64,000 nucleotides of DNA from Cytobacillus oceanisediminis (GTDB taxonomy: Bacteria > Bacillota > Bacilli > Bacillales > Cytobacillaceae), in the NCBI RefSeq assembly GCF_022811925.1, contig NZ_CP065511.1, forward strand, positions 1,729,501 to 1,793,500. Reading direction: 5' to 3'. This document shows, piece after piece, positions 1 through 64,000 of the stretch. A program made the translations under genes and the position numbers. Below the pieces are notes generated by a model that worked only from the letters and a program-made list of their open reading frames with translations, was not told where the DNA came from and did no database searches. The first letter of the stretch is position 1, and each line of letters opens with the position of its first letter.

Positions 1-169
1 GAGACAGGAGCCAATTTTTGACGGCAATAAGGTAACCGTTTTTCTGGAGGTGGAAGGCGCAGGGGATTATTTGCCGAAATATTCCGGAAACCTTGATATC
101 ATGACAGCTGCATCCGTAAAAGTGGCTGAAGAGTGGGCAAAGAATAAAATCAACAAGGTAACTGTCTAA
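1..169 (+). CDS. dmpF: Acetaldehyde dehydrogenase (acylating), C-terminal end only
   Basis: Only the last 55 codons are present, reading in from the window edge to TAA at 167-169. The visible stretch [20 protein letters not shown] is characteristic of the C-terminus of DmpF/MhpF/BphJ acylating acetaldehyde dehydrogenases, which turn acetaldehyde, NAD+ and CoA into acetyl-CoA. The aldolase gene starts 20 bases downstream. In this family the two proteins form a complex that channels acetaldehyde, so the gene order supports the call. The catalytic Cys and the NAD-binding fold lie outside the window. Confidence 0.9.
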
Positions 170-188
170 GATAGGAGATGAGCCGGAA

Positions 189-1214
189 ATGACTCTAAAC
201 AGAGATATTCTAATAACAGAGGTGGCATTGCGTGACGGGAGCCATGCAGTAGGACACCAATTTACAGTTGAACAAGTAACACAAGTAGCCCGTGGATTGG
301 ATGAAGCAAATGTCCCTTACATTGAAGTGACCCATGGCGACGGTTTAGGCGGTTCTTCTTTACAATATGGGTTATCGCTGACGAATGAAATGGAGTTAAT
401 TGAAGCGGCTGCAGCTTCGGTAACAAATTCTAAAATAGCTGTATTGCTATTGCCTGGTATTGGTACAATGCCGGAGTTAAAAGAAGCTGCCCGTTTAGGC
501 GCAAAGATGGCCAGAATTGCCACCCATGTTACGGAAGCAGATGTTTCACCGCAGCATATTGCATTGGCAAAAGATTTGGGAATGGAAACGGTAGGATTTT
601 TAATGATGTCCCACATGGCGCCAACAGAAAAGCTGGTTGAACAGGCAAAGCTGATGGAAAGCTATGGAGCAGATACAGTATATGTAGTGGATTCTGCAGG
701 TGCCTTGCTGCCGCATCAAGTGACAGAAAGAATTTCTGCAATGAAAAACAGCCTATCGGTCAATATTGGATTTCACGGCCATAATAACCTGTCTTTAGCA
801 ATGGGAAATACTCTTGCTGCTATTGAAGCAGGGGCCACAAGGATAGACGGAAGCATTCGCTGTCTTGGCGCAGGGGCAGGAAATGCCCAGACTGAAGTGC
901 TTGTTGCTGTATTAGACCGTCTTGGAATCAAAACTGGTGTGGATATTTATAAAATGATGGATATTGCAGAAAACTTGGTAGCTCAAATTTTACAAAAACC
1001 TCAAGAAATAACAAAGGATAGCCTGGTTCTTGGTTATGCAGGTGTCTATTCCAGCTTTCTGCTGCATGCACAGCGTGCCGCAGCAAGATTTGGAATCGAT
1101 TCACGAGATATATTAATAGAACTTGGAAAAAGAAATGTTGTTGGTGGCCAGGAAGATATGATTATTGATGTGGCAGCAGAGATATCAAAGAAAAAAATTG
1201 GTGCCGGCGCCTGA
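189..1214 (+). CDS. dmpG: 4-hydroxy-2-oxovalerate aldolase
   Basis: This 341-residue protein has the family's usual length and cleaves 4-hydroxy-2-oxopentanoate to pyruvate and acetaldehyde. It carries the DRE-TIM metallolyase signature near the N-terminus (TEVALRDGSHAVGHQ, with R15, D16 and H19) and the metal-binding FHGHNNL near residue 198. The C-terminal third (about 270-341) matches the DmpG extension that docks with the acetaldehyde dehydrogenase. An AGGAG site lies about 11 bases before ATG 189. It sits between the dehydrogenase and the 4-oxalocrotonate decarboxylase, as in meta-cleavage lower pathways. Confidence 0.95.
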   Translation: MTLNRDILITEVALRDGSHAVGHQFTVEQVTQVARGLDEANVPYIEVTHGDGLGGSSLQYGLSLTNEMELIEAAAASVTNSKIAVLLLPGIGTMPELKEAARLGAKMARIATHVTEADVSPQHIALAKDLGMETVGFLMMSHMAPTEKLVEQAKLMESYGADTVYVVDSAGALLPHQVTERISAMKNSLSVNIGFHGHNNLSLAMGNTLAAIEAGATRIDGSIRCLGAGAGNAQTEVLVAVLDRLGIKTGVDIYKMMDIAENLVAQILQKPQEITKDSLVLGYAGVYSSFLLHAQRAAARFGIDSRDILIELGKRNVVGGQEDMIIDVAAEISKKKIGAGA

Positions 1215-1229
1215 TAAGGAGGAAATTAA

Positions 1230-2018
1230 ATGCCTAATCAAGAATATAAGGAAATTGCTGAATATTTAGTAGCAGCTGAAGTGGAAAAGCGTGAAGTAAT
1301 TAAGGTTACAGCAGAAATCAAGCCGGATCTAACAGTTGAGGAAGGTTATTTAGTTCAACAGGAGCTGGTAGATATTAAGCTGGCTGAGGGCAGAAGGGTA
1401 ATTGGCCCAAAAATGGGGCTAACCAGCCAGGCGAAGATGAAACAAATGAAGGTGGATGAGCCGATTTATGGCTATGTATTTGATTATATGCTCATTGAGG
1501 ATGGAGGAAGTTTACCTTTCCATGAACTGATACATCCTAAAGTGGAAGCTGAGATCGCATTTGTGATTGGTGAAGATATTGAAGGTCCAGGAGTAACCGG
1601 TGCTCAAGTACTTGCAAAGACAGAGTATGTGCTGCCGGCTCTAGAAATTATTGATAGCCGTTACGAGAACTTTAATTTTACCCTCCCGGATGTAATTGCT
1701 GATAATGCCTCAACATCACGTGTCGTATTTGGTACATCATTAAAGAAACCTGATCAACTGGATCTTGATTTAGTAGGCGCTACACTATCAATCAACGGAG
1801 AAATGAAAGATTTGGGAGCAGGTGCAGCAGTTTTGGGGCATCCTGCTAATTCGATTGCCATGCTTGCAAATATGCTTTCAAGAAAAGGCGAAAAAGTGCG
1901 AAAAGGTGACGTGATTCTAACTGGAGCACTTACTGGGGCAAGTATGCTGGCAGTAGGTGATTTTGTCAGCGGTAAATTTGATGGTCTTGGCGAAGTGACA
2001 TTCACAGTAAAAGAGTGA
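1230..2018 (+). CDS. dmpH: 4-oxalocrotonate (2-oxo-3-hexenedioate) decarboxylase
   Basis: This 262-residue protein belongs to the fumarylacetoacetase/hydratase-decarboxylase superfamily. Motifs GPKMGLTSQAKM, PIYGYVFDYM, HPKVEAEIAFV and IDSRYENFNF with a following ADNAS block resemble DmpH/XylI more than the hydratase DmpE. HPKVEAEI holds the acidic metal ligands. It should decarboxylate 2-oxo-3-hexenedioate to 2-hydroxypenta-2,4-dienoate. A TAAGGAGGAAA ribosome site precedes ATG 1230, and the tautomerase follows. The separate hydratase (DmpE) is not in the window and may lie upstream of position 1. The decarboxylase/hydratase choice is inference from motif similarity and the tautomerase neighbour. 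Confidence 0.85.
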   Translation: MPNQEYKEIAEYLVAAEVEKREVIKVTAEIKPDLTVEEGYLVQQELVDIKLAEGRRVIGPKMGLTSQAKMKQMKVDEPIYGYVFDYMLIEDGGSLPFHELIHPKVEAEIAFVIGEDIEGPGVTGAQVLAKTEYVLPALEIIDSRYENFNFTLPDVIADNASTSRVVFGTSLKKPDQLDLDLVGATLSINGEMKDLGAGAAVLGHPANSIAMLANMLSRKGEKVRKGDVILTGALTGASMLAVGDFVSGKFDGLGEVTFTVKE

Positions 2019-2060
2019 GGAATCCGTCTAACATATAATATAGAAAGTAGATGAGAAGAT

Positions 2061-2246
2061 ATGCCAATTATCAATGTTCAAATCATTGAAGGCAGACCGA
2101 AGGAAAAGGTTGCCGAAGTGATTCAGAATATTACAAATACAGTTTCAGAAACATTGGATGCCCCTAAAGAAACCGTAAGAGTGATTGTGACAGAAATCCC
2201 TAAAACGCACTGGGGAAAAGCAGGGAAGCCAATGTCAGAACAATGA
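2061..2246 (+). CDS. dmpI: 4-oxalocrotonate tautomerase
   Basis: This 61-residue protein is the standard size for the 4-OT family. After removal of Met it begins with the catalytic Pro (M-P-I-I-N-V-Q), and it keeps the Arg positions near residues 12 and 40 that bind the substrate carboxylates. It isomerises 2-hydroxymuconate to 2-oxo-3-hexenedioate, which the upstream decarboxylase uses. A GAGAAGAT stretch precedes the start. It sits 42 bases after the decarboxylase gene, in the same operon. Confidence 0.92.
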   Translation: MPIINVQIIEGRPKEKVAEVIQNITNTVSETLDAPKETVRVIVTEIPKTHWGKAGKPMSEQ

Positions 2247-2305
2247 AAGCTCATCGTTTAGTTGTCTTAGAGCGTGAAAAAACTTTTTAAAGGAGGATCA
2301 GATGA

Positions 2306-3154
2306 ATGACAATTGAGCTAAGTGTGCTCGTACCCCATGTTCCAAGTATTTGCCATGAAGACCAGGTTCCAGACTTCCAGCAGCCAATGGTAAATGCAAT
2401 GAAGGAAGTGGCCAAGGATATTGAACAAATTAAACCGGATGCGATTGTGCTTGTTTCATGTCACTGGCCGTCGACATTTTTTCACTATGTTGATGGTACA
2501 CCAATACATAAAGGGATCTTAACAGCAATAGAAGCACCTGACTTAATTAAAGATGTACCCTACTCCTATCCAGGAGATGAAATGCTGGCGAATGAATTGG
2601 TGAGTGCTGGAAAAGATGCCGGCCTGCAAGTGCAATGCGTAAATGATCCATATTATGTATGGGATTATGGAAGTGTGGTACCTTTGAGATACCTTGTTCC
2701 AAAAGAGGATATACCTGTCATTAACCTTTCAGTTACATTAGCGGCAAGCATTGAGGAAACCTATCAATGGGGACAGGTTATTGCAAAGGTTCTGCGTGAA
2801 AGCCAAAAGCGGATTGTGTTTGTTTCGAGCGGTGCATTATCTCATAATCTGGTTAGGGGCAGGCATAATAAGCCTACTATCGCAGAACATGCCCTTGATA
2901 AGCAGTTTGTAGAGTTTGTCATGAATAATGACTACAAATCTGCTTACCAAATGCTTCCTGAATATGCGAGAATGGCGAAGGTTGAATCGGGTGGACGCCA
3001 TTTGGCGATGCTTTTCAGCATGCTTGAAGATAATTGTACCCCATCCTATTTGGCGGATGGACAATCCTCAGGAAGCTGGAATGCTCTTATTACCTTTGAA
3101 AAAGCAAATGTATCATGTAATGGTGAGACCATAGAACGAGAATATGCAAACTAA
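2306..3154 (+). CDS. Class III (LigB-type) extradiol ring-cleavage dioxygenase
   Basis: This 282-residue protein shows the LigB/class III extradiol pattern: early His in LVPHVPSI (H11), a second His in VSCHWPSTFF (about 52), and a C-terminal VESGGRHLAMLFSML with the likely Glu iron ligand. Such enzymes use Fe(II) to open a catechol ring beside the diol. Neighbouring 4-oxalocrotonate genes and PobA at 9 kb suggest protocatechuate or a related catecholate, possibly by 2,3-cleavage plus decarboxylation; this substrate is inference. ATG 2306 is preferred over the out-of-frame ATG at 2302, because AAAGGAGG lies 9 bases upstream. It is the last gene of the operon before a hairpin at 3164-3200. Confidence 0.85.
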   Translation: MTIELSVLVPHVPSICHEDQVPDFQQPMVNAMKEVAKDIEQIKPDAIVLVSCHWPSTFFHYVDGTPIHKGILTAIEAPDLIKDVPYSYPGDEMLANELVSAGKDAGLQVQCVNDPYYVWDYGSVVPLRYLVPKEDIPVINLSVTLAASIEETYQWGQVIAKVLRESQKRIVFVSSGALSHNLVRGRHNKPTIAEHALDKQFVEFVMNNDYKSAYQMLPEYARMAKVESGGRHLAMLFSMLEDNCTPSYLADGQSSGSWNALITFEKANVSCNGETIEREYAN

Positions 3155-3163
3155 TAAAAAGAT

Positions 3164-3200
3164 AAAGAAGCTGTGTAAATGTAGATTTACACAGCTTCTT
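3164..3200. terminator. Bidirectional hairpin between convergent dioxygenase and lysR genes
   Basis: Stem AAGAAGCTGTGTAAAT pairs with ATTTACACAGCTTCTT around a 4-base loop. The T-rich side favours the lysR (minus) transcript, but the perfect stem lies between two converging genes and can serve both. Confidence 0.8.
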
Positions 3201-3235
3201 AGATGCTTTAATTCAGCTTTAGAATTAGCTCCTTT

Positions 3236-4141
3236 TTATAATTTATTTTGGATATGATTGCTGTTCTTGTTAAATGTTTCTAGGAAACGTTTGGCTATCT
3301 GTGATAAATAGCCGTTTTTCAGCCAAATAGCATAAGTTCCTGTGGTAAGGTGGCAATCATTAATAGAAAGAACTTTAAGATTATCTCGGGAGTAGGATGT
3401 CGAAGCTGATGAAGGAAGAATAGCTGCACCGACCCCAGACTCAACTAGTGATAATAGGATGGTGGTATTTGGAGACTCTGCAACAATTTTTGGCTTTAAT
3501 CCCCTTTTTGTGAATTCTTCAAGAAGCATTTCATAAATACCTTCTCCGTTTACCCGATGCAAAGCTACTAAAGGAAAAACAGAGAGTTCTTCCATAGTCA
3601 CAGAATTCGTCTTGCTGCCAACTGGCCAGTCTTTAGGAAGTATACAAACAAAAGGTTCTTCTTCGATTGGGATATATGAGAAATTTTTCTTTTCGATGGG
3701 GGAACGAACGATTGCCAGCTCAATTTTTCGGTCAAGAATGTAATCAGATAAACGAAAAGGATCGCCTTCCCATATTTTAAAAGTGACGTGAGGATAATGT
3801 GCTTGAAAGTGGTGAATTCGTTCCGGAAGATAGCATATACACGAAATGGCTGTCCCGATATTGAGGGTTCCACGCAATCCTCCTCCTGCTTCTTTTACTT
3901 CATTGATAATATCATCGAAGTTATATAAATGCTTTTTCCCCTTTGTATATAAAATTTCCCCGGCTTCAGTTAATTCAAGTGATCGGCCATTACGAATAAG
4001 CAATTTTGTTCCAAGCTCTTTCTCTAAGTTTATTAACTGCTGGCTCAGGGGAGGCTGCGCCATATTCAACTTTTTCGCTGCAAGGGTAATTTGTCCTTCT
4101 TCTACAATGGTGACGAAGTATTTGAGCTGCCTTAAATCCAT
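3236..4141 (-). CDS. LysR-family transcriptional regulator
   Basis: This 301-residue protein starts with the LysR winged helix-turn-helix (MDLRQLKYFVTIVEEGQITLAAKKLNMAQPPLSQQL, shown here only as the family signature over residues 1-60), followed by a periplasmic-binding-like effector domain (about 90-295). It is divergent from the thiamine-diphosphate enzyme gene. A perfect ATAC-N7-GTAT LysR box lies 25 bases before its start, which suggests autoregulation and control of the divergent gene by an aromatic or 2-oxo-acid effector. AAGGAGCAGG precedes the ATG. Confidence 0.92.
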   Translation of the reverse strand: MDLRQLKYFVTIVEEGQITLAAKKLNMAQPPLSQQLINLEKELGTKLLIRNGRSLELTEAGEILYTKGKKHLYNFDDIINEVKEAGGGLRGTLNIGTAISCICYLPERIHHFQAHYPHVTFKIWEGDPFRLSDYILDRKIELAIVRSPIEKKNFSYIPIEEEPFVCILPKDWPVGSKTNSVTMEELSVFPLVALHRVNGEGIYEMLLEEFTKRGLKPKIVAESPNTTILLSLVESGVGAAILPSSASTSYSRDNLKVLSINDCHLTTGTYAIWLKNGYLSQIAKRFLETFNKNSNHIQNKL

Positions 4142-4164
4142 ATAAACCTGCTCCTTGTCTGAGG

Positions 4165-4181
4165 TATACTTTTTAAGTATA
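4165..4181. promoter_or_regulatory. LysR-box palindrome
   Basis: TATACTTTTTAAGTATA is a perfect inverted repeat containing the classical ATAC-N7-GTAT core of LysR-type operators. It lies in the divergent lysR/TPP-enzyme intergenic region, close to the lysR start. Confidence 0.7.
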
Positions 4182-4246
4182 TAATTATTAGAAAATTAAT
4201 ATTTTTCATATATTTTACCATGTGATAGGATTTAATTAAACAGAGA

Positions 4247-4260
4247 TGTAAGCGCTTAAT
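4247..4260 (+). promoter_or_regulatory. cre-like CcpA box upstream of the TPP-enzyme gene
   Basis: TGTAAGCGCTTAAT matches the cre core (TGWAANCGNTNWCA) except at the last two bases. It sits 55 bases before the GTG start of the downstream gene, consistent with carbon catabolite control. Confidence 0.55.
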
Positions 4261-4301
4261 AAAGGTTTAAGAAAAAAACGATTATGATAGGAGGAGATAA
4301 T

Positions 4302-6077
4302 GTGAGTGTTCAGGAAGTGAACAAAGATTCAAGCAAAGCTTCAAACTATAAGGCAATATATACAACTGCGGACGCCATGCTGGAAACTTTACAGGAAATT
4401 GGGGTGAAATATATCTTTGCCAATTTGGGAAGTGACCATCCCGCCATTATTGAAAGCTTTGCCAAAGCTAAATTAGAAGATAAAGATACCCCTCAAGTTA
4501 TTACTTGTCCTCATGAATTTGTGGCTATGAGTGCTGCACATGGATATGCCATGCTTACAGGAGAGCCGCAGGCTGTTATTGTCCATGTTGACTGTGGGAC
4601 ACAGAATCTAGGCGGGGCTATACATAATGCTGCAAAGGCGAGAATCCCAATTCTGATATTTGCTGGAACTTCACCTGCCACCCAGGAGGGGGAATTAAAG
4701 GGAAGCCGAAATGAGTATATTCATTGGCTTCAGGATTCGTTTGATCAGCGGGGAATCGTAAGAGGATATGCAAAATACGACAATGAAATACGAACTGGTA
4801 AAAATATCAAACAAATAGTATCACGGGCAATGCAAATTACTAAGAGTGATCCAAAAGGACCAGCATATTTAATGGCTGCACGTGAAGTAATGGAAGATGA
4901 AATAGAACCTTATGAAATTGCTCTAAAGAGATGGGGCTGCATATCTCCTGCTGCCATACCAGAAGATAGAATACTAGAAATAGCTGGCCGGTTGCTGAAA
5001 GCCGAAAAACCTTTAATTGTTACTTCTTATTTAGGGAGGAACCAGAAAAGTGTCCAGCAATTAGTTAAGTTATCTGAGAGATTGGCAATACCTGTACTTG
5101 AATCAGTGCCTAGCTATATGAATTTTCCATCTGATCATCCGATGCATATCGGTTATACATGGAATGAACCACATCAGAATGAACACTTGGAAGAAGCTGA
5201 CTTTATTCTTGTAGTGGACAGTGATGTCCCATGGATACCGTTTAAAAATAAACCCTCTGAGAATTGCGAAATTATATTAATTGATATGGATCCATTAAAG
5301 GAAAATATTCCGCTTTGGTATATTCCAGCTGAAGGATTTTTTAAAGCGGATTCCTATACTGCCCTCTCGCAAATTAATTCCTACTTTAATAAACATCAAA
5401 GATTAATAGATGAATCATCCGTTTCAAAAAGATATAAAGCTATATCAAACATTCATAAGGCACAGAGACTGGAATGGAAGGAAATGGAGTATTCAGGAGA
5501 GGAATCAGTCATTACTCCTCAAATGCTGACAGGCTGCTTAAGGGAAGTTCTTAATGATGATGACATAGTCATTAGTGAAGCTATAACAAATTTTTCTACA
5601 GTTACCATGCACTTGCCAAGGAATAAGCCGGGTACTTACTTTAGCCCGGGAGCAAGTTCCTTGGGATGGAGCGGAGGGGCAGCTTTTGGTGCAAAGTTGG
5701 CCGAACCTGATAAGCTGGTTGTTGCTTTGACAGGTGATGGAAGTTTTATGTTCAGTAATCCAACTCCTTTGCACTGGATGTCAAGAAAATATGAAACGCC
5801 TTTCTTGACGATTATTTACAATAATGAGGGCTGGACAGCACCTAAATTTTCTACATTGGGAGTGCATCCAAATGGAATCGCCCAACAAACAGATGAATTT
5901 TTTGTTAAATTCAACCCAGCGTCTAGATATGCTGATATAGCTGAAGCGGCAGGCGGGGCGTTTGCTTGTATTGTTGGAAGGCCCGAAGAATTAAAAGATA
6001 CCCTATTAAATGCTATTCATGCCGTCAAACATGAAGGCAAGTCAGCGGTAGTAGATGTCAGGCTGCCACAAGGCTAA
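4302..6077 (+). CDS. Thiamine-diphosphate-dependent enzyme (acetolactate synthase / 2-oxo-acid decarboxylase-like)
   Basis: This 591-residue protein has the three-domain TPP fold. The PYR domain has the activating Glu (CPHEFVAMSAAHGYA, near residue 80). A central domain follows (about 210-350). The PP domain has the TPP/Mg motif LTGDGSF then NN about 30 residues later. GTG 4302 is chosen over in-frame ATG 4284 because TAGGAGGAG (4288-4296) serves it. It lacks an ilvN-type regulatory partner, and its neighbours are aromatic-catabolic, so a benzoylformate-type decarboxylase is possible; the substrate cannot be read from sequence. It is followed by a TRAP binding protein and is divergent from lysR. 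Confidence 0.8.
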   Translation: MSVQEVNKDSSKASNYKAIYTTADAMLETLQEIGVKYIFANLGSDHPAIIESFAKAKLEDKDTPQVITCPHEFVAMSAAHGYAMLTGEPQAVIVHVDCGTQNLGGAIHNAAKARIPILIFAGTSPATQEGELKGSRNEYIHWLQDSFDQRGIVRGYAKYDNEIRTGKNIKQIVSRAMQITKSDPKGPAYLMAAREVMEDEIEPYEIALKRWGCISPAAIPEDRILEIAGRLLKAEKPLIVTSYLGRNQKSVQQLVKLSERLAIPVLESVPSYMNFPSDHPMHIGYTWNEPHQNEHLEEADFILVVDSDVPWIPFKNKPSENCEIILIDMDPLKENIPLWYIPAEGFFKADSYTALSQINSYFNKHQRLIDESSVSKRYKAISNIHKAQRLEWKEMEYSGEESVITPQMLTGCLREVLNDDDIVISEAITNFSTVTMHLPRNKPGTYFSPGASSLGWSGGAAFGAKLAEPDKLVVALTGDGSFMFSNPTPLHWMSRKYETPFLTIIYNNEGWTAPKFSTLGVHPNGIAQQTDEFFVKFNPASRYADIAEAAGGAFACIVGRPEELKDTLLNAIHAVKHEGKSAVVDVRLPQG

Positions 6078-6191
6078 ATTCAAAGAAGATAGGGTATAAG
6101 CAGACTTCCGATAAGGCATCTAAAGAATAGCACGGTCAATCTCAATAGGTGAGACAGGCTTTAACAGGCCATTAAAAAGGGGTGGAATGCA

Positions 6192-7250
6192 GTGGGAAAT
6201 AATCAGCAAATGATTAGACGGATTGGTATTTTTGGAGTTGCAAGTGTATTGACCTTTGCATTAACAGCTTGTGGCGGTTCTTCAGAAAAGACAGCAGGGG
6301 AAGAAGTAAAACCAGTTGATCTGGCTGTGTCCAGTTTTATGCCAGGCCAGCATCCCCAGCATTCGGATGTTATTGAGCCGTTTTTGAAAGAGGTTGAAAA
6401 AGCAACTGAGGGAAGAGTCAAAGGAACTATTTATTCTGGGAGTGCCCTGGGAAAAGCTAATGAACAATATGACTTAGCGGTTACAGGTACGGCAGCTATG
6501 TCAATGGCACTGCATGCTAATACTCCAGGGAAGTTCCCCTTAACAAGTGTTACAGAATTGCCGTTTATGGGGAAAAATGCGGAAGACGGTACCCGCATTT
6601 TCTGGTCATTGTATGAAAAATTCCCGGAAATAGCTGAAGAGCATGAAGAGACGAAAATCGCCTGGTTATTTAAGAATGATGCAGCCCAAATTTTCACTTC
6701 GAAAAAACCTATAATGAAAATGGAAGACTTAAAAGGATTGAAGATTCGAACCCCTTCTCCTGCTGGAACAGCCATTCTTGAGACGTTTGGAGCTACCCCT
6801 GTATCCATTCCTATGGATGGTGTATATGAAGCCATGCAGAAAGGAGTCGTTGATGGAGCTTTAGCTCCTGCATCGGTGATAACAAACTTCCAATTGTCTG
6901 ATGTCACAAAGTATATAACCAAAGGGGATTTCTATACGAGCAGCTTATTCATGGTTATGAACGCCAAAACCTGGGAAAACATATCCCTTGAGGATCAAAA
7001 AACTATAGAGAATCTAATGGGGGAATCAGTGGCTATGAAAGCTGGTGCTATCTATGATGAAGACGGTGAGCTGGGCTGGAAGCAAGCGGAGGATGCCGGT
7101 ATAGAAGTTTATGAGCTATCTGATAATGAAAAAGCAGAATGGGAAAAAGCCCTGCAGCCTGTTTATAGTAAGTGGATTGATGAAATGGAAGCAAAAGGGC
7201 TTCCTGGTAAGGAGATCTATGAAGAAGCTGTCCGTTTGAAAAATCAATGA
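6192..7250 (+). CDS. TRAP transporter solute-binding lipoprotein (DctP family), orphan
   Basis: This 352-residue protein begins with GTG (AAAAGGGGTGG upstream) and has a lipoprotein signal peptide ending in LTACGG (Cys about residue 27). The body shows DctP features: GSALGKANEQYDL, LKIRTPSP with the carboxylate-binding Arg, and MQKGVVDGALAP. It captures an organic anion outside the cell and hands it to a DctQM permease. No permease follows it; the nearest is at 11.6-13.5 kb with its own binding protein, so it may share that one. It is downstream of the TPP enzyme. Confidence 0.9.
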   Translation: MGNNQQMIRRIGIFGVASVLTFALTACGGSSEKTAGEEVKPVDLAVSSFMPGQHPQHSDVIEPFLKEVEKATEGRVKGTIYSGSALGKANEQYDLAVTGTAAMSMALHANTPGKFPLTSVTELPFMGKNAEDGTRIFWSLYEKFPEIAEEHEETKIAWLFKNDAAQIFTSKKPIMKMEDLKGLKIRTPSPAGTAILETFGATPVSIPMDGVYEAMQKGVVDGALAPASVITNFQLSDVTKYITKGDFYTSSLFMVMNAKTWENISLEDQKTIENLMGESVAMKAGAIYDEDGELGWKQAEDAGIEVYELSDNEKAEWEKALQPVYSKWIDEMEAKGLPGKEIYEEAVRLKNQ

Positions 7251-7260
7251 TCATATAATA

Positions 7261-7292
7261 AATGCGCCTGTCCCCAATGGGGCGGGCGCATT
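7261..7292. terminator. Hairpin between convergent TRAP and iclR genes
   Basis: AATGCGCC pairs with GGCGCATT, extended by an inner CCCC/GGGG pairing, and is followed by a T-rich run. It lies 10 bases after the TRAP binding-protein stop and next to the end of the convergent iclR gene. Confidence 0.8.
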
Positions 7293-7302
7293 TATTGTTT
7301 AG

Positions 7303-8082
7303 TCAAATACATAAGTTGCGATTTTTTATTTTTTCAGAAAGTTCATTTGCAGCCCTCTTTACAATCTTCGCTAGCTCAGGAGCACTTCCTTGATTGATTC
7401 TGGAGGAGGGACCTGCAATGCTTATTGAATAAGAGGCTTTTCCTGGTTGAGAAAACACAGGAGAGGCAATAGATGATACACCATTATGCATTTCTTCTCT
7501 GCTAAAAGCATAGCCGTTTTTTTTAATCAGAGAAAGTAGGAATTTTAGTTTTTGTGGATTAGTGACCGTGTATGCAGTTAACTTTGGCAGTCCTTTTTCA
7601 ATTACTCCCTTAATCACTTCCTCAGGCTGGAAAGCTAGTATCGCTTGTCCTGAACTTGTACAGTGGATGTAGTTTTGCTTGCCTGCATGTGAAAGAAGGT
7701 GTACATAGTTTACAGCATTAATTTTTTGCAAATAGATGACTCTATTATCTGTCAAGGTAGACAAATGTGCGGTTTCACCTGTCTCTTGGACTAATTTCCT
7801 CAGAATTTCAGGTGAATATTTACAGATATCATATTGGGACAGAATTGCCGTCCCTTTAGCTAAAATTGAGGATCCGAGCCGGAAGTTTTTAGACACAGGA
7901 TCTCTCGCAAGGAAGCCTTCTTGCATTAGTGTAAATGTCAATCGATAAATGGTGCTGTTTCCAAGGCCTAATTTTCCGCTAAGTTCGCTTAAACTTAGTT
8001 CTGGCTCCTCCATTGTGAAGAGATTTAATAGCCTTAGTGCATTCCTCAGTGAGGAAACTCTCTCTGTTGGCAGCATCTCCAT
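7303..8082 (-). CDS. IclR-family transcriptional regulator (first of two)
   Basis: This 259-residue protein has an N-terminal winged helix (about 8-70, LRLLNLFTMEEPELSLSELS then LGNSTIYRLTFTL) and a C-terminal IclR effector domain (about 80-250, with the family HCTSSGQAILAF and ISIAGPSSRI motifs). IclR proteins often govern aromatic catabolism such as pobA and the beta-ketoadipate genes. AAGGGGGAGA precedes ATG 8082. It is directly downstream of a second iclR gene on the same strand (17-base gap), and the pair is divergent from pobA. Confidence 0.9.
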   Translation of the reverse strand: MEMLPTERVSSLRNALRLLNLFTMEEPELSLSELSGKLGLGNSTIYRLTFTLMQEGFLARDPVSKNFRLGSSILAKGTAILSQYDICKYSPEILRKLVQETGETAHLSTLTDNRVIYLQKINAVNYVHLLSHAGKQNYIHCTSSGQAILAFQPEEVIKGVIEKGLPKLTAYTVTNPQKLKFLLSLIKKNGYAFSREEMHNGVSSIASPVFSQPGKASYSISIAGPSSRINQGSAPELAKIVKRAANELSEKIKNRNLCI

Positions 8083-8099
8083 TTAGTCTCCCCCTTACT

Positions 8100-8885
8100 T
8101 TAAATATCTATAAAAACTGATTCAAGATACCCTAATCTTTTTGAAATAGCCTCTGCTGTTTTGGTGATTTCTAATACGAGTTCCATCATTTTGCTTTCCG
8201 AAATTCTTTGTCTTGGACCGGCTGCACTAACTGCAGCAATGACCTTACCGGTATAATCTCGGATAGGTGCAGCAATACTGACTACATCTATATGAAGTAC
8301 ATCAATACAAATGGCAAAACCTTTTTCTTTTATGTATTGAAGCTCTTGTAAAAGTTCTTCCTGGTTAGTAAAACTATTTGGCCCCATTTGCGGAAGCCCC
8401 TTGCTAATCACCTCAATAGTCTTTTCCATAGGCTGATGAGCTAACATAATCAGGCCTGAACTAGTGCACACAGCAGGATTGTCTTTACCTATATATGAAA
8501 GTAGCCTGACTGGGTGCTTACATTCAGTTTTTAGTAAATAGATGATCCTGTCATCTTCCAATATGGAGATGTGAGCTGTTTCTCCAATTCTATTCACCAG
8601 TAAGTTTAATGGCTCGACCGCTTCCCGATGAATTTCCAAATGAGTCGTAAGGACGCCAGCCAAGCATAAAAGGGATAATCCTAGGCGATATTGTCTGACG
8701 GATTTTTCCAGGTAACCCTCATCTACCAAATCTGCAACTATGCGGCTAACAGAACTTTTGGGTAAATTTAACTCACGGGAAATCTCTGTTATCCCCCACA
8801 AAGGCTTATCCTTTGTAAATAATTTAATAATGGTAAGTCCGTTCTGGACTGATTGCAATAACTTTTTCGATTTACTGGTAGCCAA
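8100..8885 (-). CDS. IclR-family transcriptional regulator (second of two)
   Basis: About 261 residues, with an N-terminal helix-turn-helix (LLQSVQNGLTIIKLF, then LPKSSVSRIVADLV) and an IclR effector domain (VCTSSGLIMLAHQ, VSAAGPRQRI). The frame is open to ATG 8909, but TTG 8885 is better placed: GGAG lies 7 bases before it, and the protein then begins MATSKSKKLLQS, as relatives do. It is divergent from pobA, 131 bases apart from the pobA start, making it the likely pobA regulator. It is similar to, but clearly diverged from, the adjacent iclR. Confidence 0.88.
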   Translation of the reverse strand: MATSKSKKLLQSVQNGLTIIKLFTKDKPLWGITEISRELNLPKSSVSRIVADLVDEGYLEKSVRQYRLGLSLLCLAGVLTTHLEIHREAVEPLNLLVNRIGETAHISILEDDRIIYLLKTECKHPVRLLSYIGKDNPAVCTSSGLIMLAHQPMEKTIEVISKGLPQMGPNSFTNQEELLQELQYIKEKGFAICIDVLHIDVVSIAAPIRDYTGKVIAAVSAAGPRQRISESKMMELVLEITKTAEAISKRLGYLESVFIDI

Positions 8886-8968
8886 ATAAACCACTCCAAA
8901 AAAATTCATAGTTGTTCCATATAGAAGAAAAAGTTTCTTCTATTCAGAATATTCATATTATAACATGA

Positions 8969-10237
<1,269 letters not shown>

Positions 10238-10251
10238 TTATTTCTTTGCAG

Positions 10252-10296
10252 CTCATAATGAGGCGCCTTTAGCACTCATTATGAGTCTTTTATTTT
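10252..10296 (+). terminator. Terminator after pobA
   Basis: CTCATAATGAG pairs perfectly with CTCATTATGAG (11-bp stem, 12-base loop), followed by TCTTTTATTTT. Confidence 0.85.
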
Positions 10297-10468
10297 AAGG
10301 AAAAAAATAAAAAATTTTTGATATGTTGCACATAGAGCAACTGACCCCTTGTTGCTGAATAAACAATGAAATAACATAAAAATAAGAAAATATAAAAAAT
10401 TTAATATATTCAAAACGGAAGGGGGTCTATGAAATAGTTCGCTGTTTATACATTTTTAATGATTAAAA

Positions 10469-10482
10469 TGAAAGCGTTTTAT
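10469..10482 (+). promoter_or_regulatory. cre-like box upstream of the TRAP operon
   Basis: TGAAAGCGTTTTAT keeps the cre core AAAGCGTT but departs at the 3' end. It sits 55 bases before the GTG start of the binding-protein gene, in an AT-rich gap of about 300 bases after pobA that holds no gene. Confidence 0.55.
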
Positions 10483-10537
10483 TTATACAAATGCCAGAAT
10501 TTTAATGAAAGATTTAATGGCAGAAAGGAAGAGAAAA

Positions 10538-11590
10538 GTGAAAAAAACAACAAAGTTTTCATTTGCGATTTTGATGATATTGATGCTGATGGTTTTCACT
10601 GCATGTTCAAGCAGTTCTGGCGGTGAGGCTGATGCTGATGGGAAAGCGCTCGAATTTAAAATGGGACATATGAATTCCCCAGATCATGTCCAAGACAAAT
10701 TAGCTATGGCACCTTTTAGTGAAGAGGTTGCAAAGGTTACAGAAAATAGAGTGAAATTTAAAATATACCCTGGCGGAGCCTTAGGCGGCCCTAAAGATAC
10801 TTATGACAATATAGTTACAGGGATCATGGATGCAGGTTGGGGACTTCAGGGATACAATGCAGGGAAATTCCCAGTTCATTCTGTTCTGCAGCTTCCCTTT
10901 CTTACTGGCGGCAACGGTGCTGAATTAAGTGTTGTAGCTCAAAAACTGTATGACACTTTCCCGGAAATTCAGAAAGAATATGACGATGTAAAGCTGCTTT
11001 GGGTACATGCTGCCGATCCTTATGCAATTATTACAAAAGGGAAAGCTGTAAGAAGTTTTGAAGATGCTAAGGGCTTGAAGTTAAGAACACCATCAGTAGA
11101 AGCTGGAAAAATGATCGAGTCCTGGGGAGCAACACCTGTTTCACTTCCTGCACCGGAGATTTATGATGCTATGCAAAAGGGAGTGATAGATGGAGGGGTT
11201 CTGCCAGTTGCAGCAATCAAAGACTTTAACTTATTTGATGTAGTGGATTATGTTACACTGGGGGATTTTAATACGAGCATTTATTATGTTGCAATGAATA
11301 AGAATAGCTGGGACAAGATCCCTAAAGAAGATCAAGAAATGATAAATGAACTAATCGGCGTTCCAATGGCAGAAAAAGCCGGTGCTGCATTCGATAAACA
11401 AAAAGAACTTGCAGAGAAAGAAGCAAAAGATGGAGGCACGGAGTTCATTACTTTATCAGATTCAGACTTACAGAAATTTAAAGATGCATCAAAAGGTGTA
11501 ACGGAAAATTGGTTATCCGAAATGGAGAAAAATGATGTTGATGGCCAAAAAATCTATGATGAAACGGTTAAGTTAATAGAGAGCAAGTAG
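10538..11590 (+). CDS. TRAP transporter solute-binding lipoprotein (DctP family)
   Basis: About 350 residues from GTG 10538, preferred over ATG 10505 because AAAGGAAG lies 7 bases before it and the resulting protein starts directly with a lipoprotein signal peptide (MKKTTKFSFAILMILMLMVF, lipobox FTAC). DctP features include GGALGGPKDTYDN, LKLRTPSVEA and MQKGVIDGGVLP. It is followed by both TRAP permease genes, so this is a complete importer, probably for an aromatic or organic acid used by the surrounding enzymes. It resembles the orphan binding protein at 6.2 kb. Confidence 0.92.
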   Translation: MKKTTKFSFAILMILMLMVFTACSSSSGGEADADGKALEFKMGHMNSPDHVQDKLAMAPFSEEVAKVTENRVKFKIYPGGALGGPKDTYDNIVTGIMDAGWGLQGYNAGKFPVHSVLQLPFLTGGNGAELSVVAQKLYDTFPEIQKEYDDVKLLWVHAADPYAIITKGKAVRSFEDAKGLKLRTPSVEAGKMIESWGATPVSLPAPEIYDAMQKGVIDGGVLPVAAIKDFNLFDVVDYVTLGDFNTSIYYVAMNKNSWDKIPKEDQEMINELIGVPMAEKAGAAFDKQKELAEKEAKDGGTEFITLSDSDLQKFKDASKGVTENWLSEMEKNDVDGQKIYDETVKLIESK

Positions 11591-11613
11591 TAATACACTA
11601 CGAGGTGATATAA

Positions 11614-12186
11614 ATGGAACAAGAATTACAAAAAAATATATCGTTGGGCAAAGTAATTCCCAGCGAGCTTTCCTTTCTTCAAAAATTGACACTTTTTCTA
11701 GAAAAACTAACCCTAACAATAAACAATATCCTGCATAGAGTCTCCAGCATCTTGCTTTTCTTATTAATGTTTCTAACTACCGCAGATGTAATAGGGAGAT
11801 ACTTTTTCAATAATCCGATAACAGGAACATATGAATTAACAGGTCTGGCACTTGCATTGATGATTTTCTTTAGTCTTGGCTCAGGGCAAATCTTCAAAGA
11901 CCATATTGAGATTGATTTTTTGACAAGTAAAATGCCTATTAAGGTTCAAGCAGTATTGAGTGGAGCGGCCTCTCTTATTTTATTCACTCTAATGTCCCTA
12001 ACAACCTGGCAATTAATCGAATATACCAAGAGGACCTGGCAGGGAAATGAGTTAAGTGGAGATTTAGGATTACCGCTGTATATTTTTATAGGTTTGACAG
12101 TATTTGGTGCTTTTTCTTTTACCCTGACTTTTCTATTAGATGCTTTTCAGTCATTCATAAAGGCGGTGAATAAAAATGAGTCCTGA
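11614..12186 (+). CDS. TRAP transporter small permease subunit (DctQ family)
   Basis: This 190-residue protein has four predicted membrane segments (about 42-65, 76-95, 115-135, 155-180) and the DctQ hallmark TTADVIGRYFFNNPITGTYELT. It pairs with the large DctM subunit encoded next, whose start overlaps its stop by 11 bases, which points to translational coupling. Confidence 0.92.
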   Translation: MEQELQKNISLGKVIPSELSFLQKLTLFLEKLTLTINNILHRVSSILLFLLMFLTTADVIGRYFFNNPITGTYELTGLALALMIFFSLGSGQIFKDHIEIDFLTSKMPIKVQAVLSGAASLILFTLMSLTTWQLIEYTKRTWQGNELSGDLGLPLYIFIGLTVFGAFSFTLTFLLDAFQSFIKAVNKNES

Positions 12187-13480
12187 GGTAATTGGTGTTA
12201 TTGGCATCTTGTTGTTGCTCACTCTGATCCTCTTAAGGGTATCCGTTGGTCTTTCACTATTCCTGGTTGGTTTTTTAGGTGTTTCATGGCTGTCTGATTG
12301 GAGTGTGGGTTTATCCCAATTAGGCTCTTCTGCATTTGGGTCTGCCAATAATTATGGTTTGAGTGTTATTCCCCTCTTTATTTTAATGGGAATGTTTATG
12401 TCAAATACAGGTTTAGGCAAAGATCTTTTTGTTGCTGTTGATAAGTGGATTGGCCATTTTCGAGGCGGATTGGCAATTGCAACAGTTGGTGCAGCTTCCA
12501 TCTTTTCTGCAATTTCAGGCTCATCTAATGCCACAACAGCGACATTATCGAAAATATGCATTCCTGAAATGAATGAATATCAATATAAAAAAACCTTTTC
12601 TACTGCAGCAGTAGCAGCTGGCGGTACATTAGGAGTACTGATACCTCCGAGTGTCCTGCTGATAATTTATGGTGCACTTACTTCTGAACCCATTGGACCA
12701 TTATTAATAGGAGGTCTTGTGCCTGGTATTCTAATGACACTCTTATTTATGCTGATGATTAATATACAAGTCCGATTGAATCCTGAAATCGCTCCAACAA
12801 AGCAGGTAGTTTCTACAACGAAAGAAAAATTCTCTTCTTTAAGAGGCATCTGGCCATTTCTGCTAATATTTGCAATAAGTATTGGCGGTATTTATTTTGG
12901 TGTATTTACTCCGAGTGAAGCTGGTGGTATTGGTGCAATTGGAGCATTTGTACTTACTGTACTAACTAAACGTTTGAAATTTAAAGGCTTACTATCATCT
13001 TTGGATGAGACTTTGAGATTAACAGTTATGTTATTTTTGATTTTAATTGGGGCGGCTTTATTTGGGAAGTTTTTAGCTTTAAGCCAAATTCCAATGTATT
13101 TGACTACGCTGGTAGGAGGGCTTGATGTATCTCCATACGTAATATTGGCTTTAATCCTGGTTGTTTATTTCATATTAGGGATGTTTCTTGAAGGTATTGC
13201 CATAATGACACTAACACTTCCAATAGTATATCCGATTATTACTCAATTAGGCTTTGATGGTTTATGGTTTGGCATCATAATGATCATGCTTATCAATATT
13301 GGTGTATTAACTCCGCCTCTGGGATTAAGTGTTTATATTATTAGCGGGGTAGTGAAAGATGTTCCGATTGAAAAAATCTTTAGAGGAGTAATTCCAGCAA
13401 TTTGTACAATGGCGGTGTTAACTATCATACTCATTATTTTCCCAGAAATAGTAACATTTCTGCCGAGCATGATTAAGTAA
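12176..13480 (+). CDS. TRAP transporter large permease subunit (DctM family)
   Basis: This 434-residue polytopic protein has about 12 hydrophobic segments and DctM motifs (FILMGMFMSNTGLGKDLF, GSSNATTATLSKI, GVLIPPSVLLIIYG, ITQLGFDGLWFGIIM, LTPPLGLSVYI). It forms the sodium-coupled translocation channel with DctQ. It overlaps the dctQ gene and is followed 53 bases later by the Rieske oxygenase genes, so the transporter probably imports the oxygenase substrate (inference from gene order). Confidence 0.93.
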   Translation: MSPEVIGVIGILLLLTLILLRVSVGLSLFLVGFLGVSWLSDWSVGLSQLGSSAFGSANNYGLSVIPLFILMGMFMSNTGLGKDLFVAVDKWIGHFRGGLAIATVGAASIFSAISGSSNATTATLSKICIPEMNEYQYKKTFSTAAVAAGGTLGVLIPPSVLLIIYGALTSEPIGPLLIGGLVPGILMTLLFMLMINIQVRLNPEIAPTKQVVSTTKEKFSSLRGIWPFLLIFAISIGGIYFGVFTPSEAGGIGAIGAFVLTVLTKRLKFKGLLSSLDETLRLTVMLFLILIGAALFGKFLALSQIPMYLTTLVGGLDVSPYVILALILVVYFILGMFLEGIAIMTLTLPIVYPIITQLGFDGLWFGIIMIMLINIGVLTPPLGLSVYIISGVVKDVPIEKIFRGVIPAICTMAVLTIILIIFPEIVTFLPSMIK

Positions 13481-13533
13481 GGCGAGAAAAGGTTATGAAT
13501 GAATTTTAATATACTCGGAGGGGATCCTGAGAC

Positions 13534-14886
13534 ATGATAAAAAAAACATTGGATGAAAAGGCATTTCAGTTATTGAAGGAAAAAATGGAGCAGGGCTTGT
13601 TTCCGCAATGGGTGCTTACAGATCCAGATATTTATGAACTGGAAATTGATAAGATATTTGGGCACACTTGGCAGTTTCTTGCTCATGAAACAGAGCTTAA
13701 AGATTCAGGCAGTTATGTTACCAGATGGATGGTTAATGACCCGGTCCTTCTTGTGAAGAATAGGAAAGGTGAAATTAAAGGTTATTTAAACTCCTGCACC
13801 CATCGGGGGACACAGTTATGCACGGCTGATCATGGAAATAAAAAAAACTTCACTTGCCCTTATCATGGCTGGAGCTATAACTTAGACGGTGAATTGATTG
13901 GAATTGTAGCAGGCAATAAGGTTTATGGAGAAGAAATGGATAAATCAGAGTGGGGTTTAAGAGAAATTCCTCAAGTCGCAAGTTATCAGGGAATGATTTT
14001 TGGATGCCTGGACCCTGTAGCTATGCCATTGGAAGAATATTTAGGTGATATGAAATGGTATTTTGATATATTGCTTGGCAGGAGTGACGGCGGAATGGAA
14101 GTGAGAGGCCTTCCGCAGCGTTGGGTAGCAAAAGCGAATTGGAAGGCAACGGCAGAAAATTTTGCAGCAGATCCTTACCATGTCCAAACAACCCACAGGT
14201 CGACAGTCGAGCTTGGAATCAGTCCGGAAGATCCCCTATATGCCGGATATGGGCACCAGATAGTTACCGAAAATGGACATGGCATAAATGTTATCACTTC
14301 TAAAACAGGTAAAGCCAGAGTTCCTTATCAAGGCACTCCTGAGTCCATGTGGCCGATGTTTAAGAAGAATCTGACACCGGAACAGGATGAAATCTTATCT
14401 GGAGTAACCGTTTTTGTTGGAGGAGTTTATCCTAATCTTTCATTTGTAAGTCCCATTCATGGGACTGAAGGGCATCTGCATAATTATTTGAATTTTAGGA
14501 TGTGGAGGCCTATAGGACCTGAAAAAGTAGAGGTCTGGTGCTGGTTTCTTATAGACAAGGCAGCCCCGGAAGAGTATAAGGAAGCTGCTTATAGGGGATA
14601 TTTAGGTTCCTTTGGCCCTACTGGCACTCTTGAACAGGATGATACAGAAACATGGGCAAGGATTGTTGAAGTCAGCAAAGGGCTAATGATGAGGGATAAA
14701 GAATTAAATTACAATAATGTCAGCAATTATTTAATGGGTTTTGATAGGGTTGAACCAGATGAATCCTTCCCTGGGCCGGGAATCGCCTATCCGACAACTT
14801 ATTTAGATGCTATTTCGAGAAGTATGCATGAGAATTGGTTTAAGCTAATTTCAAAAGACCTCTTTGTAAAGGAGGCTGTAAAATGA
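13534..14886 (+). CDS. Rieske non-heme iron ring-hydroxylating oxygenase, alpha subunit
   Basis: This 450-residue protein has a Rieske [2Fe-2S] domain with CTHRG (Cys about 87, His 89) and CPYHGW 17 residues on, then a catalytic domain with NWKATAENFAADPYHVQTTH containing the 2-His part of the iron triad and the bridging Asp. The triad Asp lies near the C-terminus (about 370-385). Such enzymes add O2 across an aromatic ring to give a cis-diol. It overlaps the beta-subunit gene by ATGA. The style is that of the benzoate/biphenyl/phenylpropionate oxygenases; the substrate is unknown. No ferredoxin or reductase gene is in the window. Confidence 0.92.
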   Translation: MIKKTLDEKAFQLLKEKMEQGLFPQWVLTDPDIYELEIDKIFGHTWQFLAHETELKDSGSYVTRWMVNDPVLLVKNRKGEIKGYLNSCTHRGTQLCTADHGNKKNFTCPYHGWSYNLDGELIGIVAGNKVYGEEMDKSEWGLREIPQVASYQGMIFGCLDPVAMPLEEYLGDMKWYFDILLGRSDGGMEVRGLPQRWVAKANWKATAENFAADPYHVQTTHRSTVELGISPEDPLYAGYGHQIVTENGHGINVITSKTGKARVPYQGTPESMWPMFKKNLTPEQDEILSGVTVFVGGVYPNLSFVSPIHGTEGHLHNYLNFRMWRPIGPEKVEVWCWFLIDKAAPEEYKEAAYRGYLGSFGPTGTLEQDDTETWARIVEVSKGLMMRDKELNYNNVSNYLMGFDRVEPDESFPGPGIAYPTTYLDAISRSMHENWFKLISKDLFVKEAVK

Positions 14887-15407
14887 GTTCATATTTGTCA
14901 ATTCCAATTACAGCCCACTTGCAAATGGAGATAACTAATCTTCTTAACATGGAGGCTTACTATTTGGATAATGGGAAATATAAAGAGTGGCTTGACCTAT
15001 TGTCTGACGATCTCACATATAGAATGCCGCTTAGGGAAACACTTGAAGGAGTAGGAGCCAATAATGTATCCAAAGATGCTTCATTCTTTGAGGAAACAAA
15101 GAAGTCGTTAACCACACGGGTAAATCGTCTATATACAAAGTCTGCATGGGTAGAGAATCCGGCCACCAGGCAGCGTCACTTTATCTCAAACATCATGGTT
15201 GAGAGCACGAAAAATCCGGAAGAATTTAAAGTGAGAAGTTATTTTTTATTCAAAAGAAGCAGAGGATCAACCCATGATATAGAGGAGATGTTTGGCGAGA
15301 GAAATGATATCGTAAGGAAAGAGAGTAATCAGTGGAAGATTGCATCAAGAACAATACTCCCAGATCAATCTGTCATTACGACAATGAATATGAGCATGTT
15401 TTTATAA
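14883..15407 (+). CDS. Ring-hydroxylating oxygenase, beta subunit
   Basis: This 174-residue protein has the NTF2-like cone fold of small RHD subunits: it begins with a helix containing NMEAYYLDNGKYKEWLDLLSDD and has the family block TRVNRLYTKSAWVENPATRQRHFISNI. It has a structural role and helps form the alpha3beta3 hexamer. AAAGGAGG inside the end of the alpha gene serves it, and the ATGA overlap couples the two. It is last in the operon. Confidence 0.92.
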   Translation: MSSYLSIPITAHLQMEITNLLNMEAYYLDNGKYKEWLDLLSDDLTYRMPLRETLEGVGANNVSKDASFFEETKKSLTTRVNRLYTKSAWVENPATRQRHFISNIMVESTKNPEEFKVRSYFLFKRSRGSTHDIEEMFGERNDIVRKESNQWKIASRTILPDQSVITTMNMSMFL

Positions 15408-15411
15408 CACT

Positions 15412-15446
15412 AAAACCACTAAAGGCTCTCTTTAGTGGTTTTTTCG
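15412..15446 (+). terminator. Terminator after the ring-hydroxylating oxygenase genes
   Basis: AAAACCACTAAAG pairs with CTTTAGTGGTTTT around a GCTCT loop, and T6 follows. It closes the aromatic island. Confidence 0.9.
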
Positions 15447-15733
15447 ATTCTATTCAATTTCAGGTGATCACTCCAAATTTCCGGCAGTTTTTAAGGTTTA
15501 TAGTGCATAAAAATAAATTTATTTTATTAAAAATACATTTTTATCTTGCTAAAGAAGTATTTCATCCTTTAAAATTCTCTTAAAGAAGGATTCCCTTCAC
15601 GAAAAAAATAGATTTCTAGATAAATATAAATAAAAATAATTTTGAATAGTAGAAAATCTTCTTGTTTGAGAAGCATTTCATGCTTTATACTTTGCATAAG
15701 AAGTTTTTCCTTCACTATTCATGAGGAGCCGGC
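15447..15733 (+). promoter_or_regulatory. AT-rich promoter region of the rpiR gene with a duplicated segment
   Basis: There is no gene here. A segment of about 48 bases at 15553-15600 recurs imperfectly at 15669-15715, each copy starting AGAAG.ATTTCAT and ending in TTCAC. The second copy contains a possible -10 TATACT (15686-15691) with TTGTTT 18 bases upstream, and a small inverted repeat AGCAT-TTC-ATGCT. It may hold operators for the downstream regulator. Confidence 0.5.
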
Positions 15734-16588
15734 ATGGATAAGAAAAGAATGAGCCAGATGATTAAAGAAAGCTATTCCTCACTCTCGCCAGGACAGAGGA
15801 AAGCAGCTGAATTTATTATGGAGCATGCTGATGAAGCGGTGTTATTAACAGCATTTCAAGTGGGAAGAAATGCAGGAGTCAGTGAGACAACGGTCATTCG
15901 GCTTGCATATGCACTTGGATTCAGCGGTTATTCTCAAATGCAGGATCGAATCAGAAAAGACTGGCTTGCCGGGAAGCAGCAGGATGCCATTGAAAATGAT
16001 TCTTCCATAGAAAATGCAGCGAAAGAGAACCTGTTTAGGAGAGTCATTGATCAAGAGAGGAAAATACTTCTGCAATTGCTTGAACAGGTTGATGAAAGGG
16101 AAATTTGGAAAGCGATTGATGCATTAATCCGCGCAGACAGGGTTTATGTCGGGGGTTTTGGCAGCTCTTTTGCCGCAGCATACTGGTTTTATTACACACT
16201 TAAACAAATAAGGGGAAATGTTTATATCTCAAGCCCTAACGGTTTTCTTCCTGAGGATGTGTGTGATTTAACAGAGCAATCGGCCGTTGTCATTTTTTCT
16301 TTTCCTCGTTATCGGAAAGAAGCGTTAAGGCTTGCTTCTTTTGCTGAAAGGCAAGATTCCCGGATTATTGCCATAACAGACCGCCAGCTGTCGCCTATCG
16401 GGCAGATGGCAGAAGTTACACTTACTACAGATGAGCTAATGGATTCTGGACATCATTCGGTAGCTTCCGTAATTAGTTTACTGGAGGTATTGATTGCAGG
16501 TATCGATGAACGGGACCAAGAAAGAATTGCAAAAAGACAGCAGGAACTGGAAGTTTTGTATGCTGAACAAGAGCTGTTTTTTGAATAA
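15734..16588 (+). CDS. MurR/RpiR-family transcriptional regulator
   Basis: This 284-residue protein has an N-terminal RpiR helix-turn-helix (about 1-77, SLSPGQRKAAEFIMEHADEA with VSETTVIRLAYALGFSGYSQ) and a C-terminal SIS sugar-isomerase-like domain (about 125-260, VYVGGFGSSFAAAYWFYYTL). GAGGAGCC precedes ATG 15734. RpiR proteins usually sense a phosphosugar or small acid; here it heads a cluster for probable amino-acid racemisation and may sense an intermediate of that pathway (inference). Confidence 0.9.
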   Translation: MDKKRMSQMIKESYSSLSPGQRKAAEFIMEHADEAVLLTAFQVGRNAGVSETTVIRLAYALGFSGYSQMQDRIRKDWLAGKQQDAIENDSSIENAAKENLFRRVIDQERKILLQLLEQVDEREIWKAIDALIRADRVYVGGFGSSFAAAYWFYYTLKQIRGNVYISSPNGFLPEDVCDLTEQSAVVIFSFPRYRKEALRLASFAERQDSRIIAITDRQLSPIGQMAEVTLTTDELMDSGHHSVASVISLLEVLIAGIDERDQERIAKRQQELEVLYAEQELFFE

Positions 16589-16635
16589 GTCTGAACAGCG
16601 GGGAGTTAACCAGAAAAATAAAGGGGGCAAAATGA

Positions 16636-18018
16636 ATGAGCAGTCTATCAAAGAAGATGATTCAGCAGGAGGAAAGGGAATCCTACACAGCCGGGGACTA
16701 TTTAAAATTTCTAATTCCTTCTCTGGTCGGGGTTTTACTATTTATGGTACCGATTCAAGGAGAAGATGGGATTACTATCCCGGTTGCTTATTTAGCAAAT
16801 CAAATTAATGGATTACTGGGAGATTCCATACCTTCAATTACTGTTTTTATCATGGCTCTTTCAGTAATTGGCTCGCTGATAGCAGTAATTTTTAAGCCGG
16901 GCTTTATCTTGAACAGCCCATATCTGAACAAATTACTGAATGTCAGTAAATTTTGGGTGGCAGCCCGTTTGCTTGGAACAGTTTTTGCTATTATTACATT
17001 ATTTGAGTTTGGTCTGGAACCGGTATATTCAGAGAATACGGGCGCGCTCTTAATCTATGATCTAATTCCTATACTATTTACTACATTTCTCCTGGCGGGT
17101 TTATTGCTGCCGCTTCTATTGAATTTCGGTCTACTCGAATTTTTTGGTGCATTATTGATTAAAGTTATGAGGCCTGTTTTTAAGCTGCCGGGACGTTCTT
17201 CGCTTGATTGTCTGGCGTCATGGGTAGGTGACGGGACAATTGGCGTTCTGTTAACGACAAAACAATACGAAGAAGGATATTATACAAAGCGGGAGGCAGC
17301 GGTTGTAGCAACAACCTTCTCAGTTGTTTCCATTACTTTTACGATTGTAATTATTCAATATTTAAACTTAGAGCAATATTTCGTTCATTACTATTTAACG
17401 ATTATCCTGGCTGGTCTGGTGGCAGCTATAGTAATGCCTCGAATTCCGCCTTTATCAAGGAAAGCCGATACGGCTTATGAAGGGACAGAGCTCAAGGCGG
17501 AAACGAATATCCCTTCTCATACTACACCTATAAAATGGGGATTAAATAATGCCATAAAGAAGGCGCGTACAAATAATAGTGCTGCAGCAGTTGTAAAAGA
17601 AGGTTTTGAAAACGTTTTGGACATGTGGATGGGAGTTCTGCCAATTGTTATGGCGATTGGAACGGTTGCACTGGTAATTGCTGAATTCACCCCTGCTTTT
17701 ACCATTCTTGGCAAGCCGTTTGAACCGGTCCTGGCTTTAATGCAAATACCGGAGGCTGCAGAAGCGGCCCAGACAATGGTGGTTGGATTTGCAGATATGT
17801 TCCTTCCAGCTGTCATCGGCAGCGGCATTGAAAGTGAAATGACAAGATTTATTATTGCTTGTGTCTCTGTAACACAGCTGGTATATATGTCTGAAATGGG
17901 CGGCCTGCTATTAGGTTCAAATCTGCCTGTCAGCATTAAGGACTTAATTCTTATTTTCCTTCTGCGTACTATTATAACGCTGCCAATTGTAGCAGCTGTG
18001 GCTCATATTATATTTTAG
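16636..18018 (+). CDS. YjiH-type membrane protein with nucleoside-recognition (Gate) domain
   Basis: This 460-residue protein has about 10-11 hydrophobic segments. Features of the YjiH/Gate family include SLDCLASWVGDGTIGVLLTTKQYEEGYYTKREAAVVATTFS-like sequence around residues 192-232 and VVGFADMFLPAVIG near 385. These proteins are presumed transporters of unknown substrate. ATG 16636 is used with AAGGGGGC 8 bases upstream; ATG 16632 is out of frame. Lying between rpiR and the acyltransferase/racemase genes, it may import an amino acid or an acylated amino acid (inference). Confidence 0.8.
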   Translation: MSSLSKKMIQQEERESYTAGDYLKFLIPSLVGVLLFMVPIQGEDGITIPVAYLANQINGLLGDSIPSITVFIMALSVIGSLIAVIFKPGFILNSPYLNKLLNVSKFWVAARLLGTVFAIITLFEFGLEPVYSENTGALLIYDLIPILFTTFLLAGLLLPLLLNFGLLEFFGALLIKVMRPVFKLPGRSSLDCLASWVGDGTIGVLLTTKQYEEGYYTKREAAVVATTFSVVSITFTIVIIQYLNLEQYFVHYYLTIILAGLVAAIVMPRIPPLSRKADTAYEGTELKAETNIPSHTTPIKWGLNNAIKKARTNNSAAAVVKEGFENVLDMWMGVLPIVMAIGTVALVIAEFTPAFTILGKPFEPVLALMQIPEAAEAAQTMVVGFADMFLPAVIGSGIESEMTRFIIACVSVTQLVYMSEMGGLLLGSNLPVSIKDLILIFLLRTIITLPIVAAVAHIIF

Positions 18019-18093
18019 AAACTTTATAGCATTCGTAAAAAAGGCAGCATATAGGCCGGCATATATTTTGGTTATCCAGGAAAGGGGAAGGTT

Positions 18094-18912
18094 ATGAAGC
18101 AAGAAGCGTTAACATCATTGGTAATTAAAAACCTTCATACAGTTAAGGACCTTGAAGCTGTATACGAACTTGAAACTCGAATATGGAGTGTGGAAGAAGC
18201 TGTGCCGGTTAATCATACAGTGGCAACGGTTAAAAATGGCGGGTTTGTGTTAGGAGCGTTCCTGGAAGAGGAACTGATCGGCTTTCAATACAGCTTTCCC
18301 GGCTTTAACGGCACAAAGGTATATCTTTGCTCTCACAGCCTTGGCATTCACACAAAGTACCGGGCATTCGGGATTGGGGAAAAGCTGAAAAATGCTCAAA
18401 AAAAGACAGCGCTTGAGAAAGGCTATGATCTCATTTCGTGGACATATGACCCTCTTGAAACGGTTAATGCCAATCTCAATCTGCATAAACTCGGGGCAGT
18501 ATGCACTCAATATATTGAAAATGCTTATGGTGAAATGTCAGACCATATGAATGCAGGCATACCATCTGACCGATTTTTAGTGGAGTGGCGAATTAAAGAG
18601 GAATGTCCTGAACGTCAATGGTCTGAAGATGTTCTGCCGCTGGCATTAGAAACAGGTATGACGGATGGTTTTTATGTTCCTGAAAATACAAAGTTGTCCC
18701 ATGATAATGAAAAAATTCTTATACCGGTTCCTGGGAATTTTCAGGATATTAAAAAGCGGGATTTTGAATTGGCTTTGAAGTGGAGAGAGAGCACGAAAGA
18801 AGTATTCGTTCATTATCTCAGTAAAGGCTGGATTGTAACGGATCTGAAAAAGGACGTAACCGCGGAAAACCAATACTTATATCTCTTGGAAAAGGAAAAG
18901 GGATACTGCTAG
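18094..18912 (+). CDS. GNAT-family acyltransferase, racemase-linked
   Basis: This 272-residue protein has a GNAT fold in its first 150 residues (IRPL-like start, GGFVLGAFLEEELIGFQYSFPG, HSLGIHTKYRAFGIGEKLKNAQK containing the acyl-CoA pyrophosphate loop) and a less conserved C-terminal half. Proteins of this size next to MenC/NSAR genes have been assigned as N-succinyltransferases acting on D-amino acids. The racemase starts 12 bases downstream, in keeping with that. Acyl donor and acceptor are inference. Confidence 0.75.
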   Translation: MKQEALTSLVIKNLHTVKDLEAVYELETRIWSVEEAVPVNHTVATVKNGGFVLGAFLEEELIGFQYSFPGFNGTKVYLCSHSLGIHTKYRAFGIGEKLKNAQKKTALEKGYDLISWTYDPLETVNANLNLHKLGAVCTQYIENAYGEMSDHMNAGIPSDRFLVEWRIKEECPERQWSEDVLPLALETGMTDGFYVPENTKLSHDNEKILIPVPGNFQDIKKRDFELALKWRESTKEVFVHYLSKGWIVTDLKKDVTAENQYLYLLEKEKGYC

Positions 18913-18924
18913 GAGAATGGGAAG

Positions 18925-20034
18925 ATGGAAATTAAAAGCATCGTTTTAAGGCACGTCAAAATGGAGCTGCTGAATCCATTTACTACAAGTGTCGGAACAG
19001 AAGTGGATAAGGACTTTATTCTGGTAGAAGTAAAATCAAAAAGCGGAGAGTCAGGCTGGGCTGAATCGGTTTCCATTATAGAGCCAATATACAATGAAGA
19101 AACAGTTAAAACAAATTGGCATATAATGAGTGATCATTTAATACCGATCCTTTTTGCATCAGAAATTCGGCACCCTGATGATGTTTCAGAGGCTTTCAGG
19201 CCAATCAGGGGGAATTTCAATGCCAAAGCAGCGATCGAGGGTGCTGTCTGGGACCTGTATGCCCGGGAGAAAGGGGTATCTCTGGCAAAAGCTTTAGGCG
19301 GAGTAAAGGAAAAAATAGAAGTGGGCGTAAGTGTGGGTATCCAGGAGTCAGAAGTAAAGATGCTCAAGCAAATTGAAGGTTATGTAAATGAAGGATACCG
19401 ACGGATCAAGGTAAAAATCAAGCCTGGCTGGGATGTGCATATTTTAAAATCCATCCGTGCCCAATTTCCTGAAATACAGCTTATGGCTGATGCCAATTGC
19501 GCCTATACACTTAATGATATTGATCACCTTCAAAGGGTGGAGGAGTTTAATCTAATGATGATTGAACAGCCTTTAGATCATGATGATATTATCGACCATG
19601 CCAAGCTTCAAAGTCATCTGAAAACGCCAATTTGCCTTGATGAAAGTATACATACCTTTGAGGATGCCAGAAAAGCGATTGAGCTTGGAAGCTGCAGAAT
19701 CATAAATCTTAAAATCGGCCGGGTTGGCGGACTGACAGAGTCCAGAAAAATTCACGACCTTTGCAAAGATCATAACATTCCAATGTGGTGTGGCGGAATG
19801 CTTGAAGCTGGAATAGGCCGTGCGCACAATATTGCCATTACTTCACTGTCCAATTTTACGCTTCCTGGCGATACAGCGCCATCCTCCCACTACTGGAAGG
19901 AAGATATCATCGATCCTGAAGTCACTATGGAAGATGGATTTATATTTGTGCCTCAAAGTCCTGGAATAGGCTATGAACCTAATCGTTCCAAAATAGAGGA
20001 TGTCACTCTTTATAGCCGGACCTTCTCTAAATAA
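18925..20034 (+). CDS. MenC-family enolase-superfamily enzyme: N-acyl(succinyl)amino acid racemase / o-succinylbenzoate synthase
   Basis: This 369-residue protein has an N-terminal capping domain and an enolase barrel. It shows the KxK base motif (RIKVKIKPG, about 153-161), metal ligands in LMADANCAY, IEQPLDHDD and CLDESIH, the second base Lys in NLKIGRVGG, and WCGGMLEAGIGRAHN. These residues do both OSB synthesis and N-succinylamino acid racemisation in the family. The neighbours (GNAT, transporter, RpiR; no other men genes) favour the racemase role. Family proteins are often annotated menC. Confidence 0.85.
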   Translation: MEIKSIVLRHVKMELLNPFTTSVGTEVDKDFILVEVKSKSGESGWAESVSIIEPIYNEETVKTNWHIMSDHLIPILFASEIRHPDDVSEAFRPIRGNFNAKAAIEGAVWDLYAREKGVSLAKALGGVKEKIEVGVSVGIQESEVKMLKQIEGYVNEGYRRIKVKIKPGWDVHILKSIRAQFPEIQLMADANCAYTLNDIDHLQRVEEFNLMMIEQPLDHDDIIDHAKLQSHLKTPICLDESIHTFEDARKAIELGSCRIINLKIGRVGGLTESRKIHDLCKDHNIPMWCGGMLEAGIGRAHNIAITSLSNFTLPGDTAPSSHYWKEDIIDPEVTMEDGFIFVPQSPGIGYEPNRSKIEDVTLYSRTFSK

Positions 20035-20067
20035 TAAGATTTTCTTTATTATCTAAAAAAGTCGGTG

Positions 20068-20101
20068 CAGTTCACCATTGCGGTGAACTGTTTTTGTTTT
20101 T
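20068..20101 (+). terminator. Terminator after the racemase operon
   Basis: CAGTTCACC pairs with GGTGAACTG around a short loop, then TTTTTGTTTTT. Confidence 0.85.
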
Positions 20102-20177
20102 AGAGCTGTCTATAGGCATATTCCAATCCGTGTAGAAACAAGATAATAGCAAGGTAAGCATAAAGGGAGGGTTAATC

Positions 20178-20318
20178 GTGAAGGAACAAGATAAACAAGA
20201 CATTGAAGGATTAAATCAGATATTTGAAATTATAAATGCCAAAGGTGATAAGGGAGAAATTAATGAAATTTTGAAAAGGCAAATCAGTAAAATGTGTGAA
20301 TCAGAAAATGAAAAGTAA
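20178..20318 (+). CDS. Small acidic hypothetical protein (46 residues)
   Basis: It begins with GTG 20178 after a strong AAAGGGAGG site and ends at TAA 20316. The product is charged and predicted helical (starts VKEQDKQDIEGLNQIFEI, with GDKGEINEILKRQI following). It has no recognised domain. It stands alone between two terminators, at 20068-20101 and 20344-20378, so it is probably transcribed as its own unit. The coding call rests on the ribosome site and the flanking terminators. Confidence 0.6.
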   Translation: MKEQDKQDIEGLNQIFEIINAKGDKGEINEILKRQISKMCESENEK

Positions 20319-20343
20319 AGGATATAGTTTAATTTAAGATCAC

Positions 20344-20378
20344 AAAAAAAGGCAGTCAAGTGACGTGCCTTTTTTTGT
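20344..20378. terminator. Terminator hairpin
   Basis: CAAAAAAAGGCA pairs with TGCCTTTTTTTG around a loop of about 11 bases. It serves the small plus-strand gene and, on the other strand, the 41-residue gene. Confidence 0.75.
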
Positions 20379-20388
20379 GTATGACAGT

Positions 20389-20514
20389 TTATTTTTTCAG
20401 ATCTTTTTTTGTAATTTCGCTTCTGATATCTCCCTCTCTTGAGAACTCCGTATCCTGTTTTTTGTTATTAGGATATTTGTTTTTTCTTTCGCGGTTGTCA
20501 TTTTTGTTGGTCAT
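20389..20514 (-). CDS. Small highly charged hypothetical protein (41 residues)
   Basis: ATG 20514 is chosen because CGGAGG lies 7 bases upstream; the frame is open further but without support. The product (MTNKNDNRERKNKYPNNKKQ then a charged tail ending TKKDLKK) is rich in Lys, Asn and Asp and has no hydrophobic part. Its placement beside a SASP gene suggests a spore or stress role, but the family is not recognised. Confidence 0.6.
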   Translation of the reverse strand: MTNKNDNRERKNKYPNNKKQDTEFSREGDIRSEITKKDLKK

Positions 20515-20567
20515 GGGTATGCCTCCGTTCGGTAAGTCTGCTGTTGAGTGAAACCATTTTTTTAATA

Positions 20568-20590
20568 ACCGGCCCATGGACAGGGCCGGC
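20568..20590 (-). terminator. Hairpin downstream of the SASP gene
   Basis: CCGGCCC pairs with GGGCCGG around a 7-base loop. The following run is only partly T-rich on the minus strand, so it is a moderate terminator candidate. Confidence 0.5.
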
Positions 20591-20614
20591 TAAGTCCAGC
20601 AAATAAAACATACT

Positions 20615-20809
20615 CTAATGATTTTGCTGGTTTTTAAGCTGTTGTTCTGCCATTGCGACAAGGCGCTTTGTCATCTCCCCGCCGACAGAACCGTTTGCTC
20701 GTGCGGTCGTATCAGCACCAAGCTGAACTCCAAACTCATTGGCGATTTCCTGTTTCATTTGATCCAATACATTTCCTGCACCGGGTACCAAAAGTTTGTT
20801 TCTTGCCAT
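20615..20809 (-). CDS. Alpha/beta-type small acid-soluble spore protein
   Basis: This 64-residue protein is a typical [23 protein letters not shown], then [24 protein letters not shown] containing the GPR protease cleavage block (EFGVQLG), and [13 protein letters not shown]. SASPs coat spore DNA and protect it from UV and heat, and are degraded at germination. A GGGAGTG site precedes the ATG. It is expected to be sigma-G controlled, though no clear promoter was assigned. Confidence 0.95.
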
Positions 20810-20928
20810 GATACATCACTCCCGACGATTATTTGAGCAAATTAATGCTCGTTGTTAACTTAACCGATTAATGAAAGACAGATGCAACTATAAAATTGCC
20901 AATCATTTTAATCCAATTATAAAATTCA

Positions 20929-20945
20929 TGTCAGATTATATAACA
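20929..20945 (+). promoter_or_regulatory. TnrA/GlnR box 1
   Basis: TGTCAGATTATATAACA matches TGTNA-N7-TNACA exactly. It lies 29 bases upstream of the -35 element of the amt promoter, where TnrA could activate transcription under nitrogen limitation. Confidence 0.75.
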
Positions 20946-20973
20946 TAAAAATTATAAATTTTCTAAAAACAGA

Positions 20974-21001
20974 TTGACTTCTATAAAAAATGGAGTAAAA
21001 T
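20974..21001 (+). promoter_or_regulatory. Probable sigma-A promoter of the amt operon
   Basis: TTGACT (20974-20979) and TAAAAT (20996-21001) are spaced by 16 bases, between the two TnrA/GlnR boxes. A start site near 21008 would give an untranslated leader of about 80 bases. Confidence 0.55.
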
Positions 21002-21019
21002 AAGGATTAAATTAAATGA

Positions 21020-21036
21020 TGTTAGATAATATAACA
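21020..21036 (+). promoter_or_regulatory. TnrA/GlnR box 2
   Basis: TGTTAGATAATATAACA is a second exact match to TGTNA-N7-TNACA, 91 bases (centre to centre) after box 1 and downstream of the proposed promoter, a position that suits repression by GlnR or looping. Confidence 0.7.
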
Positions 21037-21087
21037 TTAAATTTATATTAATTCTTACATCAAAACAATAACAGGGAGGAATTACAA

Positions 21088-22356
21088 TTGGATGCCACTT
21101 TTTTAATGAACAGTCTGTGGGTTATGCTGGGAGCAATTTTAGTCATTTTTATGCTTGGCGGTTTTATTATGCTGGAAGCCGGTTCTACCAGGATGAAAAA
21201 TGCTGGGCATATTGCAGGAAAAACGATCTTTACCTTTGGTTTATCATCATTAGTGTTTTGGGCAGTGGGCTTTGGTTTCATATTTGGCGGTAATGCAAAT
21301 ATCCTCGTTGGGCTTACAAATTTCTTTTACTCAGGTGCTGAACTTGAGGGGATGGGCTTATCTTCTTCGGTATTCTTCGTATTTCAGCTGGCATTTGCCG
21401 GTATTGCCATCACGATTGCACTAGGCGGATTTGCTGAACGTGCAAAACTATCCGTTTACCTCATTTTCACCGTATTATTTTCCGCAATTGTTTATCCTGT
21501 CGTTGCACATTGGATTTGGGGAGGAGGCTGGCTTGCAGAACACGGCAAGCAGGACTTTGCTGGTTCAACAGTTGTTCACTTAACAGGAGCTATGGCAGCC
21601 TTGGCCGCTACTATACTACTTAAGCCCCGAATTGGAAAATTTAACAAAGACGGTTCAGCTAACAATATCTATGGCCATAACCAAGTATATACAGCCCTGG
21701 GTGTGCTGATTCTGTGGGTTGGCTGGTTCGGTTTTAACGCTGGGAGTACATTGACTGTGGAAGATGGGTTCTTTGGGTTTGTAGCTCTTAACACCAATCT
21801 TGCTGCCGGAGCAGGTGCGGTAGCAGCACTGATTATTTCCTGGGTGGTTATGGGGAAATCCGATGTGCCGACAATGCTTAATGGTGCTCTGGCAGGCCTG
21901 GTCGCTATTACAGCTTCCTGTGCATTTGTGGATACATGGGCGGCTGTTGTCATAGGGTTTGTAGCAGGAATCCTTGTATTCTACAGTGTGCGTTTCTTTG
22001 AAAAGAGAAAAATCGATGATCCCATCTTTGCACTATCTGTTCACGGTGCAGCTGGGGTTTGGGGAACATTATCCACTGGTTTCTTTGCAACACCTGAATT
22101 GGCAGTTGTCGGAAAGCCTGGATTGTTTTATGGGGGAGGTTTTGAACAGCTGGGAGTCCAGTTCATGGGTGTAGCTGTCTCCGGTCTTTATGCTTTTGCT
22201 GTATCCTTCATTATTTTGGCAGCTGCCAAGAAAGTATTGGGAGGACTTCGGGTAACAGAAGAAGAAGAAATTATGGGATTAGATTTAAGTGAACATGGAA
22301 GCTACGGATATCCGGAAGTCTTCATGGCTGATGAAAACAAAAGTTTAAGCTCGTAA
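21088..22356 (+). CDS. amtB: Ammonium transporter (Amt family)
   Basis: This 422-residue protein has about 11 membrane segments. It carries Amt features: FIMLEAGSTRMKNAGHIAGKT, the first pore His region in VVHLTGAMAALAA, and the second pore His in LSVHGAAGVWGTL. It conducts ammonium into the cell. It starts with TTG after GGGAGGAATT. Two TnrA/GlnR boxes precede it, as for the B. subtilis nrgA gene. Unlike nrgAB, no glnK/PII gene follows; a DUF294 gene does instead. Confidence 0.93.
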   Translation: MDATFLMNSLWVMLGAILVIFMLGGFIMLEAGSTRMKNAGHIAGKTIFTFGLSSLVFWAVGFGFIFGGNANILVGLTNFFYSGAELEGMGLSSSVFFVFQLAFAGIAITIALGGFAERAKLSVYLIFTVLFSAIVYPVVAHWIWGGGWLAEHGKQDFAGSTVVHLTGAMAALAATILLKPRIGKFNKDGSANNIYGHNQVYTALGVLILWVGWFGFNAGSTLTVEDGFFGFVALNTNLAAGAGAVAALIISWVVMGKSDVPTMLNGALAGLVAITASCAFVDTWAAVVIGFVAGILVFYSVRFFEKRKIDDPIFALSVHGAAGVWGTLSTGFFATPELAVVGKPGLFYGGGFEQLGVQFMGVAVSGLYAFAVSFIILAAAKKVLGGLRVTEEEEIMGLDLSEHGSYGYPEVFMADENKSLSS

Positions 22357-22391
22357 CAAAGATTCGAGCTTTCCTTAAAGGAAGTGCCTGG

Positions 22392-23375
22392 ATGGAATTA
22401 TCATTTAATTCTTATCAATCCCTGAAAAAGTGGAAAGAGGAACAGATAATAAAATATCGTTATGATGCCAGTGCTTTGAATGAATTTCACGACCTTATCA
22501 TGAAAGCTGTTATTAGCATAGCTTTGGAGCGATTGAAAATAGTAAGATCACCTTCATGGAAGTTTGCCTGGTTTACAATGGGAAGCGGCGGGAGAAAGGA
22601 ACAGGGCTTTCTGAGTGACCAGGATCATGGATTGGTGTTTGAAGAGGGAGCGGCTGAAGCAGAAGCGTATTTTTTGCAGCTGGGGGAGGAAATTTCAAAA
22701 GGTCTGCATGCAGTGGGATATCCATATTGCGAAGGGAATGTGATGTGTTCAAATCCGCTGTGGTGCAAGTCGCTTTCTAAATGGAAAAGGCAGATCCAAA
22801 CATGGATGCAGGAGGAGAGTCTGCAGACGATAAGAAATCTCCACATTTTCTATGACAGCAGAGTTCTTGCAGGCCAGGAGGATTATATAGCCGAATTGAA
22901 GTCCTTAATCCACATGAACATTCAAAGAAGCCCCCATTTGCTGACCAGGATGATGGAGACCAGCATGCATATAAAAAAATCAGTTGGTCCATTTGGCCAG
23001 ATTCTGACAGAGGAAAAGGGGAGCCATCAAGGAGAGCTGGATCTAAAATATTCCGCATTTATACCTTATGTAAATGCGGTTAGAATTCTTGCTGTCAAAG
23101 AAGGGTTATTGGAGACATCCACTATTGCCCGAATGAGTAAGCTCAAAGAAATGAATGGCTATGAGGAGGAAATGGGTAAATATAAAAGTAATTTTGCTGC
23201 TTTGTTAAAATGGAGACTTCAGTCATACAGGCAAACAGATACCTATGATGATACCCACTACATTCAGCTGAAATCCTTATCAAAATCTGAAAGAAATGAA
23301 TTGAAGAATATTTTAAAGGATGGCAAAAAGCTTCATCAGTTTGTGATTCGGGCCATTGAAAAGGGTGCAGGTTAA
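22392..23375 (+). CDS. DUF294-type nucleotidyltransferase-like protein
   Basis: This 327-residue protein contains the GlnD-like nucleotidyltransferase core GSGGRKEQGFLSDQDHGLVF (about residues 59-78), with the Asp pair DQD as likely metal ligands. A helical C-terminal domain of the DUF294 C-terminal type follows. It lacks the HD and ACT domains of true GlnD. The exonuclease gene overlaps its stop by one base (TAATG), so the pair is coupled. Being 35 bases after amt, it may belong to the nitrogen regulon. The target of nucleotidyl transfer is unknown. Confidence 0.75.
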   Translation: MELSFNSYQSLKKWKEEQIIKYRYDASALNEFHDLIMKAVISIALERLKIVRSPSWKFAWFTMGSGGRKEQGFLSDQDHGLVFEEGAAEAEAYFLQLGEEISKGLHAVGYPYCEGNVMCSNPLWCKSLSKWKRQIQTWMQEESLQTIRNLHIFYDSRVLAGQEDYIAELKSLIHMNIQRSPHLLTRMMETSMHIKKSVGPFGQILTEEKGSHQGELDLKYSAFIPYVNAVRILAVKEGLLETSTIARMSKLKEMNGYEEEMGKYKSNFAALLKWRLQSYRQTDTYDDTHYIQLKSLSKSERNELKNILKDGKKLHQFVIRAIEKGAG

Positions 23376-24103
23376 TGGGATTCCATCCTTTTGTCCAATT
23401 TGTCAGAGGTATTCAAGGAAAACTTCAAACTAATATGTTCGGTGGGATGAATGGTCAAAATCCGCAGCATATGGCTTTTATAAGGCAAATGCAGAGGGAA
23501 CTGGAGAATACCGATTCAATGGCTATTCCATTCGGAAATTTGAATGTGGCTGTCTTTGATATTGAAACAACTGGATTTTATCCCGATAAAGGGGATCAGA
23601 TTATATCGATTGGTGCGGTTAAAATTATTAAAGGGAAAGTCAGTGAAGACAGTTTTTATTCACTTGTCCGATTTGAAAAGCCTCTTTCAAACCAAATAAA
23701 GGAGCTGACAGGTTTATCTGAGGGTGATTTAGAAAAAGCTCCTCCCCTCTCGGAGGTATTGATTAGCTTCCTTGAATTTGTGAGGGATATGCCGCTTGTG
23801 GCCCATCATGCGAACCACGAGAAAAGCTTTATGCAGCACAGCTGCTGGAAGCTTTTCCGCACGCCATTCAAGTATAGAATATTAGATACCTCCTTCCTTT
23901 ACAGGATAGCTGATCCTAATAAATCATTCTGGAGATTAGAAGACCTTTGTGAATTTTATAGCATCCCTGTTTATAACCGCCATCACGCCCTGGGGGATGC
24001 AAAGCTTACAGCTCTCTTATGGTGCCGCTTGATCGAAGAAGTTCATAAATTAGGATGCTCCAACTTAAAAGATGTTTACGAGCGCCTAGCAAGGTTTAGC
24101 TAA
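23375..24103 (+). CDS. DnaQ-like 3'-5' exonuclease domain protein
   Basis: This 242-residue protein has an N-terminal segment of about 50 residues, then a DEDDh exonuclease: Exo I FDIETTGFYPDKGDQIISIG, Exo II with the LVAHHANHEKSFMQ block, and Exo III HHALGDAKLTALL with the catalytic His. It is a stand-alone exonuclease rather than part of DNA polymerase. Start ATG overlaps the preceding stop. DUF294 and DnaQ-like genes are often paired or fused in bacteria, which fits this arrangement. Confidence 0.85.
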   Translation: MGFHPFVQFVRGIQGKLQTNMFGGMNGQNPQHMAFIRQMQRELENTDSMAIPFGNLNVAVFDIETTGFYPDKGDQIISIGAVKIIKGKVSEDSFYSLVRFEKPLSNQIKELTGLSEGDLEKAPPLSEVLISFLEFVRDMPLVAHHANHEKSFMQHSCWKLFRTPFKYRILDTSFLYRIADPNKSFWRLEDLCEFYSIPVYNRHHALGDAKLTALLWCRLIEEVHKLGCSNLKDVYERLARFS

Positions 24104-24170
24104 AAAAAAATGGCCAAACACTGTCCAGACAGAAATTACAAAGTTTGCGTATAAATCAAAAGATAAATTA

Positions 24171-24197
24171 AAGCCCCAATCACTATGAGATTGGGGC
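24171..24197. terminator. Hairpin after the exonuclease gene
   Basis: GCCCCAATC pairs with GATTGGGGC around a short loop, followed by AAATTTGTT. It lies between convergent genes. Confidence 0.7.
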
Positions 24198-24244
24198 AAA
24201 TTTGTTATTCCTAAGGCTCGCAGCACAAAGCACAAACTTCTCGC

Positions 24245-24577
24245 TTAGAATTCCCCGTCAAATGGAGTAAAAGGGATGTTGAGTCTATTCTCAACTGCTC
24301 TTAGCCTTTGGTTCAGCCGATTAAGCCTTCGTGTATGGCGGTCGACGGTCTGGTTCAGCATTCTAACCTGGTCAGTCAAATTTACCAGCTGTCTGTTAAG
24401 CCGGGTAATCTCTCTGGATTGCTCCTGATTTTGCCTTTCCAAAGCAGTAACCCTTCTTTCGAGCTGCTGGGGCTGTCTGTCAGAATCATATTGTTCGTAC
24501 TGCTGATAATCATATTCAGGGGTGAAGTGGGCTGCTGGCTGAGGAAGATAACCTTGATAATAGCCATATGGGTACAT
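24245..24577 (-). CDS. Tyr/Pro-rich coiled-coil protein, possible spore coat component
   Basis: This 110-residue protein has an N-terminal Tyr/Pro/Gln-rich part ([14 protein letters not shown], then [11 protein letters not shown]) and a long coiled coil (about 38-97, heptad-like [30 protein letters not shown]). AAGGAGAG precedes ATG 24577. Tyr-rich, coiled-coil small proteins are common in Bacillus spore coats, but this one is not matched to a named coat protein. Confidence 0.65.
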
Positions 24578-24733
24578 TGGGCACTCTCCTTTTATGCAAA
24601 AATCCTATAACTCCTTATAATTTATGCATAAATGGGCTGAGAGGCACGGCAAATGCCTATTTTAATTGCCGGCTGCTAATTTGTGATCGGTATCATCTTA
24701 GAAGGGAAGGTCTTTAGACAGCCGCATCTGTCT

Positions 24734-24970
24734 TTACATGAAAGGGGGGACACCTTTGCTGATTTCTGAAACAAGGGAAGTGAGTGATTGCATCTGCTGG
24801 TCATCGAGGTCAAAAGCAATTTTAATCTTGTTTTCAAGATCAGCTGTTACTCTTCTCTTGCCTACCTCAACCAGAGCTATTAGAGAGAAGCTGCAGCTGA
24901 CAACTCTTGCGAAATCACGCTGTGTCATGTTATAGCTTTTTCTGATTAGCTTAATAATTTCTTTGTTCAT
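24734..24970 (-). CDS. XRE-type helix-turn-helix protein (78 residues)
   Basis: It is a single Cro/CI-like domain: MTQRDFARVVSCSFSLIALVEVGKR gives the helix-turn-helix at about residues 15-40, and a short C-terminal helix follows. It probably binds DNA as a dimer. It is monocistronic between the coil protein and the HAD gene; the target is unknown. Confidence 0.75.
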   Translation of the reverse strand: MNKEIIKLIRKSYNMTQRDFARVVSCSFSLIALVEVGKRRVTADLENKIKIAFDLDDQQMQSLTSLVSEISKGVPPFM

Positions 24971-25164
24971 TCATATTCATCCTTTAAAAATTTACCCTAT
25001 TTTATCAGGGTAAGATTTTTTAGTCTTATAGCTATTAAATTAGCATTGTGCTATAGGTTTGTCAAAGTAATTTAATTACAATGGAAAAGCAGTTTAATAG
25101 ATTGGCTGCAGGTATAATTACTAAAATAAGGGGATAAAAAGGAATTAGAAGGGAGCATTGCCTG

Positions 25165-25728
25165 TTGAATATACTTTGGGATTTTGACGGCACTTTGTTT
25201 AATACATACCCAGCCTATACAGCGATTGTCAGGGAAGTAATGGGAGATGAAAAGATTTCAGACGAAGAGATCTTTTGGCAGTTAAAGGTTTCATTCAGCG
25301 ATGCATTTGAACATTTCGGCTTGAATGACGAACAAATTAAAGCAATCAGGATGATGGCGAGACAGCTGCGGCCTAAAGATTTAACGCCTTTTCCTGAGGT
25401 TGAGCATGTATTAAAGCAGGCTGATAAGAATGTTATCATGACTCACAAGGAAAGAGATGATGTTCTATCTATATTAACCTTCCATAAATTGGATGGATAC
25501 TTTACCGATATGGTAGCAGGAGACGACGGCTATCCCCGCAAGCCTCACACTGCTTCTTATGAATTTCTGCATGGGAAGCATAAGGTTGATTTAGCAATAG
25601 GAGACAGGGAAATAGACATTCTGCCGGCAAGGGAACTTGGCATAAGGACCTGCCTCTTTCAGAATAATACTCCAGGAGCAGATTACTATTTGAGTCACTA
25701 CAAGGATTTTAATAAGATAATTAAATAA
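25165..25728 (+). CDS. HAD-superfamily hydrolase (phosphoglycolate phosphatase-like)
   Basis: This 187-residue protein has HAD motif I DFDGTLFNTYPAY (nucleophile Asp at about 6), a helical cap of the PGP type, motif II MTHKE, and motif IV GDREIDILPARELG. It starts with TTG 25165 after a GAAGGGAG site. It hydrolyses a small phosphate ester; the substrate is not predictable. Confidence 0.85.
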   Translation: MNILWDFDGTLFNTYPAYTAIVREVMGDEKISDEEIFWQLKVSFSDAFEHFGLNDEQIKAIRMMARQLRPKDLTPFPEVEHVLKQADKNVIMTHKERDDVLSILTFHKLDGYFTDMVAGDDGYPRKPHTASYEFLHGKHKVDLAIGDREIDILPARELGIRTCLFQNNTPGADYYLSHYKDFNKIIK

Positions 25729-25779
25729 ATCCTTCATAGAAAATACGCTGCTGGCTAAGATTATGAGAGCATAAAATAA

Positions 25780-25815
25780 AAGACGCCTGACACTTTATTC
25801 GTTGCCAGGCGTCTT
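25780..25815 (-). terminator. Terminator of the general stress protein 26 locus
   Basis: AAGACGCCTG pairs with CAGGCGTCTT around a loop of about 15 bases. On the minus strand it runs into TTTATTTTAT. Confidence 0.8.
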
Positions 25816-25818
25816 GGT

Positions 25819-26236
25819 TTATAAATCAAGTGTTCTTGGTGAATTTTCCTTTGTATTCATCAGCGTTATTTTATCCGGCTTAATTTCAAGAACAATTAAA
25901 TTGGAATCGTTCGGACCATCGAACCAAGGTTCCATATTCTTATTCCATAGTTTTTCTTTTAAATCAACCGAATCATTAATAGAAGCTGTTCCTTCAATTT
26001 CTACATAGGGATCACCAAACCCTTCACCTTCATATCCTACTAAAACATGTTGGGTTGGCTTTAATTTCATCTGCTTTATCTGTCTGAATGCTGGTGGGTG
26101 TAAACAAAGTAAGATTATCGTTAAAGAATGTCATGTAGCGGGAATAGGGTTTGTTGTTTCTTATGGTAGAAAGGGTGCCTATTTTGCTGTTTTTCAGTAC
26201 ATTTATGATTTTTTCCTTTAGGTTATTTTGACTCAT
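25819..26236 (-). pseudogene. General stress protein 26 (pyridoxamine-phosphate-oxidase-like fold), frameshifted
   Basis: Two overlapping minus-strand frames make one protein. The first (26236 to about 26045) encodes the N-terminus MSQNNLKEKIINVLKNSKIG to DKADEIKANP. The second (about 26045 to 25819) continues with QHVLVGYEGEGFGDPYVEIEG to the C-terminus. The join needs a one-step frame change at about 26040-26055, just after KANP. The intact family member is about 140 residues, a flavin-binding split-barrel general stress protein. Whether this is a real mutation or a sequencing error cannot be told here. Confidence 0.8.
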
Positions 26237-26251
26237 TGTATCCTGCTTTTC

Positions 26252-26518
26252 TTATGTCCTTGTTCCATCGTCATATTTATCGCCAAACAGCTTCTTCTTT
26301 TTTATCGTTTCAAAGTCCACTTTGTACTTTTCCTCTGTAGAAGAACTGCTCTTTATCTTTGAGCCGTTTTTTTCTTCTTTTTTTTCTTGTTTTAAGTCTT
26401 CCACTGGAATAGGATCTACATTCTTCTCACTTTCATACTTGTCAAATAAACTTTCTTTTTCGGTTTTATATTGCTCGGGGTTATCCATCTTTCCGTTCTG
26501 AATGTTTTTGTCAGCCAT
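26252..26518 (-). CDS. Lys/Glu-rich hypothetical protein (88 residues)
   Basis: It starts at ATG 26518 after AGGAGGATG and encodes a very hydrophilic, probably disordered protein (NPEQYKTEKESLFDKYESEK, then a KKEEKNGSKIKSSSS stretch). No domain was recognised. It lies 15 bases upstream of the GS26 gene on the same strand, and another small charged gene precedes it, so the three may form a stress operon. Confidence 0.65.
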   Translation of the reverse strand: MADKNIQNGKMDNPEQYKTEKESLFDKYESEKNVDPIPVEDLKQEKKEEKNGSKIKSSSSTEEKYKVDFETIKKKKLFGDKYDDGTRT

Positions 26519-26533
26519 TTTTAGACATCCTCC

Positions 26534-26656
26534 TTAATTCCGCTTCTCTTCCTGAGGTTTTTCCGGCTCTCTTTGGGGCTCGATATCTTTGTTGTTTTCT
26601 TTCTTTTTTTCTTGTTCTATAGAATTATTTTTGTCTGATTTGTATTTATCTGACAT
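26534..26656 (-). CDS. Small charged hypothetical protein (40 residues)
   Basis: ATG 26656 follows a strong GGAGG site 9 bases away and the frame ends at TAA (26534-26536). The product is Lys/Glu/Asn-rich (MSDKYKSDKNNSIEQEKKKE, then a QREPEKPQEEK tail) and likely disordered. It resembles the next gene in composition and is 15 bases from it. Function is unknown. Confidence 0.6.
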   Translation of the reverse strand: MSDKYKSDKNNSIEQEKKKENNKDIEPQREPEKPQEEKRN

Positions 26657-26815
26657 TGTAAAAAACCTCCTTTAACCGTTAGTGTTCATTACCCGCTTCA
26701 TGAAAAGTAAAACGTAACCGGACAGATATCCAGAGCGCAGGGCAACCGAATAGAAAGACAGACAACAACTAAATCTAAAATAGGGGATTGTGGCCTGAAT
26801 GATATCAGCCAATAA

Positions 26816-26853
26816 AAAAATGCACCTTCACTTTGTGAGCGAGGTGCATTTTT
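26816..26853 (-). terminator. Terminator of cstA
   Basis: AAAAATGCACCT pairs with AGGTGCATTTTT around a loop of about 14 bases, right after the end of cstA. Confidence 0.85.
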
Positions 26854-26857
26854 ACAG

Positions 26858-28294
26858 TTAAGCCGCTGTTAAGCTGGTACTATTTTTGCCTAGCTGTCTA
26901 TGTTTTATTATCTGGTAAACATACCACACTGCAATAGCAAGCGTAATGACTGAACCGATGATCATCGATAATTGATAATCCATCCGAAAGCCTTCAGGCG
27001 CATAAAAAATATACGTAGATACTACACCTGTCATAAACAATGCAGGCACACCGCAAATCCAGTGAAATTTCTTATTTTTCAAGAGATACATCGTGGCGGT
27101 CCAAAGCATGACTGCAGCCGTAACCTGATTTGTCCACCCGACATATCTCCATAAGAAAGAGTAGTCGATTGTAGCAAGGTATAAAGTTGGAAGAGCCACT
27201 GGCAAAGTGGTGATGACAACCTTCCATCTGCCATTCATTTTCATAAAAGATGACAGTGATTCAGCCAGCATCATTCTTGAAGAGCGAAGAGCTGTATCAC
27301 CGGTTGTAATCGGGAGAATAATAACTCCTAAAATAGCAAGTATCCCTCCGAATGTACCAAGGAGGCTGCTCGAAATTTCATTAACGACTCCAGCTGGGCC
27401 TCCAGCTGCTAATGCTTCCTGAAGACCTCCTGTTCCGCCGAAAAAGGTCATGCCCGCTGCAGCCCAGATTAAAGCGATTATCCCTTCTCCAATCATTGCT
27501 CCATAGAAAACCTTTCTTCCATCGCTTTCCTTTTTCAATGTGCGTGAGACAATCGGACTTTGTGTTGAATGAAAACCAGAAATGGCACCGCAGGAAATGG
27601 TGACCATCAGTAAAGGCCAGATAGGAAGGTCTCCGGGATGAAAGTTAGAAAGCGTTACATTCGGTATGGATTTTTCGCTGAAAAGCAAAGCGACTGCAAT
27701 GGATACAGCCATAAAAATTAAAATAGCTCCAAGAAAAGGATAAATTTTTCCGATAATCCGGTTTACAGGCAACACAGCTGCCAGGATAAAGTAAGCAAAA
27801 ATAATGATCAATGAAGCCATAAAACTTAATGGTGTGATGCTGGAAATAAGCTGTGCCGGGCCAGCTGTAAATGCAGCGGCAACCAGTACCATTAAGAGGA
27901 TAGAAAAAATATTAATGGCCGTTTTGGCTGGTTTTCCTAAATATCTGCCAACAATACTGGGAAATTGTTCGCCTTTATGCCTCAGAGAGAGCATCCCTGA
28001 AAAATAATCATGAACGGCGCCGGCAAAAATTGAACCGGCCACTATCCAGATAAAAGCAACTGGTCCATATAAAGCCCCCATGATAGCACCGAAAATCGGA
28101 CCCAGTCCTGCAATATTTAATAATTGGATCAAGCTGCCTTTCCACCAGCTCATTGGAACATAGTCCATTCCGTCATTTTCTGTGTAAGCCGGTGTTGGAC
28201 TGCTGTCATTTATACCAAAGATTCGCTCTACTACTTTGGAATAAATGGCGTATCCTGCCACCAGCAAAACAATCGATCCTAAAAAAGTCACCAT
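26858..28294 (-). CDS. cstA: Carbon starvation protein A (CstA family), short form
   Basis: This 478-residue membrane protein has about 13 hydrophobic segments. CstA motifs are clear: IAGLGPIFGAIMGALYGPVAFIWIV-type sequence at residues 60-85, GAVHDYFSGMLSLRHKGEQFPSIVGRYLG, and GFHSTQSPIVSRTLKKESDGRKVFYGAMIGEG. It is shorter than E. coli CstA (about 700) and matches the short Gram-positive form. CstA/BtsT proteins transport pyruvate or peptides; the substrate here is not proven. A cre-like box lies 129 bases upstream. Confidence 0.92.
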   Translation of the reverse strand: MVTFLGSIVLLVAGYAIYSKVVERIFGINDSSPTPAYTENDGMDYVPMSWWKGSLIQLLNIAGLGPIFGAIMGALYGPVAFIWIVAGSIFAGAVHDYFSGMLSLRHKGEQFPSIVGRYLGKPAKTAINIFSILLMVLVAAAFTAGPAQLISSITPLSFMASLIIIFAYFILAAVLPVNRIIGKIYPFLGAILIFMAVSIAVALLFSEKSIPNVTLSNFHPGDLPIWPLLMVTISCGAISGFHSTQSPIVSRTLKKESDGRKVFYGAMIGEGIIALIWAAAGMTFFGGTGGLQEALAAGGPAGVVNEISSSLLGTFGGILAILGVIILPITTGDTALRSSRMMLAESLSSFMKMNGRWKVVITTLPVALPTLYLATIDYSFLWRYVGWTNQVTAAVMLWTATMYLLKNKKFHWICGVPALFMTGVVSTYIFYAPEGFRMDYQLSMIIGSVITLAIAVWYVYQIIKHRQLGKNSTSLTAA

Positions 28295-28422
28295 GTAACA
28301 AGCCTCCTGTTGCGAATGAATTATTTGATAAAGTCTGAAACTTATGAATATGTGGAATATTGTACAAGCAAAATGGAAGGAAAAGCAAGACTATTTCAGA
28401 AAAAAAGATATTTTCCGATAAT

Positions 28423-28436
28423 AAATAACGCTTACA
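28423..28436 (-). promoter_or_regulatory. cre-like box upstream of cstA
   Basis: On the minus strand the sequence reads TGTAAGCGTTATTT, matching the cre core except at the last two bases. This fits catabolite control of a carbon starvation gene. Confidence 0.5.
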
Positions 28437-28533
28437 TTTTTTAGAGAGTAAAAAAGAGAAGAAAAATTATGAAGGAACCCTCCTGCAAAACAAACCATAA
28501 GCTACTATAAGTTCATTTGAAGGGGGGAAGACA

Positions 28534-29274
28534 ATGATTATCCTTTCGAATAATCAAAATAAGCCTGGGGCTTCCAGCTTTTTTGGTGTTCAGCGTGAAA
28601 TTTATCAGGCCCTGGAGAGCAGTCCGGAGAAGCATCAATATGATTCAATGCATGAACTGCTGTTTGATATCCTTCTAAGGGAGAATATCATCAAAGCAGC
28701 CAGGCAGCTTTATGCGAGCCGAGTTGAATTTGCACCCTTTAACACATCACGTTTCAATCCGCGCATATGGAGAAGGACAAGATATGGGTACCTGCTCGAT
28801 CCATCCGTTTTACCGTCAGATGCGATTATGGATGTGTTTACGAACAGCTGGGAATATGCTTTTGAATGTACAACAGCCATTGTGCTGATTTTTTATAAAG
28901 CTGTCTTGGACTCCATCTCTGTCAGCCGCTTCAATACACTATTTCAGGGGCTTCTTGTATGGGACTGGAATTATGATTATGATCTATCGATTGTTACAAA
29001 ACGAGGCAGGAATTTCATACCTGGTGATGTGGTGTATTTTTATAATCCTGATTATGATCATCCAGTTTGGACAGGTGAGAATTCCGTTTATTTGGGCGGG
29101 GGTATGTTCTTTGGGCATGGGGTTGGCATGGAAAGCGAAGCAGGGATGATAAGAGCCCTTAATACGTTAAGAAAACCAGGTGCTACAAGGGATGCTTATC
29201 TTATTTCACAGCACAGCCGGTTGAATGTGAAGTATTTATCCCAGTTTGCAAAGCGGCCATTGTCTATAGCCTAA
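28534..29274 (+). CDS. tgl: Protein-glutamine gamma-glutamyltransferase (spore coat transglutaminase)
   Basis: This 246-residue protein has the length of Bacillus Tgl. The catalytic Cys lies in AFECTTAIVLIFYKAVLD (about residue 112), and the GHGVGMESEAGMIRAL block near 195-210 carries the other active-site residues. It cross-links coat proteins through glutamine-lysine isopeptide bonds during spore maturation. GAAGGGGGGAAG precedes ATG 28534. It stands alone. Confidence 0.93.
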   Translation: MIILSNNQNKPGASSFFGVQREIYQALESSPEKHQYDSMHELLFDILLRENIIKAARQLYASRVEFAPFNTSRFNPRIWRRTRYGYLLDPSVLPSDAIMDVFTNSWEYAFECTTAIVLIFYKAVLDSISVSRFNTLFQGLLVWDWNYDYDLSIVTKRGRNFIPGDVVYFYNPDYDHPVWTGENSVYLGGGMFFGHGVGMESEAGMIRALNTLRKPGATRDAYLISQHSRLNVKYLSQFAKRPLSIA

Positions 29275-29299
29275 AACGCAAGTAAGCTGGCATTTCAAT

Positions 29300-29334
29300 A
29301 GGGTGAATCGCTTATTTTTCAGAAGCCATTCACC
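29300..29334 (+). terminator. Possible terminator after tgl
   Basis: GGGTGAAT pairs with ATTCACCC around a 19-base loop. The T-run is poor, so this is tentative. Confidence 0.4.
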
Positions 29335-29498
29335 CAAATTTATCCTCAATTCTAGTATATTAAGACGATTTTCCCGATCCCCTGTTATTTGTGTCCTTTA
29401 GAGGGCATATTTCCTGAAAATGTGGGAAAACAAAAGATAATGAATATAGACATATACACCAAATTACTTGATGTTTAAACATTAAAGGAGACAGAAAT

Positions 29499-30962
29499 AT
29501 GAAATTATCCCAGGTTATTAATTGCCTAAAGGATAGCGGGGAGATGGATGTATTTACAAACGATCCTGAAATTACAGGGGTTGAAATGGATTCACGCAAA
29601 GTGGGGAAAGGAAGCCTTTTTGTTGCGATTAAAGGCTTTCAGGCAGATGGCCATCATTTTATAGGACAAGCTGTTGAAAATGGGGCGGCTGCCGTGGTGG
29701 GTGAAGAATCCCTTGAATTGAATGTGCCTTATATAAAAGTAACGGACAGCAGAACCAGTTTGGGGAAACTGGCAAGCTGTTTTTATGATCGTCCATCAAG
29801 GAAACATAAAATAATTGGCATAACAGGAACTAATGGGAAAACGACCACTGCCTATATATTAAAGCATATTTTGGAGACTGCAGGCAGGACATGCTCCCTC
29901 ATGGGAACTGTATCCAACATTATTAATAACAAGGAATATAAGACCAGCAACACTACACCAGATGCTTTACAGATCCAAAAAATGCTGAGTAAAAGCCTTG
30001 ATGAGTTTGTCGTTATGGAAATTTCTTCTCATGCGCTGGAACAATCCAGAACAGAAGGTCTGGAATTAGACTACGGACTATTTACTAATCTGGCTCATGA
30101 CCATCTTGATTATCATGAAAATATGGATCAGTATTTTTATGATAAAAAGAAAATCTTCACCTTATTAAAAGACGGCGGTAAAGGAGTCGTAAATCTCTAT
30201 AATTCATGGGGTGAAAAAATGGCAGAGGATCTGCAAAAAGAAAATCTTCCTTTGATTATGCTTGGTGATGAAAAGTGCTGTTCTATAAAAGACGTTGCTA
30301 TTAATGGGAGAACAGTATTTATTTTGGAGATGAAAGGTCAGTCTTTTGAAATTGAATTTCCTCTTCCTGGACACCATAATGTTTATAATGCAGCAATGGC
30401 TTTTTTGACAGGCGTTGATCTGGGGATAGACCCTGCAGATATAATTAAGTCCCTGGCTGCATTCCCGGGCATACCGGGCCGTTTTGAAACTATTCTCCAT
30501 CCTGCAGGAGCTAAATTCGTTGTGGATTATGCCCATACAGTGGATGCGTTTGAATATTGTCTGGAAGCAGCGAGAGAACAGGGAGCGGAAAGAATCTTTC
30601 AAATCTATGGATTTCGCGGCGGAAGAGATCAATCTAAACGTATGGACATGATTAAGGCATCAGCAAAATACTGCCATAAATTTTATTTGACAGCTGATGA
30701 TTTAAACGATGAATCTGAGGATGAGATGATTAGCCAATTGCATAGGCTGAATAAAGAATTTGGATGCGGAAAGGGTGAAGTGATTCCCGACCGTACTTTG
30801 GCTATCAAGAAAGCATGGCGGGAAGCCGGGGAGAATGACTGGATTTTTATTACCGGGAAGGGGCCTGAAGCTTATCAAAAGCCATTTGCTCTTCCGGCTG
30901 AAAGTGATTCGGAAACCCTAAAGCTGCTGCTGGAATCTGGAAGAAAACAGGCGGTGCTATAA
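29499..30962 (+). CDS. murE: UDP-N-acetylmuramyl-tripeptide synthetase-like Mur ligase (MurE family), atypical
   Basis: This 487-residue protein has the three MurE domains, with an N-terminal UDP-binding domain (about 1-95), the ATP P-loop GITGTNGKTTTAY, TSNTTPDALQIQ, VMEISSHALEQSR and the C-terminal ligase domain. The diaminopimelate-selecting DNPR motif is absent: the matching place reads TADDLNDESED. GKGHE-type sequence reads GKGPEAYQ. It is therefore likely a paralog adding a different amino acid, or acting outside the main cell-wall pathway. It is not in a mur/fts cluster. TAAAGGAGA precedes the ATG. Confidence 0.8.
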   Translation: MKLSQVINCLKDSGEMDVFTNDPEITGVEMDSRKVGKGSLFVAIKGFQADGHHFIGQAVENGAAAVVGEESLELNVPYIKVTDSRTSLGKLASCFYDRPSRKHKIIGITGTNGKTTTAYILKHILETAGRTCSLMGTVSNIINNKEYKTSNTTPDALQIQKMLSKSLDEFVVMEISSHALEQSRTEGLELDYGLFTNLAHDHLDYHENMDQYFYDKKKIFTLLKDGGKGVVNLYNSWGEKMAEDLQKENLPLIMLGDEKCCSIKDVAINGRTVFILEMKGQSFEIEFPLPGHHNVYNAAMAFLTGVDLGIDPADIIKSLAAFPGIPGRFETILHPAGAKFVVDYAHTVDAFEYCLEAAREQGAERIFQIYGFRGGRDQSKRMDMIKASAKYCHKFYLTADDLNDESEDEMISQLHRLNKEFGCGKGEVIPDRTLAIKKAWREAGENDWIFITGKGPEAYQKPFALPAESDSETLKLLLESGRKQAVL

Positions 30963-30963
30963 C

Positions 30964-31001
30964 AAAAAGGATGCAGACCATTATTGGTCTGCATCCTTTT
31001 T
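30964..31001. terminator. Bidirectional terminator between murE-like and GDPD genes
   Basis: AAAAAGGATGCAGACCA pairs with TGGTCTGCATCCTTTTT, a perfect 17-bp stem between convergent genes. Confidence 0.95.
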
Positions 31002-31002
31002 G

Positions 31003-31803
31003 TTATTCAATAAGATCTAAATAATCGGCAACAATCCCATCCAGCGGATAATGCTTCAATTTTTCTGCTTCTTTCCTGGAACGTACAGTCCAGGCTATTG
31101 CTTTCATGCCATTCGAATGAATCAGATCGATCACGAGTTTATTAACCACAGTCCATTTAGGGTTCAGGTAACTGGCATATTCGGCAATATTTTTAATCTC
31201 AATTTTGTCAGGCGGATAGTTAATTAAGATGGCGACAGGGATTTCCGGCAGCAGTTCATGGAATCTTTTCATTGATTCGGTTTCGAATGACTGAACAATA
31301 ATATGGTCGTCCCCTTTTGTGTGAAAATTTCTTTTCTTTAGTTCCTCTGCGATCATCTTTTCAATGCCAGGGTATAGGGCTGGTTTTTTTAATTCAATTA
31401 AAAGCCCGACACGATCTGCATATTTGTCTAAAACCTCTTCAAATGAAGGGATGCAGGCACCGCGGAATTTTTGGGAAAACCAGCTTCCGGCATCCATCTT
31501 TCTAAGCTCATCAAAGGTAAAATCGGACACCTTGCCTTTATGGTCAGTTGTGCGGTCGACAAGTGAATCGTGAATCACGACAATCTTTCCATCCTTGCTT
31601 AATTGGACATCAATTTCCAGATAATCTGCTCCCATTTCGATCGCACGGTCATAGGAAGGGAATGTATTTTCAGGACAGTATCCGGCTGCTCCCCGATGTC
31701 CGATTCTTTTCATTTTGTGAGTGGTGCTTGTCATTTTTTTTATGCCGAAAAATGAAATAACTGTAGCTAAAGCTGTAAAAAAAACATTTTTCATTACCTT
31801 CAA
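31003..31803 (-). CDS. Glycerophosphodiester phosphodiesterase
   Basis: About 266 residues from TTG 31803, which has GAGGAG 8 bases upstream; the frame is open to ATG 31833. An N-terminal hydrophobic stretch (about 5-20, VFFTALATVISFFGI) suggests a membrane anchor or secretion. The GDPD core is IGHRGAAGYCPENTFPSY, then EIDVQLSKDGKIVVIHD, with the catalytic His, Glu and Asp. It hydrolyses glycerophosphodiesters to glycerol-3-phosphate and an alcohol, aiding phospholipid or teichoic acid recycling. Confidence 0.9.
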   Translation of the reverse strand: MKVMKNVFFTALATVISFFGIKKMTSTTHKMKRIGHRGAAGYCPENTFPSYDRAIEMGADYLEIDVQLSKDGKIVVIHDSLVDRTTDHKGKVSDFTFDELRKMDAGSWFSQKFRGACIPSFEEVLDKYADRVGLLIELKKPALYPGIEKMIAEELKKRNFHTKGDDHIIVQSFETESMKRFHELLPEIPVAILINYPPDKIEIKNIAEYASYLNPKWTVVNKLVIDLIHSNGMKAIAWTVRSRKEAEKLKHYPLDGIVADYLDLIE

Positions 31804-31889
31804 AGTCATTTCTCCTCGCCATTTTTTGCTCATCTTAAAGGATTTGAAAACATTTTGTCAACTGCAGAGGACTTCTTCAAAATAAATAT

Positions 31890-31925
31890 AACTCTGCCCC
31901 CGGGATGAGGAGCAGAGTTATTTTA
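31890..31925 (-). terminator. Terminator after the small membrane-anchored protein gene
   Basis: AACTCTGC pairs with GCAGAGTT around a GC-rich loop, with T-rich sequence on both sides. Confidence 0.65.
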
Positions 31926-31932
31926 TCTCTGT

Positions 31933-32235
31933 TTATTCCCATTCTTCATAAACAATAGTACCGCCAGTCAAATCCAGAGTATTCCTTTCTCCCTTATAAA
32001 AAAGTTTTCCTTCTTCCTTAACAACCAGGTTCTCGTATGTAAATACACTCTTTCCGGAAGGAAGCTGGATAATAATTTTCTCACCTAGTTCTTTTTTGGG
32101 GGCTTCTATAGTAATGAGGCTTTGTGAATAAAAATATAATGCTGTAAAGACAGCAGCAAAACAGCCCAATAGGACAATTGACATCAGCATAAATTTGCTC
32201 TTTGGCTTCTCCATGTGCAATTCAGATCTTGTCAT
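31933..32235 (-). CDS. Membrane-anchored NusG-domain-II-like protein (100 residues)
   Basis: One membrane segment (about 16-36, MLMSIVLLGCFAAVFTALYF) is followed by an extracellular beta-rich part (GEKIIIQLPSGKSVFTYENL and on). The layout resembles the NusG domain II family of Gram-positive membrane proteins, but the likeness is weak. GGAGGGA lies 10 bases upstream of ATG 32235. Divergent from the flotillin operon. Confidence 0.6.
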   Translation of the reverse strand: MTRSELHMEKPKSKFMLMSIVLLGCFAAVFTALYFYSQSLITIEAPKKELGEKIIIQLPSGKSVFTYENLVVKEEGKLFYKGERNTLDLTGGTIVYEEWE

Positions 32236-32422
32236 GTTTCCTATCCCTCCGCTAACTAGATATATTCGTCTATTCCACCAATTTTCGGCATTTAATCCCC
32301 ATTGGCGATTTTTAATCCCAAAATAAGGTATGCAGAAATAGTGATAAAAATGACAAAAATGGGCTGAAAGTTAGACAAGCTGAACAGATAGAAGTATTAA
32401 TTTGGAAAAAAGCTGCGAAAAA

Positions 32423-32449
32423 TGAAACAATTATAGGTTTTTGTCCGTA
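32423..32449 (+). promoter_or_regulatory. Sigma-W-like promoter of the nfeD-flotillin operon
   Basis: TGAAAC (32423-32428) and CGTA (32446-32449) are separated by 17 bases, close to the sigma-W consensus (TGAAAC N16 CGTA). B. subtilis yuaFGI is under sigma-W, which supports the call. Confidence 0.7.
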
Positions 32450-32514
32450 TATAAATTAATCCGTTAAGAGAAAAAGGAAAGGAGGCACGGGATACAACAG
32501 CTGGACAATAAAAA

Positions 32515-33054
32515 ATGGATAGGGTGCATGTTATGGAACTATTTGGTTTTCCTATTCAGACAATTTATCTCAGCACACTTATTTTTTCGGGCATCTTAAT
32601 TATTTTGTATATGTTTTTTGGAGATATTGCTGACGGAATTGGGGAGGGAAGCTTTCTAAATCCTGTACTGATTCTTGCATTTATCACTTTTCTTTCCGCT
32701 GCAGGCTATATCTTTGAAATGACAACCTCTCTTAATAGCGTGGTTATTCTCTTGATAGGAGCTGGAATTGCAGCACTGCTGGATATACTGCTGAATATCT
32801 TTGTTCTTATACCATTATCATCTGCTGAAGAATCTCTCGTTTACACTGATGACTCCCTAAGGGGAAGAGTAGGTACTGTATTAATTCCTATACCGGAGAA
32901 TGGTTTCGGTGAGGTTTTGATTGAAAATATAAGCGGGAGAATTTCCAAGCCTGCTCTAAGCTATGAAAATACGTTCATAGCAGAAGGCTGCAATGTGCTG
33001 ATCGTTGAAGTCGAAAATGGAGTTATTGAAGTTATCGATTATAAAGAATTATAG
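32515..33054 (+). CDS. NfeD-family membrane protein (YuaF-like)
   Basis: This 179-residue protein has three to four membrane segments (about 10-28, 42-62, 70-95) and a C-terminal OB-fold (SLRGRVGTVLIPIPENGFGEV onward). NfeD proteins act with the stomatin/flotillin encoded next door. The start is uncertain, because the best AAAGGAGG is about 30 bases before ATG 32515 and ATG 32533 is an alternative. The flotillin gene follows after 15 bases. Confidence 0.85.
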   Translation: MDRVHVMELFGFPIQTIYLSTLIFSGILIILYMFFGDIADGIGEGSFLNPVLILAFITFLSAAGYIFEMTTSLNSVVILLIGAGIAALLDILLNIFVLIPLSSAEESLVYTDDSLRGRVGTVLIPIPENGFGEVLIENISGRISKPALSYENTFIAEGCNVLIVEVENGVIEVIDYKEL

Positions 33055-33069
33055 ACAGGGGGACATAAA

Positions 33070-34626
33070 ATGCTAATGATTTGGGTGGTAATTGGAATTG
33101 CCGCATTTTTGCTGATTGCGCTTCTTGGTGTGTTCGTTACAAAATATCGGACTGCTGGGCCGGATGAAGCCTTAATCGTAACAGGCAGTTATTTGGGCAA
33201 TAAAAATGTCCATGTAGATGAATCAGGAAATAAGATAAAAATAATCAGAGGCGGAGGAACATTCGTACTGCCGGTCTTTCAGCAGGCAGAGCCATTGAGT
33301 CTTCTTTCAAGCAAACTGGAGGTTACCACTCCGGAAGTATATACAGAACAGGGAGTTCCTGTCATGGCAGACGGTACTGCAATCATAAAAATCGGCGGGA
33401 GTATTGGAGAAATTGCTACTGCTGCAGAACAATTCCTTGGAAAGTCAAAGGAAGATCGTGAAAATGAAGCGAAAGAAGTTCTTGAGGGGCATTTACGATC
33501 AATTCTGGGTTCTATGACGGTCGAAGAAATATACAAAAATAGGGATAAATTCTCTCAGGAGGTTCAAAGGGTTGCTTCACAGGATCTGGCTAAGATGGGC
33601 CTGATCATCGTTTCTTTTACAATCAAAGATGTCCGCGACAAAAATGGCTATCTGGATTCACTGGGAAGGCCAAGAATTGCCCAGGTTAAACGGGATGCGG
33701 ATATTGCCACAGCTGAAGCTGAGAAGGAAACCCGGATTAAACGGGCGGAAGCAGCCAAGGATGCCCAAAAGGCAGAACTTGAAAGAGCGACTGAAATAGC
33801 AGAAGCTGAGAAAGAAAATCAAATGAAAATGGCTGACTACAGAAGGGAACAGGATATAGCCAAAGCCCGGGCTGACCAGGCATATGACCTCGAGACAGCC
33901 AGAGCAAAGCAAGAAGTTACGGAGCATGAAATGCAGATCAGGATCATTGAACGCCAAAAGCAAATTGAGCTTGAAGAAAAAGAAATCTTAAGAAGAGAAC
34001 GCCAATATGATTCTGAAGTGAAAAAGAAAGCTGATGCAGACAGGTACGCTGTTGAGCAGGCAGCAGAGGCTGAAAAGAAAAAGCAAATTGCCGAAGCGGA
34101 TGCAAACCAATATCGGATTGAATCACAGGCACGTGCAGAAGCTGAAAGAGTAAGGGCAGATGGGATGGCGAAGGCTGATTCACAGCGCGCTCAAGGTGAA
34201 TCTGAAGCCGAAATCATCCGCCTCAAAGGTCTGGCGGAAGCGGAGGCAAAGAGGAAAATTGCCGAGGCGTTTGAACAGTATGGCCAGGCGGCCATGATGG
34301 ATATGGTCATTAATATGCTTCCAGAATATGCGAAACAGCTTGCAAGCCCATTATCGAATATTGATAAGATTACAGTGGTTGATACAGGAAGTGACAGCAA
34401 TAATGGCGGGGCCAATAAAGTAACCGGGTATGCCACCAACCTGATGTCTACGATGCAGGAAAGCCTGAAAGCTTCGTCTGGCATAGACGTGAAGGAGCTT
34501 CTCCAAAATTTTTCAGGCAAAGGAAACGTCCGGCAAAGCCTGGAACAGCTTACCGAGGAAATTAAAGAAAAAGAACCCGTCCAATCCTCTATAGGAATCC
34601 AATCCGCTCAAGCTCATAAAAAATAA
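33070..34626 (+). CDS. floT: Flotillin (FloT/YuaG-like)
   Basis: This 518-residue protein has an N-terminal membrane-inserting segment (about 3-25), a PHB/SPFH domain (about 30-200), a long Ala/Glu-rich coiled coil (about 205-400, many EAEKE and ARAEAE repeats) and a short C-terminal tail. It scaffolds functional membrane microdomains and interacts with NfeD. ATG 33070 follows AGGGGGACA. The sigma-W-like promoter upstream suggests envelope-stress induction. Confidence 0.93.
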   Translation: MLMIWVVIGIAAFLLIALLGVFVTKYRTAGPDEALIVTGSYLGNKNVHVDESGNKIKIIRGGGTFVLPVFQQAEPLSLLSSKLEVTTPEVYTEQGVPVMADGTAIIKIGGSIGEIATAAEQFLGKSKEDRENEAKEVLEGHLRSILGSMTVEEIYKNRDKFSQEVQRVASQDLAKMGLIIVSFTIKDVRDKNGYLDSLGRPRIAQVKRDADIATAEAEKETRIKRAEAAKDAQKAELERATEIAEAEKENQMKMADYRREQDIAKARADQAYDLETARAKQEVTEHEMQIRIIERQKQIELEEKEILRRERQYDSEVKKKADADRYAVEQAAEAEKKKQIAEADANQYRIESQARAEAERVRADGMAKADSQRAQGESEAEIIRLKGLAEAEAKRKIAEAFEQYGQAAMMDMVINMLPEYAKQLASPLSNIDKITVVDTGSDSNNGGANKVTGYATNLMSTMQESLKASSGIDVKELLQNFSGKGNVRQSLEQLTEEIKEKEPVQSSIGIQSAQAHKK

Positions 34627-34686
34627 TGAATTTGCCTATTTTTCTCTAGGAATATTGCCTGGAATCCTGTTATATCAACAAAAATC

Positions 34687-34716
34687 AGAAGCCTTCACAC
34701 GGAAGGCTTCTTTTTT
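34687..34716 (+). terminator. Terminator of the flotillin operon
   Basis: AGAAGCCTTC pairs with GAAGGCTTCT around a short loop, then T6. Confidence 0.9.
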
Positions 34717-34801
34717 GCGATGAAAACTGTGTATTCGTCTATCGCACAAATTGGGTGAATTGAATAGGATATATTGAATCAAACAAAGGAGGTAATTGAC
34801 T

Positions 34802-34906
34802 ATGTCAGACGGATTCGGACACGGCGGCGGTTTCGCCCTTTTAGTTGTATTGTTTATTTTACTGATTATTATCGGTGCTTCTTGGGGTTACGGTGGATTC
34901 TACTAA
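34802..34906 (+). CDS. YjcZ-family sporulation miniprotein (34 residues)
   Basis: The protein is Gly-rich at the start (MSDGFGHGGGFALLVVLFIL) with one membrane segment and a tail GASWGYGGFY. Such miniproteins of the YjcZ/SscA group are made in sporulating bacilli. AAAGGAGGTAATTG precedes ATG 34802. It is followed 45 bases later by a second, similar gene. Confidence 0.85.
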   Translation: MSDGFGHGGGFALLVVLFILLIIIGASWGYGGFY

Positions 34907-34951
34907 TAAAACATGGAGACAGAGTTTATTAGTAAGGGAGGGGATTCTATA

Positions 34952-35074
34952 ATGTACGGCTACGGATATGGCGGCTGTGGATACGGTGGAGCCGGATACG
35001 GCGGCGGTTTTGCGCTAATCGTTGTTCTGTTCATCCTGTTGATCATCGTAGGTGCTTCTTGCTTTAAGTGGTAA
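34952..35074 (+). CDS. YjcZ-family sporulation miniprotein (40 residues)
   Basis: It begins [20 protein letters not shown] and continues with the membrane segment [18 protein letters not shown]. The shared core [18 protein letters not shown] shows it is a tandem duplicate of the previous gene. AAGGGAGGGG precedes ATG 34952 at good spacing. Confidence 0.85.
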
Positions 35075-35080
35075 TATATT

Positions 35081-35114
35081 AAAAGAAAAGCAGGGGCAAC
35101 CTGCTTTTCTTTTG
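35081..35114 (+). terminator. Terminator after the YjcZ genes
   Basis: AAAAGAAAAGCAG pairs with CTGCTTTTCTTTT around a short loop. Confidence 0.85.
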
Positions 35115-35160
35115 TATGCATACATACATTTGGATGTGAGTGCCTAAAACCCCGGTCCAT

Positions 35161-35430
35161 TCCGCGCAGAACAGAAGAACATCCGCGCGTAAAGAATCTG
35201 TCTCCGCGTAGAAAGGCGAGAAAAATACGCACAAAATGACGAATACCGCGTACTCAGGCACGTTACGCGCGAAAAGGAATAATATCCACGCGAAAAGAGT
35301 CTGTTTCCGCACAAAAATACAAAAAAGCGCGCGCAAAAGGATATACACCGCGCAAAACAGACAAATATCCGCGCCTAAAAATCCGCCTTCGCGCACAAGA
35401 CCAGAAATCAGCACGCAAACTCGTGTTTCC
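35161..35430. repeat. Degenerate tandem array of about 13 units of about 21 bp (TCCGCGCNNAAA...)
   Basis: Units start at 35161, 35182, 35203, 35226, 35245, 35264, 35285, 35306, 35327, 35347, 35368, 35388 and 35410. Each opens with TCCGCGC or a close variant, followed by an A-rich half; seven of the twelve intervals are exactly 21 bases. The CG-rich blocks stand out from the AT-rich surroundings. There are no unique spacers, so it is not a CRISPR. Open frames on both strands exist only because 21 is a multiple of three. Function is unknown. Confidence 0.8.
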
Positions 35431-35485
35431 TAATAAGCCAAATGGGGAAAAGAAGCAGCATAAACGAAATTGGGAGGTTTGCAAA

Positions 35486-35686
35486 ATGGATGAACTTAAA
35501 ACACAGGATCGGGAAAATACGATGAGGGAAATTTACTCCATATTGGAGGGCGGACTTCAGCGGGAAATGCATAAAGGCGAGTACAAGCTTGTTTCAGAAT
35601 GGGTAAGCGGTTTTAATTTGGAGGAAAGAGCTACGATATTAAATATGCTTAAGGAGCTTACCAACAAGCATATCCGAATTGATTAA
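35486..35686 (+). CDS. Hypothetical helical protein (66 residues)
   Basis: ATG 35486 is chosen because GGGAGG lies 9 bases before it; the frame opens earlier inside the repeat array but has no support there. The product MDELKTQDRENTMREIYSIL with LVSEWVSGFNLEERATILNM is soluble and predicted all-helical. Family not recognised. It lies just after the 21-bp repeat array. Confidence 0.65.
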   Translation: MDELKTQDRENTMREIYSILEGGLQREMHKGEYKLVSEWVSGFNLEERATILNMLKELTNKHIRID

Positions 35687-35733
35687 TGAAAAGCAGGCAG
35701 ATGCCTGCATTCAAGCTGCCGAACATTAGCCTA

Positions 35734-35763
35734 TTGACAATTAAAGCCAGAAGCTTATATACT
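35734..35763 (+). promoter_or_regulatory. Sigma-A promoter of the ABC-F gene
   Basis: TTGACA (35734-35739) and TATACT (35758-35763), spacing 18 bases. A start near 35770 gives a leader of about 255 bases before the ABC-F ATG at 36025. Confidence 0.7.
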
Positions 35764-35769
35764 ACAATC

Positions 35770-36024
35770 AAATAGTTTGAAAGGATGATTAAGGGGCATG
35801 AAGTTATAATCTTATTTTTTCTGGTATCTTTTTTATATTTAAAAAGTTTAACCCGGAGAACATAGGATTTAGTGTGCCTTTTTTAAATCATCCCTTATCG
35901 GAACTGACATCTTTTATATTTGTCTGTAAGCGGATCAAATTTTATTTAGGCGCGCGTTTTTTATGTATTTGCACTATTTCTAATGATGAGTGCACATCCT
36001 CTCCGGGTATGGGGAGGTTTTTTT
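35770..36024 (+). promoter_or_regulatory. Probable attenuating leader of the ABC-F gene
   Basis: The long leader has several possible hairpins. GTGTGCC (35873-35879) can pair with GGCGCGC (35949-35955), which runs into T6. TGCACT pairs with AGTGCA just before the gene. CCTCTCC pairs with GGGGAGG (35998-36017), followed by T7; this last stem buries the ribosome site GGGGAGG. Antibiotic-induced ribosome stalling in such leaders controls several ABC-F genes. No convincing leader peptide was found. Confidence 0.55.
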
Positions 36025-37803
36025 ATGTGTGCAAATAAACGTATACTCAACAATCAGAACAATAATAAACTGCCGATTCTCAAGGCCAGGGATCTTCAAA
36101 AGTCATTCGGTGATAAAGCGGTGTTTTCTAATTTGGACTTCGATATTTATCAGCAGGACAGCATCGGCCTTGTTGGCTTAAATGGCACAGGTAAAACTAC
36201 ATTGGCCAGTATTTTGTTCGGCAGTATTCAAGCGGATAAAGGCACTATCGAGCGGATGAAGGTGCCATGCAGAATTGGCTATCTGCATCAATCAGCAGAT
36301 TATTCTGTCAGTGAAATTCATAATTTTAACCAATCTCCCGATGAAGAGATTCTTCAGCGGGCAAGCAAACTAGGCCTTTCAAAACTCCATGAATGGAAGC
36401 CGGATAGACTTGATTCTTTGAGCGGCGGCGAAAGACTGAAGCTTGCTTTAGCTAAGGTCTGGTCATCAAAACCGGATATGCTGATTTTGGATGAACCTAC
36501 TAATCATTTGGACTTACAGGGCATCGAATGGCTTATTAGCGAAATCAGCAATTTCAGCGGCCCGGTCCTGATTATTTCCCATGACCGTCATTTCCTTGAT
36601 CAGGCTGTCAGAAAAATTTTTGAACTGCAGGAAGGCATCCTCACCATTTATCAGGGGAATTACACAGCCTACCGGGAGCAAAAACAGAAAAACTTTGATG
36701 ATCAGCTTCATCAATTTAATGTTCAGCAGAAAGAGATCGAACGCATTGAAAATCAGATGTCTAATTTAAAAAAATGGTCTGAAAAAGCTCACAGGGAATC
36801 AACTAAAGGCGGAAGTCCTTCTGAGAATAGGCAGATGGGCTTCAAAGAATATCACAGAGTGAAAGCCAAAAAGATGGATCAGCAGATTAAGTCAAAAATG
36901 AAAAGGCTTCAGCAGGAGCTGGATAAAAATAAAGTTGAGAAGCCGGAAGAAGAGGCGAAAGTACATTTTCAATTTGATTCGTCAGGCAAAAGAGGGAAGA
37001 GAATCATTGAAGCTAAAAACCTCTCAAAAAGCTTTGGCGATCGGACTCTTTTCGAGGGTAGCCAATTTTATATCAAGCATGGTGAAAAAATAGGGATTCT
37101 TGGAGCAAACGGGGCAGGCAAGTCTACTTTTATCCGTATGCTTTTGGATGAAGTACCACCTACTGATGGAGAACTTTGGGTCAGCAGTACTTTAAAGATT
37201 GCTTATTTAAACCAGGATGTCAATGATTTGCCCTTAACAAAAAATGCCGTAGAGGCACTTGATCTCACCGATCGGGAGCTGATTTTCAAGGCAAGGACCC
37301 TGTTAGCGAATTTGGGGATGAAGGAACAGAAGTTAAATCAGCCGATTGAACAGCTTAGCATGGGGGAGCGAATTAGGGTCAAACTTACAGACATGCTTTT
37401 AAAGGAATATGACGTGCTTATACTAGATGAACCGACGAATCATTTGGATTTGCCGAGCAGGGAACAATTTGAAAAAACGCTCAATGAATTTTCAGGGACG
37501 CTCATCATTATTTCTCATGATTTATACTTTTTGGAGAAGTTAAGCTCAAGATTACTTGTATTTGAAGAAAATAAAATTACCAGATTTGAAATGGACCTGA
37601 AGGAATATCAGATGAAATCCAGAACTTCCAAGCAGGAAAAAGATCATGACTCCACGAAAGAGCAAATTATGGTTATTGATAACCGCATCAGTGCGATACT
37701 GGGAGAACTCAGTCTGCTTGTTCCGGGTGACGGCAAATATGCGGAATTGGATAAAGAGTTTAATGGCTTAATATCTAAAAAAAGAAATTTATTAAATCAA
37801 TAA
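36025..37803 (+). CDS. ABC-F ATPase, probable ribosomal protection protein
   Basis: About 592 residues from ATG 36025, which has GGGGAGG 8 bases upstream; the frame is open to 35983. It has two ABC domains and no membrane segments: Walker A LVGLNGTGKTTLAS, signature LSGGERLKLALAK and Walker B LILDEPTNHLDL in the first; GANGAGKSTF, LSMGERIRVK and LDEPTNHLDL in the second. A charged linker (about 225-310) lies between them and a C-terminal extension (about 530-592) follows. It likely relieves antibiotic or stalled ribosomes. The leader points to resistance type (Vml/Vga/Lsa-like), but drug range cannot be read. Confidence 0.88.
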   Translation: MCANKRILNNQNNNKLPILKARDLQKSFGDKAVFSNLDFDIYQQDSIGLVGLNGTGKTTLASILFGSIQADKGTIERMKVPCRIGYLHQSADYSVSEIHNFNQSPDEEILQRASKLGLSKLHEWKPDRLDSLSGGERLKLALAKVWSSKPDMLILDEPTNHLDLQGIEWLISEISNFSGPVLIISHDRHFLDQAVRKIFELQEGILTIYQGNYTAYREQKQKNFDDQLHQFNVQQKEIERIENQMSNLKKWSEKAHRESTKGGSPSENRQMGFKEYHRVKAKKMDQQIKSKMKRLQQELDKNKVEKPEEEAKVHFQFDSSGKRGKRIIEAKNLSKSFGDRTLFEGSQFYIKHGEKIGILGANGAGKSTFIRMLLDEVPPTDGELWVSSTLKIAYLNQDVNDLPLTKNAVEALDLTDRELIFKARTLLANLGMKEQKLNQPIEQLSMGERIRVKLTDMLLKEYDVLILDEPTNHLDLPSREQFEKTLNEFSGTLIIISHDLYFLEKLSSRLLVFEENKITRFEMDLKEYQMKSRTSKQEKDHDSTKEQIMVIDNRISAILGELSLLVPGDGKYAELDKEFNGLISKKRNLLNQ

Positions 37804-37807
37804 GTGC

Positions 37808-37844
37808 AAAAAGGCGGGCCCTAATAATAATGGGCCTGCCTTTT
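37808..37844. terminator. Bidirectional terminator between ABC-F and protease genes
   Basis: AAAAGGCGGGCCC pairs with GGGCCTGCCTTTT (one G-T pair) around an AT-rich loop. Confidence 0.85.
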
Positions 37845-37857
37845 CATCTGATTTTTA

Positions 37858-40800
37858 CTACTTTTTAGTGCTGTTATTCTTCTTTTTCGCGTTAATCCAC
37901 AGTTTGCCTTCTGCTGTCTTGCGAGTTTCATTGCCGTAGTCATCCGTTACCTTCACTTCAATTTCGGCACCAGGTGCCTTTACATTTGAAGTGGCAGTAT
38001 AGTAGCCGACATAATGGCCCGGGGAAGTTTCCATCATTGGAAGCTCAGTAGCGTTATTCAGCTGTCCGCCGGCATTTGTTAAAGGCATTCTAATGGCAAA
38101 CGTAGCTTTTAACCCTGGTTCGCTATCAAATTCGATTTTTACCGATTCGCCTTTTTTAAGTTCTTTATCTTCTGCAGGAAGAAGATTTTCTATGGCAGGA
38201 GCGGTGTATTTTGCATCGACCGTTATTGTTTTTTCTTCGGTGTTCTTCGCTTTATCCTGTGCTGTTACCGTAATGGTGTTTTCACCTTCATCCAGCAGGA
38301 TGCGAAGAGAGTATTCACCATCTGTAACCTTTGCTGCCTGGCCGTTTACTTTAACCCAATCAAGGTTATCGTCTGAAACGGTTCCTTTAACAGTGACTGT
38401 TTCTTTGTTTGTTTTAGATTTATCTGCAGGACTTGTTATTGCCAATTCCGGCTTAGTTTTGTCATATATTACTTTTACAGGTTCAGAGGCATCAGTAGAT
38501 CCTGACTCTGTAGCTGCCTTCGCAGTAAGAGTATTTTCCCCTTCGGAAAGTGAAACTTCACTTGAGAATGTACCTTCTTCAGTTGTTTCTGCTGATGCGA
38601 CTTCCTCTCCATTATTAAATACTTTTACAGTAGTTGTAGGAGCGGAAGTACCTTCAACTGTAACTTTACCTTGGTTTGTGAAGGTTCCGTCAGCTGGAGA
38701 AGTGATGACAGGTGCAGTTACTTCATAGTTCACTGTCGCACGGATCATATAGTTTCCTTCATCCTCAGGAGAAGGAGACCATGCTCCGCCAACAAGCTGC
38801 CAGCTGCGTCCTGCATTTTCTCCATCCTCATCTGTTCCAAGACCAGGAGCATTTGGATTCGGTGCTGATTGGATATATACCAGATAGAAGTCACCATTAG
38901 TAACGATTCCTTCATCACTTAGGTCTATATGTGTCCATTCACCGTTTCTTAAAGCTGTTGCTTCAAATGGTCCAGCCAGCTTTTTACCAGGTGCTCCATC
39001 TGGTCCGCTTGCATCGTATACTTCTACTTTGAAGTCTGTTCCGCCAGGAGTCGGCCAGCTGGTATCCCAGAAGCGGAATAAGCCGCCAGTCACCATTGCA
39101 CTGTCATGGCCGGATGCAAGGGACATTTTAACTGCCCAGCCATTGCCGGCATCGTAGAATGCACGTGCGTTTTCAGCTGTACCATCATCATATCCGATTT
39201 CACCCGGGTATCCGATAAATGGCTTTAGCTCAATATTTTGATCTAGTGAAGAGCCGCCTTCGATCGTAATGCTCTGCTCCTTGCTGTAGTAGGAAGGTGC
39301 CATAGCTTTTAAAGTGTATGTGCCTTCGTAGGCTGTGATTGTATATTCACCGTTTTCATTAGTTGTTACTGGCTGTACTGCCGCATCTTCTATTAAAAGA
39401 AGCGTAGTATTCGCAACAGGCTCTCCAGTTGCTTCATTTGTCACAACACCTGTGACTGTCCCTTTTGGTATTTCCTCAAGGACGAAATTTGCGGTTGCTT
39501 CTCCATCCTGCGGGATATTTACGCTTTGCGTTTGAGAACGGTAACCGTAAGCTTCTGCCATTACCGTAAACTCGCCTGAAGCATGTGTCATTTCATAAGA
39601 ACCATTCTGCGGATTTGTAAATATGGATCTGCCTGATTCCAGCACACTTACTTCGGCAGTAAGCGGAAGCAGCACAGGCGCAGGCTGCTGCTGTTTATCA
39701 TCATCTTTTGCAGGAGCATTCTTTTTAGGTACAATGCTATCCGGATTTACCTTTTCTTTCTTTAGTTCTGCAGAAGGTTTATCTTTGCTGATGCCCGGCT
39801 GAGCTTTACCTGCAGGTTCAACTGGAGTATCAGATAATTGGACATCATCGATATACCAGCCTTGCTTCTGAACAGATCCATCGGTAGTCATATTGAATGC
39901 TACATAAATTCTCTGTCCTGCATACGCACTTAAATCCACTTCTGCATTTACCCAGTCTGTTGTATTACCGTTTACGCGAAGAACCTGTTCCCAGTTTTCC
40001 ATGTCAGTTGAAACGAATACATGGCCGTAATCATAACGGTTTTCAAGCTCGTGCCATTGCTTGAACTGAAGGTAGGCATTGCCTTCCGGCAGGTCAATAG
40101 GAGGCATCTGCAGATTCATGTTTGCTCTATTGGCATAGGTGCCGTCCAGATTTGTAGCATATACTTTCTCTCCCGAAGCAGCACTGCCAGGACCTGTTGT
40201 TGGGACACCCCACTCCCAGCTGTTTTCCGGTCCATATGAAGTCCAGCCGACAGGCTGTGATTCAAAGTCCTGAGAATAGCCGATGCTGATTCCAGGTCTT
40301 ACTGCAACTTCATAGGAGTCAGTTTCAGTTAAATTTCCGCCAAAATCATTTACCTTCCATTTATAAGTTACGGAAGGTTCGGCGATGTCTTCTCCAGGAA
40401 TAACTGCCTGGTAAGTACCATCTTTATAGTTTCCAGCTGTTATTTCGGCCTCAATGACTGCCCAGCTGCCGTCAGCTTTTAAGTATTCAAGATCAACTCT
40501 TGTGACGCTTACATTATCTGATGCCGTCAATTCAAGTGCCAGATTCATTCCTGCATATGTTTCCTGAGGTGCTTCGTGATTGGCTGCAGGAGCTTCTGAG
40601 TCGTCTCCTTCTTTTGCAACCTGGCCTTTAATTTTTCCAAGACCGGTAAGTACGGAAGAAACCGCATCGAAGGCGTTGACGAGCCCATATCCAAAACCAT
40701 TATTTGGTGTCTCAGGATAAGTACCATTTGTCAGTGGAGTAGAGGTAGTCAGTAAAATTTCCTCCATCTCTTCAACAGTCAGACTTGAGTCAACCTGGCG

Positions 40801-42192
40801 GAGCAGCGCGGCAACCGCGGAAACATGCGGGCCAGCCATGGAAGTTCCATTCCAGCCGCCTTCATATCCGCTTCCAGGTACTGAGGAACGAATGTTAACA
40901 CCGGGTGCAGATACATCAGGCTTAATTTCATCGTATGGTGATGGTCCCAGCAATGAGAAGCTGCCTAAACCATTATTAATATCTGTCGCACCAGTTGCGA
41001 ATGATTCCGGGTAGTTAGCCGGTGTAGCAACAGAACCGGGTCCGCCAGGATTAAACAAAGTTGTGTTTCCGGCAGAGAACTCTGGGAAAATTTCAGCTGC
41101 CCGCCATGCCTGAACCATTGGGCGATACCACTCATCCAGCCCAGGTCCGCCGCCCCATGAATTGTTGACAACATCCGGAGCTTTTTCAGGATGCGGGTTT
41201 CCTTCAGCATCCTTTGGAGCTAGAATCCATTCACCGGCTTCAAGCAGATCTACGTCAGTTCCTCCGCTTGCAGTGAAGGCTTTTACTGCAATCCACTTCG
41301 CACCAGGTGCAACACCAATCTGATTGGCTCCATTTGGCTCGGATCCAACCATTGTTCCAGTTACGTGGGTCCCATGTCCCTGATCATCATATGGTGCTGT
41401 CTGGCCTGCTGTGGCATCAAACCAGCTGAATTCATGTGTTGGAGAATCGGGTTGTGCAGGGTTATAGCCCCGGTATTTTTCTTTTAACGCCGGGTGGTTC
41501 CACTGAACACCTGTATCAATGGATGCAACGACAGTACCAGATCCGTCGATTCCCATTTCCCATACAGCAGGAGCGCCGACACGGTCAATATTCCACTCGA
41601 TTGAACTGGTTTCTGCTTGTGTTTTGAGAGCTTTTTCGGCTTCCTTTACTGGCTTATGAAGCTGTCTAGTTTCGTTTGGAAGGATTTTTTCTACTTCAGG
41701 AAACACCGCGATTTGTTCCATAACGTCCTTTGTAGCTGTTACTGCAATGGCATTGACGATGTAGAAGGATTGAACATCTTTTGCCTTGCCGTCTTTTTCC
41801 TGCTTTTTAAGGAAATCTGTGACATGGCCTTGAGTTTCAATAGCTGTAGATCTTAGTGAGGATAGGACTGCAGAGCGTTTCATGTACTTGGATTTAGAGG
41901 CTGTCAGTTTTTGGGATGCAGCCGCTTTTTCAGCTTTCTTGGCTGCTGCTGAAGTATCAGCTTGTTCTTTAAACTTTATCAGGAATGTTACTTTATCTTC
42001 TTTATCAAATTGTTTCAGCAATGAGCTGTTTATTTTGCTTTTTGCTGTCTGAGGTGCAGCTTTCTTAACTGAGGTATGCGGAGAGCTCTTACTTTCGGCT
42101 GATCCCATGCCTGGGAACATCAGCGGCAAAATCAGAAAAGCTGTCAGCATCACATAAAGAATGCGATTCAATGATTTTCTTTTTCTTTTCAA
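37858..42192 (-). CDS. bpr: Large secreted subtilisin-like protease (bacillopeptidase F-like)
   Basis: This 1444-residue protein has a signal peptide (1-32), an inhibitor I9 propeptide (about 55-190) and an S8 catalytic domain (about 200-515) with Asp226 in SIDTGVQ, His273 in GHGTHVTG and Ser451 in NGTSMAGPHV. A MAM/immune-inhibitor-A-like domain (about 645-795), two carboxypeptidase-regulatory-like beta domains (about 870-1000), a jelly-roll-like part and two or three Ig-like domains (about 1170-1420) follow. Length and layout match bacillopeptidase F. Start is TTG 42192 with AAGGAGGG 6 bases before it. Confidence 0.9.
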   Translation of the reverse strand: MKRKRKSLNRILYVMLTAFLILPLMFPGMGSAESKSSPHTSVKKAAPQTAKSKINSSLLKQFDKEDKVTFLIKFKEQADTSAAAKKAEKAAASQKLTASKSKYMKRSAVLSSLRSTAIETQGHVTDFLKKQEKDGKAKDVQSFYIVNAIAVTATKDVMEQIAVFPEVEKILPNETRQLHKPVKEAEKALKTQAETSSIEWNIDRVGAPAVWEMGIDGSGTVVASIDTGVQWNHPALKEKYRGYNPAQPDSPTHEFSWFDATAGQTAPYDDQGHGTHVTGTMVGSEPNGANQIGVAPGAKWIAVKAFTASGGTDVDLLEAGEWILAPKDAEGNPHPEKAPDVVNNSWGGGPGLDEWYRPMVQAWRAAEIFPEFSAGNTTLFNPGGPGSVATPANYPESFATGATDINNGLGSFSLLGPSPYDEIKPDVSAPGVNIRSSVPGSGYEGGWNGTSMAGPHVSAVAALLRQVDSSLTVEEMEEILLTTSTPLTNGTYPETPNNGFGYGLVNAFDAVSSVLTGLGKIKGQVAKEGDDSEAPAANHEAPQETYAGMNLALELTASDNVSVTRVDLEYLKADGSWAVIEAEITAGNYKDGTYQAVIPGEDIAEPSVTYKWKVNDFGGNLTETDSYEVAVRPGISIGYSQDFESQPVGWTSYGPENSWEWGVPTTGPGSAASGEKVYATNLDGTYANRANMNLQMPPIDLPEGNAYLQFKQWHELENRYDYGHVFVSTDMENWEQVLRVNGNTTDWVNAEVDLSAYAGQRIYVAFNMTTDGSVQKQGWYIDDVQLSDTPVEPAGKAQPGISKDKPSAELKKEKVNPDSIVPKKNAPAKDDDKQQQPAPVLLPLTAEVSVLESGRSIFTNPQNGSYEMTHASGEFTVMAEAYGYRSQTQSVNIPQDGEATANFVLEEIPKGTVTGVVTNEATGEPVANTTLLLIEDAAVQPVTTNENGEYTITAYEGTYTLKAMAPSYYSKEQSITIEGGSSLDQNIELKPFIGYPGEIGYDDGTAENARAFYDAGNGWAVKMSLASGHDSAMVTGGLFRFWDTSWPTPGGTDFKVEVYDASGPDGAPGKKLAGPFEATALRNGEWTHIDLSDEGIVTNGDFYLVYIQSAPNPNAPGLGTDEDGENAGRSWQLVGGAWSPSPEDEGNYMIRATVNYEVTAPVITSPADGTFTNQGKVTVEGTSAPTTTVKVFNNGEEVASAETTEEGTFSSEVSLSEGENTLTAKAATESGSTDASEPVKVIYDKTKPELAITSPADKSKTNKETVTVKGTVSDDNLDWVKVNGQAAKVTDGEYSLRILLDEGENTITVTAQDKAKNTEEKTITVDAKYTAPAIENLLPAEDKELKKGESVKIEFDSEPGLKATFAIRMPLTNAGGQLNNATELPMMETSPGHYVGYYTATSNVKAPGAEIEVKVTDDYGNETRKTAEGKLWINAKKKNNSTKK

Positions 42193-42824
42193 AAAATTCC
42201 CTCCTTGTTTTGTTTAATTCCTTAAAAAGCGTTTTCTGGCAGAAAGAACTCAATCACCTCCTAAGGGTATTTTCCAAAAATGGAAAACCCTTCCGTTAAC
42301 AAAAACTTTAGCTGAAGATTCAGTTGGAGATTGTCGAAAAATGAAGTTTGCTGCTGTGGAAAGAATAAAATAGCTAGAAGGTTTTAGAGCATTCATAAGG
42401 TTACAGTCTTAAAGATTCAACTTAACCTGGTTATATCTAGATGAAAAGAATCATTTTTACACAGAAAGATTGGAATAGTAATAATTTTTGGAAAAAATAA
42501 GAAAAAGGAGGGAGGCAGTATTTTCCCAGAATGATAAAATGAATAAAAAGAGGGGGAGCTTAAAAGATCGCCTTTCATCAATACAATAGGAAAATAGGAA
42601 ATAAATTATCTGAAAATGGGTATTTTGAAGTGTAACTTTCTCTGTATTTACTTGTTAATTGCAGCTGGAAGAATGGTTACAGTGAAAATAACTCTTTCTT
42701 CGGAAATTTTCTAAATTAGTACGATGGAATCAGAACATCTGGCAAAAATAGGATAAATGAACAGGATTTGGATTTTGGTTTACCTGAAAGTTGATTTGAA
42801 TATTTTACATAAATATTGGAAAAG
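42193..42824. other. Intergenic region between bpr and the ECF sigma gene
   Basis: This AT-rich stretch of about 630 bases holds no gene that can be supported. On the minus strand an AGGAGGTGATTG ribosome-site-like sequence at about 42258-42270 could drive a short TTG-started frame overlapping the bpr start, but composition gives no support. No clear promoter for bpr was assigned. Confidence 0.5.
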
Positions 42825-42850
42825 TGTTTCTTTTCTATTTTTCATTCGTC
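42825..42850 (+). promoter_or_regulatory. ECF-type promoter, probably autoregulatory
   Basis: TGTTTC (42825-42830) and CGTC (42847-42850) are separated by 16 bases, resembling sigma-X/sigma-V promoters (TGTAAC N16-17 CGTC). It sits 26 bases before the sigma gene, typical of self-activation. Confidence 0.55.
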
Positions 42851-42875
42851 TAATAATACGCGAGGGGGCGCCACA

Positions 42876-43412
42876 ATGGAGAGAATATCGGCAGAAGCTT
42901 TTGAAGATATATACAGCGAATACAGCGATCGAATTTATGGATACATATTTCTTCTCGTGAATGATAAGGAAGTCGCCGAAGATCTGACACAGGACACCTT
43001 TATAAAAGCTTATAAATATATGAGCCAATTTAATGGGGAGTCCCAGATCTTTACTTGGCTGGTCCGTATATCAAGAAATGTAGCCATTGATTATTTGCGC
43101 AAAAAAAACAGATTCAAATTTTTCTCAATTGAAAAATTCCAGCTCCAATCAGATGAAGATACTCCAACAGAGATTATGATTAAGGGTGAAAAAGTTACAC
43201 TCTTATATGAAGCAATCCGCCATTTGAAATTAAGCTATCAAGAAGTGCTCATTTTGAGAAAAATAAAGGAGTTTTCCATCAAGGAAACGGCCGAAATCTT
43301 GAATTGGAATGAAAACAAAGTAAAAATCACCACTTCCAGGGCACTCGCAGCACTAAAAAAAGAATTGCAGAAAAGGGGGGAAATCCATGAAGAACTCATT
43401 CGGATTCGATAA
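42876..43412 (+). CDS. ECF sigma-70 factor
   Basis: About 178 residues from ATG 42876 after GAGGGGGCG; an upstream in-frame ATG (42816) lies before the promoter. Region 2 is at about 10-75 (YSEYSDRIYGYIFLLVNDKE, EDLTQDTFIKAYKYMSQFNG, ISRNVAIDYLRKKNRF). Region 4 is at about 120-170 (LKLSYQEVLILRKIKEFSIK, ETAEILNWNENKVKITTSRA). It resembles SigX/SigV-type envelope-stress factors. The overlapping next gene encodes a likely anti-sigma. Confidence 0.9.
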   Translation: MERISAEAFEDIYSEYSDRIYGYIFLLVNDKEVAEDLTQDTFIKAYKYMSQFNGESQIFTWLVRISRNVAIDYLRKKNRFKFFSIEKFQLQSDEDTPTEIMIKGEKVTLLYEAIRHLKLSYQEVLILRKIKEFSIKETAEILNWNENKVKITTSRALAALKKELQKRGEIHEELIRIR

Positions 43413-43995
43413 TTCTTTTCGTGAATTGGACCGTATTCCGCGATCGCAAAAGCAAAAGCAGGATAGCCTGCAAAAAATATTGAGTGGTATAGAGGATAGG
43501 CCTAAAAGAAAGAAAAATATTTTTCCGCGATTTTTATCTGCTGCCGCTGTAATGGCTGCTTGTATCATGTTCGCTTTCATTATTTTTTCTGAGGATTCAA
43601 TGACAAGGGGCAGCAGCAGTGCAGATATGCTTGGGAATAGTTTTATCAGTCAAACAGCTATTGCTCTATCAGAAACTGAGAATTCCTTCTCTGCTGAAGG
43701 AACGTATTCTGCTGAAACTGCGACTGTAAAAGATGAAAAGTGGGAAAAGGCTGCAAGAACTGCCATTAATTCGGCAATGCCTGCAGAGGCCGCAATCGAC
43801 TCCAAACCACTATATGATATCCAATTTATTATTAAAGGCAAAGACCCACTTAAGGTGAAAGTCTGGAACGAGCATGGTGAGGTATATTTCAAGTCAATGG
43901 ACAGTGAGATCATGTATGCAGTTCCTTCTGAAGAGGGTGCCATATTCATTGAGTATTTGGAAGCCATTGCGAAAAGCATTCAAAAAAATCTTTAA
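43387..43995 (+). CDS. Probable membrane-anchored anti-sigma factor
   Basis: This 202-residue protein overlaps the sigma gene by 26 bases. It has a cytoplasmic N-terminus (about 1-45), one membrane segment (about 48-66, FLSAAAVMAACIMFAFIIF) and an extracellular Ser/Thr-rich part. The arrangement is that of an ECF anti-sigma; no zinc-binding HCC motif is present. The C-terminal part (about 105-200) is not assigned. The role is inferred from position and topology. Confidence 0.75.
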   Translation: MKNSFGFDNSFRELDRIPRSQKQKQDSLQKILSGIEDRPKRKKNIFPRFLSAAAVMAACIMFAFIIFSEDSMTRGSSSADMLGNSFISQTAIALSETENSFSAEGTYSAETATVKDEKWEKAARTAINSAMPAEAAIDSKPLYDIQFIIKGKDPLKVKVWNEHGEVYFKSMDSEIMYAVPSEEGAIFIEYLEAIAKSIQKNL

Positions 43996-43998
43996 TTC

Positions 43999-44025
43999 AG
44001 ACTCCTTTTTAGGGGTCTTTTTTTA
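43999..44025 (+). terminator. Terminator after the sigma/anti-sigma operon
   Basis: AGACTCC pairs with GGGGTCT around a T-rich loop, then T7. Confidence 0.85.
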
Positions 44026-44210
44026 TTAGGCGAAAAGGCCTGAAAATTTACATATTCCGAGAATTTTTTCAAAATAATGTTTTATCCCCAAATAACAGGG
44101 TAGTTCTATCTTAGTTGATAATTAATTTATTTGCTGGCCAGATTTTCCTTTGCGCAGAGGATAGGCATAAGCTTTAAGCTGAAGATTAAATATTATTTAG
44201 GGGGAGCATC

Positions 44211-45506
44211 ATGAAAAAAGGATTAATCTTTATCATTTCCGCCATCCTGCTTATTGGCACCTTGGCAGGCTGTTCGGGTGAGGAAAGTGTTCAGGCAGAA
44301 AAAACGAAGGATGGAAAAGTCATTGTTGATTTCTGGAGCTTCTGGGGTTCAGAAACGAGGCGTCCAATCATAGAAAAAATCATAGAGGATTTTAACAATT
44401 CACAGGATGAGATTTTGGTAAAGCATACATATTTGCCCTGGGGAGATATTTGGACAAAGAACCTGGCATCCGTTGCAGCGGGAAACCCGGCGGATGTTAT
44501 TATAAACGATATTAATTCAGTCGCCCAGCGCGCTGAAAATGCACAATCCGAAGATTTGAGCAAGTATATCGATGAATCCTTTAAAGATCAATTTTATCCT
44601 CATTTATGGGAAACTGTAATGTACGAGGACAAACCTTATGCAGTTCCATTCAATACAGATACAAGATTGCTATTTTACAATAAAGATGCTTTTAAAGAAG
44701 CTGGACTTGATCCGGAAAAGCCGCCAGCAACATGGGCGGAGCTGGAGGAGTACGCCGCAAAGCTTGATATAAAGGATGGAGACCGCTATGAGAGAGTTGG
44801 CTTTTATCCACTATGGGGAAGCATTGGTGCCGCTAGCTGGATGACAAGCGCTGACGGCGGAAAAGGATTCATTCAAGATGGAGAACTTTATATTAATACA
44901 CCTAAAAAGCAGGAAGCGCTTCAATGGCTGCTGGGATGGAAAGAGCGTCTTGGTGAGAAGACAGTTCAATCTTTTGAAGCTGAATTTGGCAGTGAGCAGT
45001 CAAATCCATTTATTGCAGGCAAAGTGGCAATGTGGGTTGATATCGGCACGTTTTACACACAAATTCGTGACTACGGAGAGAATATGAACTTTGGGGTGGC
45101 CCCAATTCCTGCATATGAAAAAGGTTCGGGGAATTGGAGCGATGGCGGCGGTTTCGTAGCTGAAATACCGAAAGGAGCCAAACATCCTGAGGAAGCTATG
45201 AAATTTATTAAGTATTTAACTGGCCCCGAGGCACAAAAATACTGGGCAATGAAAAACTATGATAATGTCGCAAATAAAGAAGCTGCAGAAGCAGTTGTTA
45301 AAGAGCTAAAGGGCGATGATAAATACGTATATGAAGCTTCGGTGAAGAACCTGGATCAAACGCAATTGTTTCCGGTTCCAGTAAAGTATCCTGATTACCA
45401 GAACCGCATCAATCCGCATATAGACAATGTGCTGCTGGGAAAAACAAAGCCAGAAAAAGCGCTGGCAAAAGCAGAGAAAGATGTTGAAAAACTAAAGAGA
45501 AAATAG
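44211..45506 (+). CDS. Sugar ABC transporter substrate-binding lipoprotein
   Basis: This 431-residue protein has a lipoprotein signal (MKKGLIFIISAILLIGTLAG, lipobox AGC at Cys21) and a type 1 extracellular binding fold (MalE/UgpB-like): VDFWSFWGSETRRPIIEKII, AVPFNTDTRLLFYNKDAFKE and PEEAMKFIKYLTGPEAQKYW. It binds an oligosaccharide or sugar derivative outside the cell. AGGGGGAGC precedes ATG 44211. No ATPase follows, so it probably uses a shared MsmX-type ATPase. Confidence 0.92.
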   Translation: MKKGLIFIISAILLIGTLAGCSGEESVQAEKTKDGKVIVDFWSFWGSETRRPIIEKIIEDFNNSQDEILVKHTYLPWGDIWTKNLASVAAGNPADVIINDINSVAQRAENAQSEDLSKYIDESFKDQFYPHLWETVMYEDKPYAVPFNTDTRLLFYNKDAFKEAGLDPEKPPATWAELEEYAAKLDIKDGDRYERVGFYPLWGSIGAASWMTSADGGKGFIQDGELYINTPKKQEALQWLLGWKERLGEKTVQSFEAEFGSEQSNPFIAGKVAMWVDIGTFYTQIRDYGENMNFGVAPIPAYEKGSGNWSDGGGFVAEIPKGAKHPEEAMKFIKYLTGPEAQKYWAMKNYDNVANKEAAEAVVKELKGDDKYVYEASVKNLDQTQLFPVPVKYPDYQNRINPHIDNVLLGKTKPEKALAKAEKDVEKLKRK

Positions 45507-45509
45507 AAC

Positions 45510-45539
45510 AAAGAGAGAAGGATACATCCTTCTCTCTTT
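45510..45539 (+). terminator. Hairpin between binding-protein and permease genes
   Basis: A perfect 14-bp stem, AAAGAGAGAAGGAT against ATCCTTCTCTCTTT. Its tail is only modestly T-rich, so it may be a partial terminator or mRNA stabiliser that raises binding-protein output over permease output. Confidence 0.75.
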
Positions 45540-45566
45540 ATAAATAACTAAAAGAAGGTGTATGGG

Positions 45567-46544
45567 TTGAAATCATATGATACAACGATTGCGCGCCGGG
45601 GAGCGGATCTTGCGGGCAAGAAAGTAAAGACATCACGCAGACGGATGTCCCGCCAAACAAGAGAAAATATCTTTGGCTATCTATTTATCAGCCCGTGGAT
45701 AATCGGATTTCTGGGATTGACACTTGGTCCTCTTTTATTTTCCCTATTTGCAAGTTTTACAGATTATAATATTACTTCAAGAATGAATTTTATCGGCCTT
45801 GATAATTTTAAACGCATGTTTACAATCGATGATCTTTTTAAAACGTCTTTATGGAATACTCTTTATTACGTTTTATTCTCTGTCCCGCTGACTACTGCAG
45901 GGGCGATTTTTCTGTCGGTTCTTTTAAATCAGAAAGTAAGAGGCATGAAATTTTTCCGCACACTTTATTATCTGCCTGCTATCCTTTCAGGTGTTGCGGT
46001 TTATTTTTTGTGGATGCAGCTGCTAAGTCCTTCAACAGGACTGGTTAATACGTTCCTAGCATGGGTTGGGATTGAAGGGCCAGCATGGCTGTTTGACCCT
46101 GAATGGACGAAACCAGCTTTGCTTTTAATGAAAATGTGGAGTGTCGGCGGAGGGATGCTGCTTTACCTTGCAAGTCTGCAGGGAGTTTCAGCTTCTCTGT
46201 ATGAAGCAGCGGATCTGGATGGGGCAGGTGTTATGCAGAAATTCTTTTATATCACCCTGCCAATGATTTCACCAATCATTTTCTTCGATGTGCTGACCAG
46301 TACCATAGGTTCCTTTCAGATCTTTCAAGAAGCATATGTCATGACAGAAAACGGAAGCGGAGGACCAGGAAACTCACTCCTATTCTACAATCTGCATATG
46401 TGGAATAATGCGTTTGAAGTGTTTGACATGGGTTATGCATCTGCAATGGCCTGGCTGCTGTTCATTGTCGTAATGATACTGACAATCATTAATATGAAAC
46501 TCGGCAAAAAATGGGTTCATTATGAGGGGGGAGATAATAAATGA
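45567..46544 (+). CDS. Sugar ABC transporter permease (MalF type)
   Basis: About 325 residues from TTG 45567, which has GAAGG 8 bases upstream; GTG 45558 overlaps that site. Six membrane segments are visible, and the EAA loop YEAADLDGAGVMQKFFYITLPM (about 210-231) contacts the ATPase. The next permease overlaps by ATGA. Confidence 0.9.
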   Translation: MKSYDTTIARRGADLAGKKVKTSRRRMSRQTRENIFGYLFISPWIIGFLGLTLGPLLFSLFASFTDYNITSRMNFIGLDNFKRMFTIDDLFKTSLWNTLYYVLFSVPLTTAGAIFLSVLLNQKVRGMKFFRTLYYLPAILSGVAVYFLWMQLLSPSTGLVNTFLAWVGIEGPAWLFDPEWTKPALLLMKMWSVGGGMLLYLASLQGVSASLYEAADLDGAGVMQKFFYITLPMISPIIFFDVLTSTIGSFQIFQEAYVMTENGSGGPGNSLLFYNLHMWNNAFEVFDMGYASAMAWLLFIVVMILTIINMKLGKKWVHYEGGDNK

Positions 46545-47410
46545 GGACTGCCGCAGCACCGAAGTTTTATGAGACAAAAAAATTCAAAGATAAAGTAAAG
46601 CAGACGATTATTTTTATCGTTTTATTAGCAGGAAGTGTACTGGTATTATCTCCTCTGTGGTGGATGGTTTCGACATCATTGAAATCCCCCTCTGAGATTG
46701 CCCAATATCCGCCTACCTTTGTGCCAAAAGAATTCCATTTTTCCAATTATGTTGAAGCCTGGAAAACAGCGCCGTTTACACGCTGGGCAATGAATACGTT
46801 TTTTATTGCCTTTTGCGGAATGGCTGGAAATGTTCTTGTCAATTCGCTCGTTGCTTATGCATTTGCGAAAATCCGTTTTAAAGGAAGAAATGCTTTGTTT
46901 ATAGTTGTGTTATCAACCATGCTGATTCCAGGGTTTGTTACGATGGTGCCTCAGTACATTTTATTTTCGAAGCTTGGCTGGGTAAATACGTATCTGCCGC
47001 TGATTGTTCCAGCTTTTTTGGGGAGTGCCTTTTTTATCTTCCTTTTGCGCCAGTTTATGATGACCATTCCTAATGAACTGATAGAGGCAGCAGTACTTGA
47101 TGGTGCGAATCATCTGCAGATCTGGTGGCATATCATGCTGCCGCTGACGAAGCCGGCTCTTATTACAGTGGCCATTTTTTCATTTAATGGGGCATGGAAT
47201 GATCTTCTCGGACCATTATTGTATATAAATGATGAAAGTCTGTACACACTGCAAATCGGGCTTCAGACCTTCAAGGGAACATTGCAGACACAATGGCATT
47301 ACCTGATGGCGATGTCAGTCATGGTTCTCCTGCCTGTTGTCCTGCTATTCTTCTTCTTCCAGAAGCACTTTATAGAAGGTTCAAATATCGCATCAGGCAC
47401 GAAGGGATAA
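46541..47410 (+). CDS. Sugar ABC transporter permease (MalG type)
   Basis: This 289-residue protein has six membrane segments and the EAA loop LIEAAVLDGANHLQIWWHIMLPL. It forms the channel with the MalF-type subunit, and the genes overlap by four bases. It ends at a strong bidirectional terminator. No sugar hydrolase is adjacent, so the substrate remains open. Confidence 0.92.
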   Translation: MRTAAAPKFYETKKFKDKVKQTIIFIVLLAGSVLVLSPLWWMVSTSLKSPSEIAQYPPTFVPKEFHFSNYVEAWKTAPFTRWAMNTFFIAFCGMAGNVLVNSLVAYAFAKIRFKGRNALFIVVLSTMLIPGFVTMVPQYILFSKLGWVNTYLPLIVPAFLGSAFFIFLLRQFMMTIPNELIEAAVLDGANHLQIWWHIMLPLTKPALITVAIFSFNGAWNDLLGPLLYINDESLYTLQIGLQTFKGTLQTQWHYLMAMSVMVLLPVVLLFFFFQKHFIEGSNIASGTKG

Positions 47411-47446
47411 CAAAACCGGCTAAGCATCTGCTTAGCCGGTTTTGTT
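47409..47446. terminator. Bidirectional terminator
   Basis: AACAAAACCGGCTAAGCA pairs perfectly with TGCTTAGCCGGTTTTGTT. Confidence 0.95.
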
Positions 47447-48189
47447 CATTGTATAGGGCAATAGGTTCTCCATTCCCCATCGACACAAACCTTATGGCGG
47501 GGAACATAACAGTCAATGACCACTGAATCAGGATTCAGCCCGCTTTCTTCAAGCTGGGATGAAACCGAAACCTCTGATTCAGTGATTGCTGATTTGCAAG
47601 GATAACCCCCGCGCCATTCATATTTTGTACAGTAGTAGCATAACTCGCCTGATGCCGTGATTTTATCGGAAGAAACAGCCTTGCTTTTGGTTGCTTCTTT
47701 AATCAGCTGCGTTTTCTTCATTTCTACCTCTGTCAAATAATCAGTAAAGGTGCTGTCTTTCGAGATATCTATTGTGGTTTCTTCATCTGACTTCAGGTCT
47801 TTTACATAAAAAGCCTGGTCCTCAATAAGCCTGCTGTAATCGACGAGCCGGACTTTTAATCCTTTTCCGTCGGACTCATATGAAAATGAAAGAAGTGACG
47901 AGAAATTAACGAGGGCTTTTTTATCTAAGAAAACATTTTTTTCTTTGTATTCAATTTCATATTGAACTGTCCAGCCATATTGTTTTCCTTTTTCATTAAC
48001 AAGAGCTCTTGGCTTGGCGGCTGCATCTTTTAAAATGGAGGATTTAAATTCCTTAAACTCATCAGCCTTCAATACGGCTTTCATGAAATCTTTCTCAGTC
48101 AAATCAGCAGAACGGCTTTTGGGCTCTGCAGACACATTGCCTGAAAAGACTAGTAAAATAGTCAATAACAAGAAAATATATCGTTTCAT
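47446..48189 (-). CDS. Secreted Cys-rich hypothetical protein
   Basis: About 247 residues, with ATG 48189 having AGGAGG 6 bases before it. It has a signal peptide (MKRYIFLLLTILLVFSGNVS, cleavage near AEP). The body is mixed alpha/beta, and the C-terminal 65 residues carry seven Cys (CYYCTKYEWRG, YPCKS, DCYVPRHKVC, YCPIQ), suggesting a disulfide-bonded or metal-binding module. No family was recognised. Confidence 0.75.
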   Translation of the reverse strand: MKRYIFLLLTILLVFSGNVSAEPKSRSADLTEKDFMKAVLKADEFKEFKSSILKDAAAKPRALVNEKGKQYGWTVQYEIEYKEKNVFLDKKALVNFSSLLSFSYESDGKGLKVRLVDYSRLIEDQAFYVKDLKSDEETTIDISKDSTFTDYLTEVEMKKTQLIKEATKSKAVSSDKITASGELCYYCTKYEWRGGYPCKSAITESEVSVSSQLEESGLNPDSVVIDCYVPRHKVCVDGEWRTYCPIQ

Positions 48190-48338
48190 CACATACCTCC
48201 TAAAAGTATTGTCCTATATAAGATTAACCCATATTTCCAAAATTAGGAATGGTGCGAAATGATTATATTTATCTGGTATATTTTATCTAATCTGAATAAA
48301 AAAACAGCCTTATGGAAAAAGACCGTAAGGCTGTTTAA

Positions 48339-49106
48339 TCAATCAATATTATAGAAGCTTTTTGTATTATCATATAGCTGCTTAAGAGCGCTGCTGAAAG
48401 CTATTTCTTTTAGTTCAGCCAGGGTGCTGATGGAATGGGCCATCATAGCTGGATGGGTAGGCTTGTTTTTAAAAGGGCCTTCGAATTCCCATGGACCATC
48501 TGTTTCTGCCATCAATTTATCCAGCGGGTAATCTCGTACAAGGTCCTGTATTTCTTTTTCGTATACGATATCTGGTGTAAAGGAGATATAATAACCATTG
48601 GCAATCAGCCTGCTAACAGCTGAGGTGTCGCCTTTAAACCAGTGAAAATGAGCTTTTTTAATCGAATGCTTTTCCAATAAATTGCACACAATCGGTGCGT
48701 CATCATAAATAGCATGGAGGGCGATGGGCATATCCCACTTTTTAGCAAGCTTAATGAATTCTTCGAGAAGTTCAATATATCCGCCAAGCTGCTTGCTCCC
48801 ATCAGACTTTAAATAGTATGGAAGGCCAACTTCTCCAACTGCAGCCATCTGCTCTTTGTAAATCTCTATCCAGCTGAAAAGCTCTGAAATATCATGATCA
48901 CCAGGCAAATCCTGTTCAGGGTGAAAACCAAAGGCTGGTTTAACAAAGGGATAATTCTCTGCAAGAGCAAGATTTCTTTTGCAGGATGACAAATCGCTTG
49001 AAACTGTAATAAGTGAAAGCTGAAACGGCAACTCAAGAAACATTTTCTCTAATTCATTATTGCTGTACTTATCAAGATGAATATGGGCATCAATATACTT
49101 ATCCAC
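48339..49106 (-). CDS. TatD-family metal-dependent hydrolase
   Basis: This 255-residue protein has the amidohydrolase barrel of TatD enzymes: DAHIHLD at the start, FGFHPEQDL, AVGEVGLPYYLKSD (metal-binding Glu), ALHAIYDDA, AHFHWFKGD and AETDGPW (catalytic Asp). TatD proteins are nucleases in some bacteria, but the fold also covers other hydrolases. It starts with GTG 49106 after AGGAGGCA, 12 bases after the thiamine-precursor ATPase gene, so it is probably the last gene of that operon. Confidence 0.85.
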   Translation of the reverse strand: MDKYIDAHIHLDKYSNNELEKMFLELPFQLSLITVSSDLSSCKRNLALAENYPFVKPAFGFHPEQDLPGDHDISELFSWIEIYKEQMAAVGEVGLPYYLKSDGSKQLGGYIELLEEFIKLAKKWDMPIALHAIYDDAPIVCNLLEKHSIKKAHFHWFKGDTSAVSRLIANGYYISFTPDIVYEKEIQDLVRDYPLDKLMAETDGPWEFEGPFKNKPTHPAMMAHSISTLAELKEIAFSSALKQLYDNTKSFYNID

Positions 49107-49118
49107 TGCTGTTGCCTC

Positions 49119-49853
49119 CTATTGATTTTTCAGCGTATGATGGATGCTCCTTTTGCAGGCAAGGAAATTTTCATCGAGAAAAAGTTCCTCCATCCTTGGC
49201 CTGTAAAAGGGTACCTTAAATTCTTGAATTACTTCAGCAGGCTTGCTGCTCAATACTAAAATTCGATCAGAGAGGTAAATGGCTTCTTCGATATTGTGTG
49301 TTACAAACAGAATTGTCGGCTTATGCACATTCCAAATATCAAGAAGCCATTTTTGCATATCATGGCGGGTAAGCTCATCTAAAGCTGAAAAAGGTTCATC
49401 CAGCAATATGATTGGCTGCGGGCTTAATAGTGCCCGGATAAAGGCAGCCCTTTGCTTCATCCCCCCTGATAATTCATGGGGATATGCATTTTCATAGTCG
49501 CCGAGACCAGCTTTTTGAAGCATTTTTCTGGCCGTTTCGGAATCGGTTTTTCCCATAATCTCCTGGCCAAGCAGAACGTTTTGGAGAATGGTTCTCCATG
49601 GCATCAGGGAAGGTGTCTGAGGCATATAGCTTATTGAACCGCGTTTGCCGTTGATCTTCACATTCCCAAGCGTTATGGAGCCTTCGTCAGGCAGGAGCAT
49701 CCCGCCAATCAGGTTGAAAATGGTGCTCTTTCCGCTCCCTGATGGACCTAGAATCGAAACAAACTCCCCTTCATTTACATGAAAACTCAAATTGTCTAAA
49801 ACCTGATTTGAATCAAAACTTTTGGTTAAATGATTAACTGTTAATTGTATCAT
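49119..49853 (-). CDS. thiZ: ABC transporter ATPase, thiamine-precursor importer (ThiZ-like)
   Basis: About 244 residues from ATG 49853, which overlaps the permease stop by ATGA. Walker A GPSGSGKST, signature LSGGMKQRAAFIRALL and Walker B IILLDEPFSALDE are present. It is of the nitrate/sulfonate/taurine family used by ThiXYZ. The TPP riboswitch and ThiY-like protein upstream identify the substrate class. Confidence 0.88.
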   Translation of the reverse strand: MIQLTVNHLTKSFDSNQVLDNLSFHVNEGEFVSILGPSGSGKSTIFNLIGGMLLPDEGSITLGNVKINGKRGSISYMPQTPSLMPWRTILQNVLLGQEIMGKTDSETARKMLQKAGLGDYENAYPHELSGGMKQRAAFIRALLSPQPIILLDEPFSALDELTRHDMQKWLLDIWNVHKPTILFVTHNIEEAIYLSDRILVLSSKPAEVIQEFKVPFYRPRMEELFLDENFLACKRSIHHTLKNQ

Positions 49854-50617
49854 TTCCTGCCACTCTCCCGTGACTTCCATTTAATAAGCAAACGTTCAGC
49901 CAGTAATATTCCTCCAAAAAACAACAAGCTTAACAGCATAATCGCAAAAATGGCAACAAAAACACGGTCTGTCCGAAATGAAGAAGAGGCCAAAGTCATA
50001 TAAACACCTATTCCTGCTTTAGCTCCGAGCCATTCGGATATTACAGCACCCATCACACTATAGGTTGCGGAGATTTTTAGCCCTGAAAATAAAGAGGGAA
50101 GGGAATAGGGAAGCTCCAGCTTCCAAAACAGCTGTCCTTTGCTGGCCCCTGCCATCAGCATATAATGCCTAAGTTCTCCGGGGGTTTGGCGAAAGCCGTC
50201 CAATGCAGCAACAGTAATGGGGAAGAAGCAAACCAGCGTGATGACAATCAGCTTTGGAAGTATCCCGAAACCAAACCAAATAACCATCAAAGGAGCCAGA
50301 ACAATTATAGGCACATTCTGTGAAAGTATGAGGAGAGGGTAAACCGACTCCCTTATAAAAGGCAATAAGTGCAGGATAACAGCTGTGAGTAATCCTATGA
50401 CGGTGCCAATGAAAAATCCCAATAGGGAAAGAATGACTGTCGATTGAAGATGAAGGCGGAAGCCCTCCCAGCCCGAAATCGCTTCATGAACGATATCTGT
50501 CGGCGGAGGCAGGAGCCATGCAGGAACTTCTGCCAGGTTCACTGCCAATTCCCAAAGAATGAATAAAAGGAGGAGAACCGCAGCCGGCCTCCATCCTTTT
50601 CTGAACACATTTATCAT
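49850..50617 (-). CDS. thiX: ABC transporter permease, thiamine-precursor importer (ThiX-like)
   Basis: This 255-residue protein has six membrane segments and the SsuC/ThiX family EAA-like loop (LRHYMLMAGASKGQLFWKLELP, about 150-171). It overlaps the neighbouring genes at both ends by four bases, showing a tight operon. Confidence 0.88.
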   Translation of the reverse strand: MINVFRKGWRPAAVLLLLFILWELAVNLAEVPAWLLPPPTDIVHEAISGWEGFRLHLQSTVILSLLGFFIGTVIGLLTAVILHLLPFIRESVYPLLILSQNVPIIVLAPLMVIWFGFGILPKLIVITLVCFFPITVAALDGFRQTPGELRHYMLMAGASKGQLFWKLELPYSLPSLFSGLKISATYSVMGAVISEWLGAKAGIGVYMTLASSSFRTDRVFVAIFAIMLLSLLFFGGILLAERLLIKWKSRESGRK

Positions 50618-50907
50618 GGACGGTATTTCTCCGTTAAATCACTCATTTCAATTCCGTCCGGCTGATATAGAATCTTAACCTGTGAGATAACATTGCTGCT
50701 TCCTTTTTCAATCATTTTTCTGTTCATATCAGCTATGATTTTCAATAAATGTTCTAAATCGCCTTCCATCGTTGTTTCGAGGGGATGCACTTCGTACTTA
50801 ACACCGGATTGCTGAATGACACTAATTGCTTCATCGACATAAGGTATAACATTTTCCCCATCTTTTGTTTTCGGTATGATCTGAATACTTACAAGTGTGT
50901 TTGCCAT
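50614..50907 (-). CDS. Thiamine-binding protein (MTH1187/YkoF-like, DUF77)
   Basis: This 97-residue protein has the ferredoxin-like fold of the MTH1187 family (VSIQIIPKTKDGENVIPYVD, YEVHPLETTMEGDLEHLLKI). Members bind thiamine or precursors, and the TPP-riboswitch operon setting matches. AAGGAGAG precedes ATG 50907. Confidence 0.85.
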   Translation of the reverse strand: MANTLVSIQIIPKTKDGENVIPYVDEAISVIQQSGVKYEVHPLETTMEGDLEHLLKIIADMNRKMIEKGSSNVISQVKILYQPDGIEMSDLTEKYRP

Positions 50908-50921
50908 ATTATGAACTCTCC

Positions 50922-51926
50922 TTATTCCGGCAGGAAGTCATTTGTAAATGCTTTGCCGGCATTTAATTCTTTATCTAAAAGACCATTTTCATGCATCCAG
51001 TCTGCATAGTTTTCCCAGACCGCAAGCTTTTGTTCACCCCATCTTGAAGCATCATCCTGATAGCGGGGGGATAGCCATTCCTGGCTCTTTTTGACCAATT
51101 CGCTGTCCAGGTCCGGAGCATTCTTTAACAAAATATCTGCTGCTTCGCCAGGCTGCTCGATTGCAAATTCATAACCTCTGGCTGCTGCTTTTACAAATGC
51201 TTTGACAGTATCCGGATCATCTGCAATCATTTTTTCGCTGGTTGCGAGAACGGGCGTGTAGTAATCCAGTTTTTCTGAGTAATCGGTAAGGTAGACCATA
51301 CTAATCTTTTCCCCCCGAAGTTCTGCTTCTACACCTGTCCATCCGTAATAAATCCATGCGAAGTCAATATCTCTTTTAACAGCTGTAAAAAAGTCCGCAT
51401 CCCCCATGTTAACAATTGAGACCTTATCTACATTGGCGTCTTCCTCCTTCATTAGGGAGTCTATTACCGATTTTTCTACAGGAGCTCCCCAGCCGCCATA
51501 AGTTTTACCTTCGAAATCTTTCGGCGATTTAATGTTTTTTTCAGCAGGGGATGCAAAACCGGACGTATTATGCTGTATAACAGCTGCTATCGATACAAGG
51601 GGAACACCCTGTACACGTGCTTCCGTGATGCTTTCCTGATAGCTGACACCGAAATCAGCCTTGCCTGATGCAGTCAATTGATCTGCGCCTGCTTCACCTG
51701 GCATCATAATTTCGACATCGAGTCCTTCTTCTTTAAAATATCCTTTGTCCTTTGCGGCATATAAGCCGGTATGATTGGTATTGGGAGTCCAATCTAGTAC
51801 AACAGTAACTTTTTTCAAATCTTGTTTGCTGTCTGCATCTACGCTTCCAGTCTGATTATCCGCTCCATTACCGGCACAGCCTGAAAGAAGCAGCAGTGTA
51901 CAGATAGCTGCAATCCACTTTTTCAT
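50922..51926 (-). CDS. thiY: Thiamine-precursor-binding lipoprotein (ThiY, NMT1/THI5-like)
   Basis: This 334-residue protein has a lipoprotein signal (MKKWIAAICTLLLLSGCAG, Cys17) and an NMT1/THI5 domain: VVLDWTPNTNHTGLYAAKDKG, YFKEEGLDVEIMMPG, DFGVSYQES. It binds formylaminopyrimidine or a related HMP precursor. It is the first gene behind the TPP riboswitch, with TAGGAGGA before ATG 51926. Confidence 0.92.
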   Translation of the reverse strand: MKKWIAAICTLLLLSGCAGNGADNQTGSVDADSKQDLKKVTVVLDWTPNTNHTGLYAAKDKGYFKEEGLDVEIMMPGEAGADQLTASGKADFGVSYQESITEARVQGVPLVSIAAVIQHNTSGFASPAEKNIKSPKDFEGKTYGGWGAPVEKSVIDSLMKEEDANVDKVSIVNMGDADFFTAVKRDIDFAWIYYGWTGVEAELRGEKISMVYLTDYSEKLDYYTPVLATSEKMIADDPDTVKAFVKAAARGYEFAIEQPGEAADILLKNAPDLDSELVKKSQEWLSPRYQDDASRWGEQKLAVWENYADWMHENGLLDKELNAGKAFTNDFLPE

Positions 51927-51989
51927 AAATAATCCTCCTAAAAACCTTTATGTAATAAGGAAAGTTAATGATAGTCTGCCCTGAAAAAT

Positions 51990-52018
51990 AAAAACGCCCC
52001 GGTATAAACCAGGGCGCA
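51990..52018 (-). terminator. Riboswitch-controlled terminator
   Basis: On the minus strand GCGCCCTGG pairs with CCGGGGCGT (with one G-T), followed by TTTTTATTTTT. It lies between the TPP aptamer and thiY and is the likely expression platform. Confidence 0.85.
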
Positions 52019-52047
52019 TATAAAAACATTTAGTATGTTTAAGAATA

Positions 52048-52135
52048 TGTTCCCTACGCTGGTATGAGCCAGATCAGGTTCAAAGGGTCAGCATCTTTAA
52101 TGATGAAGTCTCAACCGGCATACCGGTTCCCCTAC
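52048..52135 (-). ncRNA. TPP riboswitch (THI element)
   Basis: On the minus strand the aptamer shows the conserved pieces: GGTTGAGA near the 5' end, GCTGACCCTTTGAACCTGAT, then CTGGCTCATACCAGCGTAGG GAA. It binds thiamine pyrophosphate and, through the downstream terminator, switches the thiYXZ operon off when TPP is plentiful. Confidence 0.95.
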
Positions 52136-52217
52136 ATTTCTTGCTATTTAATTTTGACAGGCATAAATACTTTCCATCATTATTATAGCAAATAATATCA
52201 AAATGGACAGAAAATAA

Positions 52218-52631
52218 TTATTTCATCTCAATGGTCCTGCTCTCTTTCCAGATTTTGAATTTTTCAAGTTCACCTGTAATTTGGCTAACGGCAAAACCAA
52301 GGACTGCTGCATCATCTAAGACTCCCATTCCTATTAAAAAGTCAGGAACAAGGTCTATAGGGGAAACAAAGTATAGTATGGAAGCAATAATAAAGATAAT
52401 CGACTTTTTTGAAATATGCCGGTAATCACCTTTAGACCATGCCTTAACTAAATCGATCAGAAGCTGAAACTTTTCCCATATATCACTTAATGAAGATTTG
52501 TTTTTATCTGCTTTAAGTGTAGCCTTTTTTAGCAGTCCTTTTGTTTTTTCAGGATCGTCCGCATAACGTTTGGCCCTGGAAGAAAATTTTTTATAGCCGT
52601 CCTTATAATCTTTCGTTTCTATTTCAGGCAT
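52218..52631 (-). CDS. YkvA-family membrane protein (DUF1232)
   Basis: About 137 residues from ATG 52631, after AGGAG. The signature YFVSPIDLVPDFLIGMGVLDDAAVLGFAV (residues about 88-116; key SPIDLVPD and LDDAAV) marks DUF1232. The N-terminal half is charged and helical. Function is unknown in the family. Confidence 0.85.
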   Translation of the reverse strand: MPEIETKDYKDGYKKFSSRAKRYADDPEKTKGLLKKATLKADKNKSSLSDIWEKFQLLIDLVKAWSKGDYRHISKKSIIFIIASILYFVSPIDLVPDFLIGMGVLDDAAVLGFAVSQITGELEKFKIWKESRTIEMK

Positions 52632-52778
52632 AGCTATCACTCCTATATTTGATAATTCGCATAAACAGTTATAATCTAGTATTTACCGCATACATGACAT
52701 GACATAAACATTTCACTGGGAGAAATAAATGGAAATCAAATCTAACCTGTGACAAAACTTTATTGGGAGCTGATATCT

Positions 52779-53504
52779 ATGCTTGAGAAATGGCTGAAAG
52801 AATCAAATTATACAGTAATATTGACAGGAGCAGGAATGTCGACGGAAAGCGGACTGCCTGATTTCAGATCTGCCAATAATGGATTATGGAATGGGAAAGA
52901 TCCTGGAAAAATAGCCAGTACAGACGCATTAAATGAAAATGTGAACGAGTTTATAGAGTTTTATCGGCACAGGGTAATCGGGCTTAAGGAGTGCAATCCC
53001 CATCAAGGGCACTATATTCTTGCAGATTGGGAAAAGAGAGATATTATTAAGAGCATTATCACCCAGAATGTGGATGGATTTCATGGACTGGCGGGAAGTA
53101 AAAAAATATCGAAGCTCCATGGGAATTTGCAGACACTCCATTGCCAGAAATGTAAAAAAGAGTTCCCGAGCGAGGAGTATTTGCATGGACAATTCCAATG
53201 TAATTGCGGGGGTGTGCTCCGTCCTTCAGTAGTTCTGTTTGGGGAAATGCTTCCTGAGGAGGCTTTAGATTTCGCAGCAGATGAAACAGAAAAGGCAGAA
53301 CTTTTTATTGTTCTGGGATCATCCTTGACTGTAACACCTGCAAATCAGTTTCCGCTGATAGCCAAACAAAACGGAGCAAAACTGGTGATTATTAATATGG
53401 AACCTGCGGATTTCGACATTTATGCTGATGAAGTGATCCATGAACGCAAAATTGGTGAAGTGCTAGATGAACTTGATAGAGCCTTAAATAGTCAAAAAAC
53501 GTGA
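52779..53504 (+). CDS. Sir2-type NAD-dependent protein deacetylase
   Basis: About 241 residues from ATG 52779, with GGGAG upstream; the frame opens at 52749. Sirtuin motifs are GAGMSTESGLPDFRS, TQNVDGFHGLAG, the catalytic His in KLHGN, the zinc ligands CQKC and CNCGG, VLFGEMLPEEAL and VLGSSLTVTPAN. It removes acyl groups from lysines using NAD+. B. subtilis SrtN is the closest named relative in size. Confidence 0.92.
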   Translation: MLEKWLKESNYTVILTGAGMSTESGLPDFRSANNGLWNGKDPGKIASTDALNENVNEFIEFYRHRVIGLKECNPHQGHYILADWEKRDIIKSIITQNVDGFHGLAGSKKISKLHGNLQTLHCQKCKKEFPSEEYLHGQFQCNCGGVLRPSVVLFGEMLPEEALDFAADETEKAELFIVLGSSLTVTPANQFPLIAKQNGAKLVIINMEPADFDIYADEVIHERKIGEVLDELDRALNSQKT

Positions 53505-53614
53505 ATTCATGAAAATAGCTCTCATGCTATGATTTTTTTAATCAATCCACTATAATGGACAATGAACATGATTACTACTGCCTCAAGCGATATGATATAT
53601 AAGGAGTGTTCAGC

Positions 53615-53788
53615 ATGTTATCAAACATCGGTATTCCAGGTTTAATTCTCATCCTGGTTCTGGCTCTGATTATTTTTGGCCCTAAGAAACTTCCTGAAAT
53701 AGGGAGAGCGTTCGGGGAGACATTAAAAGAATTTAAGAAATCTACCCGTGAACTCACAAAAGATGATGACGATGATAAAAGGAAATAA
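53615..53788 (+). CDS. tatA: Sec-independent protein translocase TatA
   Basis: About 57 residues from ATG 53615, with AAGGAG 9 bases upstream. It has a short N-terminal membrane helix ([20 protein letters not shown]), the [20 protein letters not shown] hinge and amphipathic helix, and an acidic tail DDDDDKRK. It builds the pore of the twin-arginine translocase. No tatC gene is adjacent. Confidence 0.93.
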
Positions 53789-53806
53789 CCTATTCAATAG
53801 GTTTAG

Positions 53807-53850
53807 AACCGGCTTTGCAGACAAATTAGTCTCGAAGCCGGTTTTTTTAT
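53807..53850 (+). terminator. Terminator of tatA
   Basis: AACCGGCTTTG pairs with CGAAGCCGGTT (one G-T) around a large loop, then T6. Confidence 0.85.
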
Positions 53851-53906
53851 TTTCTGGCATCCGAAGCGATTGAATGGGTATAGAAAAGAGGGAAAAGAAA
53901 AAATGG

Positions 53907-53935
53907 TTGACTAACATGTATATACAAGATAGAAT
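53907..53935 (+). promoter_or_regulatory. Promoter of the trehalose operon
   Basis: TTGACT (53907-53912) and TAGAAT (53930-53935) are 17 bases apart. The first TreR-like operator occupies the spacer. Confidence 0.75.
53915..53928 (+). promoter_or_regulatory. TreR-like operator 1
   Basis: CATGTATATACAAG carries the TreR core TGTATATACA and lies between -35 and -10, so a bound repressor would block RNA polymerase. Confidence 0.7.
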
Positions 53936-53948
53936 GAAAGCGTAAACA
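53935..53948 (+). promoter_or_regulatory. cre box of the trehalose operon
   Basis: TGAAAGCGTAAACA is a perfect cre match, lying just after the -10, between the two TreR-like operators. Confidence 0.8.
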
Positions 53949-53951
53949 GTT

Positions 53952-53965
53952 CATGTATATACAAG
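53952..53965 (+). promoter_or_regulatory. TreR-like operator 2
   Basis: An exact second copy of CATGTATATACAAG, 37 bases after the first, allowing cooperative repressor binding. Confidence 0.7.
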
Positions 53966-54073
53966 TTGGATTGTGTGAATTGGATAGATTTGTAAAGGTC
54001 GAGAACAATAAATAAGAACCTTATAACTGTTTTTTTCTTTAATATGAAAACGGTAACAGGAGGAGAGCGAAGA

Positions 54074-55489
54074 ATGGCTACAAATAAAGAGTCAGCAGAG
54101 AAAATTGTAGAAGCTATCGGGGGCAAGGATAATATCGCAGCGGCTACTCATTGTGTTACACGGCTGCGTTTTGCGTTAAAAGATGAAGGGAAAGTCAATA
54201 AAGAAAAACTCGAAAATATAGATATCGTGAAAGGTTCTTTTTCCACAAATGGACAATTCCAGGTAGTTATTGGACAAGGCCTCGTTGATAAAGTGTATAA
54301 AGAAATGACAGAAGCAACAGGAGTTGGCGAATCGTCAAAAGAAGAAACAAAAAATGCTGCTGCTGAAAACTTAAATCCATTGCAGCGCGGCATTAAAACA
54401 CTTGCAGATATTTTTATTCCAATCCTCCCAGCTATCGTAACAGCTGGTTTGCTGATGGGGATCAATAACATTATGACCGCACCAGATATTTTCTTTGATG
54501 ATAAATCGTTTGTTGAAGTTTATACCAACTGGGCTGATCTGGCTGGCATCATTAACCTGATTGCCAATACTGCTTTCGTATTCCTTCCCGGTTTGATTGG
54601 ATGGAGTGCTGTAAACCGGTTTGGCGGAAGTCCTCTTCTTGGTATTGTGCTAGGTTTGATGCTAGTGCACCCGGATCTATTAAATGCATGGGGCTATGGT
54701 TCAGCAGAAGAAGTTCCGAAGTGGAATTTATTCGGTCTTGAAATTGAAAAGGTAGGTTACCAGGGGCAAGTATTGCCTGTATTATTTGCTTCATACGTAT
54801 TGGCTAAGATAGAAGTATTTCTGCGAAAAAGAATTCCTGATGCTTTTCAGCTTCTGACTGTCGCACCGATCGCTTTACTGATCACTGGATTTCTTTCTTT
54901 TATTGCCATTGGACCAATTACATTTACGATCGGCAGCTGGATTACAAATGGGGTTGTCGGAATTTTTGAGGCTGTTCCAGCACTTGGAGGCTTGATTTAT
55001 GGAGGATTATATGCACCTCTCGTTATCACTGGTATGCATCATACTTTCCTGGCAGTTGATCTGCAGTTAATCGGCAGCATTGGCGGCACGTTTTTATGGC
55101 CGATGGTTGCACTGTCTAATATTGCACAGGGTTCCGCCGCTTTTGCCATGATGCTGTTAAGCAAAGGGAACGAAAAGCTGAAAGGGCTTGCGCTTACTTC
55201 GTCAGTATCAGCGTGGCTTGGCGTAACCGAGCCGGCTATGTTTGGGGTGAATCTTCGCTTTAAGTACCCGTTCTTTGCAGCGATTATTGGGTCAGCAATT
55301 GCAGGAATCTTCATCACTATTAATGGAGTTAAGGCACCGTCGATAGGTGTAGGAGGCTTGCCGGCATTCTTCTCCATCTTTGCGGAAAATTGGGGTGCTT
55401 TCTTTATCGGAATGGGTATTGCACTTGTCGTACCGTTTGTATTGACTTTAGCTTTCTCGAAATTTAAAAAAGCAGAGCAGAAGGATTGA
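54074..55489 (+). CDS. treP: PTS trehalose-specific EIIBC component
   Basis: About 471 residues from ATG 54074, which follows AGGAGGA; the frame opens at 54044. The IIB domain (about 1-85) has the phosphorylated Cys in AATHCVTRLRFALKDEGK, and the IIC domain (about 105-470) has about 10 membrane segments with PLVITGMHHTFLAVD and GVTEPAMFGVNLR. It imports trehalose as trehalose-6-phosphate. IIA must come from another PTS protein. The matching hydrolase is encoded two genes on. Confidence 0.94.
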   Translation: MATNKESAEKIVEAIGGKDNIAAATHCVTRLRFALKDEGKVNKEKLENIDIVKGSFSTNGQFQVVIGQGLVDKVYKEMTEATGVGESSKEETKNAAAENLNPLQRGIKTLADIFIPILPAIVTAGLLMGINNIMTAPDIFFDDKSFVEVYTNWADLAGIINLIANTAFVFLPGLIGWSAVNRFGGSPLLGIVLGLMLVHPDLLNAWGYGSAEEVPKWNLFGLEIEKVGYQGQVLPVLFASYVLAKIEVFLRKRIPDAFQLLTVAPIALLITGFLSFIAIGPITFTIGSWITNGVVGIFEAVPALGGLIYGGLYAPLVITGMHHTFLAVDLQLIGSIGGTFLWPMVALSNIAQGSAAFAMMLLSKGNEKLKGLALTSSVSAWLGVTEPAMFGVNLRFKYPFFAAIIGSAIAGIFITINGVKAPSIGVGGLPAFFSIFAENWGAFFIGMGIALVVPFVLTLAFSKFKKAEQKD

Positions 55490-55567
55490 TGCCATGGGGT
55501 TCTATGATTCCATGGTATCGCCATTTTATAAGGCTTGCACAAAAATGTAAATATCGGAGGTCGCCGT

Positions 55568-57244
55568 ATGAAGAAGCAATGGTGGAAAGAAAGTGTAGTT
55601 TACCAAATATACCCGCGGAGCTTCATGGATAGCAATGGAGATGGTATAGGAGATTTGCAGGGAATCATCTCCAGGCTGGATTATTTGAAAGAGCTTGGGA
55701 TTGATGTGGTCTGGCTTTCACCGGTTTATAAATCGCCAAATGATGATAATGGCTATGATATCAGCGATTATCAGGATATTATGAGTGAGTTTGGAACAAT
55801 GAAAGATTGGGAAGAACTTCTCGGAGAGATGCATAAGAGAGAGATTAAACTCATTATGGACCTGGTGGTGAACCATAGTTCAGACGAACATATCTGGTTT
55901 GCAGAGTCCAGGAAATCCAAAGACAATCCATTCAGGGATTATTATATATGGCGTGAAGGAAGGAACGGAAAAGAGCCGAATAACTGGAGAAGCAATTTCG
56001 GCGGATCAGCCTGGGAGCTTGATGATAAAACAGGAGAATATTATTTGCATCTGTTTTCAAGGAAACAGCCAGATTTAAATTGGGATAATCCGGAACTAAG
56101 AAATGAAATATACGACATGATGACTTGGTGGCTCGAAAAAGGCATTGATGGATTCAGAATGGATGTGGTCAACTTTATCTCCAAAGTGGAGGGACTTCCT
56201 GATGATGAACCGAAGCCTGGGAAGAAATATGCTTCTGGAAGCAAGTATTATCGAAACGGCCCAAGAATTCATGAATACCTGCGGGAGATGAATGAAAAGG
56301 TCTTATCGAAGTATGATGTTATGACTGTTGGCGAAATGCCCGGTGTAACTCCTGGGTGGGCCAGGCAATATACAGGGGAATCACGCAATGAATTAAATAT
56401 GGTCTTCCAATTTGAACATGTTAGCCTGGATAACGGGCCAAATGGCAAATGGGATCTTAAACCCCTCGATTTGTATGACTTACAAACAAATCTGACAAAA
56501 TGGCAAAATGAGCTGGATGAAGTTGGCTGGAACAGTCTTTACTTTAATAATCATGACCAGCCGCGCTCTGTTTCAAGATTCGGGAATGAAGGAGAGCATA
56601 GGGAAAAGTCAGCTAAGATGCTTGCAACATTGCTTCATATGATGAAGGGAACTCCTTATGTTTATCAGGGCGAAGAAATTGGAATGACGAATGTCCGTTT
56701 CTCAAGCATTGAAGAATACAGAGATATAGAAACACTTAATTTTTATAAAGAAGCTCTTAACGATGGCTGGACAGAGGAAATGGCCCTCGAAAGCATCTAT
56801 GCAAAAGGGCGTGACAACGCCCGGACACCGATGCAATGGGATCCATCAGAACACGGAGGATTTACAGATGGAACCCCATGGATAAAAGTAAATCCTAACT
56901 ATAATGACATTAATGTGGAAAAGGCCTTGAAAGACCCTGACTCTGTTTTTCATTACTATAAAAAGCTTATTGAACTTAGGAAGGAAAATGAAATTATTGT
57001 TTACGGCAGGTATAACCTGATACTTGATCATCATCCCGAAGTGTACGCCTATACAAGAACATTGGGCAATCAGATTCTTCTGGTCTTGTGCAACTTCTAT
57101 GGAGGAAACCCTGAAGTCGAACTCCCTGCATACATCCAGGAAAAGAAATTTGAGGCGCTGATTGGGAATTATAAAGATATACAAATTAACGGAACCATTA
57201 AGCTGCGCCCCTATGAAGCTCAGGTCCTTCTCTTTAACAGCTAA
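55568..57244 (+). CDS. GH13 alpha-glucosidase (oligo-1,6-glucosidase-like)
   Basis: About 558 residues from ATG 55568 after CGGAGG. The GH13_31 catalytic set is DGFRMDVVNF (nucleophile Asp), VGEMPG (acid Glu) and NNHDQPR (transition-state Asp). The N-terminus WWKESVVYQIYPRSFMDSNG and the block DDNGYDISDY are closer to MalL-type oligo-1,6-glucosidases than to phosphotrehalase. It lies between treP and treA, where B. subtilis has no gene. It may act on trehalose-linked or imported isomaltose-type sugars, but this is inference. Confidence 0.85.
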   Translation: MKKQWWKESVVYQIYPRSFMDSNGDGIGDLQGIISRLDYLKELGIDVVWLSPVYKSPNDDNGYDISDYQDIMSEFGTMKDWEELLGEMHKREIKLIMDLVVNHSSDEHIWFAESRKSKDNPFRDYYIWREGRNGKEPNNWRSNFGGSAWELDDKTGEYYLHLFSRKQPDLNWDNPELRNEIYDMMTWWLEKGIDGFRMDVVNFISKVEGLPDDEPKPGKKYASGSKYYRNGPRIHEYLREMNEKVLSKYDVMTVGEMPGVTPGWARQYTGESRNELNMVFQFEHVSLDNGPNGKWDLKPLDLYDLQTNLTKWQNELDEVGWNSLYFNNHDQPRSVSRFGNEGEHREKSAKMLATLLHMMKGTPYVYQGEEIGMTNVRFSSIEEYRDIETLNFYKEALNDGWTEEMALESIYAKGRDNARTPMQWDPSEHGGFTDGTPWIKVNPNYNDINVEKALKDPDSVFHYYKKLIELRKENEIIVYGRYNLILDHHPEVYAYTRTLGNQILLVLCNFYGGNPEVELPAYIQEKKFEALIGNYKDIQINGTIKLRPYEAQVLLFNS

Positions 57245-57285
57245 AAAAACTCAATTTCTAAAAAACTAAAACAGGTGTGATTCTA

Positions 57286-58971
57286 ATGAAACAACCATGG
57301 TGGAAAAATTCAGTAGTATATCAAATTTATCCGAAAAGCTTTAACGATACGACAGGAAATGGGGTTGGAGACATTCCTGGAATTATTGCCAAGCTTGATT
57401 ATTTAAAAGAATTAGGTGTGGACGTCGTCTGGCTGACACCAATCTATAAATCTCCGCAGCGCGACAACGGATATGACATTAGTGACTATTTCAGCATTCA
57501 CGAAGAATACGGAACTTTAGCTGACTTTGAAAAGCTTCTTGAAGAGGCTCATAGCCGGGACATAAAAATCATTATGGATATTGTAGTAAACCATACTTCC
57601 ACTGAACATCAATGGTTCCAGGAAGCAAAAAAGTCAAAAGACAATCCATACCGTGATTTTTATATCTGGAAAGATCCTAAGGACGATGGAAGCGAACCGA
57701 CAAACTGGGAATCTAAATTCGGCGGGAATGCATGGCAATATGATGAGGCAACTGGCCAATACTATCTCCATCTTTTTGATGTCACACAGGCGGATCTAAA
57801 TTGGGAAAATGAAGAGCTTCGCCGAAAAGTATATGACATGATGGAATTCTGGTTTGAAAAAGGTGTAGATGGCTTCAGACTTGATGTAATCAATCTGATT
57901 TCTAAAGACCAGCAGTTTCCCGATGATGACGGGTCTGTGCCTCCGGGCGACGGCAGAAAATTCTATACAGACGGACCTCGTGTACACGAATTTTTGCATG
58001 AAATGAATGAAAATGTATTTTCAAAATACGATAGTATGACAGTTGGCGAAATGTCCTCCACTTCCATTGATCATTGTATAAATTATTCCAATCCTGAGAG
58101 GGAAGAGTTGAGCATGACTTTCAACTTTCATCACTTGAAAGTGGATTACCCTAATGGGGAGAAATGGGCACTCGCTGAATTTGATTTTGGAGCGTTAAAG
58201 CAGATTTTATCCAGTTGGCAGACTGAAATGCACAAAGGCGGGGGCTGGAATGCTTTATTCTGGTGCAATCATGATCAGCCCCGTGTTGTTTCAAGATATG
58301 GTGATGACAGAAAATATCATCGCGAATCTGCTAAAATGCTGGCGACAGTCATTCATATGATGCAGGGGACCCCTTATATTTATCAGGGTGAAGAGTTTGG
58401 CATGACAAACCCGGGCTTTGAAAGCATTGAAGACTACAGAGATGTAGAATCACTGAACGTTTATAAGATCCTTAAGGAAAAGGGAATGACTGAAGAAGAA
58501 ATCATAAATATTCTCAAAAGCAAATCACGCGACAATTCCCGGACGCCAGTTCAGTGGGATGGTTCTGAAAATGCGGGTTTCACAGATGGAACGCCTTGGA
58601 TTAATGTAGCATCAAATTACAGTGAAATAAATGCCGAAAGAGCATTGAAGGACGGTAATTCTATTTTTTATCATTATAAAAAGCTGATCCAGCTTCGCAA
58701 GCAGTATGATATTATCACATATGGAGACTATGAACTGATTTCTGAGGATCATCCTGATGTGTTTGCTTATGTTCGAAATGGTGATAATGAAAAGCTTCTC
58801 GTTGTTAATAATTTCTATGGGAAAGAAACATCATTTATCATTCCTGAACATATTCAAGCAGATGAATATAAAGATGAGATCTTAATATCCAATTACAATC
58901 AGTCACCTTCGGCAGCACAGACCATTAATTTAAGGCCATATGAATCCGTTATCTACTATTTAAAGAAATAA
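57286..58971 (+). CDS. treA: Alpha,alpha-phosphotrehalase (trehalose-6-phosphate hydrolase)
   Basis: About 561 residues from ATG 57286 after an ACAGGTG site. The N-terminus WWKNSVVYQIYPKSFNDTTG NGVGD, the block LHLFDVTQADLNWENEE and VGEMSSTSIDH correspond closely to B. subtilis TreA. Catalytic residues lie in GFRLDVINL (Asp), VGEMSS (Glu) and CNHDQPR (Asp). It cleaves trehalose-6-phosphate to glucose and glucose-6-phosphate. No treR follows, unlike treP-treA-treR in B. subtilis. Confidence 0.9.
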   Translation: MKQPWWKNSVVYQIYPKSFNDTTGNGVGDIPGIIAKLDYLKELGVDVVWLTPIYKSPQRDNGYDISDYFSIHEEYGTLADFEKLLEEAHSRDIKIIMDIVVNHTSTEHQWFQEAKKSKDNPYRDFYIWKDPKDDGSEPTNWESKFGGNAWQYDEATGQYYLHLFDVTQADLNWENEELRRKVYDMMEFWFEKGVDGFRLDVINLISKDQQFPDDDGSVPPGDGRKFYTDGPRVHEFLHEMNENVFSKYDSMTVGEMSSTSIDHCINYSNPEREELSMTFNFHHLKVDYPNGEKWALAEFDFGALKQILSSWQTEMHKGGGWNALFWCNHDQPRVVSRYGDDRKYHRESAKMLATVIHMMQGTPYIYQGEEFGMTNPGFESIEDYRDVESLNVYKILKEKGMTEEEIINILKSKSRDNSRTPVQWDGSENAGFTDGTPWINVASNYSEINAERALKDGNSIFYHYKKLIQLRKQYDIITYGDYELISEDHPDVFAYVRNGDNEKLLVVNNFYGKETSFIIPEHIQADEYKDEILISNYNQSPSAAQTINLRPYESVIYYLKK

Positions 58972-58977
58972 AAGTGA

Positions 58978-59009
58978 AAAATCCTCCCGCTGTTAACGGG
59001 AGGATTTTT
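58978..59009. terminator. Bidirectional terminator between treA and nupC
   Basis: AAATCCTCCCG pairs with CGGGAGGATTT around a CTGTTAA-type loop, with T-runs on both strands. Confidence 0.9.
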
Positions 59010-59021
59010 CAAGTGATTTTT

Positions 59022-60239
59022 TTAAAACAGCATTCCAGCTATGGCAGCACTTAACATAGATGCTAGGGCACCCGCTGCAACTGCCTTCAGGCCAAGCCGT
59101 GCAATGTCCTGCCTGCGGTTTGGTGCCAATCCCCCAAGTCCTCCAAGCAGAATGCCCAATGAAGAAATATTGGCAAATCCGCAAAGGGCGAAGCTGACGA
59201 TTGCGACCGTTTTATCAGATAAATTTGGAATATCCGGTGCAAAAGCAGAATAAGCAACAAATTCATTCAAAATTAACTTCTGGCCAATATAATTTCCGGC
59301 CTGCACAGCTTCTGACCATGGAACGCCAATTGCAAATGCAAGCGGCGAGAAAACATAACCCAGAATGATTTCGAGCGTTAATCCTTCGAGGCCAAATAAT
59401 CCTCCAACCCATCCAAGAAGACCGTTAATCAATGCAACCAGAGCAATAAAGGCAAGAAGCATCGCTCCGATATTCAAAGCCAGTTCCAGCCCGACACTTG
59501 CTCCTTTTGCTGCCGCATCAATGACATTGGCAGAGTCGCTATCCACTTCCATATCAAATTCTTTAGGCTCTTCTTTATCCTCCGTTTCAGGAAGCATGAC
59601 TTTGGCAAGTATCAAACCTGCGGGTGCAGCCATAAAGCTTGCAGCCAAGAGATATTCGAGAGGCACCCCCAAAAGGGAATATCCGATTAAAACAGATCCT
59701 GCCACAGAAGCAAGGCCGCCGGTCATAACCGCAAATAACTCAGATTTTGTCATATTGGCAATATAAGGGCGGACAACAAGCGGAGCCTCTGTTTGGCCCA
59801 CGAAAATATTTGCTGCTGCCGACATGGACTCAGCTTTTCTGGTTCCGAGAAGCTTTGACAGCCCTCCGCCAAGGATCTTAATGAAAAACTGCATAATCCT
59901 TAAATAATAGAGGACAGAAATCAATGATGAAAAAAAGATTACTACAGGCAGAACCTGAAGTGCGAAAACGAAGGTGATTCCCGATTCATCTGTAAAAAGG
60001 CCGCCAAATAAAAAATTTATTCCCTGATTGGCGTAATTGATAATATCGTTTACCTTCATTGTGAGCCATTCTAATCCTTTTCTGCCGCCTTCCCACTTTA
60101 GAACGAGAAAGGCGAAAATCAGCTGAATGGCAAGCCCTCCCGCAACAGTTCTTAAACTAATTGCCCTTCTATTGCTTGAGAGCAGGAAAGCTATTCCTAA
60201 AACGACAATGATACCGAATATTCCCCATATAAAATTCAT
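59022..60239 (-). CDS. nupC: NupC-type concentrative nucleoside transporter
   Basis: This 405-residue protein has about 10 membrane segments with CNT motifs: FVGQTEAPLVVRPYIANMTKSE, GLASVAGSVLIGYSLLGVP, and FALCGFANISSLGILLGGLG with the nucleoside-binding region. It imports nucleosides with Na+ or H+. AAGAGGTG precedes ATG 60239. Monocistronic. Confidence 0.94.
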   Translation of the reverse strand: MNFIWGIFGIIVVLGIAFLLSSNRRAISLRTVAGGLAIQLIFAFLVLKWEGGRKGLEWLTMKVNDIINYANQGINFLFGGLFTDESGITFVFALQVLPVVIFFSSLISVLYYLRIMQFFIKILGGGLSKLLGTRKAESMSAAANIFVGQTEAPLVVRPYIANMTKSELFAVMTGGLASVAGSVLIGYSLLGVPLEYLLAASFMAAPAGLILAKVMLPETEDKEEPKEFDMEVDSDSANVIDAAAKGASVGLELALNIGAMLLAFIALVALINGLLGWVGGLFGLEGLTLEIILGYVFSPLAFAIGVPWSEAVQAGNYIGQKLILNEFVAYSAFAPDIPNLSDKTVAIVSFALCGFANISSLGILLGGLGGLAPNRRQDIARLGLKAVAAGALASMLSAAIAGMLF

Positions 60240-60414
60240 ATTTACACCTCTTAACTATGTAATTTTCCCTTGAAGAAAGCTCGAGGGAGGGTTCTGGCAG
60301 TACTCCTATTCCCTAATGAAACTGCTTGTAAAGCTCAATAGTTGTATTATGTGCAAAAGGAATAAATTAATGAAAAATTTCTATACATGCAGGAGGAATG
60401 GTGAAAATAGAAAA

Positions 60415-60435
60415 AGATGAGCAAGATGCTCATCT
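60415..60435. repeat. 21-bp target-site duplication, left copy
   Basis: The sequence is itself a perfect hairpin (AGATGAGCA, loop AGA, TGCTCATCT) and is identical to 61990-62010. It directly abuts the left end of the IS element. Confidence 0.8.
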
Positions 60436-60447
60436 CAGTTTGTAGAC

Positions 60448-60487
60448 AAAAGGGGTTCGGAATAGTCTCATTCCGAACCCCTTTTTT
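60448..60487. terminator. Terminator inside the left end of the IS
   Basis: AAAAGGGGTTCGGAAT pairs with ATTCCGAACCCCTTTT, with 16 bp perfect stem, then more T. It ends the transposase transcript. Confidence 0.85.
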
Positions 60488-60546
60488 GATTTTTTATTGG
60501 ATTTGAAGGGATTTTAGAGAATTCTAGACCTCTCCGAGGTCATCAT

Positions 60547-61917
60547 TTAGGCCATTTCTGGACTTTGCCAAGTCCAGTTGGCCATCTTCTTCAAATTCAT
60601 GGCAGTGAAAGTAAGCATCGCCTGCATCGACAATTTTTTAAGTCCCCTTAGGGTTGTCCAACGCATGCCATGCTTTTCTTTTGCATCTGCGAATACACGT
60701 TCAATTGTTTCTTTGCGTTTCTCATAGATCGGTTTGACGTCTTGATGGTGACGAAGGTGATCTGCTTCTTCCACGTGTTCCTCCCACACATGTCGTTGAA
60801 TCAGTTTTTGATGTGCTTGACTCTGTGTGCATTGAGACAAGAAAGGGCATCCAGCACAAATTCGCGGATCTGATTTATATTGACGATACCCTTCCTTTGT
60901 AGTCGTTGTATATTTTAATATCTCACCAGCTGGGCAAATGTAACAGTCAAAATGCTCTTCATAAACATACTCATGTTTTCTGAAGTAACCCTCTTTGTGC
61001 GAGGTCGTGTGTAAGGTAAAGCAGGTGTGATATCGTTTTTCAATAAGTAGCTCGTGATGGCAGGTGTTTTATAAGCGCTCTGCAACAGCTTCTGGTTTAC
61101 TAACTTTCTCGATGACTTGTTCAACCAATGGCTCTAAAATATGACTATCATGCGTGTTACCCGGGGTTACAATTGTGCCTAGCACGAAGCCGTTGCGGTC
61201 TGCGGCCGCATGGAAAGAATAGGCGAACTGTTTTGTACGCTCATCTTTTACATAGTAGCCACTCTCTGGGTCCGTTGTACTCTCCTTAATTTCTTTGTAT
61301 TCTTCCTTATCAAACTTATCTGGTGGAAACGGCTTTTTTCCATGATCCTCACGGTCTTGGTTAATCTCCTCTTGAAGGCGTTCTTGATAGGCACGTGTTT
61401 CTTTTCGAACAACTTTCTTTTCAAATTTGCGCTTATTTGCACTCGCTTTTACATGCGTAGAATCTACAAAAACGTGTTCAGCACTAATTAAATTCTTTTC
61501 AGTTGCAGTTTTTAAGATTCGGTAAAATATCTGTTCAAAGAGATCGGTGTTTTTAAATCGGCGCTCATAGTTTTTACCGAAAGTTGAGAAGTGAGGAACT
61601 TTATCGTGGAAACCATAGCCTAAAAACCATCGATAAGCCATATTCGTTTTCAATTCTTCAATTGTTTGACGCATGGAGCGAATACCGAAGGTATATTGAA
61701 TAAATGAGAGTTTAATTAATATTACAGGGTCAATACTTGGGCGCCCTACCTCTGAATACATATCTTTTACCAAGTCATAGATGAATGAGAAATCAATCGC
61801 AGCCTCAATTTTGCGAACCAAATGGTCCGCTGGTACAAGTTCGTCTAAAGCAATCATTTCAATTTGATCCCGTTGAATTGGATTATGTTTTGAAAGCATT
61901 TTACTCACCTCAAGCAT
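60547..61917 (-). pseudogene. IS1182-family transposase, two frameshifts
   Basis: Three minus-strand frames join to one transposase. The first, 61917 to about 61085, has the N-terminal helix-turn-helix-like part and the catalytic start FVDSTHVKASANKRK. The second, about 61085 to 60995, gives AYKTPAITSYLLKNDITPAL. The third, about 60995 to 60547, gives the Cys-rich part ICPAGE, CAGCPFLSQC and the C-terminal DDE end IERVFADAKEKHGMRWTTLRG. Frame changes lie near 61085 and 60995. It is probably inactive, unless frameshifting is programmed, for which no slippery site is apparent. Confidence 0.85.
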
Positions 61918-61989
61918 TGTATTACTTCTATTTTAAAATAAAAAAGACTGAAGACAAGCACGATTTTCATCGAGTTTGTCGACAGTCTG

Positions 61990-62010
61990 AGATGAGCAAG
62001 ATGCTCATCT
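61990..62010. repeat. 21-bp target-site duplication, right copy (contains the stop codon of the neighbouring gene)
   Basis: Identical to 60415-60435. The stop codon of the minus-strand YdjM/YfhP-type gene lies inside it, and the hairpin plus the T-run now found beyond the left copy looks like that gene's original terminator. Confidence 0.8.
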
Positions 62011-62880
62011 TTCTGTATTTTTCTCAATATATTCAAACAAAAAAGACTGACCGTTTCTGTAAAAGCGAGGGTCATAGAGGCCAAGCCTTTCATCATCATC
62101 AACCAGAACGACAAATGGGGACCATTCATAAAGGGTTTTAGCTTCAGGACGCTGAGAAAACAATTTATCCAAATCAGCAGTTTCTCTGGATTGAAGCACA
62201 TATTGGGTTTCCTCTTTCTTAAAAAGGTTATCATTAAAGATGGTTATTTCATCATCTTTTTTGGCAATGACAGAAAAGGTCCATGGAATAAAGTCTGCCG
62301 ACAGGGCAACTTGATCATATTGATCATTATACTGCTTATAAATAATAAATCCCTGTGTGCTTTGGATCATAACATGAAGAAGCAAAAAGGCCAATGCCAT
62401 TTTAAAGTAATAAGGGGATTTCAGCTTGTTTCTTCTTGAAAAAATGTAAGCAATTCCCATGATGGTCCAAAACACTAAATCAACAATAGGAATCGTGCCA
62501 AAGGTAATCCTCATATTTGAAAATGGCTCCAAATAACCCGTGCCCCATGCATTGAATAAATCGCTTGTATTATGTATGAAAACTGCAAGCCATCCCAGCA
62601 GAAAAAGCTTCTTATCCTTTACTTTGAAGAGCAGGAAGGACAGCAGAAAAAACAGCAGAGCCCAGACCGGAGTAAGGAAAACTGAATGGGTAATGCCTCT
62701 GTGCCACATCTGATAAAGTCCTTCTGTATCCCATAAGCGGGAGACGACATCAATATCCGGAATTTGGCTAGCACCGACAGCGGTAAGCAAATACGCCCTC
62801 TTGGAATTCTTATCCATATCTCGTTTATCGACTGTACCGTAAAGGCTCAAGCCGAATAATGTATGAGTAATTGTGTCCAT
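62005..62880 (-). CDS. YdjM/YfhP-type membrane protein (predicted metal-dependent hydrolase)
   Basis: About 291 residues from ATG 62880 (AAAGGA 8 bases upstream; frame open to 62889). The start MDTITHTLFGLSLYG and DVVSRLWDTEGLYQMWHRGITHSV, followed by FIHNTSDLFNAWG, carry the conserved His/Asp positions of the DUF457 family. About five membrane segments follow, then a soluble C-terminal part. Its 3' end adjoins the IS insertion. Confidence 0.85.
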   Translation of the reverse strand: MDTITHTLFGLSLYGTVDKRDMDKNSKRAYLLTAVGASQIPDIDVVSRLWDTEGLYQMWHRGITHSVFLTPVWALLFFLLSFLLFKVKDKKLFLLGWLAVFIHNTSDLFNAWGTGYLEPFSNMRITFGTIPIVDLVFWTIMGIAYIFSRRNKLKSPYYFKMALAFLLLHVMIQSTQGFIIYKQYNDQYDQVALSADFIPWTFSVIAKKDDEITIFNDNLFKKEETQYVLQSRETADLDKLFSQRPEAKTLYEWSPFVVLVDDDERLGLYDPRFYRNGQSFLFEYIEKNTER

Positions 62881-63047
62881 CATTAACATCCTTTTTTATA
62901 TTTAGTTTCACTATTATAAGCCTGAAAAAGAATTATAAAAAGAAATATGCAATCTTAAAATGCGTTGCAAACTTTACTTGGGAGCGATAAAATTGAAGGT
63001 ATTGCAATAATTAAGTGACACATTGATTGCTTGATAAAGTGAAACTT

Positions 63048-63293
63048 CAATCAGTGGGGGTTCATCCCCCGCTGATTGTAAGTTGAGGCCCGCAGGATGT
63101 GGGTCACAAAGACGTTGCCACAGGACAAGGAAAGCTACGGCAGCGATACATCGCACGACCGAAAGCGGTAGCTTTTGGGAGGACGTGGCGTTCTTAGTCT
63201 TTGTTCTTCTTTCGGGCCTTTACGGGCAGTTTGACTCCCGCTTACCCTTTTCGGATTGCTATGAGTATTGAAAATGGGAATCTTACTGCCCGT
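63048..63293. other. Highly structured intergenic element of unknown type (RNA or non-autonomous transposon)
   Basis: The gap of about 450 bases before prfC holds several strong stems: 63048-63060 with 63066-63078 (13 bp); 63089-63094 with 63098-63103; 63108-63113 with 63197-63202 enclosing GCCAC/GTGGC (63117-63121 with 63185-63189) and AAAGCTAC/GTAGCTTT (63131-63138 with 63168-63175); and ACGGGCAG/CTGCCCGT (63222-63229 with 63286-63293). Composition is more GC-rich than the surroundings. No supported protein frame is present. It may be a structured RNA or a palindrome-bearing IS200/IS605-derived element. Confidence 0.6.
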
Positions 63294-63339
63294 TAGACTG
63301 CGATAAACAAATTTTCATATAAGTAAGTGAGGAACGAAT

Positions 63340-64000
63340 ATGTCCAAAAATTTTAAAGAAGAAGTTTTATCCCGCCGCACCTTTGCAATCATTTCCCACC
63401 CGGATGCCGGTAAAACGACGCTGACTGAAAAACTCCTGTTATTCGGGGGTGCCATTCGTGACGCGGGTACAGTTAAAGGGAAGAAAACAGGCAAGTATGC
63501 GACAAGCGACTGGATGGAAATTGAAAAGCAGCGCGGAATTTCTGTTACCTCCAGTGTGATGCAGTTTGAATATGATGGTGCGCGCGTTAATATTCTAGAT
63601 ACTCCTGGTCACCAGGATTTCAGTGAAGACACGTATCGTACGCTGACAGCCGTTGATAGTGCTGTTATGATTATTGACTCAGCGAAAGGCATCGAGGAGC
63701 AGACACTTAAATTATTCAAGGTCTGCCGCATGAGAGGAATTCCGATTTTTACTTTTATGAATAAGCTTGATCGCCAGGGGAAGGCACCGCTTGAGCTCCT
63801 TGCAGAATTAGAAGAGGTCATGGGAATTGAATCATATCCAATGAACTGGCCAATCGGGATGGGAAAAGAATTCCTCGGAATTTATGATCGGTTTAATAAT
63901 CGAATTGAGCAATTCAGAGTAGAAGAAGAGGACCGCTTTATTTCCCTGAATGAGGAGGGCGAAATAGAGGGAAACCACTCCATTAAGGATACTGGGCTAT
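63340..64000 (+). CDS. prfC: Peptide chain release factor 3, N-terminal part
   Basis: The frame runs off the window end after 220 codons. GTP-binding motifs are clear: P-loop [14 protein letters not shown]2 region [10 protein letters not shown]3 DTPGHQDF, G4 MNKLDR, together with the RF3-specific start [22 protein letters not shown]3 releases RF1/RF2 from the ribosome after termination. GTGAGGAACG precedes ATG 63340. The upstream gap is the structured element at 63.0-63.3 kb. Confidence 0.95.

Follow-up and report, generated by a model that had tools for sequence, protein, structure and literature searches.

Degenerate 21-base tandem arrays and NERD-domain genes in Bacillales: a probable repeat-spreading system

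What is the degenerate tandem array that lies between two small genes of Cytobacillus oceanisediminis, and does anything in the genome act on it? The stretch of DNA that was analysed, here called the window, is 64,000 nucleotides long. The intergenic array within it consists of 13 degenerate units whose starts are 19–21 bases apart (Table 1), and the unit chain carries one extra, doubtful unit at 35137 (score 5.1) ahead of these. Autocorrelation of 35156–35435 peaked at lag 21 (z 4.5) and at lag 42 (z 5.8), values that two and none, respectively, of 1000 dinucleotide-shuffled sequences reach at any of 70 lags; lag 2 was likewise high (z 4.6) because of CGCG. In the 20–22-base spectral signal the array was the strongest of 911 segments of 280 bases in the window. 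The earlier note, which had described a degenerate 21-base tandem array of about 13 units, is thus borne out. The extent that it gave, 35161 to 35430, was right at the start and a few bases generous at the end (~35425), and the unit start that it regarded as shared, TCCGCGCNNAAA, is exact in only two of the 13 units (35182 and 35368), the remaining units having 1–4 mismatches over its 10 fixed positions as counted by eye. Tandem Repeats Finder returned no row at the array, and Rfam covariance models gave no match there at gathering score. The RNA structure signal was weak (z -1.87, equalled by 8 of 200 shuffles).

Table 1. Features at the array locus and further arrays of the same genome
Feature	Position	Strand	Details
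Window array	35161..35425	+	13 units, core YCCGCGCNNAAA
Unit starts of the window array	35161, 35182, 35203, 35224, 35245, 35264, 35285, 35306, 35326, 35347, 35368, 35388, 35408		
Terminator-like hairpin of the upstream gene	35081..35113	+	AAAAGAAAAGCAGG / CCTGCTTTTCTTTT; direct sequence reading
Upstream gene, YjcZ-family small protein (PF09680)	34952..35074	+	Pfam; same strand as array
Downstream gene, 66 aa	35486..35686	+	no Pfam match; same strand as array
CCGCGC-type arrays, own genome	C1:315047, C1:1194083, C1:1580757	+	C1:1194083 is one weak match, E 0.03
CCGCGC-type array, own genome	C1:3886719	-	profile / exact patterns
CGCAA-spelled arrays, own genome	C1:1152849, C1:1660339	+	pattern search
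CGCAA-spelled array, own genome	C1:2962094	-	pattern search

The array starts 47 bases past the terminator-like hairpin of the upstream gene, which recurs in orthologous gaps and is not listed by a simple hairpin scan. Further along, the region 35734–36030 contains a promoter-like TTGACA-18-TATACT followed by a leader of ~250 bases, with a terminator-like hairpin at 35998–36017 just ahead of a gene that is ABC-F ATPase-like by sequence; by eye, this leader is well conserved in orthologous loci, as for ribosome-mediated attenuation. The Rfam matches on the minus strand of the window were a Bacillaceae-1 RNA and a TPP riboswitch, at 63089–63213 and 52034–52143.

The array is not unique in its genome, as a genome-wide search of the kind proposed in the earlier note revealed. 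A profile made from the sequence of three units, combined with exact patterns, detected further arrays in the 5.58 Mb genome, spelled either CCGCGC or CGCAA (Table 1), and three additional arrays with other spellings adjoin NERD genes. The reversed CGCAA pattern had no match in this genome; CGCGCNNAAA taken twice as a pattern, which was too strict, had none either. Within the genus, a two-unit CCGCGC pattern matched 12 of 36 genomes (reversed control, 0 of 36) and the CGCAA pattern 22 of 36 (reversed control non-zero in five). Of 397 genomes of the order, four contained a strict three-unit CCGCGC pattern, with 104 matches in a single one, and the reversed control matched one other genome (G363, 13 matches); S. 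luteola MER 47 had 110 matches against 2 in the reversed control (reversed control of G430, 2). The matches listed came from C. oceanisediminis, from several Sporosarcina and from a pair of Planococcus, of which one was examined, alongside many single, probably chance matches in GC-rich organisms. In a class sample, 104 of 398 genomes matched the CGCAA pattern, many by chance (single, coding or simple-repeat matches), and the reversed pattern matched many genomes too (for example G744, 16 and 18); a genome was counted as carrying real arrays only when many of its matches fell in one place. One CGCAA match (L305, in G018) lies in a collagen-like coding repeat of CCGCAAGGC units, outside the array family. 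A single plasmid match (E 0.08) and one match in each of 23 viral contigs were taken as chance. From these searches, we conclude that the tandem-array family is large and occurs in Bacillales, including genomes of the Cytobacillus type and of Sporosarcina, in agreement with the earlier suggestion of an intergenic repeat family of this lineage. A description of such arrays was not found in the open-access literature searched, and the accessible part of a paper on Bacillus infantis (PMC5001198) contains nothing on them.

Across the family, the unit is made of a core of ~11 bases, Y-CGC-NN-NN-AAA, and a free spacer of 9–10 bases; the spellings CCGCGCATAAA, CCGCAAATAAA and CCGCAACTAAA align as Y-CGC-NN-N-(T/C/A)-AAA. 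Among 1725 unit-to-unit distances, 966 were 21 bases, 369 were 20 and 120 were 19. Mean diversity at five key core positions was 0.142, compared with 0.461 in the spacer, and was lower in the core in 72 of 76 arrays, each with at least six units of modal length. In a shuffled control of 132 arrays the values were 0.652 and 0.712, the core being lower in 105; this slight bias is due to the anchor itself. Arrays containing N were excluded from the analyses of diversity, ortholog change, curvature and array sharing. Two NERD-A genes (L478 and L416; this clade is introduced below) have units that deviate from the core and score weakly, GGCCGGTAAA and CGGCYTGTAAA, which suggests that GC and AAA alone are common to every core. 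In Cytobacillus arrays (G015, G017, G019 and G000), a higher-order repeat of five units, ~102–103 bases, is frequent.

These results do not support the earlier proposal that selection maintains phase rather than sequence: the core sequence is the conserved part across the family, and spacing, one alignment artefact apart, shows no lock beyond the neighbouring unit. A residual test for a helical-phase lock looked positive mainly in Cytobacillus CCGCGC arrays, in which the anchor can shift two bases along CGCGC (19/23 pairs), with a few others below 0.05 and no trend in the Sporosarcina group; we do not claim such a lock. A coding repeat, which the earlier note had also discounted, was rejected since spacings of 19–21 bases break the reading frame.

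The window copy itself behaves differently from the family. With the 66-aa downstream gene as marker, the orthologous gap was located in 19 of the 36 genus genomes; judged by eye, a clear array is visible in six of these gaps (G000, G027, G032, G019, G020 and G017), units are few or degenerate in another eight, and the other five (G005, G007, G008, G024 and G025) are empty. Compared with G027, the window locus has changed at 15 of 121 core sites, 17 of 106 spacer sites and 19 of 153 flanking sites, and in six other pairs compared the core changed at least as fast as the spacer. Since the divergence among sister species is similar in core and spacer, the window copy is decaying, and the window array is best explained as an old, dispersed member of the family. 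In orthologous arrays elsewhere, 11 of 330 key positions had changed compared with 70 of 633 spacer sites; at the lemA locus the counts were 2 of 150 and 39 of 293, and at the addA locus one of five key sites and one of 10 spacer sites differed. These counts include only units whose neighbours on both sides are at least 80% identical between species, come from non-independent species pairs, and contain one identical pair that supplies 120 + 224 unchanged sites. Neutral evolution, which the earlier note had named as an argument against its interpretation, therefore describes the window copy and not the family.

The arrays are intergenic and placed 3' of genes. Placement was analysed for 128 arrays clustered to 88 independent loci, with genes called by a codon-pair score; the context loci included G540, which has high reversed counts, and excluded L216 (G003), a weak chain within a 472-aa gene, while G150, whose unit is nearly palindromic, was excluded from the orientation counts. 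Gaps with arrays were convergent in 28 cases and divergent in six, compared with 21 and 96 among the 255 array-free gaps of at least 100 bases at the same loci (p = 7e-12), and with 105 and 130 among array-free gaps of any length there (p = 3e-5). Between co-directional genes, the array was on the strand of the genes in 39 gaps and on the opposite strand in 10 (p = 4e-5). With dnaA at C1:246888, eight own-genome arrays are on the leading strand if the terminus lies opposite dnaA, the array at 2962094 being only ~50 kb beyond that point. The arrays placed in G000, G019 and G032 are also on the leading strand, except for one short array of G019; lagging-strand arrays were one of G560 and three of G142 beside dnaA. 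Leading-strand and gene-direction causes of array orientation are not separable in these data. In two families of the class, arrays adjoin the 3' end of a gene that is rpsD-like by sequence (L355 of G150 and L360 of G560), and this position is possibly very old and shared. Open frames of 222–384 codons run across several arrays (L231, L245, L039, L041, L053, L081 and L251), mostly antisense and in L081 sense; these may enter annotations as unwarranted hypothetical proteins.

Blind clustering of 252 array-flanking proteins yielded one large family, with 19 proteins, that spans the Cytobacillus CCGCGC and CGCAA sets, the Sporosarcina set and f49; some members are encoded between two arrays. Pfam assigned two members to the NERD domain (PF08378), a link that the earlier note had not foreseen. 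The 47 genomes searched contained 0–12 NERD genes each. Arrays were found at 13 of 40 NERD loci, taken from among the matches listed after leaving out loci already known to have arrays, and at three of 165 background tiles (579 kb) flanking other arrays (Fisher p = 4e-8); three of the 13 score below the highest shuffle (31.6). A reversed-sequence control was spoiled near NERD genes because reversed arrays keep their periodicity, and shuffles were used instead.

After addition of 20 NERD loci from genomes poor in both patterns and of loci returned by search, 93 distinct NERD proteins fell into three clades, A, B and X. Of the three, only clade A is associated with the arrays: at a threshold that 1% of 370 shuffles passed, an array was present within 900 bases of 38 of 54 clade-A genes, one of 25 clade-B genes and none of 14 clade-X genes, and about 29 clade-A genes but none of the other two clades exceeded the highest shuffle. 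When the 14 genes that came from array loci were left out, the counts were 24 of 40 for clade A and one of 39 for the other NERD genes. Without array-derived genes, clusters of proteins at 55% identity gave 11 of 13 against 0 of 16 (p = 2e-6), and clusters at 70% identity gave 11 of 17 against one of 28 (p = 1e-5). In seven genomes poor in both patterns, seven of 16 clade-A genes had arrays, in other spellings. With orthologs included, the array lies 5' of 28 of the 38 array-bearing clade-A genes, 12–260 bases from the start codon, and on the strand of the gene in 27 of the 28; 20 of the 38 have a 3' array, 12 on the gene's strand and eight opposite. The sole 5' array scored opposite to its gene, a NERD-A gene, is that of L439 (G142; 2669–2940); the first several of its 13 units are identical 21-base copies of GCGCGAAGAGTGTGACAGAGT.

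All 30 NERD-A proteins scanned matched the PF08378 profile above its curated cut-off, and no HuH family was among the 25 of 32 Pfam families shown for them. Residues Q77, D79, E92 and K94 are invariant in the 30 aligned proteins; D79, E92 and K94 agree with D and ExK, which we take to be the catalytic motif of PD-(D/E)XK nucleases. NERD-A is predicted to be a PD-(D/E)XK-type nuclease with a zinc ribbon and a helical C-terminus. It forms a clade within the NERD domain family, to which it adds the zinc ribbon and the extra C-terminal part. As far as the authors of the work on SmdA were aware, nobody had previously studied the importance of the NERD domain in a bacterial protein, according to the portion of their paper available to us (PMC9040797). 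In the open-access literature searched, no link between NERD domains and repeats was found.

Linked and dispersed arrays of one genome share their core spelling. In 13 genomes with both array types, the mean distance between the core profiles of dispersed and NERD-linked arrays was below that of all 5000 permutations. As both types had been found by the same two patterns, the test was repeated on sites outside the patterns in eight lineages and within pattern classes; the true pairing was the best of 720 for core and spacer sites alike, and remained so when every known linked array of those genomes was entered. The first tests used linked arrays from array searches only, and the second omitted the CCGCGC arrays of the own genome; with free pairing and these four arrays included, 2 of 40320 permutations did as well. 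The own genome fits least well, with CCGCGC arrays that match no known linked array, so the match is partial. Protein distance among NERD-A proteins and core distance were correlated (Mantel r 0.48, 0 of 2000 permutations), a relationship confounded by descent, and NERD-A paralogs within one genome differ in core spelling. Stretches of at least 80 bp at 85% identity or more were shared by 18 of 239 array pairs of the same genome (14 in G142, three in G004 and one in G430, the last being a single array held twice) and by four of 2039 pairs between genomes, all at orthologous loci. In the own genome, the array of the comZ-NERD gap and that at 2962094 share 394 bp at 82%, 1.3 Mb apart. Such sharing of spacers points to copying or conversion between loci.

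The comZ-NERD gap also bears on the history of the window array. It contains CCGCGC units in G017, G019, G027 and G032, and GCGCAA units in the own genome. The linked NERD gene is intact in G017, G019 and G032, and broken by frameshifts or stops in the own genome, G027 and G015. The broken state of the own-genome gene fits the decay of the window CCGCGC array, which we read as a relic of the CCGCGC spelling. A tie between array size and an intact comZ-linked NERD gene was inconsistent and was dropped.

We consider it rather probable that NERD-A proteins have their cognate sites in the arrays and spread or maintain these arrays, the binding and cutting being what we infer from the associations described above. 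NERD-A would recognise the array core; nicking or cutting inside an array, followed by repair through copying, would lengthen arrays and could seed them at other intergenic sites; and if the partner gene changed its specificity or died, the old arrays would drift. A more specific version is that Bacillales possess a chromosomal repeat-spreading system in which a PD-(D/E)XK-like NERD nuclease takes the place of a transposase; each NERD-A protein would recognise its own spelling of a CGC-NN-NN-AAA site, keep a tandem array of it beside its gene, and seed and lengthen others in intergenic DNA of the chromosome, the window array being the fossil of an earlier specificity; we put this forward tentatively, at a little under even chances. 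The arrays could instead be operator-like binding sites of NERD-A, serving autoregulation or acting as a titration or decoy pool and dispersed by ordinary recombination and slippage. The close 5' position in 28 of 38 array-bearing genes, nearly always on the gene's strand, and the resemblance of a conserved core with nearly free spacers to a row of binding sites are in line with this; the dispersed arrays, however, are mostly 3' of unrelated genes, 20 of the 38 genes have 3' arrays, and the core spellings of linked and dispersed arrays go together, so that we regard an operator function as unlikely.

Still less probable, in our view, is that a host DNA- or RNA-binding protein, acting in nucleoid structure, termination or supercoiling, uses the arrays at the 3' ends of genes and that NERD-A merely tolerates or collects them. 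Such a factor would suit the bias of arrays towards the 3' side and direction of genes and the leading-strand position of the eight own-genome arrays if the terminus is opposite dnaA, but clades B and X, sampled alike, have arrays in only one of 39 cases, and variation of core spelling among the NERD-A paralogs of one genome is unexpected for a single factor. Functionless minisatellites, arising from chance sequence by slippage and gene conversion, might account for the unconstrained core of the window copy and for the empty orthologous gaps (five of 19). They would not lead one to expect a core that is kept while spacers randomise, the same core theme in several Bacillales families or a clade-specific link to NERD genes, and we hold this origin to be very improbable. 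To intrinsically curved DNA with phased A-tracts as a structural element, finally, we attach almost no credence. By wedge parameters, the window array bends by a predicted 125 degrees per 105 bp, shuffled versions giving 79 ± 19 (z 2.4), and the mean z of 27 Cytobacillus CCGCGC arrays is 1.9; it is ~0 in 12 f49 arrays, 0.5 in 13 CGCAA arrays and 0.4 in 38 arrays of the Sporosarcina group (seven above 2 and nine below -1). Raised curvature is thus predicted, on average, for Cytobacillus CCGCGC arrays alone; DNA bending, one of the roles considered in the earlier note, was rejected as a family-wide property.

The preferred explanation, arrays as cognate sites that NERD-A spreads or maintains, invites comparison with known repeat systems. 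CRISPR arrays likewise alternate a conserved with a variable piece; those of NERD-A differ in having an 11-base core, a 9–10-base spacer and many dispersed copies. The closer likeness is to REP/RAYT systems, termed REPtrons, in which short intergenic repeats are dispersed on the chromosome, the same type of repeat lies beside a dedicated DNA-processing gene, and repeats are matched to their own protein. According to the accessible part of one source, REPs are palindromes of 20–50 nt with a tetranucleotide, mostly GTAG, ahead of them, and the TnpA-REP protein belongs to the HuH enzymes (PMC8266576). In contrast to REPs and BIMEs, YCCGCGCNNAAA with its free spacer is non-palindromic, lacks GTAG and occurs in direct tandem repeats with a 20–21-base period, and unlike RAYT (HuH/Y1) the array-associated gene encodes a NERD domain (PF08378) in 30 of 30 cases. 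Since both repeat and enzyme are unrelated, the NERD-A arrays are not a member of the REP/RAYT systems; our best reading is that arrays and NERD-A may work like these systems, as far as the accessible parts of the sources describe them, with unrelated parts (PMC8266576, PMC8049555). The intergenic TAACTGA direct repeats of Beggiatoaceae are abundant, and the part of the source available proposes only a possible role for them (PMC4679880); they have a 7-base unit and occur in unrelated bacteria, and that part tells of no nuclease link.

The array family and the NERD-A genes probably form a repeat-spreading system, of which we found no description in the open-access literature searched. Next to RAYT/REPIN, it would add a second gene-linked repeat population, built from unrelated parts. 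The link assigns a candidate partner to a dispersed family of intergenic repeats and a candidate substrate to the NERD domain, which has been little studied; being clade-specific, it offers a testable function for both, and the natural variation in site spelling supplies material for studies of specificity.
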